From NCBI GenBank assembly GCA_963922205.1, contig CAWUHX010000124.1, forward strand, positions 434,001 through 498,000: 64,000 nucleotides of DNA. The letters are read 5' to 3'. Positions 1 through 64,000 of this stretch are shown here, piece by piece (position 1 is the first letter of the stretch; each line of letters opens with the position of its first letter). The notes beneath the pieces were generated by a model, which was not told where the DNA came from, did no database searches, and worked only from the letters and a program-made list of their open reading frames with translations. Source of the DNA: Romanomermis culicivorax (lineage: Eukaryota; Nematoda; Enoplea; Mermithida; Mermithidae). The translations under genes and the position numbers were made by a program.

Positions 1-164
1 TCAGTTAGAAATTGACTGAGACAGAGAAAGAATTCGGTGACACTTCTTTGAAACAAGTAGCACCGCTTAACGGCACTCGTAAGTCACTGTATATTCTCGT
101 GTCTTCAGTGTACGTAACTGAATCAGCTATAGATATACATAATTCCTAATCTCTCACCCTCCAG
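1..164 (+). other. partial intron of gamma-tubulin
   Basis: No coding frame resembling tubulin is seen here. The stretch ends in a pyrimidine-rich tract and AG at 163-164, directly before the first recognisable gamma-tubulin exon, so it is read as the 3' part of an intron whose donor lies outside the window. Confidence 0.75.
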
Positions 165-1685
<1,521 letters not shown>

Positions 1686-1879
1686 AAAGGATCTCCACAT
1701 TTCTTTAACGATTCGAATATTTTCGGTGCTTTTTTTCTGTACATATGTAAATTTCCATTCGCAGAAGTGTCTTAAATATAAATACGATAATTATGATCAT
1801 TTAAGAGTTTTGAAATTTGAAATTATGAACGATCAGAATGAGTCTTCAATGGAAATAGTATTGTTCTCAACTGCTCCTC

Positions 1880-1885
1880 AATAAA
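1880..1885 (+). terminator. polyadenylation signal, gamma-tubulin
   Basis: AATAAA about 195 nt after the gamma-tubulin stop. The nearest opposing signal, for ENOPH1, is at 2045-2050, so the two convergent genes appear not to overlap at their 3' ends. Confidence 0.5.
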
Positions 1886-2044
1886 CTTCCTTCTTGTACC
1901 GTCCGATTTCCTGTTCATAAACGTTACATGGTCAGCATGATTCCACACAAAAAATTTCATATTTAAGCTTACACCCTAGCTCCGCTCTGCTTGCCATTTT
2001 TCAATTGGAAACGAACAGACAAGAAAATGCCGATACGAAAGTAC

Positions 2045-2050
2045 TTTATT
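2045..2050 (-). terminator. polyadenylation signal, ENOPH1
   Basis: AATAAA on the minus strand (TTTATT on plus), 75 nt after the ENOPH1 stop codon. Confidence 0.55.
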
Positions 2051-2124
2051 GAGGAAAAATGTAGTCAGATTTGTATAAATGAACGAAATATTTAACCGAA
2101 GTTACAAGCAAAAATTAATAAACA

Positions 2125-8359
<6,235 letters not shown>

Positions 8360-9533
8360 GTCGAAGAAAACTAAAAAATATGGGTGAATAGATCAATCGG
8401 AGTACAAATCGCAATTATTTCCACAATATCAATCCAAATCTGATAAATTGTTCGTGAATTCTAGGATGATGTATTTACGAAATTATCGATTGCTCATAAA
8501 AATTCAATGCGTACAACAATTTATTACAAACATGCCCCCGATTTACATATTATACACAGTTGCACGACAATCAGATTATAGCGGTAGTTCTTTAAGATCA
8601 AGAAAGTACTTTGAAAAGTAAAGACAAAAATTCGTAAATGACGATAAATCATACGTGCAAGTTATAACAAAAACATAGGATGTAGACCTGACATGAGCAA
8701 TCACAATAAATTGGAAAATTCGTTCTAGCCCATGCAAGATCTATTCTCCTTTATATACGATTAGGATTTTTCACAAACATTATTTGGTTTGAACAAAATA
8801 ACATAGCGCGAAAAACTACGCAACCATCGCGTGAAAATATTTGGATGAAACTCTAGATAAAGGCCACAACAGAACGACAGAAGTAATAGAACTCTCCAAA
8901 TGAAAAAATTGCCACCTTTGTAGGCGACTAGAAGAGAAAATTGCAGTCAAGTATTCTGTGATTGAGAAATCGCTGTTATCGAATCAATTATTTGGAAAAG
9001 CATGTACTCACAAAGTAAAATGTGCCACTAAATGTGTTTGTTACCTGTTTCAAGTTTTCAGAAAGTAAAACTAACAAGAAATGTTCAAACGTATCCAAAT
9101 CATGCTGGCAGTCAAAACGGCACCAAAAACTTGCAGTGGGAAACGAAATCTTGCTAGGACGAAGACGACGAATATTTCAATCAGCATTAGCTCAAGTTAT
9201 GTGCTGAGAATAACCCCCGCACAGCATGTTGATCTTGACTCAAAAACGTCAATGTCAAAAGACAGATCTTCTTCAAGTCTGTAACAATTCGACGTTTAGT
9301 TCTTCGAATGAAATTTCGAAACCGCGGGTTTCACTGCGATCTGCATGATGTCACTACCACACTTGTCCAAAAAATCATTTTATAACAATTGATGAGAAAA
9401 ATCTTTCAAAAAACAAAGTATTTGAAGAGAAGACCTTGTCTTCAGATTTGTTCAAAATAATATAGGAGGGAAATACACATGATTTTACCAAATATCGATC
9501 ATTCACACACTAAAAATAATGATTCCATCGGTC
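8360..9533. other. intergenic, between ENOPH1 start and RRM gene stop
   Basis: Both flanking genes read on the minus strand, so the ENOPH1 promoter and any 5' leader exon should lie here. I see no coding frame with family resemblance and no clear TATA element. Confidence 0.45.
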
Positions 9534-12500
9534 TCAAAAACGACTTCGACGTTCTCTGGACGTTTGTCCTTGAGACGGCGTCAAATTGAACGCGTGTGTC
9601 ATATAGTCGACCGATGACGCGGCGTTCAACATGGTCGGCAAAGAAGCGGGTGCAACCGTCGGCGCTGGCGGCGGTAACGACCCAAATTCTACCGAGAAGA
9701 AAATTTCTTCGATCTTTAATTTGACGTACGCCTGTTGTTTTTCGTCAAATTTTTCTAAACGGCTGGCGATCACTTGTCCGTAAGCTGAATTGACGCTCGA
9801 CACCTGAGTGGAAGAATAAGAAATTAAAAAAAACAAAAAAAATTAAAAAAGCAGATCTATAAGATCGACTCGGGGGCTGAAAAAAAGAATATAACGGAAA
9901 ATATAAATACTACGCTAGAAATGCAACAAAACATTTCTGTGAGTATAAGTTATTAGTTCAGTTAAATTGGAGATGAACAATTTTGCTAGAAATTTGAAAA
10001 CTAGATAAAAATTGGCATCAAAGGACAACCTTGATGATTATTTTCTTCTCTAATGACTTGAACAGAACTGAGATCTCTACGTCTTTAGATAAAATGTTAA
10101 AACAGCCACACCTTATTTGTTCAGTCGTTTTTCGTATAAATGTTTACAGACGCTTTAGTAAACCATTTTCGAGCTCGTTCGGACATTCTGATGTTTTCCA
10201 AGCAACTGAATCATCAAAATGAGGAAAAATTGACATTTTCCAGCTTGAGGTCAAAAAAAAACCGAAAAACTCGATCATTGACCTTTCTGTGATAACAAGT
10301 AAAGAGCTATGATGCGAATTGATCCTTCATTTCTGGGTTTTCACATTCTGAAACGCTATCAATTGAATCTTTCAAACACATTTACAAAAACACAAAGGTT
10401 CAATCTTTTCTGTTCAGTGTTTTCATCATTTCATAAATTGAAATAAATAACGTTCTTTCATGAGTTCAAAAAAACTACGGTTGGAAGGAAAAAATTTCTG
10501 AAAACTACTTCAACGAAATATATAAACTCTGCTTAATACTATTGTTACGAATAATTGAAAAAACTTGACTGTTTCTGTATGCCCAAGAAAAAAATCAACG
10601 TTTATCAAAATTCAAAAAGTATCAGGAATTACTGTTTAGAAATAGAGACACTTCAGGTGGTGAAACTCAAAATTATCAAAGCTAACTTTTAAGTGAAATC
10701 AAACATGAAAACAGTTGCGCTTGGGATGGATAACTGAAAATAACGATTCTCGACCTTTAAAAATGCAAAAAAGGTTGCACCTAAAACTGAATAACTTCAA
10801 AATATTATAGAATCGAGCTTTTCATGTCAGAACCAATATGAAAAACTTTCTAAAGAAGTGCATGGCGCAAAATCAATTAATGAGCCATGCTAGGCAGTTA
10901 AGGCTTTCAGCGAACAATATCTCAGTCTCTGGATACAGCGCGCACATAGCCAAGAATCAGCATATCTGCCGATTCTGTTCCTCTATAAAATAGGTCCACG
11001 AATCTAGTTGCGATACAGTTCTGTCAAAACTGTAATCAAGCTTCGTTCGTTGTGTATGAGTGATGTCCTGAAGATAGAACCGCCTGACCTAAAATTGTAA
11101 ATGCACAAAGCTGATTATCAAATAATGTCATATGGTCAAAAGGTTCGCATACGGATTGATCAATAAGGTTCGATCAAATTTCGGCGTGATGTAACAAGCA
11201 ACATTCAATTTTTATAACAACCCGAATTCCTGAATTTACAGCGTGTAATACTAATGTATCGTAGAATCGTAATCGTCTCCAAATCAACGAATATTTGCGG
11301 CATTGAAGAACAAGCGTCCAAATGAGCAGCAGGGTATATTTTGCATAACAAACGGACCTAGAAATTTCGTAAAGAAATATCAATGATCGCCTTCTTCCAC
11401 AAATTCTCCAAAATATTACGAAAGCCGTATATACTACGAGAAATCCGCCAAGTTTTCATCGCGGAAAAAGACAATTTATACTGAGGATTGATCATTGCGA
11501 AAACTTCTGTAGGTATATAATGCATTCATCGATCACAAGTCGATTCGCCTCAAATAAGATGCTTGAAGGATTTCAGCAACGTTGTTACACGATTTGGAAA
11601 AATGATATATATTTGATCATCGTAATTTCTTGGCGTGTAATCCTCATGCGATGCAAAATTGAAGATTTTAAAGAGTACGAGCAAGTAAAGAACGATGAGC
11701 TACGAGTTTTTTAAGATATAAAAAGATATGTTCTGGAAGAGAAGTTAAAAATTGAACTAAAGCTCGTTTTCAATTTGGAAATTGGATAACTTTAAGGGCA
11801 TTTTCAACATTTCGTATGTTTCAAAATAGCAAGGATTCTGCAGATGTCTAAATCCTAAACCAGGATATTTGACGGAAAGCAGAAACTAAATCAATAAATC
11901 TAAAAATCTCATGGATATAAACTATGCTGCTCCGTTATGTGCTCGAAGTCTTAATATATTCATAATTGAACCATAAAGCGTTCGTTCGCAATTCATTTAT
12001 TCGATAAGACTATATATTTCCGGATTCACGCGCATTCCAGAACCACTCTAGGAATCTGCAGCTTCTGACTCTGTTCCTGCAACCCACTGATTCGTGTTGA
12101 AACCATCTTGGATTGTAGGATACCGGTTTTCTCCAATAATTAGACAACGAAAACCTTCTGTGGTAATCCGATAATTTCCTTGATTTATTCCAGTAATTTT
12201 CGAACACTAACTGCAAATGGTGTTTTTTCTATTCGAATGCATCGCCAATCGGTTTGCACACTGTAGAGCCAGGGAATAAAAGCAGAAAAATAAAATCGAA
12301 AATACATTATTGTCCAGTAGCTGGTAAGTCCGACGGAAATCCAAGGTATTATTCCATCCAGTGGCCACTGAACAAGTGAAAAAATTTCTTGAAATCCAAT
12401 GAGTATTCTACCCATCTTATCCACTATGTCCAGGCCCAAAAAAATCGACAGAAATCTCCAATGAAATAAATCGCCAGTAAAAAGTGACTTTCGTTTTACT

Positions 12501-15388
12501 TCCCAAATATTTAATTTCAGGCACGTCTTTGGATATTGACGTATTGGAATCTTTTTCGACATAATTTTTCTAGTTATCTTCGATTATTTCCGTGACAATT
12601 TTGACCAAACATTTTGCTTGAAGCTTAAATTTTTCGACCGAAGTATTTATCTTCCTACTGACCTCCGGCAGGGAGTCGGTCTTTCTAAGTAATCAAACCA
12701 AATGGATCGATTCGACTTGATCAGAAATCTGTATACTACTCAGTGGTCACGGAGATCATAGCTCTTCAATGCTGCCAATATTATTTCCGAAAATACAACT
12801 AATGTTGAATTAACGAATTAATCGCATAAAAGATCGAATAAAGAAATAATATGCTGGAATCGTAATCGGGAAAACAGCGAATCTTGCAAAATATAAAGAT
12901 TTACCCATGGAATAATCGGCGTTTTCGCCAATCAATTGACATTAATTTACCGAAAAATAACAAAAAAAGGATTCTCCAAATAGTAGTAAAGCAATCTGGT
13001 GCGAAATTCGAATTTTCATCCATGACACGATTTGATATTGACATACCGCAAATTTCTCCGTTCTATTCTTAACCCGATTGAGCGTTTACCAGATCAGCAT
13101 TGCGGATATCCTTGTAATATCATTTTCAACCGTAAGCGTTTATCCGATGGAAGCCGACGCTTTTGCGATTTTTACACGTGGATTAGGGTTTGTTTGAGTA
13201 TAATTATCAAACAACGATCTATGAGTTCATAGATTGTCTAATTTATCGAACTTGATAGAGTAGAAAATGCCTTACAGAAAAAATGAAATCAAAAAATGGA
13301 GTAAAGACGTCAAAACACGATAATAATGTTAAAAAATTAACTCAATCATTATGTTTCCTAAAATCAAACGACAAATGAAAGAAGAAATAAAATGCATTGA
13401 AATATCTTCTTCAAGCTCATAAGAATGATCCACCACCTATGCATGCAAATGGATTCTCAATAAGATTAGATCAAGAACTTGTTGCTATAGCTTATAGGAT
13501 AAAAATAAAGATGAAATAGAGTTGAAAAACTGAGTAAAAAGGGAGAACAAAACAAAAATTGGTCGATTAGATCTCAGGACATCAAATAGTGAACAAATTT
13601 GGGAAATAAAACTAAAGGAAACGTACGGTAACAAATCTTCAAATATATTTCTGGAAAATCAGGAATAGAAAGCAGACGAACTCGTTTCCTCTAACCGCAA
13701 TGACATCGGAGTCAGAGTCTCCAAATTATACTGAAATAAGCATGCAAATAGTCACCTCCGCGGTATTTTTCATTTTCGATTCTTGAATTTTCGACGCCGA
13801 CTTTGTAATTTTTGGCGGAGAACTTTCTTTACCATTATACTTCTTTTGCTCGTCCGACGCCTCGGATCTCGGGCGTTTGTTCTTCATTTCGGCGTTACGC
13901 TTTTCGTTCCTATCTTCTGACGCTTCTCTATTCCGTTTATTCGATTCCGACGATCTGTTTATTTTATCTTGGTTTTCGCGAGAGGGAATTTTCTTATCGG
14001 CGACTTTTTTGGAATTATCGGTCGATTTACGATCCATATGTGACGATTTCCTGTTCGATTTACGTTCCGAAGATTTATGATCATGCTTCGAGTCAAATTT
14101 GTTCGTTTTCTGACTGGAATTTTTGTCTTCGCGGGTTGAAGAGCGAGTATTCTAAAATTTGGTATTTGAGGAGCAGGTATTTCTTAGTCGCATGATAATG
14201 CGATCTACGACGTCAAGCTATGGAGGCTTTTCTCCGTTTATCGACGGTTCGACTCGAGTCAAAAGAAATAATCATCAACTGAATATATAAAAATACTAGA
14301 AAACTACGTCTCCGTTAAACTTTGAAGGTTTTTTATTAAACTTTGAAAAATTTACAAGTACAGTGTTTCCAGATCAGATAAAGACTTATCAGATCTGAAA
14401 CGACTGTACTTAAAAATTTCCTAGACTCTTTCGCCTTGCTAAAATTCTATTTTTGAGAACTTGCAAAATTTTGAACTACGATCCAGCCAAGAGGAATTGT
14501 TTCCGAAAATCGGTGCAATTATTGTTCCCGGAACACAGTTCAGAAATGCTCCATAGCTGACATTCGTCTTAGAGTGAAACCTTCGAATTCGTTCTATCTT
14601 GTCGACGACCATCTCGTTCGTTTCTCGAATGCTCTGGCGACGAAATCGGCACAAAAACTGGCAGCGGCAATTCGTCCATCAAGTGCGGTCGCCTAGGCGG
14701 TGGTAAAGATAAATTCGGCATTTCGAAATTACCCAACGTTCCAAACGATGGTCCGCTCATCGGGAAACCGCCTGTGTTTTCGTTCCGTCGATTTTGTAAA
14801 GCCAAAGAACTAAAATTTCAACTCTTCGATCTATTCTTCGTACATTGTTTCAAATTTACGCAACTCTCATATGGATGATAAGAAATAGAAGAAGATAAAA
14901 AATGGAAGTATCTTACTTTCTCAAAAGCGCGTCATTAGAGGGTCCAAAATCGCCGGCAAAAAGCCGATTTTCGGTATCATGGTTCGGTGAACTTAACTGA
15001 CGTACTTGAATAGGCGATTGGAAAAATTTCTCGCCGTGGCACGCCTTAACGGCTTGGAATGCACAATCAGGATTCAAAAATGTCTAAAAAATACTAATTA
15101 ATTTATCATAAAATACAAGCGTATTTGCTTAAACCGGTATTCAGCCAGAACCCATATAAAATTTGTTTTGGCACTTACAATAAATGCGTAATCTCCATCA
15201 ATATCGATTTTCTCAATGCTACGACAATTTTTAGAGCGTAAAAAGCCCTGGATATTCGTAATGGACACGTTGCGATTTAAAAAAGGTCCCATGCTTATTA
15301 TATTGCTCCCTGCTGATGGGCCGAAGGGCGAAGAAAGGCGTCTCGAATCGGCCGCACGCGACATTCGATGATTTTCGTAGAACGACAT
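9534..15388 (-). CDS. RRM protein with basic Lys/Ser-rich linker and BESS-like C-terminal motif (paralogue A)
   Basis: Not assigned to a named gene; a predicted RNA-binding or nuclear regulatory protein. Exons in transcription order: 15388-15179, 15083-14917, 14809-14581, 14151-13756, 9803-9534 (TGA 9534-9536); GT-AG at every junction, phases fit, 423 residues. Residues about 39-105 form an RRM: RNP2-like NVSITNIQGF, RNP1-like GDYAFI joined by a phase-0 intron to TFLNPDCAFQAV, then IQVRQL. Residues about 204-335 are a hydrophilic Lys/Arg/Ser/Asn-rich stretch (NKRNREASEDRNEKR), probably disordered and nuclear. Residues about 340-375 hold an amphipathic motif (YGQVIASRLEKFDEKQQA, then KIEEIFFSVEFG) that resembles the BESS dimerisation motif but is not certain. 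The start ATG lies 10 nt after a possible CAG acceptor. The last intron is 3952 bp. The gene at 44073-51387 is its paralogue. Confidence 0.8.
9804..13755. other. last intron of RRM gene A
   Basis: A 3.95-kb AT-rich intron. A stretch around 10130-10250 resembles the interior of the elements at 31225-32306 and 33188-34474 (shared text around ACATTCTGATGTTTT and TTCCAGCTTGAGG), so at least part of it is an old transposon copy. An ORF of 125 codons lies at 12185-12562. Confidence 0.5.
12185..12562 (-). CDS. unassigned intronic ORF, 125 codons
   Basis: Begins with ATG (MSKKIPIRQYPKTCLK) and contains several aromatic and hydrophobic stretches (FHWRFLSIFLGLDI, IPWISVGLTSYWTIMYF) that could cross a membrane. 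It lies inside an intron of RRM gene A on the same strand. A second minus frame continues to 12010 with many Trp/Arg, but I see no convincing splice or frameshift joining them. No family recognised; it may be a chance ORF or a relic of a membrane protein. Confidence 0.2.
   Translation of the reverse strand: MSKKIPIRQYPKTCLKLNIWEVKRKSLFTGDLFHWRFLSIFLGLDIVDKMGRILIGFQEIFSLVQWPLDGIIPWISVGLTSYWTIMYFRFYFSAFIPWLYSVQTDWRCIRIEKTPFAVSVRKLLE
14347..14419. other. near-perfect hairpin in an intron of RRM gene A
   Basis: Arms AAGTACAGTGTTTCCAGATC (from 14356) and the inverted copy ending GACTGTACTT at 14411 pair almost completely around a 4-nt AGAC loop near 14382; AAATTT on both sides lengthens the stem. 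It sits within intron 14152-14580. Length and shape are like a microRNA precursor, but it could be a small inverted-repeat transposon. Confidence 0.5.
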
Positions 15389-15984
15389 GTACTCAGAGCT
15401 GAACAGTACGGCATGCATATATGCAATTGAATTATCATCAAGAAAATGGAATATCAATATACACCAATCAGGATGAAGATGTTGTTTGTTTTCTTATGGT
15501 TTGATCCTGGCGACTATCTCTGACATCCAGCAGACTTGATCACCCTCAGATATCAAAGTTAAGCAGACTTCAGGAATTTTTTGTGCACGGATGTTCGCGC
15601 TAGTTAGCACGGTTGACCAAGAAATTAAGCCATAGGCGCAAGCTGTCGTAAAAAAGCATCGTACAAAACGCTGAGAAATGCCGGAGAACAAATTGTTTGA
15701 TTAATCAGAGTTTTTCTTGTCAACAATGCTGCTGATGCGATATATTCGGCACGGCTTTATTTGAGAGGACCGTTTTTTTTATATTTTTCCAGAGAAGTTT
15801 AGAATGTGGTCGCCGATGCTTTTTTCTATGCATTTTATGAGCATACCCAAATATTCTGGTGTTTCCGTAGTCAGTAACCATAAAAATGAGGAAAAATGGA
15901 GAAAATTCTAGACAGATCAATCACATTGTGCTGATGAACGACACAATTGGAGTTCTACAACAGTTGAACGCATATTAATAATAG
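15389..15984. other. upstream of RRM gene A; possible 5S-rRNA-like fragment at 15505-15560
   Basis: No gene seen. Around 15513-15560 on the plus strand the text GCGACTATCTCTGACATCC ... GATCACCCTCAGATATC ... AAAGTTAAGCAG recalls the order of conserved blocks in eukaryotic 5S rRNA (the AAGTTAAGCA box in particular). The rest does not match well, so at most this is a decayed 5S-derived sequence. Confidence 0.25.
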
Positions 15985-16361
15985 CCAGAGGTCTCCAAGG
16001 TCAGATTTTTAAGATAGGGGTAAAGTTGAAAATTTGGTCCGGTAGTGGAGCAATATGTCCACTCATAACGTCATTTTGTCTCTGAATTAGGCAACCAGTG
16101 ATCAATTTTTAGGACTTTAGGTAGGGGTAATACCACCCTCATACCCCTCCCTATGGGGTAGTCTGTAATAGACCATAGGTCCCCAAGGTCAGATTTTCCA
16201 GGTAGGGGTAAAGTTGAAAATTTGCAAAGATAATGTAGCTAAATGTCCACTAAACACTCCATTTTGCCCCAAAATTAGGCACCCAGTGATCAATTTTTAG
16301 CACTGTAGGTAGGGGTTATACCCCCCTCATACCCCTATTATGGTGTTGTCTGATAATAGCT
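15985..16361. repeat. tandem pair of a ~185-bp repeat
   Basis: Unit A 15985-16176 and unit B 16177-16361 align along their length: both start GGTC(T/C)CCAAGGTCAGATTTT, share GTAAAGTTGAAAATTTG, ATGTCCACT, CAGTGATCAATTTTTAG and end in a CATACCCCT...TGG block. The same opening block occurs at the ends of the foldback at 5231-7832. Confidence 0.75.
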
Positions 16362-16556
16362 TTGTAATAAATTTAGCTATACTACTGACATTTCTGTGAT
16401 TCTGATTACACTTATAAAACGATGGAAAATGAATCTCTGCAAGATTGAAAAATAAATTAAAATCAAACTAATGGATTTTAGTTTGTTTCTCACTAAGCAC
16501 CGGGAAAACTTCAGAATTTCGATATTCTAAAACGCTAGAAAATGAGTACTCGCAAC
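16362..16556. other. no gene seen
   Basis: AT-rich. Together with 16841-16930 it probably belongs to one LINE fragment split by the insertion at 16557-16820. Confidence 0.3.
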
Positions 16557-16820
16557 CAGACATGCACGGCAAGAATTTTCCAGGGAGGAGGGTCCATGGA
16601 TCTTTTTCCCAGGGGAGTAGGGGGGGGGTGGGTGAGCAAAAAAACAAAAAAGTTCTAAAAGCCTGTTTTTCATACAAAATATGCACAAAAATCATGAAAA
16701 AACTGTCTCGAAAAAAGTTCAGGGGGAGGTGTTTTGACGATTTTTTTGGCCAGGGGGGGTGGCCAGGGTCTCAGGTATGGGGTTTACCCCCCCCCCCCAC
16801 TCCCCCTATGTGCATGTATG
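16557..16820. mobile_element. non-autonomous DNA transposon, family 2 (TIR CA-ACATGCAC, 8-bp TSD)
   Basis: Ends CAGACATGCAC and GTGCATGTATG are inverted repeats, and CTCGCAAC occurs exactly at both flanks (16549-16556 and 16821-16828), an 8-bp target-site duplication. The body has purine G tracts, CTCAGGTATGGGG and runs of C. Related copies are at 22959-23202 and 29408-29828, with a damaged one at about 18930-19950. Confidence 0.85.
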
Positions 16821-16840
16821 CTCGCAACAATTATTCCTGA

Positions 16841-17307
16841 ATAGAAGCTCTAAATTTACAATCTAGAACGATGTCTTCATCGCTTTTCATCGAAGAAGTA
16901 CACGTTTAGATCATCTGAAAAAACAAAATTGAGGAGATTAATGAAAAATGTCAATTTTCGCCGAAATACAGATCTAAGAAAAATTAAAGGAATTGATTAA
17001 AATTCCTGGCTCAAAGGGCTGTAGTCTTGTGCGCTATTCAATATCCAACTCAAGCCTTTTGATATATATTCTTCTAGTTATTTTTCGTAATATTTTTCCT
17101 GACGAATAAAATTGTTATTATTATTAAACGATTACAAAATTAGAAGAAGTAATACGGTTGACAAAATTTAAGATTTTGACCAGTGCACCACCCCATCTGA
17201 GGAAAAAAAGATGTTTGAGAGTGATGCAAGTCTAATAAACTAAAATTTATAGATATCGAGCTGCCGATGTTGAACTCGAAATAAACAGTCAATTAACAGT
17301 TTCTTTA
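16841..17307 (-). mobile_element. LINE reverse-transcriptase scrap, then AT-rich sequence
   Basis: On the minus strand near 16890-16915 the frame reads FSDDLNV, matching the FADD catalytic box of the LINE at 23228-23243 in the same local context. Too short to classify. 16930-17307 shows nothing else. Confidence 0.35.
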
Positions 17308-17315
17308 ATAATTTA

Positions 17316-18813
17316 TACGGATGGGCCGGATCGACTTTTTTGGCGACAGCGGATCCGGATCTTAAAAAATTTGGTTCAGCGGATTCGAATCCAAAAAAAT
17401 TTGTTTTAGCGGATCCGGATCTTTCAATAAGTATATATGTACTATGTCCAATTTGTCTAAAATCGAGTTGTATTAATTTATATTCATTGGTGTCAATAGA
17501 TTAATAGATCATTAATGATTGAGGTGTTCGTTTATTGAAACAGTTCACATTTACTAATTAGTAATTTTCATTCATTAAATTGTATTGTCTAGATTAATAT
17601 TGGTTTCATTAGAAAAGAAATGAATAAAAATGGAAACTTTTTCAGAAATTATGTGTTTAAGTTCTTCTTTCACTAGCAGAGAGTGGGACTACTTCACAGT
17701 GTCCCCAGATGATGAAGAAAAGGCAAAGTACAATAAATGCAGAACACAGTTATGAAGAAAAGGTTGTGGTACTGGATGTCAGAGAAAAGATTTGGAGAGG
17801 AAACATATGGCAATATATAAGCAGTTTGCGGCTAAATAAAAAGAAGATAACAAAAATAGAAGTAATTATGGAACAAATCGCTACTAGTGTAGTTTGTGTT
17901 AAAGAATTAATTTTTGTGTTTTCTTTGAAGATGGCCAAAACATGAACCTAGCAACTCAAAAACCAAATCAGAGCATGAACTCAAATCTCAAACGTCTCTG
18001 GACAATTGCTTCATGGAGAAAGTAAACTTAAATTAGCACCAGCGAAAAGTGTCCCCTGTGAACAGCTATTCGGTTGTACTGGTCAAGTTTATGATACTAT
18101 CAAAAATCGTTTGATGGGTGATACTGTTGAAAAATTACTGTTTCTCAAGTATAATTTTGCTACCATTGCAGTGTCTTGTTTTGTATAAGCCACTTTGTAC
18201 CTGTACAAAGATCGGCCAAAAAGTCTTTGTACGAAGAAAATTTTTTTGTAGACTGAAAGAAAAGACTGTTATGTATTTTTGCACAAAGTTTCTTCCTAAT
18301 AGCACTTGAGTTCCCGCCCTTCATAATCATCTTACAAATTCAGAAAATACACTCATAAGTTTCATAAATCTGAAAAGCTTCAAGTTAAACATGAAATTTC
18401 TGAAAATTAGTTCCATGATGCTTCTCAATTCAAACTCAGCTTCATGTTTAAAATAACAGTTGCAGAAAAGTTGGAAAAATTGATTTTGACGTTCTGAAAT
18501 AGACTAAAATTCGCCTTTTTCATACAGGAGAACCAACATTAACCGGAAATTTTTTCTCCAGAAAGCACAATTTGTAGAAAAATAGTATTGCAGAGAATTA
18601 TAAACCCGGCGCGAAGCGTCGGAAAATTTTTGGTGTTTTCTAATACTGCAAAATTTTATGTGAATAATATGACCGGATCTTAATCATTGACAACAGGGGA
18701 TCCCGATCTTAAAAAATTTGGATCAACGGATCCGGATCCAAAAAATCTGGTTTAGCGGACCCGGATCTTAAAATTTAGGCGGATATCCGCGATCCGGATC
18801 CGGCCCATCCCTA
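17316..18813 (+). mobile_element. degenerate hAT transposon with BED finger and hATC relics
   Basis: Terminal inverted repeats TACGGATGGGCCGGATC and (inverted) TAGGGATGGGCCGGATC, flanked by a perfect 8-bp duplication ATAATTTA (17308-17315, 18814-18821). Sub-terminal GGATCCGGATC motifs are repeated inside both ends. Coding relics on plus: a BED-type finger around 17675-17753 (EWDYFTVSPDDEEKAKYNKC, first Cys of the pair changed to Tyr) and a hAT C-terminal dimerisation relic around 18003-18186 (VPCEQLF...TIKNRLMGDTVEKLLFL). The catalytic middle is missing and stops interrupt the rest, so it is defective. Confidence 0.9.
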
Positions 18814-19048
18814 ATAATTTATCTTTCAGAACTTGATGATTAATGTTTATTAGTACGACTTAATCAGTAAAATAAATTTTGAAATTAAAAAAAATAAATA
18901 AATCGGTGTTTTTGAAGCACGGATTTTTGTGCCAAGGAAGTAAAACCTCCTACCTGAAACCCTGGACACACCTCTGGTGGGAAAAAACGGCAGACACCCA
19001 CCTGAACTTTTTTGACGAGTTTTTAATGATTTTCAAGCATACTCTGTA

Positions 19049-19463
19049 CATACATGTAACAGAGCCCTGAGGTCTGGGTGGGGGGGGGTTGGGCCACCTT
19101 TTTTGGGCCGAGGGTCAGTAATTCCCGAAATTTTGGGGGTAGGGGTCTCTGAAGGAAAAAAATTCGATTTTTTGATGAACAAAGTCCGAAAAATGGTTCA
19201 AAAATAGTAATTTTTGTCTAAAAAAGATGAAAAAATGTATTTATGGCACGAAGTGCGGAGAAAATTGATGTTTTTAACCATTTTTTGTTCAAAAATTGAC
19301 ATTTTTCAGTATTTTTCCGACCAAAAGTATGGGGGTCCCTAGGGCTACCATATGGCTAGCCAGGATTGGAAAATCCTGGAGGGCGGTCGCCCAATGGCTA
19401 GCCATACGGTCGACGATTTTGGGGGGGGGGTTTCCCATAGCACTCCCCCCAATTACATGTATG
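19049..19463. mobile_element. non-autonomous DNA transposon, family 4 (TIR CATACATGTAA, 8-bp TSD)
   Basis: Begins CATACATGTAAC and ends TTACATGTATG, with ACTCTGTA on both sides (19041-19048, 19464-19471). Contains long G runs. A ~20-bp block (GGCTAGCCAT around 19352 and 19399) is inverted within it. Ends resemble families 1 and 2. Confidence 0.85.
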
Positions 19464-19490
19464 ACTCTGTATGAAAAATATGCTCGTCGA

Positions 19491-19858
19491 CAGTGTTTAT
19501 TTGTGTCTGTCTGCACAGTGCAGAAAAGCCAAAAAAGTTTCTGCACCACTGTTTTCTCCTGTTACAATACAATAATAGTGAACATAGGAAAAAAAGAAAT
19601 TAAATGTGTAATTCATTGATATCAGAAGTGTGTACACATATCATCAAAATTTTATTCCTTCTCATAAAATAAATTTCAAAATAAATTCACAACTTTTCAC
19701 CAAAATCTTTGCCAGTCGATTTTAAAAGTTCAGAATCAATGATTGACGCATTTAAGTGATCAAACACATGATTAAAAAAATTCTTCACTAGTGCAGAAAT
19801 CACCAAAAAAAATTCTGCACAAAGCCTAAAAAGTCTGCACTGTGCAGAAAAAACACTG
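19491..19858. mobile_element. hAT-like non-autonomous element, family 3 (TIR CAGTGTTT, 8-bp TSD)
   Basis: Starts CAGTGTTTATTTGTGTCTG, ends GCAGAAAAAACACTG; CTCGTCGA is duplicated exactly (19483-19490, 19859-19866). Both ends carry the palindromic TCTGCACAGTGCAGA core. CAGTG ends with an 8-bp duplication are typical of hAT elements. A longer relative is at 33188-34474, and another right end is at 20992-21212. Confidence 0.85.
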
Positions 19859-20037
19859 CTCGTCGAGTTTTTTTTGTTCACCCCCCGCGCCCCTTCGATA
19901 GAAAGTCCAAGGAGTGTCCCCCGGGGAAAATTCTTGCCGTGCATGTCTCATGTTGCACCTTCTTTTTTTAAATATCACCATGAAATGTATCCTTCTCAAT
20001 GCTCGTTAGTTTAACTTTTTTCGTAGTTAGTTCATGA

Positions 20038-20055
20038 TGATGATGATGATTTTAT
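20038..20055. repeat. (GAT)n microsatellite
   Basis: Short run of about six GAT/ATG triplets; simple sequence only. Confidence 0.7.
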
Positions 20056-20149
20056 TCGCAACGGCACTAACCAATGTTAGGAGAATATAATAAAAATGAA
20101 CAAATAAGTTTATTAAATCCCTTAATGAATATGCAGTATATTAACAAAT

Positions 20150-20405
20150 ATGATGTGCATGGTCAAAAAGGCATATAGCTCTTACAGTAGACCAAAATTG
20201 AATTTATCCAATTTAGAGCGAAAAATTTTACTATTTCTAGATGTTATTATCGATTCAGGAAGTTTATTCCAGATAGGAATAACTCTATTCCTAAAGAAGT
20301 CTTTCTTAATATCAGTCCTAGAACCCGGGGGGAAACTTTGGCTTTGGGAGACATGTCGGCTGGAAAAAAACGCTTCTCGAGAAAATGAAGTTGAAAGTTG
20401 AGTTA
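20150..20405 (-). mobile_element. LINE reverse transcriptase, C-terminal scrap
   Basis: Minus-strand frame reads FFRNRVIPIWNKLPESI then FRSKLDKFNFGLL, the usual last residues of CR1/Jockey-type ORF2 proteins (the 'WN.LP' box). No upstream RT domain is joined to it. Confidence 0.7.
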
Positions 20406-20509
20406 ATTTCCGGTCGAAAACACTGAGTGAATATAAGAAAAAAACAAGTTAGATGTGTAATTCATTGATATCAGAAGTCTTACATATACATATCATCGAA
20501 TTTTATAAT

Positions 20510-20991
20510 TGTTGTAAGGCGGTTTTAATATATAGGAGGGATTACTGTATCAGTAAACAGTAGTCGAGCTACCGCTATATAAGAAACTACATACCAAACA
20601 ACAATGAATTCACAAGTGATTCAAGAGTAACTTTACTGTAGTCGAATACTATAGTAAATATTGGTAGAGAATAATTAATATACTCGAACAGTATATTAAT
20701 TATTTATGCTCAACTAAAGATGAGCTAGGCAACCTCATGTACAAGGCATACAAAACCAAAACAGGGGCACACACGAAAAGAAGAGAAACTAATAATGGCG
20801 TCAATATACACGGACTAGGCCGATAGGCCATGTTGGGTGACTGTGCGCAAAGTGAAAAGTTGTAAAGTAACAGTAGTACACTTTTTGATGTTCGAGTAAC
20901 AAAATGTGCTAGGGCCGTATGCCATAGAAGCGATGTACTGTAGTTACATTGCCACCAATGCAACTGTAGATTATAAAGTTACCACACAACA
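20510..20991. mobile_element. probable solo LTR
   Basis: Segment of 482 bp with ends TGTTGT...ACAACA, flanked by TAAT on both sides (20506-20509, 20992-20995), and containing TATATAAG near 20575. It interrupts a family 3 element (20420-20509 and 20992-21212 rejoin in that family's order). Terminal TGTTG/CAACA is common in Ty1/copia LTRs, but no internal genes are present to confirm. Confidence 0.6.
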
Positions 20992-21212
20992 TAATTTCTA
21001 GTTTTTTGACTATACATCTTAAAATCTTATAATAAAAATAATTGATTTTAAAAATTCAGAATCAATGATTGACACATTATAGAAGAATATATGTGATCAC
21101 ATGACTTCAAAAATTCTGCACTGGAGCAGAAATCACCGGAAAAAATTCTACATGAAGCCTCAAAAGTCTACATCATACAAAAAAAAGTCTGCACTGTACA
21201 GAAAAAACAGTG
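20992..21212. mobile_element. right half of a family 3 element
   Basis: Matches 19680-19858 in order: ATTCAGAATCAATGATTGAC, TTCTGCAC, then CTGCACTGTACAGAAAAAAC and a terminal CAGTG. The left half precedes the solo LTR at about 20420-20509. Confidence 0.65.
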
Positions 21213-21229
21213 CTTTTGAACAAAAAAAT

Positions 21230-21930
21230 TTGGAAATTATGAAAAAATTTTGGGCGCGGTATTTATTTTAGAGAATTTTTTGGGAAATTCAAAACTGAAA
21301 AGATGCGTTTTAGTGAATTTTAGAAGGTCAAAAGGGTGCAGCCGTTAACATACCTAAATCCACTTACATTCTAATTAATCCTCAACAGTTTCTATCTATT
21401 GAGTTACCTTGTCTCATTTTGTAATTGTTAACTGGCAGTATTTCATCGAAAGTTGAGATTTTTCATCAATTCTATCAATTTTTTGTCTCAGGGCTTGGAA
21501 TTTTCTAAACGTTACTACATGAACTTTTGCATTTATGAACGATAAGGATTGAAGATATTGTTATGACCGTAATCTTATAGGTTCTATCCAGGAATATTTG
21601 ATTCATTTTCCACCAATTTAGAAAGAAAAAATCCAAAAATTTTTCAATGCTTCACGCCCGACCACGAAATAAAGGCAATTACATAATTTTATTTGGAACC
21701 ACAGAAATTTTAATAGCAGATAAATTCATGAGAACTCTATCGTTATGCTTTCAGGTCCTGTACAACACCAATATATCCTTCATCAGCTCAATTTAACAGA
21801 CCTGGCTAGAATTTTACAATTTTTTCCTGATTTTTGCAGCTTACTGACTCCAAAAACATCAAAATGTTTGTGTATACTCCCAAAATGCAGAAAAAAGCGT
21901 CCGTGGCCATGTTATAAACCTTTTTAAAAT
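21230..21930. repeat. dispersed ~700-bp repeat, copy 1
   Basis: Aligns with 47935-48745 over its length, for example GAGATTTTTCATCAAT, CTTGGAATTTT, GCTTTCA..GT..TG...AACACCAAT and CTCAAAATG/CCCAAAATGCAGA. No coding frame. Probably the interior of a transposon. Confidence 0.65.
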
Positions 21931-22958
21931 GTGAAAATCTTCAAGAAAAAAAAATGGAGCTCCCCGCAAGCATTTTTTGAGCATGGAATTGAAATGAAAA
22001 TGAAATGAAAAATATTTATTGCTGTTACGCAAAACAAAATAAAAAACAGAAATATGTAATATAATGTCGTATGAATAAGTTATGTAGATAGACTTGCAAA
22101 AGATGTAAGTATCTTGAGAAACGCATAAATCATGCAGCAATAGGGTGCAAAGGTTACTTGACAAGTAACAACTTACATACACCCCCCAATTGGTTATCGA
22201 AGTTCAGAAGTTTAATTTTTCTTTGAAAACGTGCAAACTTGGAGAATTAACAATACCTGATGATAAAGAGTTCCAGATATTGATATAATGGTTAAAAAAG
22301 TCAACCTGGCAAGCACTGGTATGAACTGACTTTATGGTCAATCTTAGATCATGATTGGGACGTGTATTGTTATTCTTTATGTAGAAAAAGTCATCAGGAT
22401 TTAAACATGTATTTCTGTGGATTATGTTCTACATGGTACAGAAAGCAGACTCTAATCTATGAATATCAAGCTTATGCAGACCTAGGCTTTGAAGTCTATC
22501 TTCATAGGACAAGCCAGATTTATAACCAAAAATCTCTCTGGTAAATCTATGTTGAACATTTTTGATGTAACGTACATCCACCAAAAAATGTGCATTCTAT
22601 ACTGAACTACAGTATTCTAATATTGGATGTACATAGGTAATGAAAGCATTTGTTAAAGTATTTTTTGTCACAGGAGACGAAGGACTTGCAAATTAAAGTA
22701 GACCTACTATAGACATTTTTAACAATACACCTATAGTGTTCTTTAAACTTCATATTAGGAGATACAAGAATTCCCAAATCTTTAACATAACTTGCGTTTG
22801 ATGGTAGATTTTGATTACTAAGTGTATATTGACATGACGAGTTTTTTGCACCCAAATACAAGACATAACTTTTTGTAGTAGATATAGCTAATTGCCAGCA
22901 ATAGACCAATTGAAAGAGTATCAAGGTCTTGTTGAAGAATCATAAAATTTGTAGATAG

Positions 22959-23202
22959 CATACATGCACATAGGGGGGGTAGACCCCCATACCTGAGACC
23001 CTGGCCACCCCCCTGGCCAATAAAAATCATCAAAACACCCCCTCTGAACTTTTTTCAAGACAGCTTTTTTCATGATTTTTGTACATATTTTGTATGAAAA
23101 ACAGGCTTGTAGAACTTCGTTTTTTGCTCACCCACCTCCCCTACCACCCTGGGAAAAAGTCCATGGACCCTCCCCCTGGAAAATTCTTGCCATGCATGTC
23201 TG
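22959..23202. mobile_element. family 2 non-autonomous transposon, inserted in LINE
   Basis: Ends CATACATGCACATAGGGG and CCATGCATGTCTG; GTAGATAG duplicated exactly at 22951-22958 and 23203-23210. Removing the element and one duplication restores continuity of the LINE reading. Confidence 0.88.
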
Positions 23203-23756
23203 GTAGATAGGTAAATTGAAAATTTTTAGATCATCTGCAAAAAAAAATTTCTTTTTGATATTTTCAATAATATCATTTATTTACAAAAGAAACAAAGTTG
23301 GACCTAATACACTATGTTGGGGCACACTACTAGGCACTTTGAGCTGAGACGATAGGGAATTTCCAATTTTGACCCTTTGATTAAGGAAATTTGATACCCA
23401 GTTTAAAAGTTGACTGGTGAGACCATATTCAGAAAGTTTGAAAAGGTGCTTAGAATGGGAAATTGAGTCAAAGGCCTTGGCAAAATCAATGTACACTATG
23501 TCTAAGGAGTGTCCTTTATCCAACTGATTTACCCATGAGTTTTTACACTTGAGTAACTGTAATTCACAGGATCTGTTTCAAGAAACCAAAAAGTTGATCC
23601 GCCAAAAGGTTATGCTGATGAAGGAAACTTGAAATTTTATTATTAATCATTCTTTCCATAATTTTGCATGGGACTGAACATAGGGAAATAGGACAATAAT
23701 TTTTAACCAGGGCTGGGTCACATTTTTTGAAAATAGTAACAACAGTAGTGATATTT

Positions 23757-24807
23757 GTGGAGCTGGTTGACACCTGTTTAACATGCACATGCTATAACAT
23801 ATATATAATTGAAAAGATATAATACTGATGTACATTGGTTTTAATAGGCAAGCTATGCTGCCATTGACAGAAGGAGAGTGATTTTAGCAGCCGTTCCATG
23901 AGGCTGCATTATACGCATGAAGTAAAAAAAGTATTCACGTGATGCTCATGTGCAGCCCTTTGCTGCTCTCAAATATACACTGTTGAAATGTACATCACCA
24001 ATAATGGTGGGTTATACACATTATGCAGACAACTAATGCTATGCTGTCTTGTGAATGAAAAGAGTGTGGTTTAACATTTTGATCATGCAAATTCACAGTG
24101 TGTTGTGTGGTACAAGTGATTATAACTTTTCCAGGAGCTTTTGAGGCGACTGAAAAAGATGAGAAAAATCAGAATTTTATTGTTGTCTGTTCCTGTCATT
24201 CTCTTAAAAAATATCTCAAGTTTTACCAACACCTGAAAGAGATCCAAATATTTTTGAAATCACAGAAATATGCAAATCAGAGTATACAGCTAACGTTTTT
24301 GCTATTGACAATGGTCTTCCTATGGGTGGAATTTCTAGTGTTTACGATTTTACGTATTGACCTCCTTGTACTTTAACGCAGAGTTGCGATGGTCATCTTT
24401 ATCAAACAACAGTGCAAGGTAGCAGAAGCAATACAAAAAAATCATGGTTGAAGATCACATCATGATATCAAAAAGTTCACTGTTGATTTCTGCATCTTCT
24501 ACCCCTATTTTCTATTACAGTTTTCTTTGTTTTAGAATTGTTTTACATTATACTTTTTTCTGTTTTCTGAATATGCAAATTAGGTATGAACTAATTTTTT
24601 GGGACACCCTGTTTCAAGTCAAGGAATGTTCACATGAATACTTTCTTTTCCATGCATATAAAACAGTGTCGGTGGAATGGCTGCAAAAATTACCCTCCTT
24701 CTGTCAATGGCAGCCTAGCTTGCCTGTTAAAACGAACATACATCAGTGTTATATCTTTTCTATTATGACATAGCATGTAGGCATTAAATGAGTGTCAACC
24801 AGCTCCA
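23757..24807. mobile_element. foldback element with ~130-bp inverted ends, inserted in LINE
   Basis: Outer 17 bp GTGGAGCTGGTTGACAC (from 23758) is perfectly inverted at 24790-24806; similarity goes on for about 130 bp (TAGGCAAGCTATGCTGCCAT near 23846 against its inverse near 24709). No transposase is seen inside; small ORFs there look random. No clear target duplication. Confidence 0.75.
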
Positions 24808-25409
24808 CTAATACCAGCCAAATTTGTATGGCAAGTTTTTTGATGAGAAAAGCACAAAGGTTGTCAGGTCTGAGGGCTATGGATGGCTTGATGCCTTTTA
24901 AGGCTGCTAAAATGATTGGAATGGTGAAAGATATTGATGACAGATCAACATTTGATCAGTTTGTGAACTCAGGCAAAGTGCTGTTATCTGGTGTAAAAAC
25001 AGAATGCTGGGAACCCACTTATAAAATTTAGCTGTACAATGATCAAAGAGAACTTGTTCGCTTTCAGGTCTGATACAACTAGGAGTATAAGTAGTATTCA
25101 TATTATCAGGTTCGACCAGTTTGGGGGGGGGAGTAAACAGGCTAAATTTTACATGTGGGTTCCTCGTCTTCAGCATAATTACTGTCTATGAGTTGTTAAT
25201 TTTGAGCATGGATTTCTGTCACTAGTGAGTAGACATTTATGTTCCTTTAAAATTTTCCTTAGGCTGCAGCACAGAGCACATAGGCGGGCCTGAAGTACCC
25301 ATCCTGCTGAGGCTCTTTGAAACAAAGTTGTTAATTAAAATAGTATCAAGGGCCTTAAAAAATAGTGTTCATACTTTCTGCTGAAATTGTGTAGTGGTAA
25401 ACACATTAA

Positions 25410-25625
25410 GTCTACAGGTTGGTGGACCAGATTCGATTCTTCAAATAGATAGGATTTTTCTGTAGTGACAAGGAGTATGCGACATGTGTGCAGATTTTAT
25501 GCTAATGAGTTCCTGGATGCCATGCACCCATGGATTTTTGAACTGATCTGGATAGCTGGCATCATGAGGAGTCCAAAAATGCCAGTTTGGACCACAATTG
25601 GGAAAGGAAATGACTTGTAAAAAAA
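25410..25625. repeat. dispersed ~200-bp repeat (family 7), with partial copies elsewhere
   Basis: Aligns with 30410-30600 (shared AATGAGTTCCTG, TGATCTGGATAGCTGGCATC, GCCAGTTTGGACC). Parts recur inverted at 40920-41010 and 37020-37060. No coding function seen. Confidence 0.75.
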
Positions 25626-25650
25626 TCTGGTAAATGAAATTTGGGGGGGG

Positions 25651-25827
25651 CATACCTGTAATTGGCGCAACTTGGCTAATTATGTAATCAACAACCCCCC
25701 AGACTTAAAAATTTGACAAAAAAGTGTTTTTTGCACTTTTTGGGGAAAATGACTTTTTTACCCATTGCCCAAAAATTTTGGGTTTACCCCTCCCCCACCC
25801 CAATTGGTCAGACCACTTACAGGTATG
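25651..25827. mobile_element. non-autonomous DNA transposon, family 1 (TIR CATACCTGTA)
   Basis: Begins CATACCTGTAATTGG and ends CTTACAGGTATG. Flanks are G runs on both sides, so an 8-bp duplication (GGGGGGGG) is possible but not informative. An inverted half copy follows to about 25950. Repeated G, C and T tracts dominate the body. Confidence 0.75.
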
Positions 25828-26025
25828 GGGGGGGGGGGATTGAAAAAAGTAGGAAATTTCCCAAAAAGGGCACTTTTTCCCAATTTTTTCGAAGTTGGGG
25901 GGAGGTTGGGTGTATGGTTGGCCAAGTTGGGGGGGGGGGGGTCACCCCAGCACTTTTCTTTGTGCACGGCATTTGTGCCAATTGGCACAAGAGGCCAAAA
26001 AAATTTGTGCAAGTAGCACAAAAAT

Positions 26026-26105
26026 TTTTTTCTACTAGAAAGAAGAAAGAAAGAAATTAATTTTTCTACTGGAAAGAAGAAAGAAAGAAATTTTTTCTAC
26101 TAGAG
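26026..26105. repeat. two-copy minisatellite
   Basis: TTTTCTACT(A/G)GAAAGAAG followed by AAAGAAAGAAATT occurs twice in tandem, about 41 bp apart. Confidence 0.7.
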
Positions 26106-26963
26106 ACATTACTGAAAATAGCGGAAAGGTTTTAGGTCAAAATTTTGATAAAAATGCATCCATTTTTTGTAAAAATTGTGCACAAACTATTTTTCAGCTA
26201 ACCATGTCAGTGACATAAGAAAAAACTGTGCAGGTAGTTCACAATGAGTCGAAAAGAAATGGAATGCTGAAAAATTTAAATAACTCTAGAATTGTCCAGG
26301 AAGTTTAAATTGATTCAATTTTCGACTATTAATCTTATAACTTATATATATTCAACAAGAATGCAAAGACTAGTGAAAATAAAATCAAAAAAGTGTAAAT
26401 TTTTGGTCAGAACATTGTACCATTGCTAACAATGTCGAATTTTTCATTTGAATAAAGAAGAAGATAAAAAAAGAAATTTATTAAATGCCAAGAAAATACA
26501 AGCGTAACTATGAATAATACAGAGAAGCTCATGGACGTGACAAAAGCACCTGGTAATTGAACTTTAAAGAATGACTCAATTTAGATCGAAAGCAGGGCAT
26601 ATTGTTCAAAGGAATGATATCATCAGGTAAGGAATTCTAAAAATCAATATTTTGCAAGCAAAAGCCACGTTTTAAAGCATTAGAGTTATACTTAGATATA
26701 TACAATTTTCAAAATTAAGAACCTATATGATAAGTCAATACGCCTACATCTAAATGCAAGGTCATCAAGGCCAGATTTGTCGAGGCTCTCCTTATAGCTT
26801 AAATCTTTATAACCAAAAAGTCTTTTTGTAATCCTCTGTTGAACTTTTTCTACCATTTTAGTAGTTGCCAATTTTTACCTATTGAGTCCTATTAAATAAA
26901 TAGGATAAATAATAAATATATATAAAAAATATATAAAAATATAAACCATGTAACCATCCTATA

Positions 26964-27401
26964 CAGGGCCGTATCCAGGAATTTTTGATAGGGGGGGGGG
27001 CGACTTCAAAAATATAGACAATTTTGAAGTGTCAAGAAAATATAGCGTAGTGTATGACTTTTCAGGTGTCTGCGGTTCGGCTTCACGTGTTATGGGCTCG
27101 GCTATAGGTGCTGCTATCGATTCATTTTGAGCCGTTCATTTTGATGATTGAAAACCAAACTGTTCTAAGCTACGTTTCATTATAATTTATAGTTGATATT
27201 TTTAAAATGCTATTCTGAAAAAATAATTTAATTTAAAGTTTTAGAATGAAAATTCAAGGATATTTGAATAGGTAATATGAACGTCAGTGTCACTAGTTTC
27301 CACCAACTGCTATTTATTACAACAAGGGCTGGAAAAAAATTTTTCGTTACAACGACAGGGGGGGGCTACTGCCCCCCCGCCCCCCTCTAAATACGGCCCT
27401 G
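26964..27401. mobile_element. hAT-like non-autonomous element (TIR CAGGGCCGTA, 8-bp TSD)
   Basis: Ends CAGGGCCGTATCC and TACGGCCCTG, flanked by exact ATCCTATA (26956-26963, 27402-27409). CAGGGCCGTA ends are a common hAT form. 438 bp, no transposase, poly-G and poly-C blocks just inside the ends. Confidence 0.9.
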
Positions 27402-27575
27402 ATCCTATATATAAAAAACCATGTAACCATCTCAATAAAAAACCAGATATGCTATAGGAAGCTAATTTTCTGACCAGTTTTTCATGAGAAACAGTATCAA
27501 ATGCCGTTTGAAAATCAATATAAATTGAATCTGTTGCTACTTTTTTTCTAAATTTTTTGCCCATAATGTTTTACA

Positions 27576-28195
27576 ACTTGTTGGGCACCCTGTTGATGGC
27601 AAGTTGGGTCGGGAAATTGCCATGCAAATCAATGAATTGGACGACTAGGGGCGTAGACATTTGCATAGAAGTGGAGCACCACAGAAAGACCAAAAGTGAT
27701 AGTGAAAGTCATTCATTCACAATTATTGTTTTTATAATATTTTCGTATTATATGCTGGCATCCAATAAATCTTTGCCCAGCACAAGCCTCGTTAATTTAC
27801 ATAAAAATATTAGTGGTGTATCCACTCTGTTTTTAACATTTGTTGGAGTTTATTGTTTTATATATTATTCATTATTTAGATCTGAGCGACCGATTGGAGT
27901 GAAGGGCCAAAGGCCCAGGCGCCTGCTTGCTGATTGCAAGCCCAGGAAGACCCACATGGGGATCCCGCAAGTAAGTTTATCCCTGAGGGGATTCCTTGTC
28001 TCTTCTAGGACACTACGAGGGCTCTGTGTGAAGCCCTATATTTAAAGTAAGCTTATCTTTGTTGTTGCCAGGTCTGGGGAACTGGACTGTTGCACTATCA
28101 CCGAGGCTTAGATAAGGGAGTAATTCTAACAGGTCAGTTCAGACCAGCCTCCATCTTTTCTCAAACCCTCAAGGAAAGACCTGCACAACAAACTT
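27576..28195. repeat. LTR-like repeat, copy 1
   Basis: Begins TGTTGGGCACCCTGTTG and contains AATAAA near 27765. A diverged copy is at 29829-30420 (TGTTGGGTACCCTGTTGG, AATAAA near 30006, GAAGGGCCAAGGGCCTGG). The long frame at 27557-28045 is not conserved between copies, so it is not a gene. Possibly an old solo LTR pair. Confidence 0.5.
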
Positions 28196-29407
28196 ATAAG
28201 CTGAAGAACACAAGATTTTTTCTTTCTAAATACAAATTGTCTATCATTCAGAAAATTATTTGACCCGAAATAAGCCATTAGGTCTACATTTATAATACTT
28301 TCCATAACCTTGCATGAGACACAAAATTAAGAAGGTCTATAATTTTCTACCTCTGCTGGGTCGTTTTTTTGAAAATAGGTACCACACTTGATGTTTTCCC
28401 AATATCTGGTAATTGTCCAGTTCAAAATGGAATTTCAAAAATTGTTTTCAAAGGTTCTGCCAAAACTAGATATAATTTTTTCAGGAAAAAGGCACACAGA
28501 CCATCCATACCAAGAGACAGTGTAGGCTTCAAATATTTTAGAGTCAATTGGACTCTTAAGAAATCGAATTTGATTGACAAATCTTTATTAAATTGCTTTT
28601 GAGGATATTCAGGGATTTTTTCATTGTCCAAGATAAATACAGATAGAAAATATTGGTTGAATATTTCACTTTTCATTTGATCATCAGTTATATCAGACTC
28701 ACCAGAAACAATAACATGGATAATGTGTCTCAACTGAGTTTTATTATTGATAAATCTATAAAAATCCTTGATTGAATTCGATTTTAGCAATCATTCTCTT
28801 GCATAATATTTGATCATTGCAGTTTTCAAGACTTTAGAATTGTGTTTGAGTTTTTTTTAGCATTTACTATGATTCCTAACATAATTTTTCCACATGTTTT
28901 TCTTTATTGATTTCAATTTCAAAAGATACTTTGGAAACTTAGAGGCTTTTGAGAATTTTTTTTGGGGCACAAATTCAAGTATTAATTTCTTCATTAGTTC
29001 TAAAAAACAAGATTGACAGTAATGCATTGTTCAAAAAAATCTGTCCAAAATCAACTTTTGCCAAATAGATTTGGAGAGATTCATGATCAGCTTTTCTGAA
29101 AACAAATTTATCATCATAAATGAGTTTATCCTTGATTCTAACATTGATACTAAAATTGACAGTACAATGGTCACTCGTACAAAAATTTTACCCTGTATTG
29201 CAATTATTCACAAGGCCAGGGAGATTACAGAATACTAAATCCAAAAAATTATGGCCACCAGTTGGTGGTTTCATTACAAATTGCTCAAATCCATTTCTTG
29301 TCAAACAATTGCCCAATGGAAAGGTAAAATTGTTAATATGAGAAGGATATTCATACTATTTGAAAGCTGGTAGATTAAAATATCCAAAAATTATACATGT
29401 TGGGCAC

Positions 29408-29828
29408 CAAACATGCACAGCAAGAATTTTCCAAGGGGGAGGGTCCTTGAGCTTCTTATCCAGGGGGTAGCTGGGTGGGTGAGCAAAAGAAAACAAAAAA
29501 AGTTCTGAAAGCTTGTTTTATGCACAAAAATCATCAAAAAAGTTGTCTTAAAAAAGTTCAGGGGGTGTTTGCATACCATTACTTGGGGGGACCCCCCCCC
29601 AACTTGGCCAACCATATACCCAACCTACCTAGTTTGGAAAAAATTAAAAAAATTTGCAAAAAAGAGTATGTTTTTTGGCCTTTTTGGGAAAAATTTCCAC
29701 TTTTTTCGACCCCCCCCCCCCAACTGGTCTGACCTCTTACAGGTATGGGTGTTTGACGATTTTTTTTGGGCCAAGAGGGTGACCAGGGTCTCAGGTATGG
29801 GGATTTACCCCCCCTATGTGCATATATG
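29408..29828. mobile_element. family 2 element carrying a family 1 element
   Basis: Ends CAAACATGCAC and GTGCATATATG, flanked by TTGGGCAC (29400-29407) and TTGGGTAC (29829-29836), 7 of 8 matching. Its target is the start of the LTR-like repeat. The body is interrupted by 29572-29747. Confidence 0.82.
29572..29747. mobile_element. family 1 element nested in family 2
   Basis: Ends CATACCATTACTTGG and CTTACAGGTATG; exact 8-bp duplication GGTGTTTG (29564-29571, 29748-29755). Excising it restores the family 2 text GGTGTTTGACGATTTTTTT seen at 16730. Confidence 0.92.
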
Positions 29829-30420
29829 TTGGGTACCCTGTTGGTGGCAAAGTTGTGATGGGAAGTCGACATGCAAATCAACAAAGTAGATGACCAGCGG
29901 CACAAACATTTGCATAGAAATGGAGCCCCACAGAAAGATGGAAGTGATGATGATAAATCATCGTCAATATTTTTATTATATTTCTTGATATTAGTGCTGG
30001 GGTCTAATAAACCTTTCACCAGCATTTTTGTATTAATTTACATAAACTTATTTAGTGGTGCAGTCACATTCTTTTAAATATTTATTATTCTATATTGATA
30101 TATTAATTATTCAGATTCAATATTATGGAAGTGCGAAGGGCCAAGGGCCTGGGCGCCAGTGCTTGCTGAGATCAAGCAACAGGAAGACCTTTGAAGGGAT
30201 CCTGCAAGTAAGTTTATTCCTGAAGAGGAAGCTTTCTTTTCAGGGAGGCTGTGAGGTGCCACTGTGAGGCCCCTTATTAGAGGTAAGTTGTTATTGTTGT
30301 TGCCACATTGGGGGAACAGAACTGTTGCGCAATATTCGAGCCATAGCCAAGGAATTAGCTCTAACTAGTTCAGCTAAGACCAGAGTCTATCTTTTCTTGA
30401 TTTTAAGGAAAGGCCTAAAG
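29829..30420. repeat. LTR-like repeat, copy 2
   Basis: Diverged copy of 27576-28195, in the same orientation. The first bases (TGTTGGGCAC at 29398) were left on the other side of the family 2 insertion. Followed directly by a family 7 repeat to about 30600. Confidence 0.5.
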
Positions 30421-30600
30421 GATTTTTCTGCAGAGACAATGACCATGTGAGATGTGCACAGATTCTATGCAAATGAGTTCCTGAATGTAATGAGCGCCTG
30501 GATTTTTGAAATGATCTGGATAGCTGGCATCTTGAGGAGTCCAAAAAGGCCAGTTTGGACCATAATTGGGAAGGAAACTGACTGATAAAAAAATTTCCAA

Positions 30601-31224
30601 AATTCAAAAAAATAAATTCAACACAAAAAGTAAGAATTTCAGTAATAATAATAATAATTATATTTCATTTAATAAAATAATCCTTTTTTAAAAATGAAAT
30701 GAATATAGAATATTCAGAATTTCTTCTGATTCATAAGTCATTGACAGCCTATATAAAGTTTGCTGCAACGATAATAATACACTGTTGGAAGAGAACATGT
30801 TCCCACTCGGGTAATTAACATTATGTAACTTTGACTCGGTGCAAAGTGCAGAAAATTTTTTGCATTTTCGGCCCCTAAATAGTCTAAAAATCAAGGTAAT
30901 TTAATGTTTGAAGAGCCAAAAATTTTGTGCCAATTGGCACAAATGCTCAAAATTTTTGTGCCATTTCAAATTATTTTGTGCCAAAAACCATGTTTTGGCA
31001 CAAAAAAACACTGAGTCACCCCGACTAGCTCGCCTGTAGTAATACTCATTGATGAAAAATTTGAATTTTCAGCTCCTAAAACGTCTGAAAATCTAGGAAA
31101 TTTAGTTTTTGATCAGCCAAACGTTTTGTGAAACGCCCAAAATTTTTTGTGCTGTTCCAAGTTTTTTTTGGCAAAAAACCATGTTTGAAAAAATTTCGCA
31201 TATCAGCTCAGCCCCTATACCCTA
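30601..31224. repeat. repeats with GTGCCAATTGGCAC palindromes; no gene
   Basis: Two related blocks, 30875-31014 and 31071-31190, and a third at 32328-32461, share AAATC(A/T)AGG.AATTTA...GCCAAA..TTTTGTG. The first holds a perfect 20-bp palindrome TTTGTGCCAATTGGCACAAA (30924-30943). Likely ends of a further hAT-like family (terminal CACTG at 31012). Confidence 0.5.
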
Positions 31225-32306
31225 CACTGTTTTTTTCTCCACGAACTTATTTCCACAAATGCGGAAAGGGGTCAAATTTTTTTTCTACATGTGGAAAAAA
31301 TTTTTTCTGTCTTAAGATCCTCGTTTTTTTGCTTAAAAATGCTCACAGACGCTTCATGGCACTGTTTTTGAGCTTTTTCAAGCCTTCCGGTGTTTTAGGA
31401 GAAGTTAATTGATTAAAATTAAAGAAAAAATTGAAATGTTCCGACTTCAAAGCATTATCTACAAGCATTGTTGAACAAATTTTCTAGCAAACTATCCAAG
31501 AGCATAATTGACTTGAATTACATAAGACATCGATGGTCAAGTCCTTTGATGACAAGTGAAAGCCCAAAAAAGATGGTAATCCTTCCAGGGTTCATACAAA
31601 GTTGGAGAAAAAAATTCCCTGTGTTTTCCAGGTTTTCCAGACCTGAAAAAAAATTCCCTGTGTTTTCCAGGTTGTGTGGATAATTTTTTGGGTATATTGA
31701 CATTCTGGGATGCTGGAAAATCAATTTTCCGAACATTTATTTCAAGAATTAGATTCTAATTTTGTGTTCAAAAGTCGTAATTTCTATAATTTTACTCAAA
31801 AAATTTTAAAATCTGTAATTTATTTGTAAACTCTCATGAACTTGGTCGAAAATATATGAGAAAGAAGAGTATAAATTTCCGAAAGATATTTCCATGAAGC
31901 TTTTGAATTGATTTTACGTTAGCAAAGAAATAATCGCATCAAAAAGCATAGAAACTTGACGAATTGATCTTTCTCAAAAGGAAAAAATGCGAATCTTCAT
32001 TAAATATTATGATAAAATATTGAAGATTACCAATTAAAACATGAGATAATACGTTTAAGATGATGAAAACTATTATAGATTAAGTGATAATTGAAGGTAG
32101 ACATGATAAAAGCCGCGCCTGAGCTACTTCATAAATAATGATGATTATTAATGTTTGAGATTTGGACCTGCTAAAATGCGCCAAAATGCATCTTTTCAAT
32201 ATGAAACCCCAAATTTTTCTTCCACATTCGTAGAAAGACCTCAAAATTTTTTCCACATTGCAGTTTTTTTTCCACATTATAAATGCAAATGTGGAAAAAA
32301 ACAGTG
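31225..32306. mobile_element. hAT-like non-autonomous element, 1.08 kb
   Basis: Ends CACTGTTTTTTTCTCCAC and GTGGAAAAAAACAGTG are inverted repeats. Flanks ATACCCTA (31217-31224) and ATTCCCTA (32307-32314) match at 7 of 8. The interior aligns with 33210-34100. A CAGGGTTCATA-type end near 31588 and the doubled text AAATTCCCTGTGTTTTCCAG (near 31612 and 31650) suggest a further small insertion. Confidence 0.8.
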
Positions 32307-32667
32307 ATTCCCTAAGCCCGCCCTCCCTAATTTGCCTGAAAATCACGGAAATTTAACCTCAGACTAGTCAAAATATTTATGCGAATTGGCACAAACGTTA
32401 AACAATTTTTGTGCCTCTCCAACTCTTTGTGTGCCAGAAACGGTGTGTTGCAGCACAAAAATAGTGTTGCCAAGTAGTCGCCTTCAAAAACCCCAATTTT
32501 TCTGCCAAAAAACCTCGAAAAAACCTAAATCGTTCCAAAACAACCCTAGAAAACCTCACAAATTTTTGAAGACCCCTAGAAAAACCCCAATTTTTGAAAA
32601 CATAGAATAAATTTAATTCATAGGTTAAAAAGTAAATCAAACATAAGTTTATTAAGAATCAACAACA

Positions 32668-32829
32668 TTATTCAGCTGCTAGCTGCAGAATTTCATCTTC
32701 ATCATCCCATTCAGCCGATTGCTGCACTAAACTGTTTAAATGATCATACATGCCCGACGGAAATTTTTTCAACATACGTTTTGCTACAGTAAAAGAGTTA
32801 CAACTTTCATTCCTTAAAGCCAAGCCCAT
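32668..32829 (-). pseudogene. possible transposase C-terminal relic
   Basis: Frame reads ALRNESCNSFTVAKRMLKKF, then GMYDHLNSLVQQSAEWDDED and ends LQLAAE with TAA at 32668-32670. It lies in the left part of the hAT-like element, so it is probably the transposase end. I cannot place it in a named family. Confidence 0.45.
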
Positions 32830-33187
32830 GTCAGTGCGCAAGATTTTTTCATGGGGGCGGACTAAATTTTTTTACTGAATAGCCCCAGAAAATGTTGATT
32901 TTACGCGATACACTCTTCGTATGCTGCCCCGCCCGCCGCCCCCCTTGTGCACGGCCCTGGCCAAACTATACTGCATACATAGAATACTGTCCAACAATAG
33001 TCAGAAAATTGCGAGTTTCAAACTTTAAAGATCAAACTAAATTAAACATGTATGTTTTAACTTTGAAAAGATTCACAAATTTAGTTAGAAGTTTCTTAAA
33101 TGAAGCCTAGCCTAAGCCTCAGCTTGCACAAATACAACATAAAATCCCCAACTTATAAGCCTTCTAATCCTGATTCTAATCCATACT

Positions 33188-34474
33188 CAGTGTTTTTTCT
33201 GCACCTAGCAAAATTTTTTCCATATTTCCCGAAGTCGTTTTTTCGCTTAAAATGCTTATAGATTCCTTATTTATGTGTTTTCGAACTTTTTCAAACATTC
33301 TGATGTTTTTAGAGGCGTTAATTTATTAAAATTGAGGGGAAAATTGAAATTTTCGAGTTTGATTGAGGTCTAAGATCCACAAGCATTAATCTACGAGCAA
33401 ACTTTCCAGCAAACTATCCAGGAGCATACTGACTCTGAATTACATAAGAAATCGCCGCTCAAGTCCTCTATGATGTCAAGTGAGAACCCGAAAAAAGATA
33501 TTAATCTTTCCGGCGCTAGGCGCCGGAAAAAATTTTTGGGCATTGACATTCTGCGACGCTGGAAAATCAATTTTCCGAACATTTATTTCATGAATTAGAT
33601 TCGAATTTTGTGTTCAAAAGTTGTCATTTCTAGAATTTTATTATTTGAAAAATTTCAGAACTAGTAATTTATTCGTAAACTCTCATAAACTTGATCGAAA
33701 AGAAATGAGTAAGAAGAGTAGAAATTTCCGAAAACTAATTCCACGAAGCTTTTGAATTTATTACAGGTTAAGAAAGGAATAGTCGCTTCAAAAAGTTCAG
33801 AGACTTGACGTATTGATCTTTCACAAAAAATGTGTCTAGGAAAAAATGTGAATCTTCATTAAAAATCAGGATAAAATATTGATGATTACCAATTGAAACA
33901 AACATAAGATAATACGATTAAGATGATGAAAACTATTATATAGATAAAGTGATAAGTGAAGGTTGACATACTTAACGTCGCGCCTGAGCTAGGTAATACA
34001 TAATAATGATTATTGAAGGTATAACCGGCGCGAAGCGCCGGAAAATTTCGAGATTATGATGGTCTAAAATGCACCAAAATGCATCTTTTCTGTATCAGAT
34101 CCCCAAAATTTTCTTCCCCAAATGGGGAAAGAGCCCAAAATTTTTTTCCTTTTCTGAATTTTTTTCCAGAAAAAAACGATTTGGGGGAAAAACAGTGCCT
34201 GCTACAATTGAATAATAGTGAATACAGTAAAAATGCAAATTAAATGTGTAATTAAATGTTAAATTTGAACGAATTTATAGTTTTTTTACAAGACATTTTA
34301 AAATCTTAAAGTAAGAAAAATAATTGATTTTAAAGGTTCAGAATCAATGACTGACATGTTATAGAATATATGCGATCAAACTCAGGACTCAAAAAATTCT
34401 GCATCAGTGTAGAAATCACCGAAAAAAATTTTGTACGAAGCCTAAAATGTCTGCACTGTGCAGAAAAAATACTG
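33188..34474. mobile_element. family 3 hAT-like element, long form
   Basis: Ends CAGTGTTTTTTCTGCAC and GTGCAGAAAAAATACTG; exact 8-bp duplication TCCATACT (33180-33187, 34475-34482). The right 280 bp match 19560-19858. The interior also matches 31225-32306. Contains two GC palindromes (TCCGGCGCTAGGCGCCGGA near 33508 and CCGGCGCGAAGCGCCGG near 34026). No transposase seen. Confidence 0.88.
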
Positions 34475-36055
34475 TCCATACTTATAATAAGCCCGCTTAG
34501 TTCAAAGTTAAAAGGTAGATTTCAATCCCAACGTGAATTCTCGGTTGAGTTTGATGATAATGATCAAGAGTAAGAGGGTCAGGGTTGGAAAAGATGGGTT
34601 TTGAGTTTCTTGGATTTTAATCACAAAATTTTGGATTTTTCGGTTTACGTTTACAAAATCAAAAAAGGAAAAGAAAAATAAAAAGAAGAAAAGAAGTTTA
34701 CAAAAATTTTCTACTTATTTTGTTATAAACTTGGATTATAAAACTTTTAAATGATTTATTATACTTGGGAGCGTATATATTGGGCCATTTCAAACTTGTT
34801 TCTGCTCAAAAAGTTGCACTTTTTGAAAACTAAATTTTTAGTGGCTCATCGGCAGAAATAGTCATAAGTTTTTCGTGTTATTTTAAAAGAATTTTAAGTG
34901 CATTTGATTAAATTTTATGTATCTAATCATGTTTCAAATAGTTCCTATGGCGCTTACAAAGTTTAGTGCTGGAACTTATATACACTATATAGAATATACA
35001 CATAGGTAAATTGTGCCTAAACCAAAGCCTAAGCCTAAGCCCAATGGTAAGCCTAATTCTGATTGCCCAAGCAACGATTAATTGAACGAAAGTCTCACTA
35101 GTCGATAAGTAGCAATTGTGACAACCTGGCCTAGCACTAAACTTTATTATTGCCGTCCCTACTAGTATCTCGAAATGAGTAAAGATAAAACTCATATCAC
35201 ATTAAACTAAAAGACCCACAATAAACCCAAGAGACCCCAGCAAAAAGCCCATAAAATCCGAAAGTCCATATTTTGAAAACTGTTTATTCGATCTCTAAAA
35301 GAATATGCAGTGTGCACACCCCTAAAACATGTCAACAGAGTATTTTTAGACCAAACTAGCATGTTTTTCCCCAAAACGTTTATTTTGGGAAAAAAATTCA
35401 GAAAAAAGGGAAAAAATTTTAGCACTATTAGCCAAATGGGGAAAAAGTTTTTATCTAACTTTCCCTAGATTAGCATTTTAAACTTGAATGCACTTTAATG
35501 GGGTAAAATAAATACTTTCGGTCGCTTCGCGGCATTATATAAAATACCAAAGAAATTAGCACATATTTTTATGTACTTAGCCGCGATTCATCGAATTTTA
35601 ATGTTTTTCAGTGCTTTTATACATTAAATTCATTCAGCTTTATTGTTACTTGGGCGAAACATTTTTAGAGTCTTTCTTTCCCCACTTAGGGAAAATTTTT
35701 TGGAAAAAAACATGCTGCATTAAAAGTCAAAATTCGGTAATTAAGCCAAAAATATGTTCACTTCACTTAATTGTAAATTACATAAACTGGCCACACTATT
35801 CAATCAATATTCATTTCAATTTTCATTTTTTCAATTTCATCACGCTTTTTCCTTATTTTATACAGTAATTCTCCATCAAGCAAGCACACAACATTCAAAC
35901 AAGCGAATTCGTCGAAAAACCCCCCAAAACTTCAAAAATATAAATAAAAAACCCCTAAAAAACCCTGGAACGAAAAACCCCTAGAAAAACCTCAACGCCC
36001 TCGAAAAACACCTAGATTTGGGCAAACCCCCTAACTTGGCAACACTGCACAAAAA

Positions 36056-36619
36056 CAACGCTGACTGAAAAAAAGAGAAATCACAGTTTTTGAAATTGTT
36101 TCAGATTTTTTCAGTCTTACAGTAGGCAGGCGTATAAGCGCAGATATCAACATTGAAATACAAACTTACATCTAATTTGTCAGAAATGAGAGAATGCTGG
36201 AAAAACACAATAGAATATGTGTTGACTAGCATTTTGGGCGTCACAAGGAAAAATCACGCAAGTTTGTATTGGAACTGCAAATATGCTTGATGTCACTTAC
36301 TATAGTCGGAAAATAATTCAGCAATTTACATAGTCAGCGCCTCGTCTCTGTGTTGCCCTACCATACCGCCAGGGTAAGTTTTTCTCCGAAATTCAGTTTT
36401 TTTGAGTTTGAGGTTTTTCGGTGTCAGATGTGGCGCGGTGTATTTATGCTTTATACTTTTTCGTGGTTTTTGTTTAATTAGCAGAGCAGTTTTCTTCATC
36501 AAAGAGTTAATTTTTAAGCAAAAATGCGTTCTGCAAAAAGAATTCAAGAGTAACGAAGATAAATTTGCGTGATGTGGTATAATATAATTTCACTTTCACA
36601 AATAGAGTCAATGATAGAC
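36056..36619. other. no gene seen
   Basis: AT-rich, with no family resemblance and no clear repeat ends. Confidence 0.4.
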
Positions 36620-36894
36620 CATATCTGTAATTGGGGAGAAGTTGGGGGGGACCCCACCCCCAACTTAACTTGGTCGAACCCTATACAACACCATACCTCC
36701 TCCGACCAGTTGGGGGGGGGGGGGGGTAGAAAAAAGTCGAAATTTTTCCCAAAAAAGGCCAAAAAACATACACTTTTTGCCAAATTTTTTTAATTTTTTC
36801 TCAACTGGGGGGGGGGGGTTTGGGTTGGGTACAGGGTTGGCCAAGTTGGGGGGGGGGGTCCCCCCCAACCCCCCCCCCCCCAAGTACAGGTATG
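36620..36894. mobile_element. family 1 element, composite or nested
   Basis: Left end CATATCTGTAATTGGGG, right end TACAGGTATG; an internal CATACCTCC end at 36691 in the opposite sense shows that two copies are merged. Flanks TGATAGAC and CTATACAC match at only 5 of 8. G and C homopolymers of 8-14 bases dominate. Confidence 0.65.
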
Positions 36895-37420
36895 CTATAC
36901 ACCCTCGAATCGAACTCTAATACCCTACCCAACCACCTCCCCCCAAACTCGGAAAATTGGAAAAAATCAGGAAAAAAACCACTTTTTTGGAGAAATTTTT
37001 CGGAATTTTTTTAGAAGTCGGTTCCCTTCCAAATTATGGTCCAAACTGGCATTTTTGGGCCCCTCAGGATCAGGGCAGTGGTTATTCAGCGCCCGGCGCT
37101 GAATACCCTTCCGTCTTAATTTTTTCTATTCAGGGCCCGGCGCTGAATAACCAAGCGATTCGAAGTAGGTACGCGTCAGATTTGGATAAACTCCTGAACT
37201 GCAATCAAACTACGACTGGTCACTTGCAGTCGGTCCGGCTAAGAATGAATTTTGACAGCTTACGATTGTTCTTCTAAAAGTGTCCTCTTACTCATTTCCT
37301 TCAAATTGGCTTACCCATTATGACACTCCCCAAAGTTTTGTGTACCTGTGGCCATTTTTGTCTCATTTCACCAGTAAGTCATTCTTACTGGGGTGGTAAA
37401 TGAATATTCAAACATGTGAC
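36895..37420. repeat. repeat debris with GCGCCCGGCGCTGAATA palindromes
   Basis: Family 7 fragment near 37020-37060 (inverted), then ATTCAGCGCCCGGCGCTGAATA near 37084 and a diverged copy near 37129. The palindrome core recurs at 39208. Confidence 0.5.
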
Positions 37421-37471
37421 CGCGGTAATATCCCGTTTCCCCCTATGGGGTGCTCTGCTTAAAGCCCTAAG

Positions 37472-37785
37472 CCCCTGTTATACTTCGCCGCGCGATGCCG
37501 GTTGTCCTTTTCATACTAACAGGCGGCGCCGCGCGGTGGCTTGTCATACTTCGCCGCGCGGCGCAGTACGGCGCCTCTTTTTTACTTTTGGATTTTGCTC
37601 TTCTCAAAAAATGTGTATTGGTATAGTTGAAACCTGATGGGGCGCCGCGCGGCGCCGCAAAAATTACAAAAACCTATTCATTCTTCAAAGGCGGTACCGC
37701 GCGGTGCCGCCCAGCGCCTCTTTTTAGTATGAATAGAACAACCGGCGCCGCGCGGTAACGCGCGGTGAAGTATGACAGGGTCTTT
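37472..37785. repeat. CpG-rich foldback element
   Basis: Ends are inverted copies: ACTTCGCCGCGCGATGCCGG near 37482 and its inverse near 37743, continuing into TCATACTAA/TTAGTATGA. The interior repeats GGCGCCGCGCGG-type palindromes (37525, 37632, 37690). This is the most CpG-dense part of an otherwise AT-rich window. Confidence 0.75.
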
Positions 37786-37789
37786 ACAG

Positions 37790-38855
37790 TCGATGTATTT
37801 CGCTTGAATAATGTAGGGAGGAAAAATTTGTTGTGGATTTCAAATAGAATTACAGAGAATTTTAGTTTACGGATAATAACAATTTTCTAAGTAACTTTAT
37901 CTGTAAGGGAAGATTTACTGATCTTCGCAAGTCATATTATGCAAAATTTTAGTTTCCCATTCATGAGATTAAAACGCACTTCAACATTCTTCACGCGATA
38001 GGAAATACATTATTACACTCTTTTTACATGTTATAAACAAGAATGTGAACACTACTGAAACACTAGAAAATCAACCTTTCTAAAAGTCGTTGATGCAAGC
38101 GGACACCACTGAGCATGTGAGAGGTACGACTCAACCACCGTACTTGTGAATTGTGAAAGTAGCCCCAGATCAAAGTCAGGGCCAGTTTGATTGGAAAACT
38201 GGCTGACAGTATAGAGAAAAAAATTATATTCAACATGATAATTTCATTTTTATTTTGTTCAGAAGTGTGTCTTCGAAATAATGTACTACAGCCGGTTTTC
38301 TAACCTGATTCTGCTTGGCAAAGATGGAGAGGATTTGAGAACCAACCGAATTTCTGTATGGACTGACTACAGATAAACCCATATTGTTTTTGCAAGTATA
38401 TGCAATTGTTATGGTAGCATGCTCTTTCATGTTAGAGTCATGCGCAGTGTTAGACAATGAGAGAAATTCATGCTGGTTGAAGAATCCAGATTTTTAGTTG
38501 GGGGCCAGATCTCTGATCTTCGGTTGTCTATCATCAATCCAAAATAAATGTGATTTTTACCGTTTTGCCCATTTCTAGCTCATTTTTTGTTATCCAGTTG
38601 GTTGACCGCAGTGTCTGGCTGATTGAAAACATCAGTACATCGCCCATGCCTAGTCATTTGCTACATGGTCATCTCAGTTCATTTTGACATACGATATTCA
38701 AATCTCACACATGAAAATCCACAAAATTAAATTATCAAATTAAGCCTCTTCGTTGAACTTCAGCCTTGACAGTTATGTTGTTACGTCTTATAATCACTCA
38801 TGTCAAAGTTTCATGAATACGGAAATCCATAGGCAACTCCTAGATTAGTTCAGGA
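37790..38855. other. no gene seen
   Basis: Text around 38460-38550 resembles 43190-43280 (GCTGGTT.AAGAATCCA.ATT), so it belongs to a dispersed repeat. No host coding frame found. Confidence 0.4.
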
Positions 38856-38863
38856 ATCACTGG

Positions 38864-39093
38864 CATACCAGTAATTATGGGAGGGCTCCACCCCCAACTT
38901 GGTTGAACCCTATACCCATCGAAACCCCCACCCTCAACGTGGTCAACCCTATACCCAACCAACCCCCGCACACTTGGAAATAATTGGGGAAAAAAGTGGC
39001 TTTTTGGGAAAATTTTCGAAATTTTTTGCATTTTTTGACCAACACACACAAATTTTTGGATCCCCCCAACGGGTCGGACCTCTTACATGTATG
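38864..39093. mobile_element. family 1 element with exact 8-bp TSD
   Basis: Ends CATACCAGTAATTATGGG and CTTACATGTATG; ATCACTGG duplicated exactly (38856-38863, 39094-39101). The inner half-repeat (CAACTTGGTTGAACCCTATA / CAACGTGGTCAACCCTATA) is tandem in this copy. Confidence 0.9.
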
Positions 39094-39254
39094 ATCACTG
39101 GTGCAAGCGGTCCCTATTACTTTTGACTTTCGTTCACTAATATCGCTGATTAGGTTAGTATTTTCAGCATATAATGATTTAAGTCTCGATTACTATAGTT
39201 ATCGTCAGCGCCCGGCGCTGAATAAAAAAAATCATAAGGCTTTGTTATGCAGCG

Positions 39255-39309
39255 CCTGAGGGGCAGGGGCTATGCAGCGCCGGGCGCTGCATAGCCCCTG
39301 CCCCTCAGG
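39255..39309. repeat. perfect 27-bp-arm palindrome
   Basis: Arms CCTGAGGGGCAGGGGCTATG (first 20 of 27) and its exact reverse complement ending CCCCTGCCCCTCAGG, with a single central base. Core GCGCCGGGCGC matches the palindromes at 37084 and 39208. Confidence 0.9.
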
Positions 39310-39981
39310 ATCAGGGTTGGCAAAAACCAAACTTTTGAAATTTCGACTTTTTGGTTTTTCTATGGTCTTAGGTGTTTTTTTTCTGGTTTTATTCAACATA
39401 CTAGAGAATAAAACCAGAAAAGTATGTTGAGTACATCAAAATAACTGCGTTAAAAATTGCTGGAAGCTCCCTCTATCATCTTAGACTAGGTTAGAGAGCC
39501 TTAAAATGACAGCTAGAAGTATTAATCTTATCGGAAGTGTCATTACGTTATGCTATAGGAAATCAATATTATGGCAATAGAAATACAGTAATAGCAGGCA
39601 CATAAGAAAGGGGAACGATGAGTGAAGAACATAAAAGAGATAAAAATAGAAAAGAGCATGCGATATGTAAAGGGAAAATTAAAGAAAAAAGAAAAAATGA
39701 CAAATAAAGGGATACAAAACTAATACACGTAATCAAAACTCATGAAAAATCAACCACAGATTGTGTCAATGCGTCACATATATACATGTGCATAGGAAAG
39801 CTGAAATGACACAACTTTTAAGTATGCTGTTTTTGTAAGAGGGTTTTAAATTGATATATTTACATACAAAGTGCAGTTAAAAGTCACACATAGACATTTC
39901 AGATGTTTCCAAATTTTGGCTTTTCAGACCTGTCCGCTAGTTAACTACAGCAAATGGGTCCTGATCTCGCTTGCATCGTAG

Positions 39982-40207
39982 CATACCTGTACTTGGGGGT
40001 TGGGGGGACTCCCCCCCCCAACTTGGCCAACCATATACTCAACATCACCCAACCCCCCCCCAGTTTGGAAAAAATTAAAAAATTTGCAAAAAGTGTATGT
40101 TTTTTGGCCTTTTTTCAGAAAAATTTCGACTTTTTTGGGCCCCTTCCCCCCAAATTTCGGATTTACCCCCCCCCCCCCCCCAACTGGTCGAAGGTCTTAC
40201 AGGTATG
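39982..40207. mobile_element. family 1 element
   Basis: Ends CATACCTGTACTTGGGGG and CTTACAGGTATG. Flanks CATCGTAG and CATGATAG match at 6 of 8, as expected for an older duplication. Confidence 0.85.
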
Positions 40208-40215
40208 CATGATAG

Positions 40216-40915
40216 ATACATAGTATATTGATTGATTTATATGCATATTTTGTGTAGGTACGATTTTTTTCCACTTAGTAGCGACGTCAAGTCATATAAA
40301 AATGAGCCACTCAAAAGCTCTTCTCTCTGTTAACCTACAGTATGCAGTCATTGAAGAAGTTGAACATATGGTGTTCAATCAAGCTTAACTGATCTGTATA
40401 AAATTTTATTATTGTTGTCTCATTTATATTTTGAAATTTTGAGCTAAGAAAATTAAAAGCTTTACTGTTACGATGAATTCAGAATATTAAACTCGATCAT
40501 ATTTTATAAAATTTTGATGATAATATGGATCAATGGATGTCATCCCGTATGGTCGGAATACACTCTACGAAAGATTTAGCGTCTAATTTTTTTGTGAGCA
40601 AACTATGGCAAACTCGACTCATGTACTAAATGTGTGCTCGCATGATGGATACATAAGATAATATATCGATTGATTTATATACATCTTTTGTGTATGAAAT
40701 GTATCATGAAAATATGACTTTTTTCTACTTTGTAGTGAACTCAGCTCAACTAAATTACTTGTTATGGTGACTTAAATAGACACTAATACATGCCTAGAAG
40801 ATCGACTAATGTGAAAAAACAGTTTCCTTGTGATTTTGGGGAAAAAAATAAAAAAAAAACAAAAAGCCAGAGGTTTTTCAATTTTTTGGTTTTTTTTTAA
40901 AAAAAGTCTTGTCAA
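40216..40915. other. no gene seen
   Basis: AT-rich. A local duplication: ATTGATTTATAT.CAT.TTTTGTGTA occurs near 40229 and 40669. Confidence 0.4.
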
Positions 40916-41012
40916 CCCTGTTCAAGATGCCAGCCATCAGATCAGTTCGAAAATCCAGGCGCTCATGGCATTCAGGAACTCATTTGCATAAAATCTGCAC
41001 ACATCTCACATT

Positions 41013-41165
41013 CATACCTATAATTGGGGGACCCCCCTCCCCCAACTTGACCAACTCCCCCCCCCCCAGTTTGGAAAGAATTGGCAAAAAAGCGTATGTT
41101 TTCGGCTTTTTTGGGAAAAATTTAGACGTTTTTCGACCCCTTCCCCCAAAACTTCGGATTTGGGG
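41013..41165. mobile_element. family 1 element, right end missing
   Basis: Begins CATACCTATAATTGGGGG, keeps the family's inner order to about 41165, but lacks the TACAGGTATG end. Confidence 0.65.
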
Positions 41166-41239
41166 AGCAGATATGAAAAAAACAGTGGAAGCACAGGTTG
41201 CTCTGCTTAAACGATCAAAACGCGCTCCCCTTAGATGAA

Positions 41240-41870
41240 GATTATTTAGAAAATTTAGCTTTAAATGTATTGGAACTTGTGATTGAACTAGGAATGTCAT
41301 TCCAAACATTGACGTATCTAAAAATCACAAAGTCTAAAATTGACTTTTGATATGGCAGTTCTTAATTTGTACTCATTTTTACGGGGAGTAGACTCAAGAT
41401 TACTATTGAGGAGAAAGTCAGTGTAATTTACAAAAGATTGACTCTTTACTATTTGGGACATCATAGTCAAAAAGGATAATGAAGCCGACAGAGTTTTAAA
41501 CGTTGCAAGCTCAAAACGTTTAGGCGCTGATCATATAAGATAGATCAGATTAAAAACCGAAGATTTGTTTGGTAAACCTCCGAAATTTTTCAACAATTCT
41601 ATATTAGAAGAACTATGGGTATCCCATACAGTTGAACAGTATTCAAGTAAAAGGCGCACGTAAATGGAAAAGGCACATGTAAGATTGAACCTGTCACGTG
41701 AGCTGAATGCTTTCATTATTAGATAGCTTCGACAGTATACTTTCTCAACGATGTACTTTAAGTGATCCCTCAAATTTAAATTTTGTGAAATGATAACACC
41801 TAAATCTCTAACAGAAAAATTTTCACTATGGATAATGGAACTTCCCAGAGTATCATACATGAGCATCGAG
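41240..41870 (-). mobile_element. LINE reverse transcriptase, C-terminal part
   Basis: Minus frame reads VRDLGVIISQNLNLRDHL, CRSYLIMKAFSSRDRFNL, LLEYCSTVWD and, after frame changes, VWNDIPSSITSS near 41290. This is the typical end of a CR1/Jockey-type ORF2. The RT core is absent. Confidence 0.75.
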
Positions 41871-44070
41871 GGAAAGGGGAGAGCCCGGGGATTATCCCCG
41901 GGCTGGGCCCTAGGTCAGGGATTTACTGTCAGTCAGTTTTGGCCAGTCTTCAGCTGTACAACCAGTGGTTGCATACATGCACCCGGTCAGGGATTCCAGA
42001 GTATAAAAAATGACCAAAATTGGTCCCTTAGTAATTTTTTTCCAGAAATCAGGTATATAGTAATTTTTTACTTCAAAATGAAATTTCATCGCCTTTTGTA
42101 TCAATAATTTAATTACTCTACAAACAAAGTTGTTTGCTGACAATCTGACATTAATAATAAACTGTGTTTTAAATTAACCTTTTTTTGTAATCTAATCTTT
42201 TCAAAGTGTTGCATTTTATTCCGCCAAATTTTCGGCCTATAGTAAACTTGCCAAATTTTTGGTCTATAGTAAACTTCTGCCAAGTTTTTTAGGGTGGTTT
42301 AAATCTATACCATGTCCATACCCAACAACATTTCTTTACTCCATTATTGACAAATCGATATTCACACTGAACATTATAAGTGCCAGTCACTAGAAATAAC
42401 TGAACATCATGTTGGTATCCTAAATAAACTGTTCTTTTATAAAATAAGAAAAAAATTTGCTACCCAACGATTTTGGGATTTATCCCCGCCCTGAAATTGG
42501 TGCCATGCACATGTATGCAGAGTATAGTTTTTTGGGAATAGAGGTATCCATATTCAAAACGGCGCTTTTTTCGCAGAAATTTCTAATTGCCGCTCGCTCA
42601 ATTGACCAGTTAAAAATAAGGTTTCAGTGGAACTGGAGAATATTTCATTTAATGAAGTGTTGAAAATTTCAACATCACCATTAAATAAAAATTGGGTTTC
42701 TGCGTTTTTGTGAAATAAATGGTTCTATTTGTTTTTAACCACTGTTTTTTCGCAAAATCGGTATTTTTGACGGAAAAAATCCGGAAGTGTAAAGAAAGTT
42801 TTGGGTCTTTCGTCAAATAGCCAAAAAAATTTATCGATTCTGAGCTGGAAAGATGCATATTGGTGCATTTTAGAAATTGAATACTTCAACGCTTTCCGAT
42901 GCATCGCGCCAGTAATAACTATAATAATCACTGATTGCTATCATCCAACTCAGGCCCGACCGTCAGCATGTCGCTTCACTTATTAGTTAACATGTAGTAG
43001 TTGTTGTCACCACCTTCCTAGAATGTCTCATCTCATTCTTTAGTCTATGATCTTTGATATTACGTTTTATGAAAATCGAGATTCTTTCGATTACTTTCAC
43101 AAAATCTTTTTGTGTTCGCCAAAAGTTGCGCAATTTCGTAAACCTAATTTTTTTACATTTAGCACATGATTTAATCAATTTGGAACAGTGACAGAAGCTC
43201 TTGCTGGTTAAAGAATCCAAATTCTTGGTTGCTAGTCTGATTTCTGAATTTCACTTGCACTCTTTCAATGTGAATTTTACATTTTGTCTATGGAAAATAA
43301 TTAAATTGACTGCAATATTAGACAGCTTATCCAGAAAATAAATGTCGAGAAGATTCGTTTTCCAGCATTCTTATAGAATCAGTAATCTTCGGCGCCTCGC
43401 GCCGAAATTTTCTCATCTTTTTTTCTGTTTCACCCAAACTTATTAAACATGGTTGACTTCAAACTCATTTGCTATGCTCTCATCTGGAAATCATTCTAGA
43501 CTGAAATTAAACCTTAAATAATGTGATAAGTCTTGAGAAGGTTCATTTTCCAGCGTTCTGACCCCGAAAGTTTTTCCGGCACGACGCGCTGGAAAGAAAG
43601 ATAAATCAAATGCAGTCCATAGTTCTTTACTCTGGCTAATCACAGAGATGTCATCAGTAGTATTTCTTGGCAATGCGGGATTTTTAGCTTCAGCTTTTCG
43701 TTGCTTTTTTATTATTATTGCTAGCGTTATCTGACCTAAAACTCAAAAATTTTGGTAATATTCCACGAATATTTTGTGGCCTAAAATTTTCATGTTTTTT
43801 GAAAAATCGGGGTTTTTGTATAGGCACTGCTGGCGCCGCGTTGCTGAATTATTGTGTTAAAGTTATTTATTTTTTTTGTGCCGTATTGTTTTTCTTCTTT
43901 TTTTCATAACATTTCTTTTAACATTTATAAGTTCAGAATAAACTATTATTAAACTATTAAATAGTGCCTTTGTGTTTCAAATTCGAATTGCTTTATACTT
44001 GATAACTAGTTCTTATTCCGTTTTCCGCTGCTGTTTTTTAAGTTGATACAGAACCTGTTTTCATTTTTAG
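41871..44070. other. repeat-rich, no gene seen
   Basis: Two near-adjacent copies of GCCAAATTTT.GG.CTATAGTAAACTT (42231 and 42258), GC palindromes near 43390 and 43575 set in similar AT-rich text, and a stretch like 38460-38550. RRM gene B has an acceptor at 44069-44070, so an upstream leader exon could lie here; I cannot place it. Confidence 0.4.
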
Positions 44071-44072
44071 AA

Positions 44073-47000
44073 ATGGATAGCTCCGCTGCTGATCAAAATT
44101 CGAAAACCGAGACTTTTTCGGACGAACCGAAAGTCTATCCGCTCATTCCAACTTGCGAAACTGTCCCGCCGGCCCCGATAACAAGCGATCACACCATCAC
44201 TGAAACTCGGGTCGCTGATGTACTCACTGGACAAAGTAATCAAGAAATTCGTCAAGTTGACGATAATACAGTCACCAATCCAGACAGCATCGTGGATCCT
44301 GCAAAAGTTGTTCACCTCAACAACGACGGTAATAGCGCCCGCGTCGAGCCGTTAAAGAACCGTAACAATCAACAACAGCAACAGTATAAAGATGGTAGAG
44401 AATACGACTTGAAAGCTTTAGCGTTGAAAGGTTTCAACAAACAGCACACCACTGAAGTGATCAAAGCATTGTTCGGGCCGCACGCTGATAACATATCAGG
44501 CGTAATGCGCTCGAAAGGTCATGGAGGCATGGCTTTTGTTGTAAGCTAATTACATTCACCGAGCTCAACTCAAGATATTTATGCTCCCTAAAGTTGTTTG
44601 AAACCTTCTTTTTAGACTGCAATCATCTTAAATGTTCCATTATCACTAGTAGAAATGAAATACCATCATCAATTGTTCTCATTTTACAGAAGTTTAGTAG
44701 CGAAGACCATTGCAAAGCGGCATTGGAAATGTTGGAAGCGAACGGTGATTTGATCGTCGAAAACGCCCCTCGACCTATAATATATTCTTACAAGTACATA
44801 CAAAAACCGAACCCTGCTCCTAACCAGCGTAAAAATCCGACGAACAACGCCAATAACAGCGCCAAATCTGATCCAAAACACAAAAACGTTGATTCAAAAG
44901 CTATCCGGAATGATAGCAACAAATCGAAACCAAAAATGACCAACACCAACAACAAATCGAATTATAAACCGGTCATTTCTAAAAGTGCGACTATGAGAGA
45001 GAAACGAAATCTAAAGCGATTGAATTCGAAACCCATTGGCAAGAATTCATTGCCGACGTTAATGACAAGTCCGTTCAGTCGTCGGTATGATAATTTGTTT
45101 TATTCGACCCACAACAATATTAAAAGGTCTGGATATCACTACCAAAGTTTGATGTCATCAATCTTATTTCATCTAACAATCTTGATATTTTAACTAGCTC
45201 ATAATGCTATATAGTTGATCGTTTCGGTGCTAAAATGTCACCCCGGAAAACTTCATCGTCGTTTTATTCTCTCGTGTAATTGACAGTCTTTTTCTTTGTT
45301 TATCAGATTTAAAGGAAGTCGAGTTTACGAAAATGTACCGAAATATGAACCGCCTTTTCTCGTGTCTCCGTTTTTAAATGATCGAAGAGACGATGGCTAT
45401 GGGTTTCACGACAGTTCTAGAGGAGGGTAATGTTCGCTGTCGGCCTTCCATAGTAGTTCATGCTTTCCACTGTCATTTCTTCTAATTTTTGTTTTGTCGA
45501 ATATAGCTATTTCTGAATTGGGTATGACCTTGTCCTTACAGTTACGGAAAGGAAAATTGTTCCACGTGAAGAGGACAAGTGTCAGATGTACCAAATTTGG
45601 CTCGTCTGAATGGCTTAAAAGCAACTTTGATATCAGAGTTGGAAACAGAGCATTTTTAGTGCTCAAATGCAAAACTCTTCGTCTTCGCCATGTCAGTGAG
45701 AGAAAGTATACAAATAAATATCCTACTAGTATCAGTTTGAGTGAGACACGAGCAGGAATTACTGTCCGTCTTTCTAGAATAAAGATCTAGACAATTTCAC
45801 AATTTCTATCGTTTTGCGGGGTTCATTTGGCAACTGAAAAAAACAGTCTCCAAGTTTTTTTGAATTTCTTCCCGTCTAGAATTCGGATCCACTTGAAAAA
45901 ATTACATATATACCAGCATTTTTTCAAAGTTGAATTTATCGCGGCTTCCTTATTAATTTCTATCGCTTGCGTATGTTTTCTCAGATACGGTTATCCCACT
46001 AACCAGTCGTACGACTACAATACCGGCGGATATACTGGCGCTATGCCAATGAATAGTTCCTTCAGAACGGAACCACCTGTTCCATCGTTGATGTCCCGCT
46101 ATGCGGGCGAAAGTTTCAACGGTTTCGATCATCGTCATCGTTTGTCGTATCGCGGCGACGATACTTTTAACGAACCACCACGCGAAAGATCTCGTTCGCC
46201 GGCCGATCGTAGAGATCGCGGCGGCGGGTTATCTCCTCTTCGGAACGATATTGGAAAAGTGAATAAGAAGTTTTTCACGATTTGTCGTAACATCGGGAAT
46301 CATAAGATTTCTGATTCATGCGTACATTGCAGACGCAGTAATTATCAGGTTCTTGAACTAGTGAGCAGTCGACACCTGTCGAAATTGTCTATCAGCGTGA
46401 ACTCGTGGCATTCCTCAATATGTGTATTGAGAGTGGCCGGGTTTTCTCTGAAGATAAACTCTCTGTGAGATTATGATGAGAAGTGAGAACATCTCCGAAA
46501 TTTACGCTAGGAAAATTGTTATTTTCCGATCTATACTCTTTCTAGATCAAATGATGATTATTTTAAAATGTCGAATTTCTCTATAGTCTATTTCCCAGCC
46601 TTCAATATTATCATGATGGCTCATTAAGTTGAATATTCGAAGCGATCATGATATTTTTACCGACTTCTTGATTTTAGACTGATCTTCTTCCTAGTAAAAC
46701 TCTGGCGCCCTTGGTTAAGTTGCTAAGAAATTTCAGTGGGCATCGTTGCTTTTCATGTTGCAAAGTCAAGTCAAAACTGGAACCATAATGGCTCTGAAAG
46801 TTGGACTTGACTTTTCTTTTATCGTTGTGGATAGAGAATTCTGATTCAGAGAAAAAACATTTTTATTGTTGTTTTCTCACGTCACTCTCGATTCTGCTGA
46901 TCGAGATAATTTAATAGCTTTAGCGCCAGACGGTTAGAACCAGGCGTTTACGCTTGTAAAGTTCAACCTACATCCCGTTTCCAATCGCATGGTATGCTAA

Positions 47001-50000
47001 CATTTAATATATGCATATTTCACTATATCCAACCGATAAATCCGTCTTTGGTAATTTTCTTGTTTTTCTGACTGGTCGGAACATCAACATTCAGTGAATT
47101 ATTTCAATGTTGATATCGTAGATATTCGATTGAGAATTTTTTCGTTTAAAAGCGATGTCACGACATTCGAAGGTCTAACGTTACCAGCTTTTGTAGTTTT
47201 TAATCGACAAGAACAATCAAAACCATAAAACACTAGCTTACTAATTGTTAAATTCTTTAAATTCACTCTGGTGTTGGCTCCCTTTTGATTCTGAATATAA
47301 AACATCGGTTTTCAGGGTTCATACCGACCGGGAAAAAGCTGGGAGTTTTAGCTGGACCGGGAAAAATTGTATTTTGACAAACGGCTGTTATGAAACTGTA
47401 TTTTTTACTCTGCCCAAAGTCTTTGTTCGTATAATTATATGTACCTACCAGGGTTTTTCCTGCACAGTGCGGACTCCTTTTTGGCGGCGCGAAAAAATTT
47501 GTGGGCATTTTTCGCACGGAACAGAAATTTTTTAGGCGCTTCTACTGTTAGCATAGGTGCAAAGAAACACTTTGGTACAATTTAATAGGTTGGAATTTCA
47601 TATTTTTCCTTCGCTTTTTCAATTAGTCTATTGAATACATTTTTGAAGCTTCTGTGTTCCAAAATTTTCTGATGCTATGCACCGGAAAACGGTTACCATT
47701 GATGGTTTTCATGATTTAAAGTTCCTCTTCCCGTTTACTAATCAGCATACATTTTGGGTTTTGATGAAAATTGAAATTTTTTATCGATTTTCATGAATTC
47801 TTTCTCTTGCTTGAAGTTTTATGGGAAATGATCAATTCGACTTAATATGTAAAGTTTCTATTTTATGTTTAAAGGCACCGTTCTTTCCTCAAATGAGTTT
47901 TTTTGTGGAAAAAAATTTTATGCATGGTTCTCATAGTGGAAAAAAATTTTAGAGTTCAGAATTAACAAGATGCATTTCGATGAACCTTAGAAGGTCTAAA
48001 TTCCGGCGCTGCGCGTCGGTCATGAGTATAAAGGTCATTGTTTTTATCAGACGCGGCCGTTAGCATATCTACTTTCACTTTACCGATTAACGTTCAAACA
48101 GTTTTACCAATTGTATTGTCTCATTTCTTTTTTATTCGTTAAGTGTTAATATTTTGCCGAAAATTGAGATTTTTCATCAATCTTCTCAATTTTTTCTCCC
48201 ACTTGCTTGGAATTTTTGAAAATTTTTAACGTGAACGTTTGCAAAAATTGAATAAATCATTGTGCTGTAGATTTAGAGCTTCTATTCAGCAATATCACAA
48301 GGATTAATTTCTCCGGAGTTTTAGAATATAAAAAAACAGAAAAAGATTTCGGCGCTCGACGCCGGAGAGGGGAATTAGGGTATATTACCCTAATTACATT
48401 TAAATGTTGCTAAGATTGATTTTCAGACTTTTAGTATGTAAAAATCCGAAAAATTTTATGGCACTGCGAGGCGGAATAAAAGATTGATAAAATTCGATAT
48501 CTCTAATCAGAATTACAGAAATGATAATATCAGATGAATTCATTAGAAATCTGTCGTTAATATGCTTTCAACAGTTGTAAAACACCAATGTGTCGTTTAT
48601 CAGCTCAATGCTACTAACCTGACTAGAATTTTCTCTATTTTTCCGCATTTTTGATGGTTACTGCCTCCGAGAACATAAGAATGTTTGGGTATGCTCTCAA
48701 AATGTAGAGAAAAGCATTCGTGGTCACATTTATAAATATCTGGCTCTAATCAGAAAAATGTCAACAGCTACCACTTCTTTTTCTCAACCATTCTGAAATA
48801 ATGTTGAATTGAGAAAAAGCGAGTAGGTTCGAAAATTTTCATGTTAATGTACATTTTTCGCTTATTTAGCGCATTGTTCAAATGATTTCAGCCTTGAACA
48901 TGGAATATTGTGTGCGGAAAAATGTCATTTCCGCACGGTGCGGATGAATCCATGCGAAAAAAACTCGTGGTTTTTTCCGCACGCCTTCATCCGCACCGTG
49001 CATGACCTAAAATATTTTTCGCACCCGAAAATATTTTCCGTTCGAAGTTGAAATTAATTTTAAAATGTGTAAAATGAGTGGAAATTGTAGATTGCCAGGA
49101 AGAGCTTGAAAATCATCTCGTTCACTAGCTCAAAAGACAGCAGTTGCTGCTGTCATTCCTGTGACTAGAGCTGAGGATTTATAGATTTCAATTGATTTTT
49201 CAATTGACTCAATCTCTAGATTCTGATATTCTAGAATGCTGGGAAATGAGTCTTTCCAAACGTTATCCATAGAATAAAAGCTTTACATTTTCAGTCGAAA
49301 ATCGCGTATTCATCGTTTCCCAATAACAAAATTTAGTGAGAGAAAGAATTCATGAAGACCAATAATAAATCTCAATTTTCAACAAAATCCGAACCGAATA
49401 TTGATGATTACTGATTGATGTAAATAAGATGAAGCACTTCCAATCTTAAAAACCATGCACGTTCAATTTTTCCGTTGCATAGCACCGGAGAATTTTTGAA
49501 CACAGGAGCTACTGAAATGTTGGAAAATTTTTTCTAGAGATAATTTGTAATACTCTCAGTTTAGATTTTCCCCAAAAAATGATGGTATGTAATAGGTGAA
49601 ATGTGGGGAAAATCAACAGAAGAGACATAGAGGATTCATGGAAACTATAAGTGATAACTGAGAAATGAAACTAAACTTCTTTATGGCTGTGCTTCAGCTT
49701 AGTTGTAGTTGATATAAATTATTGTCATTGCGGGAAGCGCCGGAAAAATTTGAGGTTTTGACCTTCTAAATTGCACCAAAATGCGCCTTTTCATCAGTGA
49801 CAGCAGTTGAAACGCCCAAAAAATGTCGGATTAGTGCGGAAAATGCCCAAAAGTTTTTCCGCGCAGCCCAAATAAGTCTGCGCTGCGCGGAAAAAACCTC
49901 GTACCTACTATGCTTTATATTATTTTTTGCATCTCAAATTTTTACTACATGGTTACGGTATACTGAAAAAACATGTCAAAACCGACCGGGAAAAAACTTT

Positions 50001-51387
50001 TTCATCTACCGGAAAAAGCCGGGAATTTTGTTTTTGGAAATCACTATGAACCCTGGGTTTTGAATCGTATAACATTTTTGGCTCGCACTTTCATAAATTG
50101 TTTCCCTAAAAGTTTCAAGCAATAATTCAATTTCGAATTCTGGGTATCGATTAGCTTATGTTCCTTTTCAGCCACGCTCAGGCAGCCTAATCGAATCTTA
50201 TTGTATGTTGATCGCCCAACGTTTGGAACGTATGAACGAACAACAGCAATCGTACGCTAGGATGAAAATAGAAGAAGCTCTATATGGAGCGGAATTTAAT
50301 GCGCCGGGCGCTTCGTCAAACAAAGCGAATAATGAAGAATTTAGGTCGATGAAGCCGGATGGAGGCGACCGTTACCGTTCAGAGCAGTTGCCCGGACAAA
50401 ATGAGCCGCCATCTGGCTCCTATTTCGGCGGATCGGCGGTAACTTTTCAAAACTTGTTTTCGTCATACCTGTAAGACCTCCAACCAGTTGGGGGAGGGTA
50501 GAAAAAAGTCGAAATTTTTCCCAAAAAGGCCAAAAAACCTACACTTTTTTGCAAATTTTTTTAATTTTTTCCAAACTGGTGGGTTGGATGAATTTGGGTA
50601 CATCGTTGGCCAAGTTGCCCCCCCCCCCCAAGTACAGGTATGGTTTTCGTAGAATTTAGTGTTGTTGAAATTCTGAATCATGATGAGATTCTTATGTTAT
50701 GGAACATTTCGACCACGTTTTTCCCGGTAGTAAATTTCGTGATCATGCTGCGATGATGTTAGAATCAAACCTCAAGAAGATTTTTAAGTGGTAAAAAGTT
50801 AAGAAAATGCAAATTTCGATTTGGAGTATTATCGTCGCGCCCACCTAGTTACATTTTTACTATTAATTCATTGGAAAGCGAATCTAAGAAAAAAAACAAA
50901 CACGATCTATTTTTACTACTGGAGAACATAGTATAAAAATTTTATTTGCTTATTGAGATGGTTTCAACAATAACCTCCGTATGCAGCCCCCCTGATTTTG
51001 TTCCGAAGGAAAAAATAGCGAAAAACTTTCTGAATTATCTACTTTTATTAAACATTTTTAAACTATCTGCCATAAAACTCATTTCTGTAATAGTAATCAC
51101 CAAAGTACTTTTGAACTACGATTGAAATATTTGAAGCTAATAGAATTTTACTTTAAAAGCGATTTGAAACATCGGGTCAATAGTATAACAAACTCGGTGC
51201 AAAATATTCTACTTTCAAGTTCAATATGAGGTTTTACTTGTCTGTCGCTCATTTTATGATGTATACTCGTATATAATCCAATGATTCACTTTAGATTGCA
51301 AACGTTAGTGGCAATCGAAGTCGATACCAAGATTCGATTTTCGGCGGGGCAGGAAATTTGCCGTCTGCCGCCGATTGGATGAATTGA
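44073..51387 (+). CDS. RRM protein with BESS-like motif (paralogue B), six exons
   Basis: Not assigned to a named gene; predicted RNA-binding or nuclear regulator. Exons: 44073-44540, 44690-45084, 45307-45426, 45985-46258, 50172-50438, 51295-51387 (TGA 51385-51387). All junctions GT-AG with matching phase; 538 residues. The ATG is only 2 nt after a TTTTTAG acceptor. Residues 1-108 are acidic and polar with a Gln run; about 111-197 form an RRM (LALKGFNKQHTTEVIKALFG, RNP1-like GGMAFV joined by a phase-0 intron to KFSSEDHCKAALEM). A basic Asn/Lys-rich linker follows, then Tyr/Gly and Arg/Ser/Asp-rich text (PRERSRSPADRRDRGGG). Residues about 424-460 hold the BESS-like motif (LIAQRLERMNEQQQSYAR, KIEEALYGAEF). 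The RNP1 intron position and the C-terminal motif match the gene at 9534-15388. A further small exon inside 46259-50171 cannot be excluded. Confidence 0.82.
46259..47313. other. first part of the 3.9-kb intron of RRM gene B
   Basis: AT-rich; no family resemblance. A tiny segment at 46333-46348 is bracketed by AG and GT but is too short to call an exon. Confidence 0.35.
47449..49900. mobile_element. inner hAT-like element, 2.45 kb, exact 8-bp TSD
   Basis: Ends CAGGGTTTTTCCTGCACAG and GCGCGGAAAAAACCTC; GTACCTAC is duplicated exactly (47441-47448, 49901-49908). Internal inverted block GCACGGTGCGGATGAA (48940) against TTCATCCGCACCGTGC (near 48983) may mark an old end. No transposase seen; includes repeat copy 47935-48745. 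Confidence 0.85.
47935..48745. repeat. dispersed ~750-bp repeat, copy 2
   Basis: Diverged copy of 21230-21930 in the same orientation. It additionally contains GC palindromes (CCGGCGCTGCGCGTCGG near 48003, TCGGCGCTCGACGCCGG near 48349). Confidence 0.65.
50464..50642. mobile_element. family 1 element next to a splice donor of RRM gene B
   Basis: Inverted relative to most copies: begins CATACCTGTAAGACC and ends AAGTACAGGTATG; exact 8-bp duplication GTTTTCGT (50456-50463, 50643-50650). The insertion site is 17 nt into the intron after exon 50172-50438. Confidence 0.93.
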
Positions 51388-52762
51388 AACCAATGTTTTT
51401 CCGCAAGTCGCTCATTTTTCAAACCTAATTGCATGTCTATTGCGCCGCTAAATGTTTTCTAAATGTTAAATTGTTTTCGACGTATGAATTATAAGGTTTT
51501 TTGGTTATACATGTACATTGTTTCTTCTCATTGCGGCAATTCTTGGCGGAAGTCTGTATCTATTTTTTGTCTTGTATGTCCATAAAAATTGCTTTGCAGA
51601 TTTGCCTTAGAATAGTGTATTGTAGGTTTTATCTCCACTGTACTGTGGGAAACTTCGGAACGCCTGCAGCAGGAGTGGCTTTCCTAAGGGTTTCTTAAGA
51701 CAGTACCATCGAAAAGTTGTTTGTTACAGTCGATTAGAAAAGCTTCATCGTGAACGAGTGGTAATCGTGCAAACTATACTCCATTTTATTTTGGCATGAG
51801 CGATGCACCGATTCCATAGTAGTATAAGAAAAACACTATAACTCTTGTAATTTGAAATGATGGACGGAGCTAAGACCAAAATAGTAGGTTCAATTTGATA
51901 CGCAATTGAAAACTTATTGTAAAAAATGGTTAAGATCTTTACTTTTTTCTTTCTGGTTTCACCACTATTCAGCGAAAAACACAATAGCGAGACTCAATAC
52001 AGTGATTTGAAACAGTGAAGTCTCAAAATGGCGAACTTTCGAAAAATTATCTTTAGAATGGGAAAATGGATATTGGGCGCGTAGGCGTTTTGGCGCATGG
52101 TCCATTTAGTCCTCCACTTCGACCTGGTGGATGCTAAATGTCACATCACGTCTTGGCACGAATCGTCAGATTTCTCATTGTTTTCACGACATTACTGTTT
52201 TTTATTCTGGTTTGTTCTTTACTAACATATCTACATGCATGTTTTTTGTTTCTTTTTTCCTTTATTGACTTATTCCCTTTTATACTCTTCTTATTTTGAG
52301 CCACTTTTTGTTTAATTTTTTCAGGTTGTATACTTTCTATTTTTACGTTTACCTACTTTATATCACCTGATTTTACTTTTTATTTCTTTATTATTTGTTG
52401 GCCTTTACTGCTCAATTATTTTATTCATTTCATCTTATTTGCTTATTTCATTATTTTTTTCAATTAAGCTCCATTCAAAACAACTTTGATCGGGAATCCT
52501 TACGATAATTTTGTTTTCGTTTTTTTTTCAAACGTTTCGCAAAAATATTTCTTTCACAGATGTTTTTTGTGATTTTGGAATGGTCCGTTCGTGCATACCT
52601 ACCGCAATTGCAGCACAGAAGCCATCTGAAACCTAGATGGCTAAATGAAAATAAAAATAGATCAACTAGCAGAAATGGTTTCAATATACATAATTTGCAT
52701 ATGCATTATAAAAATGATGTTTGCGTTTACTGTAACGCATAGAACTTTTTACTATTCGCTGT
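51388..52762. other. 3' flank of RRM gene B; pyrimidine-rich tract
   Basis: No gene seen. 52190-52470 is strongly T-rich (many TTT and CTT runs, few purines). The LTR retrotransposon is inserted at 52762/52763. Confidence 0.5.
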
Positions 52763-53375
52763 TGTTGGGGATGTGCTTACGGCAGTAGCAATCCCACATC
52801 TATGCAAAATTGGTGAATCGACAAAGTTACGATTCCACCAAAAAGGAAGAAAACATTATTATTATTCGTGTTTACCTTCGCAATTTTGGTGTGTTTCGGG
52901 CGAGTCGCGTCCGTTATAAATTGTATTGTACTGTTTCGCCTAGTAAAGGCAGACGCTGACAGCCCCACACCATATTTGCATAATATTATTATAATAATTA
53001 TTTATTATTTATACGATTATTATTACTCACGCATTGAGCGGTTGGAGGGAGTCGTCTTACATGGGAGCCAAGCCAAGGTGAAGCCCCAGTCCTTTTGGAT
53101 ATTATCGAAGTGAGTTCTGTGTATTTGTGTGAACCTTTAGGAGGCATCTGGGGAGACCCTGAGTGCCCTTCGATTGCAAGAGTTAGAGTTTCCAGTTACT
53201 TATTAGTGACTGAAGGTTGTGTTTATTTCTGCTTAAGGACTGTTGCACTGTGTTCAGTTGATTGCTAGTAGGAAGCTCCTTTGAGTGACCTACAGTAGTC
53301 GATTGAGTACAAGCCGATAGGACTTGAGTTATATTGCTGACATCTTCGGATCTAAGCAGAGAAGTAAACATAACA
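52763..53375 (+). repeat. 5' LTR, 613 bp
   Basis: Starts TGTTGGGGATG, ends AACATAACA (TG...CA). End point is set by the TG...CA rule and by the primer-like site two bases later. Contains TATAAA at 52915-52920 and an AT-rich hairpin-like stretch (ATAATATTATTATAATAATT near 52980). Confidence 0.88.
52915..52920 (+). promoter_or_regulatory. probable TATA box in 5' LTR
   Basis: TATAAA in CCGTTATAAATTG, within U3-like sequence. The same hexamer is kept in the 3' LTR at 63761-63766. Confidence 0.45.
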
Positions 53376-53377
53376 AG

Positions 53378-53392
53378 TGGTGGCTTCTGACA
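53378..53392 (+). other. candidate primer binding site
   Basis: TGGTGGCTTCTGACA begins 2 nt after the LTR end; TGG is the complement of a tRNA CCA tail. The matching tRNA would end GAAGCCACCA; I do not assign its identity. Confidence 0.55.
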
Positions 53393-53468
53393 CTTGCAAT
53401 ACGGAAGAGCGCAGAGTCACTCGAGGTGTCACAAAACCTAAAGGTTTTTACAAAGACTTAGGGCTCAA

Positions 53469-53631
53469 AATGTCCAAAAATGCTGAGGATTTAGCCTCTG
53501 GTACGACTTTACCGAGGACTCCGCCTGGTGTAAGGCATGATGAGTCGGATAAATCTTTCCCACTGCCCGTGTACATGCACATGGTTACATACAATTCAAA
53601 ATGCATTGTGAATTCGGAGTTTTCTTGGTGA
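53469..53631 (+). pseudogene. possible gag N-terminal scrap, out of frame with pol
   Basis: The first ATG after the LTR opens a short frame (MSKNAEDLASGTTLPRTPPG) that ends at 53629-53631. It overlaps the pol frame but in a different phase. Position and start fit the beginning of gag, with the rest lost; too short for family recognition. Confidence 0.35.
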
Positions 53632-56600
53632 AAGCCATAATCATTCCTAATGCGGAGGAAAATCTCATAATTGGAACGGATTTCTTAGCACATCCGGATG
53701 TTGGAGCAATGATAGATTTTGGTAAAGGTATCATGAAACTTAATGGAGTTGAGAAAGCTATAAGTGTTGTACCTAAAGATCACGCGAGTCATATACAAGC
53801 TATTGATTGTATAGGGGAAGCACCTATAGTACATTCAAGTCCTGAAGAGGATCAATACCCCAGGATCTGCCAATTAGGTATAGTGGTTCCAGTGGTATCA
53901 TGTACGAAAGTATACGTACCACACGGAACTGATGTGCTTATTAAGGCAAGGTTATGGGAACGATCGTCTAAAACAGATCTCGATTGTTTGGTCATAGATG
54001 GAAATAAAGAAGAAAAGAAATTCAGAGTTGATAGCACACTGGTTGATGGTAAACGGGAAGACTTTGTTCTGATGATTTCGAATAATACGGGTTCCGGATG
54101 CCAATTGCAACCTAACCAGGTTGTAGGCTACTGTGACTCAATATTACAAGAAAATTCAGGAGTATCAGATGTACAAAGTATGAGTTGTGAGATATTTAGT
54201 GTTGAAGATAATTTTAATGCCACTCCCAGAATGTCCGTGCATGATGCATTGACATTTAGGGAAGCGCTATATAAAATGATCTCCAAGGCTGATATCAATG
54301 AGGAATTAAAGGAAACAGCTGTAGCAAAACTGTCTAAATACAGGGATGTTTTCAGCTTACCCAATGATCCCCTAACTACAACACCGTATCTTACGTGCAA
54401 AATTGATACTGGTAATGCAATGCCAGTGGCAAAACATTATTACAGAGCTCCCATTAACCAAAGATCAGGGATTAGAGCTCAAGTCCAAGACATGTTAGAT
54501 AAAGGAGTTATTGAACCCAGCCGGTCACCGTGGGCTGCTCCACTTTTCCTAGTTGGGAAAAAGGACGGTTCCACGAGACCAGTTGTGGATTTCAGAGGTA
54601 TAAATGAGGTTACTAAGGACGATAGGTACCCTATACCTAGAATGGATGATTATTTGGATTGTCTAGGTAATGCCAAATTTTATACCACATTGGATCTAAA
54701 GTCTGGATATTGGCAAGTCCCACTTGAGGAGAGTAGCAAGGAGAAAACTGCATTTATATGTCAGGAAGGCCTATATCAGTTTAAAGTTATGCCTTTCGGA
54801 CTTAAAAATGCACCTGCAGAGTTTCAGAGAATGATGGAGAGAGTGTTGCATGGTCTAGTCTGGAGAATCTGCCTAGTGTATATTGATGATATCATTGTGT
54901 TCTCCAAAACTTATGAGGAACATTTGGAGAATTTAGAGTTGGTCTTGCAAGCTTTTCGGAAAGCAAAGCTAACACTTAAACCGGAGAAGTGCGAATTTCT
55001 TCCAAAAAGTGTTCATTTTCTTGGACACATACTGGACGAAAATGGAATCTCACCAGATCCGAAAAAAGTGAAGGCTATTACGGAATTCGAATTTCCCAAT
55101 AGCGTTAAGCGTATGCAACGATTTCTGGGGATACTGCAATGGTGTAAGAAATTTATCCCAAACCTTGCAAATCTTGCAGAACCGTTGTATAAGCTTACCG
55201 CTACAGGGAAGAAGAAGTTCCAAGCAACAGAGGAACATCGCCAAGCGTTTGAGAAACTGAAAAAAGCACTCACCTCAGTGCCATTTCTACGGTATCCTGT
55301 TTTGGATGGAACTGCGGAGTTCATTCTCCAAACAGATGCCAGTGGAACCGCACTGGGAGCAGTACTTTATCAGAAGACTAAAGATGACCAATGGGTAATA
55401 GCCTATAGCAGCCGAATCCTTAAGGAAGACGAGAGGAAGTGGTGTGCTACAGAGCGAGAATGCCTAGCGGTTGTCTATGGTCTTAAAGTTTACCGACACT
55501 ATTTGTTTGGGCAAAAAGTATTGATCAAAACTGATCATAAACCTCTCTTATCTATGAAAGTAAATACTCAAACCAATGATAAATTGAAAAGATGGTATTC
55601 CATTATAAATCAATTCAATCATAGGTTGGAGTATGTGCCCGGTAGACAAAACGCAATGGCCGATTTTCTCTCAAGAAAAGATGAACCCGAAGACGCTAAG
55701 GACAAAAACCCACCAAAATGGGAATATGTCTTCAAAATTCAATTTCGTAATTTTGGAACTCAAACCAATGAAATTGAAAGCCAAATATTGGTACAACAAT
55801 ATCAGAGAATGAGGGACGAAGAAGTTGAAAGTAGAGATGAAAAAATTGTCCCCAAGCAGACCGAGGAATTGACGGATATCCAGGAATTGACGGTAACAAA
55901 AGACAATATTGCACCAACTACCAAAGATGTATTGCAGAGCAGAAATGAAATGCAGAAGCTTACGGTAGTTGATGCAGTCACAACTAGAAGACAAGCAAAA
56001 CTTCAGGATCAGAGTGCACAAAATCAAGAACAGGGTACATCTGTACCAATTGATCCTGAAAACATTGCTTGGCTTTTCCCGAATAGAGAAAAGGAGTTTG
56101 AAGAGGTGAAGGAAGGAGAAAAGGAGGAGAAGGATGATGATAAGATCGATTATCCAATTGATCTAAAGGTTATCGCTCAGTTGCAAAAAGAAGACACTAA
56201 TCTTACCCCAATTTGGGAAAGATTAGGGGTCAAAAGCACTACGAAGTATCATAGTGGATTCTATGAGGATAACGGAGTTCTTTATAGGGAAACTGAGGGA
56301 CGTGGCCATGATCAGATCGTGGTCCCGAATTCCCTCAGAGACAGCATACTTCACCAATATCACGGAGCCGTTATAATGACACACCAAGGGTTCAAAAGAA
56401 CTCTGGGTATTGTCAAACAGCGGTTCTGGTGGCCTGGCATTGAAAAAGATTTCAGAAATTTGTTGAAGTTTTGCCCTGTCTGCCAAGTGGCTACTCCCGG
56501 TAAAAGCTCCATATCCCCATTGATACCCATTATACCGGAGGGTCCCTTCGATATTGTGTCTGTGGACATAGTAGGGATTGCTCCCTTGAGGGAACGTCGC

Positions 56601-57431
56601 CCATATGTCATTGTCTTTCAGGATTATTTCACTAAATGGGTTGAAGCTATATTGATTCCTGATCAGACGGCTGAAACCATAGTGGATGCATTCTTAGAGC
56701 ATGTGATATTTAGGCACGGTACCCCAAGAAAACTTCTTAGTGATAACGGATCTGGATTTAATTCAGATCTTATGAAAGCAGTCTGTAAACTGTTAGAGTG
56801 CAGAAAAATTTTCACAACGGCATACCACCCACAGGGTAATGGTATGGTTGAGAGATTTAACCAAACTCTGATAAAGCAGCTGCGAAAAGTTGCAATTGAG
56901 GATAACAATAAATGGCCAAGGTACCTCAGTGCAGTGGTATTTGCATATAATGCCACACCTCACGCAGCAACGAAATGCTCGCCATTTTCACTGCTGCGGG
57001 GGCATGAAGCTAATTTTGGTATCAATTTCACTGCTGCTCTTAGAATAGTCATGCCTAATGACTATGAGGCTTACAAGTATGTTTTGGCTACCCATCTTAC
57101 AAATTTGTACGAAAGTATTGCCGAAAACATACAAAAAGCCGCTAAGGACAGCAAGAAATATTTTGATAACAAAATTAAAACTTCTGGTTTTAAAAATCAA
57201 GATTGGGTTCTGTTGAAAGTAGACAGACAGAAAAAATTGGGGTTACCTTGGCAAGGACCATATATCATCATCGATGATAAAAGATTGAAAGACAATGTGC
57301 TCACAATAGCCCATTGGAACAACCTGCTTAAAAAGCAGGTCGTATCGGCAAAGGCTAAAACACTTTCGATACGAAGGTACCAGATGGTCTCGACACGAAA
57401 AGTTGCAGGTCTTCCGGGATACTCCAGTTAA
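53601..57431 (+). CDS. pol: retrotransposon Pol: partial protease, RT, RNase H, integrase
   Basis: Ty3/gypsy-type polyprotein that copies element RNA into DNA and integrates it. From the first ATG: residues 1-40 are the C-terminal half of an aspartic protease (ENLIIGTDFLAHPD); the frame is open back to 53553, but no D[S/T]G active site is present. RT about 280-475 (MLDKGVIEPSRSPWAAP, catalytic YIDD at 427-430). RNase H about 574-695 (FILQTDASG with Asp579). Integrase: zinc knuckle His921, His928, Cys958, Cys961; catalytic Asp989, Asp1048, Glu1084, giving D,D35E; C-terminal WQGPYII at 1217 (GPY/F module). Between RNase H and integrase is a charged linker. RT, RNase H and integrase look intact with no stop. 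No chromodomain and no env seen. With half the protease and almost all of gag gone, this copy should need help in trans. Confidence 0.95.
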   Translation: MHCEFGVFLVKAIIIPNAEENLIIGTDFLAHPDVGAMIDFGKGIMKLNGVEKAISVVPKDHASHIQAIDCIGEAPIVHSSPEEDQYPRICQLGIVVPVVSCTKVYVPHGTDVLIKARLWERSSKTDLDCLVIDGNKEEKKFRVDSTLVDGKREDFVLMISNNTGSGCQLQPNQVVGYCDSILQENSGVSDVQSMSCEIFSVEDNFNATPRMSVHDALTFREALYKMISKADINEELKETAVAKLSKYRDVFSLPNDPLTTTPYLTCKIDTGNAMPVAKHYYRAPINQRSGIRAQVQDMLDKGVIEPSRSPWAAPLFLVGKKDGSTRPVVDFRGINEVTKDDRYPIPRMDDYLDCLGNAKFYTTLDLKSGYWQVPLEESSKEKTAFICQEGLYQFKVMPFGLKNAPAEFQRMMERVLHGLVWRICLVYIDDIIVFSKTYEEHLENLELVLQAFRKAKLTLKPEKCEFLPKSVHFLGHILDENGISPDPKKVKAITEFEFPNSVKRMQRFLGILQWCKKFIPNLANLAEPLYKLTATGKKKFQATEEHRQAFEKLKKALTSVPFLRYPVLDGTAEFILQTDASGTALGAVLYQKTKDDQWVIAYSSRILKEDERKWCATERECLAVVYGLKVYRHYLFGQKVLIKTDHKPLLSMKVNTQTNDKLKRWYSIINQFNHRLEYVPGRQNAMADFLSRKDEPEDAKDKNPPKWEYVFKIQFRNFGTQTNEIESQILVQQYQRMRDEEVESRDEKIVPKQTEELTDIQELTVTKDNIAPTTKDVLQSRNEMQKLTVVDAVTTRRQAKLQDQSAQNQEQGTSVPIDPENIAWLFPNREKEFEEVKEGEKEEKDDDKIDYPIDLKVIAQLQKEDTNLTPIWERLGVKSTTKYHSGFYEDNGVLYRETEGRGHDQIVVPNSLRDSILHQYHGAVIMTHQGFKRTLGIVKQRFWWPGIEKDFRNLLKFCPVCQVATPGKSSISPLIPIIPEGPFDIVSVDIVGIAPLRERRPYVIVFQDYFTKWVEAILIPDQTAETIVDAFLEHVIFRHGTPRKLLSDNGSGFNSDLMKAVCKLLECRKIFTTAYHPQGNGMVERFNQTLIKQLRKVAIEDNNKWPRYLSAVVFAYNATPHAATKCSPFSLLRGHEANFGINFTAALRIVMPNDYEAYKYVLATHLTNLYESIAENIQKAAKDSKKYFDNKIKTSGFKNQDWVLLKVDRQKKLGLPWQGPYIIIDDKRLKDNVLTIAHWNNLLKKQVVSAKAKTLSIRRYQMVSTRKVAGLPGYSS

Positions 57432-57909
57432 CGCAACTGGAAATCCCGCCGAAACCGAAGATCATCCGGTCATTATTTCGGTGTCTAAAAATTTTTAGCG
57501 GAAAATGCCGTATACGTGTATTTTATGTGAATAAAATTTTTATTTTCTGTGTTATTTAACCGATTTATATTCGTTTAATACCTTTCTTAAATTTTGGGTA
57601 GCGAAGGGTCAAATTTTCAGAATAATATTGTTAATTTGTACACCCGACGCTAAAATGTTTGGATTACATTCTGGGAGGTTTACGACCAATTTTCATTTTC
57701 AATTTCAAAAGTCGTGTTTTCTTGTGCTCCGCGTCGCACAAAGTTTTCGGAACAAATTTTTTCGTCCAGCCCAAGGACCCGATAAAATTATTTTCGGTAA
57801 TTTCGTATATTGTATCGATATTGAAGTAACGATAAGTGTTCTTTAACATTTTGTTTACTTTAGAAGATACAACGCGGAATTTTAGAAAAAATTTAAAAAA
57901 TTTTTTAAA
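57432..57909 (+). other. spacer between pol and exonuclease gene
   Basis: AT-rich, with AATAAA at 57530-57535 that could end a pol transcript. A promoter or subgenomic splice site for the next gene might lie here, but I see no decisive element. Confidence 0.4.
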
Positions 57910-60900
57910 ATGTCGAAATTAGGCGTTGCGCCTTTCGCGCGAAATTATTGCGCACACGCCGACCACATCAAGGCGGGCCAACCGCAAGGCCGCCAAAACA
58001 ATCGTTATTTTTTGACCGACGGTAAGTTTTTATTTAATTATTTCTTGGTATGTGGGACGAATTCGCCCATTTAGGTGTCTTAGGAATGATTTCTTCACGC
58101 TCAATTTTCTGAATGGGCCAACCAAGGGGAAAACGAGTTCGAAGAAAAGTTTCTAAAAATGTTAGGATAGGTGAAAAGAAAAAACCTAATGGATTTACGG
58201 CCCTAAAAAGCCAAAGTCTAATGGTTTTTACCTTGGATCCGATTCCGAAGCATTTATTTTTGGTTTTATTAAAGCCCCTGGTTTACTAAATTTATTTCTT
58301 GGATTAATTAAAACCTCAATTGGTTATTTATTCATTACTTAATTTTGGTACCGAGGCGTGAAGTTATCGCTAGGGTAAGTGGTAAATTGACGGCGGCCGA
58401 CGTCGAGAAGCGAAAGGTGGTGCAGATGTGAGGTTCCTGAAAAATTGGTGTAGCATTTGCGCTAACCACTGGGCCTGCTTACTTTATGACTTTGACACCT
58501 AACCTCACTAATTAATTTATTTTTCCCCACGCTAAATCTTTTTCCTAATTTGGTGCCGGTCAAAGTTGATTATTTATTTGGTGGTGGTGGCCTAATGCCT
58601 GATTTATAAAGGGTCAAGGGGCGAATTCTTTTTGATTTTTAGACTACAACATCAAGTGTCTGGTCCGCGTCGGAGAAATCGAACAATGGTTCGCCGGCGC
58701 GATGGGTTATTGGCCGCAACGACCAATGGAACCTGAACGGGTTCACGGTAGCAACGTCGAACCGATCCTGAAGCAATTGGCCACAAGCCAGTTTCGGGGG
58801 CTAGGCGTTGTCGGATTTGACGTAGAAAAGGTCAAGAAGACTGAGGTATGTATTATACCTTATAAGGTAGCGATCCAGAACCCGGAAGGGAAAGAGTTCG
58901 CTAGGCTGGTGTCATTTGTACACATAGATGGTTCCAGCTTTGTGATCGACCTTACAACATTGAAGCCGCAGGAATGGGATCTTTTGATTTCATTCCTGGC
59001 ATCGGTGGATCGTTTCTTGGTTGGTTTCAAAGTTGTGGACGATCTGGTTGCAATTTTGAACGTCTACGGATCCGGGTCAGGGGCCTCGGCTCATGATAAG
59101 AGGAAAATTATACAGGCCCGTATACTCCAAGGATTTGGAAAATATTGGGACTGTGAAATTTGCGTCAGATTGATGACGGGGCCCATGGCCAATCACGCTC
59201 GTGATCTAGGATTGTGTCCTGAAAACCTTGGGTTAAAAGGACTTTTCACCGAATTTTACTTGGCTGATGTCGGCAAATACCAATGCGACTTCGGTGACAA
59301 AAAGATTCGAGAAAAGTTCTTGGCCCCCAAGATTCAAGACACAGAAATTGTGTATGCTGGCCTGGACGCCTATTATTCAATTGCCGTATTTTTAGGGTTC
59401 TTTCACTACGGGTTTTGCGGTGAATTGAGTGGGGTTACGGCAACGTACCCCCATGATATTGTATCGCCAGCCCAAGTGAAGACCTTGGCCTTCCGCTTTT
59501 ATATGGTGTACTCTCAAGACCTAACGGGGTTCGAGGATCGAAACTTCGTAGATGAGAAGGACATCGTAAAGAGGCAGTTGTTCAAGGTCTACCATATGAT
59601 GCGGCAAGAGGTAATGGCTAGGTGGGCTACACAATTTCATAATGACTTGCCAGAATATTCGTGTCCTGGGGATATTAAAAATCCCGCTAAAGCTACGGAC
59701 CACACTTTACTGTCTGGGGTTTATCCCAAGGCGCTAAAAGCTGGTCCAAGCAAAAAGAAAACAAATCAGTGGGAAGACGTAAGTGATCCAGAGGACATGG
59801 ATACAATGGAACAACAAGTCAATAGGACAAACGAGGTGATAAACCGACTGCATACAGAAATGTTGCAAGGGGTTTCATTTTTCAAATTGACGGATCCTGT
59901 GGATGTTGTATGGTATATCACAGCCGGTCTTGCCATGAATAAGACTCCTCGACAGGACTGGTCGAAGCAGCTTCAATCGTTTCAACTTGGAACGGACTGC
60001 TACGAACCAGTGGAAATCGACACCGGTATGGCTAAGTACGACAGGGATCACTGGATGGCGGACTTGAGGAATTACGAGCATGTCATGGACTCAACAAAGT
60101 TTCCTGCGTTGGAAAAGGCATGCAACCTAATTCCTCTACCATTCTTTGTTTTCTGGCCTCATAGCCGTGCCGAGTACGATTACATACTGAGGGAATTATT
60201 GAATTATAATTTCCTCAAATCCTACTCGAAGGAGGATGCAGAGTTAATAAAGAAGATGGCATGGAAGACCGATGACAGGGTTTTACAGAATTACGACATA
60301 GTAGCATCCTTACCGCCAACGGAACCTGAACATGCTGTAAAAGGCAAAAGGGTTAGGACCTGGCAAAATAGGTTTGGTTTTATGCCTATTCGGTTGCGCT
60401 TGCGCAACAAAATAGGTTCTCCAATTTCGACGGAAAAAGCAAAGGACAATATTACCCATAACAAGGATTATTGGGCCAACTGCTTTTTCTACGTCAGATT
60501 CTACTATGCGGAATTCGGTAGTAAAACCCCGTCACTGCGATATGGCCTATCACCAGACACGCCTACTCTTCATACGGGTCAGATCAGATGTATACCGGCT
60601 GATTATCCGTTGTATACTATTGAATTTCCTGAAAAGTGTATTCACCGGAGGCCTCTGCCGTCGGAATTACCCATGGTTACCTATTCATACGGTAATCAAA
60701 CCAAACAATCCGATTTCAGGACGAAATCCGATATACTAGACCCTGATAATGAACCCACAGTTCAAACGGGTCTAGTGGACGAGGACGTCACGGAATTGGA
60801 AAGTGAGGATGAGGATAATTCCGCACTCCTGGGAGAGGAAAGCTGCAAGGAGGTTGACGACGAAGACGCATTATTGTATATTTCGATCGCCGACCCCCAA

Positions 60901-62625
60901 GTAGCCGAATCTGCGGTGACAGCACCTTCTGTCACGCAGTTGCAACCGCAACCACAAGTTGTGACGCAGCTGCAGACGGAAATGCTGCCGCTGCCGCCTG
61001 GCTTACCTATGCTACAAGTCACACAAACATCTATGGATGCGAGTCAGTACTTGTCTAGCGTAGAAAGTCAAGCGCAATCGGAAGAAATTCCGATTACCCA
61101 GGATGAGCAGAACGTCTATGATCAGGCATATATTAATGAGTACATGGATGCCGAAGGTGGAAAGAAGAAGGAGGAAGAGCAGACGGCAGGGACACCTAGC
61201 CATACTGTGGTGGAAACACCACAAGAGCTAGCGGCCCGGCTGGCTGAAGAGGATAAGGAAATTCAAGTATTAGCCTTGACCTGGGACAAAGAAGGTGTTC
61301 CCGGATACTATACTGCTGAGGCGATAAAAAATATGAAAATAAAAGGACTAAATGATAGGCAAATTTTCGTTAACTTGAAAAAGAAACGAAAAACAAAAGC
61401 CCGTCAGGAGAAGAAAAAGGTGGAAAAGGCAATTGCGCAGCCTGCAAAGGTTACGCAGCCGAAACCCGCCAAAACTTCTGCTCCGGCTTCAGCAACGGTA
61501 TCCGTGACCACCGTATCTTCAACTACTCCTGTGTCGCAGACTGTCTCTACAGGTACTTTATCGATGGCAACGAGTCAGTCTACGCAATTTGTGTCGCAGG
61601 CTACGGACACCTCTGCTTCCGGACGGCGTCAGCCTAAGGTGCAGGGAGCTCCTAGCAAGCCACAGGTTGCAGGACAAAAAGTTCAAATCTTTACACCAGG
61701 AAAGATAAAGCCGTTAACTCTGATTACTGTTGACCCAAATCAACAAACACCAGAAATGACGGTGGAGTTATTCCGGGATGTATTGTTGGACTTTTGGCAA
61801 GTAACCAAAGATAAAAGTAGAGCCAGAGGTCCAATTTCTTTCGCTACACCGGAATTGGCTAATTATTTCTGCGACGAGCAGTTCGAAGATCCAGAGATTT
61901 GGCTGATGGTCAATAAAGCGGTCAGGACTATATACAAACTGTATCAGCCACAGTTTGATGTCCAAGGTGGATTTTTATACGACTCGCGAAATATTCCAGA
62001 GCCACTATGGGATAGGATCATTCGTGAGATTGTCCTTGAATGGCTCACGGAATATCGAGCGAGTGTCGTATTTGCAGCTGTCAGATATTTGTGTATGATG
62101 ATATTCCTTATGCTTGACTATGCACCACTTACGGCTGAGCAGATCGGTAAACGATCGGTCTCAGCCAAAGTGTTTGCAAACATCATGCTGTTACAGGAAT
62201 ATCGGAGTGCCACTGCTTCGGATGTTTTCAAGACTGCCTATCGCTTGGTGATGTATAATTACAGTCAACAAGCGGCGGAAATGGATGTCAAAAGGTCAGG
62301 TAGCCCAAGTCCTCCGACTACTGTTAAATTTAGCAAAGTTCAGAACGATGCGGGACAGACCTTTCGGGCACCCGGACCCGCAAGCAGTCAAACTGGTGGT
62401 CAAGGAGCCACGGTTGGTATAGCCAACCAGGTCTTCGCTGGCCCCAATTCTGGCACTGGGCAAGCCTCCAGAACCCTTCCGAAACAACAGCAACCTATAC
62501 AGCATCTACAGGGTGCTAGGGGAGCTCGTGGAGGACGGGGAAGGGGTGCCCAACCAGGCCAGTTTCATTTTAACAATCCGAACAGGGGCAGAGCTGGTTA
62601 CGTTGGTGGCCGAGGTATATACTGA
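57910..62625 (+). CDS. element-borne DEDDy 3'-5' exonuclease protein with RG-rich tail (spliced)
   Basis: CDS is exon 57910-58021 plus 58643-62625, 1364 residues. The junction fits: codon G/AC is split by a GT-AG intron and the frame continues. Residues about 85-300 form an RNase D/WRN-like exonuclease: ExoI GFDVE (Asp97, Glu99), ExoII VGFKVVDD (Asp171), ExoIII YAGLD (Tyr275, Asp279), so all DEDDy residues are present; LGLKGLFTEF matches the family's mid-domain helix. 300-745 is of unknown fold; 747-785 is acidic; 949-967 is Lys/Arg-rich (KKKRKTKARQEKKKVEK); about 1052-1252 looks helical with Trp/Tyr/Leu; 1329 to the end is Arg/Gly-rich (GARGGRGRG). Role is inferred: RNA or DNA 3'-end processing, or proofreading of RT products, with the RG tail binding nucleic acid. 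It lies in the env position but has no signal peptide or clear membrane anchor. The TGA end may be a mutation (26 similar codons follow). Exonuclease assignment is firm; function in the element is not known. Confidence 0.85.
58022..58642 (+). other. intron inside the retrotransposon's second gene
   Basis: Donor G|GTAAGTTTT, acceptor TTTTGATTTTTAG|A, 621 bp with in-frame stops. Its removal joins MSKLGVAPFARNYCAH...FLTD to DYNIKCLVRVGEIEQWF without a break. Confidence 0.8.
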
Positions 62626-62706
62626 GGACAACACCCTCGTGGTGCATTCCGAGGTCGCGGAGGTCATCAACAAGGCCAGCAGCAAGGCGGCGGGCAGCAA
62701 CAATAA
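62626..62706 (+). other. in-frame continuation of the RG/Q-rich tail after TGA
   Basis: After the TGA at 62623-62625 the same frame runs 26 codons to TAA at 62704-62706, reading GQHPRGAFRGRGG then mostly Gln and Gly. The composition continues the preceding tail. Confidence 0.65.
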
Positions 62707-63608
62707 ATTTTAGCCGCCAAAATTTTGGTCAAAAATCCTCCATTCTTGACTTCATTTCATTTATTCAAAAAACACAAAAAACACAAAAACATAAAAAATT
62801 ACAAAAATCCAAAAACATTATAAAACATAAAATACAAAAATATTATTTAAACTTTTGGTTGTGTTGTTGCCTTTCTAAAAATCTCATTTTTTGGCCAAGC
62901 TCATCGCTTGAGTCCACATTTTTGGTTTAATTTTCTTTCACTTATTTTGCATTTATTATTTTTCTCGTATTTTAATCTCGTCATTTTGCCTCCTATATTT
63001 TTCTTGTCGTTCTTTTGGTGCCTTGTAAATATTTTGCCATTTGTGCCTCGTATTTTAAAATCTTTTGCTCAATATTTTTTTTCGCCCTACTAGTTTTGTA
63101 AATATTTGTTCGCCATATTGTATTTTAAAATTTTTCGTACAAAAAATTGGCGACGAACCGAAAGAGGCGATGGAGCGGATGAAAGTAGCCGATTACTGCA
63201 AGGATTGGGACGCTGCTGCCAAAGACACTCCACATCACTCAATGGGACGAAGCGATCGACTGTGGAGGAAGGTACCTAGGAGCCTCAAGGCACGCTGGCG
63301 AAGCCAGGGAAAAGTCAAGCCGATGCAGAGTCATCGATCCGTCAGATGCTGGATCAGTGATCGATCGTGCCGCGGCATCTCAGTGGACAGACCTAGGTAA
63401 CCTTGTAAAAAGACTTGATGTTGGAGGTGGTCTTGACCCGTACACCCTTCGGGGTCAGGTCAGGATGATTATGACCCGTACACCCTTCGGGGTCGGATCA
63501 TAATCCTTTTAAGTTGGGATCCAGTAGTAGGTCACACCGTAAAAGGTAAAAGTCCTGCTCACGGTTTCCTTCTTCACCTCCCGTTGGTCAGTTTCAAGGC
63601 CCGAGGGA
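62707..63608 (+). other. 3' non-coding region of the retrotransposon, with twin stem-loops
   Basis: 62750-62870 is A-rich with ACAAAAA repeats. A 22-bp block GACCCGTACACC...GGGGTC occurs at 63435-63456 and 63473-63494; each can form a GACCC/GGGTC hairpin. A modest polypurine stretch (GAGGGA, 63603-63608) touches the 3' LTR. The ORF at 63065-63400 lacks any family likeness. Confidence 0.6.
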
Positions 63609-64000
63609 TGTTGGGGATGTGCTTACGGCAGTAGCAATCCCACATCTATGCAAAATTGGTGAATCGACAAAGTTACGATTCCACCAAAAAGGAAGAAAAC
63701 ATTATTATTATTCGTGTTTACCTTCGCAATTTTGGTGTGTTTCGGGCGAGTCGCATCCGTTATAAATTGTATTGTACTGTTTCGCCTAGTAAAGGCAGAC
63801 GCTGACAGCCCCACACCATATTTGCATAATATTATTATAATAATTATTTATTATTTATACGATTATTATTACTCGCGCATTGAGCGGTTGGAGGGAGTCG
63901 TCTTACACGGGAGCCAAGCCAAGGTGAAGCCCCAGTCCTTTTGGATATTATCGAAGTGAGTTCTGTGTATTTGTGTGAACCTTTAGGAGGCATCTGGGGA
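63609..64000 (+). repeat. 3' LTR, cut by window end
   Basis: The first 392 bases match the 5' LTR without gaps. Three differences: 5' LTR G52909 versus A63755, A53029 versus G63875, T53061 versus C63907 (approximate positions). Confidence 0.93.

Follow-up and report, generated by a model that had tools for sequence, protein, structure and literature searches.

DEDDy-type exonucleases have been described as accessory proteins of retroelements in bdelloid rotifers. According to the available text of Rodriguez, Kenefick and Arkhipova (2017, PMC5408684), the bdelloid elements Juno1, Juno2, Vesta2 and Vesta5 carry DEDDy ORF3s behind pol, similar ORF3s are found in the Athena/Terminon elements, and rotifer ORF3s are typically expressed from spliced messages. 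Processing of 3' ends and participation in silencing were already raised there as possible functions of these proteins, and mostly neutral variation was reported for the sequenced ORF3 types, env and GDSL. The bdelloid Athena/Terminon elements are Penelope-like retroelements with a DEDDy exonuclease among their accessory ORFs and resemble the present locus in this respect, but, as far as the accessible part of PMC6431247 describes them, they are of non-LTR type, up to 40 kb long and telomere-associated, unlike the element analysed here. Our element, from the mosquito-parasitic nematode Romanomermis culicivorax, is an LTR retrotransposon with an extra gene behind pol. It resembles Juno and Vesta in that an ORF3 with a DEDDy-type exonuclease comes after gag-pol, a likeness drawn from description, motif and position and not from a comparison with the rotifer sequences. 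The layout, which the original prediction took to be undescribed, had thus been reported for LTR elements, in rotifers rather than in a nematode.

Judged from its sequence, the element belongs to a Ty3/gypsy-type LTR retrotransposon family. In the window, i.e. the whole 64,000-nucleotide stretch of DNA that was analysed, the 5' LTR (52763..53375, + strand) is 613 bp long and bounded by TGTT...AACA. It is identical at 610 of 613 positions (three differences) to the 3' LTR (63609..64000, + strand), which is cut by the window edge and continues to C124:498221, its end past the window having been located in L011. The sequence CTGT adjoins both outer LTR ends as a target-site duplication, one copy at 52759..52762 (unstranded) and its partner just past the 3' LTR, beyond the window end; in a second copy of the element (C33), ATTT flanks both sides. 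The remaining part of pol (53553..57431, + strand) contains the end of the protease followed by reverse transcriptase, RNase H and integrase, in this order, with Pfam matches to RVT_1, RT_RNaseH, Integrase_H2C2 and rve; in L012 the protease lies upstream of them. A dUTPase domain, present in all the Juno and Vesta elements according to the available description, gave no Pfam match between protease and reverse transcriptase in the scanned pieces, even at E values up to 1. Compared with 11 of 11 other 5' regions read, approximately 2.57 kb comprising gag and the first part of the protease are missing from the window copy at an internal-deletion junction (53571..53572, unstranded). In other copies gag is placed before pol by position; a Cys/His knuckle was spotted by eye in L012, in which a Pfam search for gag gave no match. 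These gag-bearing 5' regions rule out a family without gag in which ORF3 would serve as gag. The window copy is a recent insertion, yet defective: it is young, as had been proposed, but not intact, as gag and the start of the protease are deleted and the ORF3 frame is shortened.

The third gene, ORF3, is predicted to be spliced. Exon 1 (57910..58021, + strand) consists of an ATG-initiated stretch of 37 codons plus one base, the ATG and the GT donor each being present in 40 of 41 aligned copies, and is followed by a GT-AG intron of 621 bp (58022..58642, + strand), the AG acceptor of which is present in all 41. Exon 2 (58643..62625, + strand) is joined in frame, giving a predicted product of 1364 amino acids. 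In many other copies the frame reaches position ~62706, i.e. 27 codons further, so that 1356 residues are listed for their exon-2 frame compared to 1329 in the window copy; exon 2 is free of any stop in 17 of the 41 copies. Shared variants in exon 1 were synonymous or replacement in a ratio of 6:1 in the ORF3 frame, compared to 2:6 and 0:6 in the two other frames. The proposed 1364-codon spliced gene within an LTR-bounded element was thereby recovered as a predicted structure, with its coordinates, GT-AG borders, LTRs and target-site duplication. An Rfam scan of the window returned 0 matches, and neither of two further long ORFs in it had a Pfam match.

Linkage of the gene to the element was apparent across the genome. 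The exonuclease part gave at least 135 scored matches spread over many contigs, whereas the Juno and Vesta families average one or two full-length copies each in the accessible account. Among the matches listed, the gene lies downstream of 93 of 112 integrase matches, at a distance of 2250-2350 bp in 87 of the 93 pairs, in agreement with the claim that it belongs to the element. Ten LTR pairs spaced 13.37-13.43 kb recur in the genome. The results that would have refuted the prediction were thus for the most part not seen, although 19 integrase matches have no exonuclease partner among the matches listed; one of these, C159, has an open frame of 2245 residues. A further integrase search, in which the best 150 of 5844 candidates were scored, returned mostly another family.

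The N-terminal part of ORF3 looks like a DEDDy-like 3'-5' exonuclease (58735..59440, + strand), a call made by motif, from an alignment of the motifs with E. coli RNase D and with a second family of exonucleases encoded in this genome. The ExoI D-x-E, ExoII D and ExoIII Y-x3-D residues are at positions 97, 99, 171, 275 and 279 of the spliced protein. All of them were found as had been predicted and are unchanged in 41 of 41 aligned copies, in the same order and with the same spacing as in E. coli RNase D. A pattern for the motif triad, composed after the sequence had been seen, gave one hit in the actual protein and none in 20000 shuffled versions. Cellular DEDDy exonucleases (Pfam DNA_pol_A_exo1), which include RNase D, WRN and the EXD family, share the ExoI-III motifs; ORF3 differs from them in being too divergent for Pfam and in being located within a 1364-residue protein of a mobile element. 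It also has the usual acidic residues, whereas DEED is reported in the available description of the rotifer elements, and, unlike the Juno and Vesta exonucleases, it was not detected by Pfam.

The profile search proposed for the exonuclease domain, run against Pfam, NCBIfam and PHROGs, found nothing. PDB sequences yielded nothing relevant (alcohol dehydrogenases and one other, E 0.067 or worse), none of 7999 scored candidates reached E <= 0.01 in a protein-database search with ORF3, and scans of viral contigs gave no result. With hhalign, the second exonuclease family was scored equally high by 5 of 300 shuffles and E. coli RNase D by 37 of 300, the latter not being significant. Searches intended for a broad RNase D profile were too narrow to be used, both in the protein set (best 120 of 5059, 87-100% identical) and in the genome contigs (80 loci, 74-99% identical). 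Two single-sequence AlphaFold models were poor (mean pLDDT 37 and 39), and Foldseek found no match for them at E <= 0.001.

The second exonuclease family (UniRef '3'-5' exonuclease domain-containing protein', R. culicivorax) is likewise multicopy and has the same three motifs, but its sequence differs and it is recognised by PF01612, unlike ORF3. A BEL-type protease occurs within 20 kb of 3 of its 91 PF01612 loci, 12 kb away at the closest, and no locus is less than 10 kb from those of the window family, in a comparison that used 56 of 61 BEL rows and 39 of 154 window-family loci.

A further ~1,000 residues with an RG-rich end are joined to the exonuclease domain, a long C-terminal region that sets ORF3 apart from the Juno and Vesta proteins. 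It includes a hydrophobic, probably helical domain of no recognised fold (61699..62292, + strand) and a Q/G/P-rich tail with the RG-rich end (62293..62625, + strand), which is defined by composition and may bind nucleic acid. Searches with the middle and C-terminal parts gave nothing above the Pfam cut-off and no relevant PDB match.

Variants were counted in the window copy and the 40 other copies ranked highest for how similar their exonuclease part is, which favours conservation in that part but not in the middle and C-terminal ones. Shared synonymous and replacement variants numbered 32:15 in the exonuclease, 72:30 in the middle part, 47:21 in the linker and 29:4 in the C-terminal domain, which has the lowest replacement share, compared to 10:19, 7:22 and 11:14 in the intron read in three frames and counted in the same way. 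Because the three intron frames overlap, so that pooling them would enter each variant three times, Fisher tests are given for each single frame: p was 0.005, 3e-4 and 0.076 for the exonuclease, 9e-4, 1e-5 and 0.018 for the middle part, and 2e-5, 4e-7 and 5e-4 for the C-terminal domain. The tail showed no constraint (7:8, p 0.18-1). The selection originally proposed for the exonuclease gene is thus reflected in a purifying-selection signal, with one of the three exonuclease contrasts (p 0.076) not significant. Replacements were also fewer among shared variants than among singletons (p 3e-9), as expected for selection while the element is active and decay after insertion. In 11 copies, gag gave 37:8, similar to ORF3, and the protease/5' pol piece only 10:8. 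As shared variants are depleted of amino-acid changes compared to the intron, selection probably keeps ORF3.

We consider it fairly probable that this is a Ty3/gypsy-type family with an intron-bearing third gene coding for a 3'-5' nuclease that acts on the RNA or cDNA of the element. The unspliced RNA would serve as genome and as gag-pol message, and ORF3 would be made from a spliced subgenomic message. The tail of the protein would bind nucleic acid and the nuclease would work in trans within the ribonucleoprotein of the element, its most likely task being 3'-end trimming of the element's RNA or cDNA. Host small RNA may be an alternative substrate for such an RNA-binding exonuclease. A role in counter-defence, in which the nuclease would degrade or trim the host small RNAs or dsRNA that silence the element, like the DEDDh domain of arenavirus NP, is possible but doubtful. 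Selection on a separate protein that acts in trans would be consistent with it, and the DEDD nuclease of Lassa virus degrades dsRNA, as stated in the available part of PMC3429428; piRNAs, PRG-1 and 5'-triphosphorylated small RNAs are reported as not found in R. culicivorax (PMC4323106, available text), so that silencing would use other small RNAs, but no link of the gene to small RNAs was found in this analysis. It is quite improbable that ORF3 combines a nuclease with a second nucleocapsid-like protein, the helical domain and RG tail bringing the 3'-5' exonuclease into the particle to edit or trim the growing cDNA 3' ends; if it did, this LTR retrotransposon would possess a proofreading or end-polishing enzyme of its own, gained separately from those in rotifers.

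The exonuclease domain might have lost catalysis and serve to bind RNA or as a component of the particle, in the way suggested for Maelstrom and EXD1, both cited as inactive DEDD derivatives in the accessible text of PMC5408684; the lower replacement share of the C-terminal domain compared to the exonuclease part would suit this, but with every motif residue kept in 41 of 41 copies we regard it as unlikely. Nor is it likely that the three motifs are coincidental and the domain is no DEDDy exonuclease. The negative library searches, the weak hhalign scores and the position of ExoI outside any strand in the low-confidence model point that way, whereas the way the motifs are ordered and spaced, and their invariance, argue against it, as may the strands and helix that the same model places between ExoI and ExoII, which are compatible with the fold. 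Replacement of an envelope protein is very improbable. ORF3 has an intron, sits behind pol where env genes are found and contains one strongly hydrophobic stretch (best 19-residue hydropathy 2.16, at residue 1177), but five of the six best hydropathy windows overlap in this single region (1176-1180), which contains an arginine, the sixth (1.73) falls within the exonuclease part, and the nuclease motifs point elsewhere. A host gene caught between two LTRs by chance is of negligible probability and was ruled out by the numerous matches on many contigs, the near-fixed integrase spacing and the origin of both LTRs from one insertion with a target-site duplication.

No literature on an exonuclease-bearing retrotransposon in Romanomermis was found in open-licence PMC, and the word 'exonuclease' has 0 occurrences in the available text of the R. 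culicivorax assembly paper (PMC10879605). The element is not the first of its kind; what is new is the nematode host, the nuclease joined to ~1,000 residues with an RG-rich end, and the selection signal. With many near-intact copies, expression and small-RNA tests are feasible on existing data, and the second multicopy exonuclease family makes repeated use of nucleases by mobile elements testable in the same genome. Accessory exonucleases of LTR retrotransposons are thereby extended beyond bdelloid rotifers, to a nematode and to a high-copy family, with a selection signal, absent from the accessible report of the rotifer study, that the additional gene is important for its element.

The retrotransposon in the window is bounded by two 613-bp LTRs, starting at positions 52763 and 63609, which show three differences between them and carry CTGT at both outer ends. 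Reverse transcriptase, RNase H and integrase were recognised by Pfam in that order, and in a fuller copy they are preceded by an aspartic protease. The genome searched comprised 595 contigs and 359,112,060 bases; the published long-read assembly of this mermithid nematode is given as 595 scaffolds and 359.1 Mb (PMC10879605). Among the 40 genomic LTR matches scored, ten pairs were spaced 13.37-13.43 kb apart and a few had other spacings (11.4 kb on contig C138, 6.1 kb on C237 and 30 kb on C188). The window pair is spaced only 10.85 kb apart because approximately 2.57 kb, present in all 11 other 5' regions compared, is missing. This segment comprises gag, with a Cys/His knuckle visible by eye, together with the beginning of the protease; its loss renders the window copy defective. 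The copy is thus young, as in the original prediction, yet not intact. Another copy, on contig C33, shows a 4-bp ATTT duplication and LTRs that, over 618 positions, are set apart by 2 substitutions and 2 gap positions. Elsewhere in the window, nested inverted repeats (5563-5850/6835-7122, 88% complementary, and 6128-6299/6445-6616, 91%) are possibly a DNA transposon remnant.

Behind pol lies the third gene, ORF3, with exon 1 at 57910-58021 and an intron at 58022-58642. Exons 1 and 2 joined encode 1364 residues in the window copy, as in the original prediction of a spliced gene within an LTR element, and the frame stays open 27 codons longer in many other copies. When the window copy was aligned with the 40 others ranked by exonuclease similarity, the ATG and the GT donor were each present in 40 of 41 copies and the AG acceptor in all. 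After five truncated or divergent copies had been removed, 36 remained; 17 of these have no stop or gap in exon 2 through approximately codon 1320, a count blind to insertions relative to the window.

Other copies were sought genome-wide, as had been proposed. The exonuclease part gave at least 135 matches, some of them fragments, and the integrase at least 112. For 93 of the 112 integrase matches listed, an exonuclease match follows on the same strand, 1.5-4 kb downstream and in 87 cases at 2250-2350 bp. The other 19, one of which is near a contig end, have no such partner among the matches listed. They include C159:604563-605576, with a 2245-residue open frame, possibly a copy without ORF3. 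The integrase query from the window (56340-57428) has 363 residues; in most other copies the match stops near residue 339, and the window copy seems to have a different end to its pol frame. A further family carrying integrase is very numerous and has open frames of 2305 residues; a first look across the genome gave 5844 integrase candidates, of which 150 were scored.

The ORF3 domain is very probably a DEDDy exonuclease, judging from its motifs. D-x-E, D and Y-x3-D follow one another with the order and spacing seen in E. coli RNase D and a second exonuclease family of this genome, and are invariant in all 41 copies. The triad pattern, composed after the motifs had been seen, was matched by none of 20000 shuffles. 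The predicted ExoI, ExoII and ExoIII residues stand. Against the assignment, the domain found no relevant match in Pfam, NCBIfam, PHROGs, PDB sequences or the protein database. Profile comparison was weak, its score being reached by 5 of 300 shuffles for the second family and 37 of 300 for RNase D. Structure predictions yielded no usable model, and fold searches with the models gave no match at E <= 0.001. The second family, multicopy and recognised by PF01612, occupies 91 loci, among which open frames of roughly 305 or 608 residues are frequent; all 19 database proteins matching it at E <= 0.001 (among 8000 scored) are named R. culicivorax. Part of these loci may be ordinary host exonucleases.

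Variants found in at least two copies stem mostly from the active period of an element, and singletons mostly from later decay. Shared variants (in at least 2 of the 36 copies) were counted as synonymous:replacement, and each ORF3 region was compared by Fisher tests with each single intron frame separately (10:19, 7:22 and 11:14). The C-terminal domain gave 29:4 (p 4e-7 to 5e-4), the middle 72:30 (1e-5 to 0.018), the linker 47:21 (5e-5 to 0.032), the exonuclease 32:15 (3e-4 to 0.076) and the tail 7:8 (0.18 to 1). The ranking of copies by exonuclease similarity biases toward conservation in the exonuclease, not in the middle or C-terminal parts. For exon 1 the counts were 6:1 when read in its own frame, against 2:6 and 0:6 for the two alternative frames; in 11 copies, gag gave 37:8 and a protease/5' pol piece 10:8. 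CpG transitions account for 18 of 42 copy variants at 57911-58020 and 60 of 134 at 58645-59460, a pattern compatible with methylation of the element.

Since ORF3 stands apart from gag-pol and contains an intron of its own, a protein made from a spliced message and acting in trans would be the simplest reading; unspliced RNA, retaining the intron, would be the RNA that gets copied. The protein end is RG-rich, a composition usual for RNA binding, and no constraint was seen in that part. We favour a putative role in processing the 3' ends of the element's RNA or cDNA. The main rival is that ORF3 would blunt small-RNA silencing. In the available text of PMC4323106, piRNAs, PRG-1 and 5'-triphosphorylated small RNAs are reported as not found in R. 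culicivorax, so that any small-RNA target would be of another class.

The original prediction took this layout to be apparently undescribed, but DEDDy ORF3s are already known from bdelloid LTR elements (Rodriguez et al. 2017, PMC5408684). Compared with these, as far as the available text of that paper describes them, the R. culicivorax family differs in its host and its copy number, in having no dUTPase that Pfam detects, in the length of the C-terminal part of ORF3 and in the selection signal in this gene.
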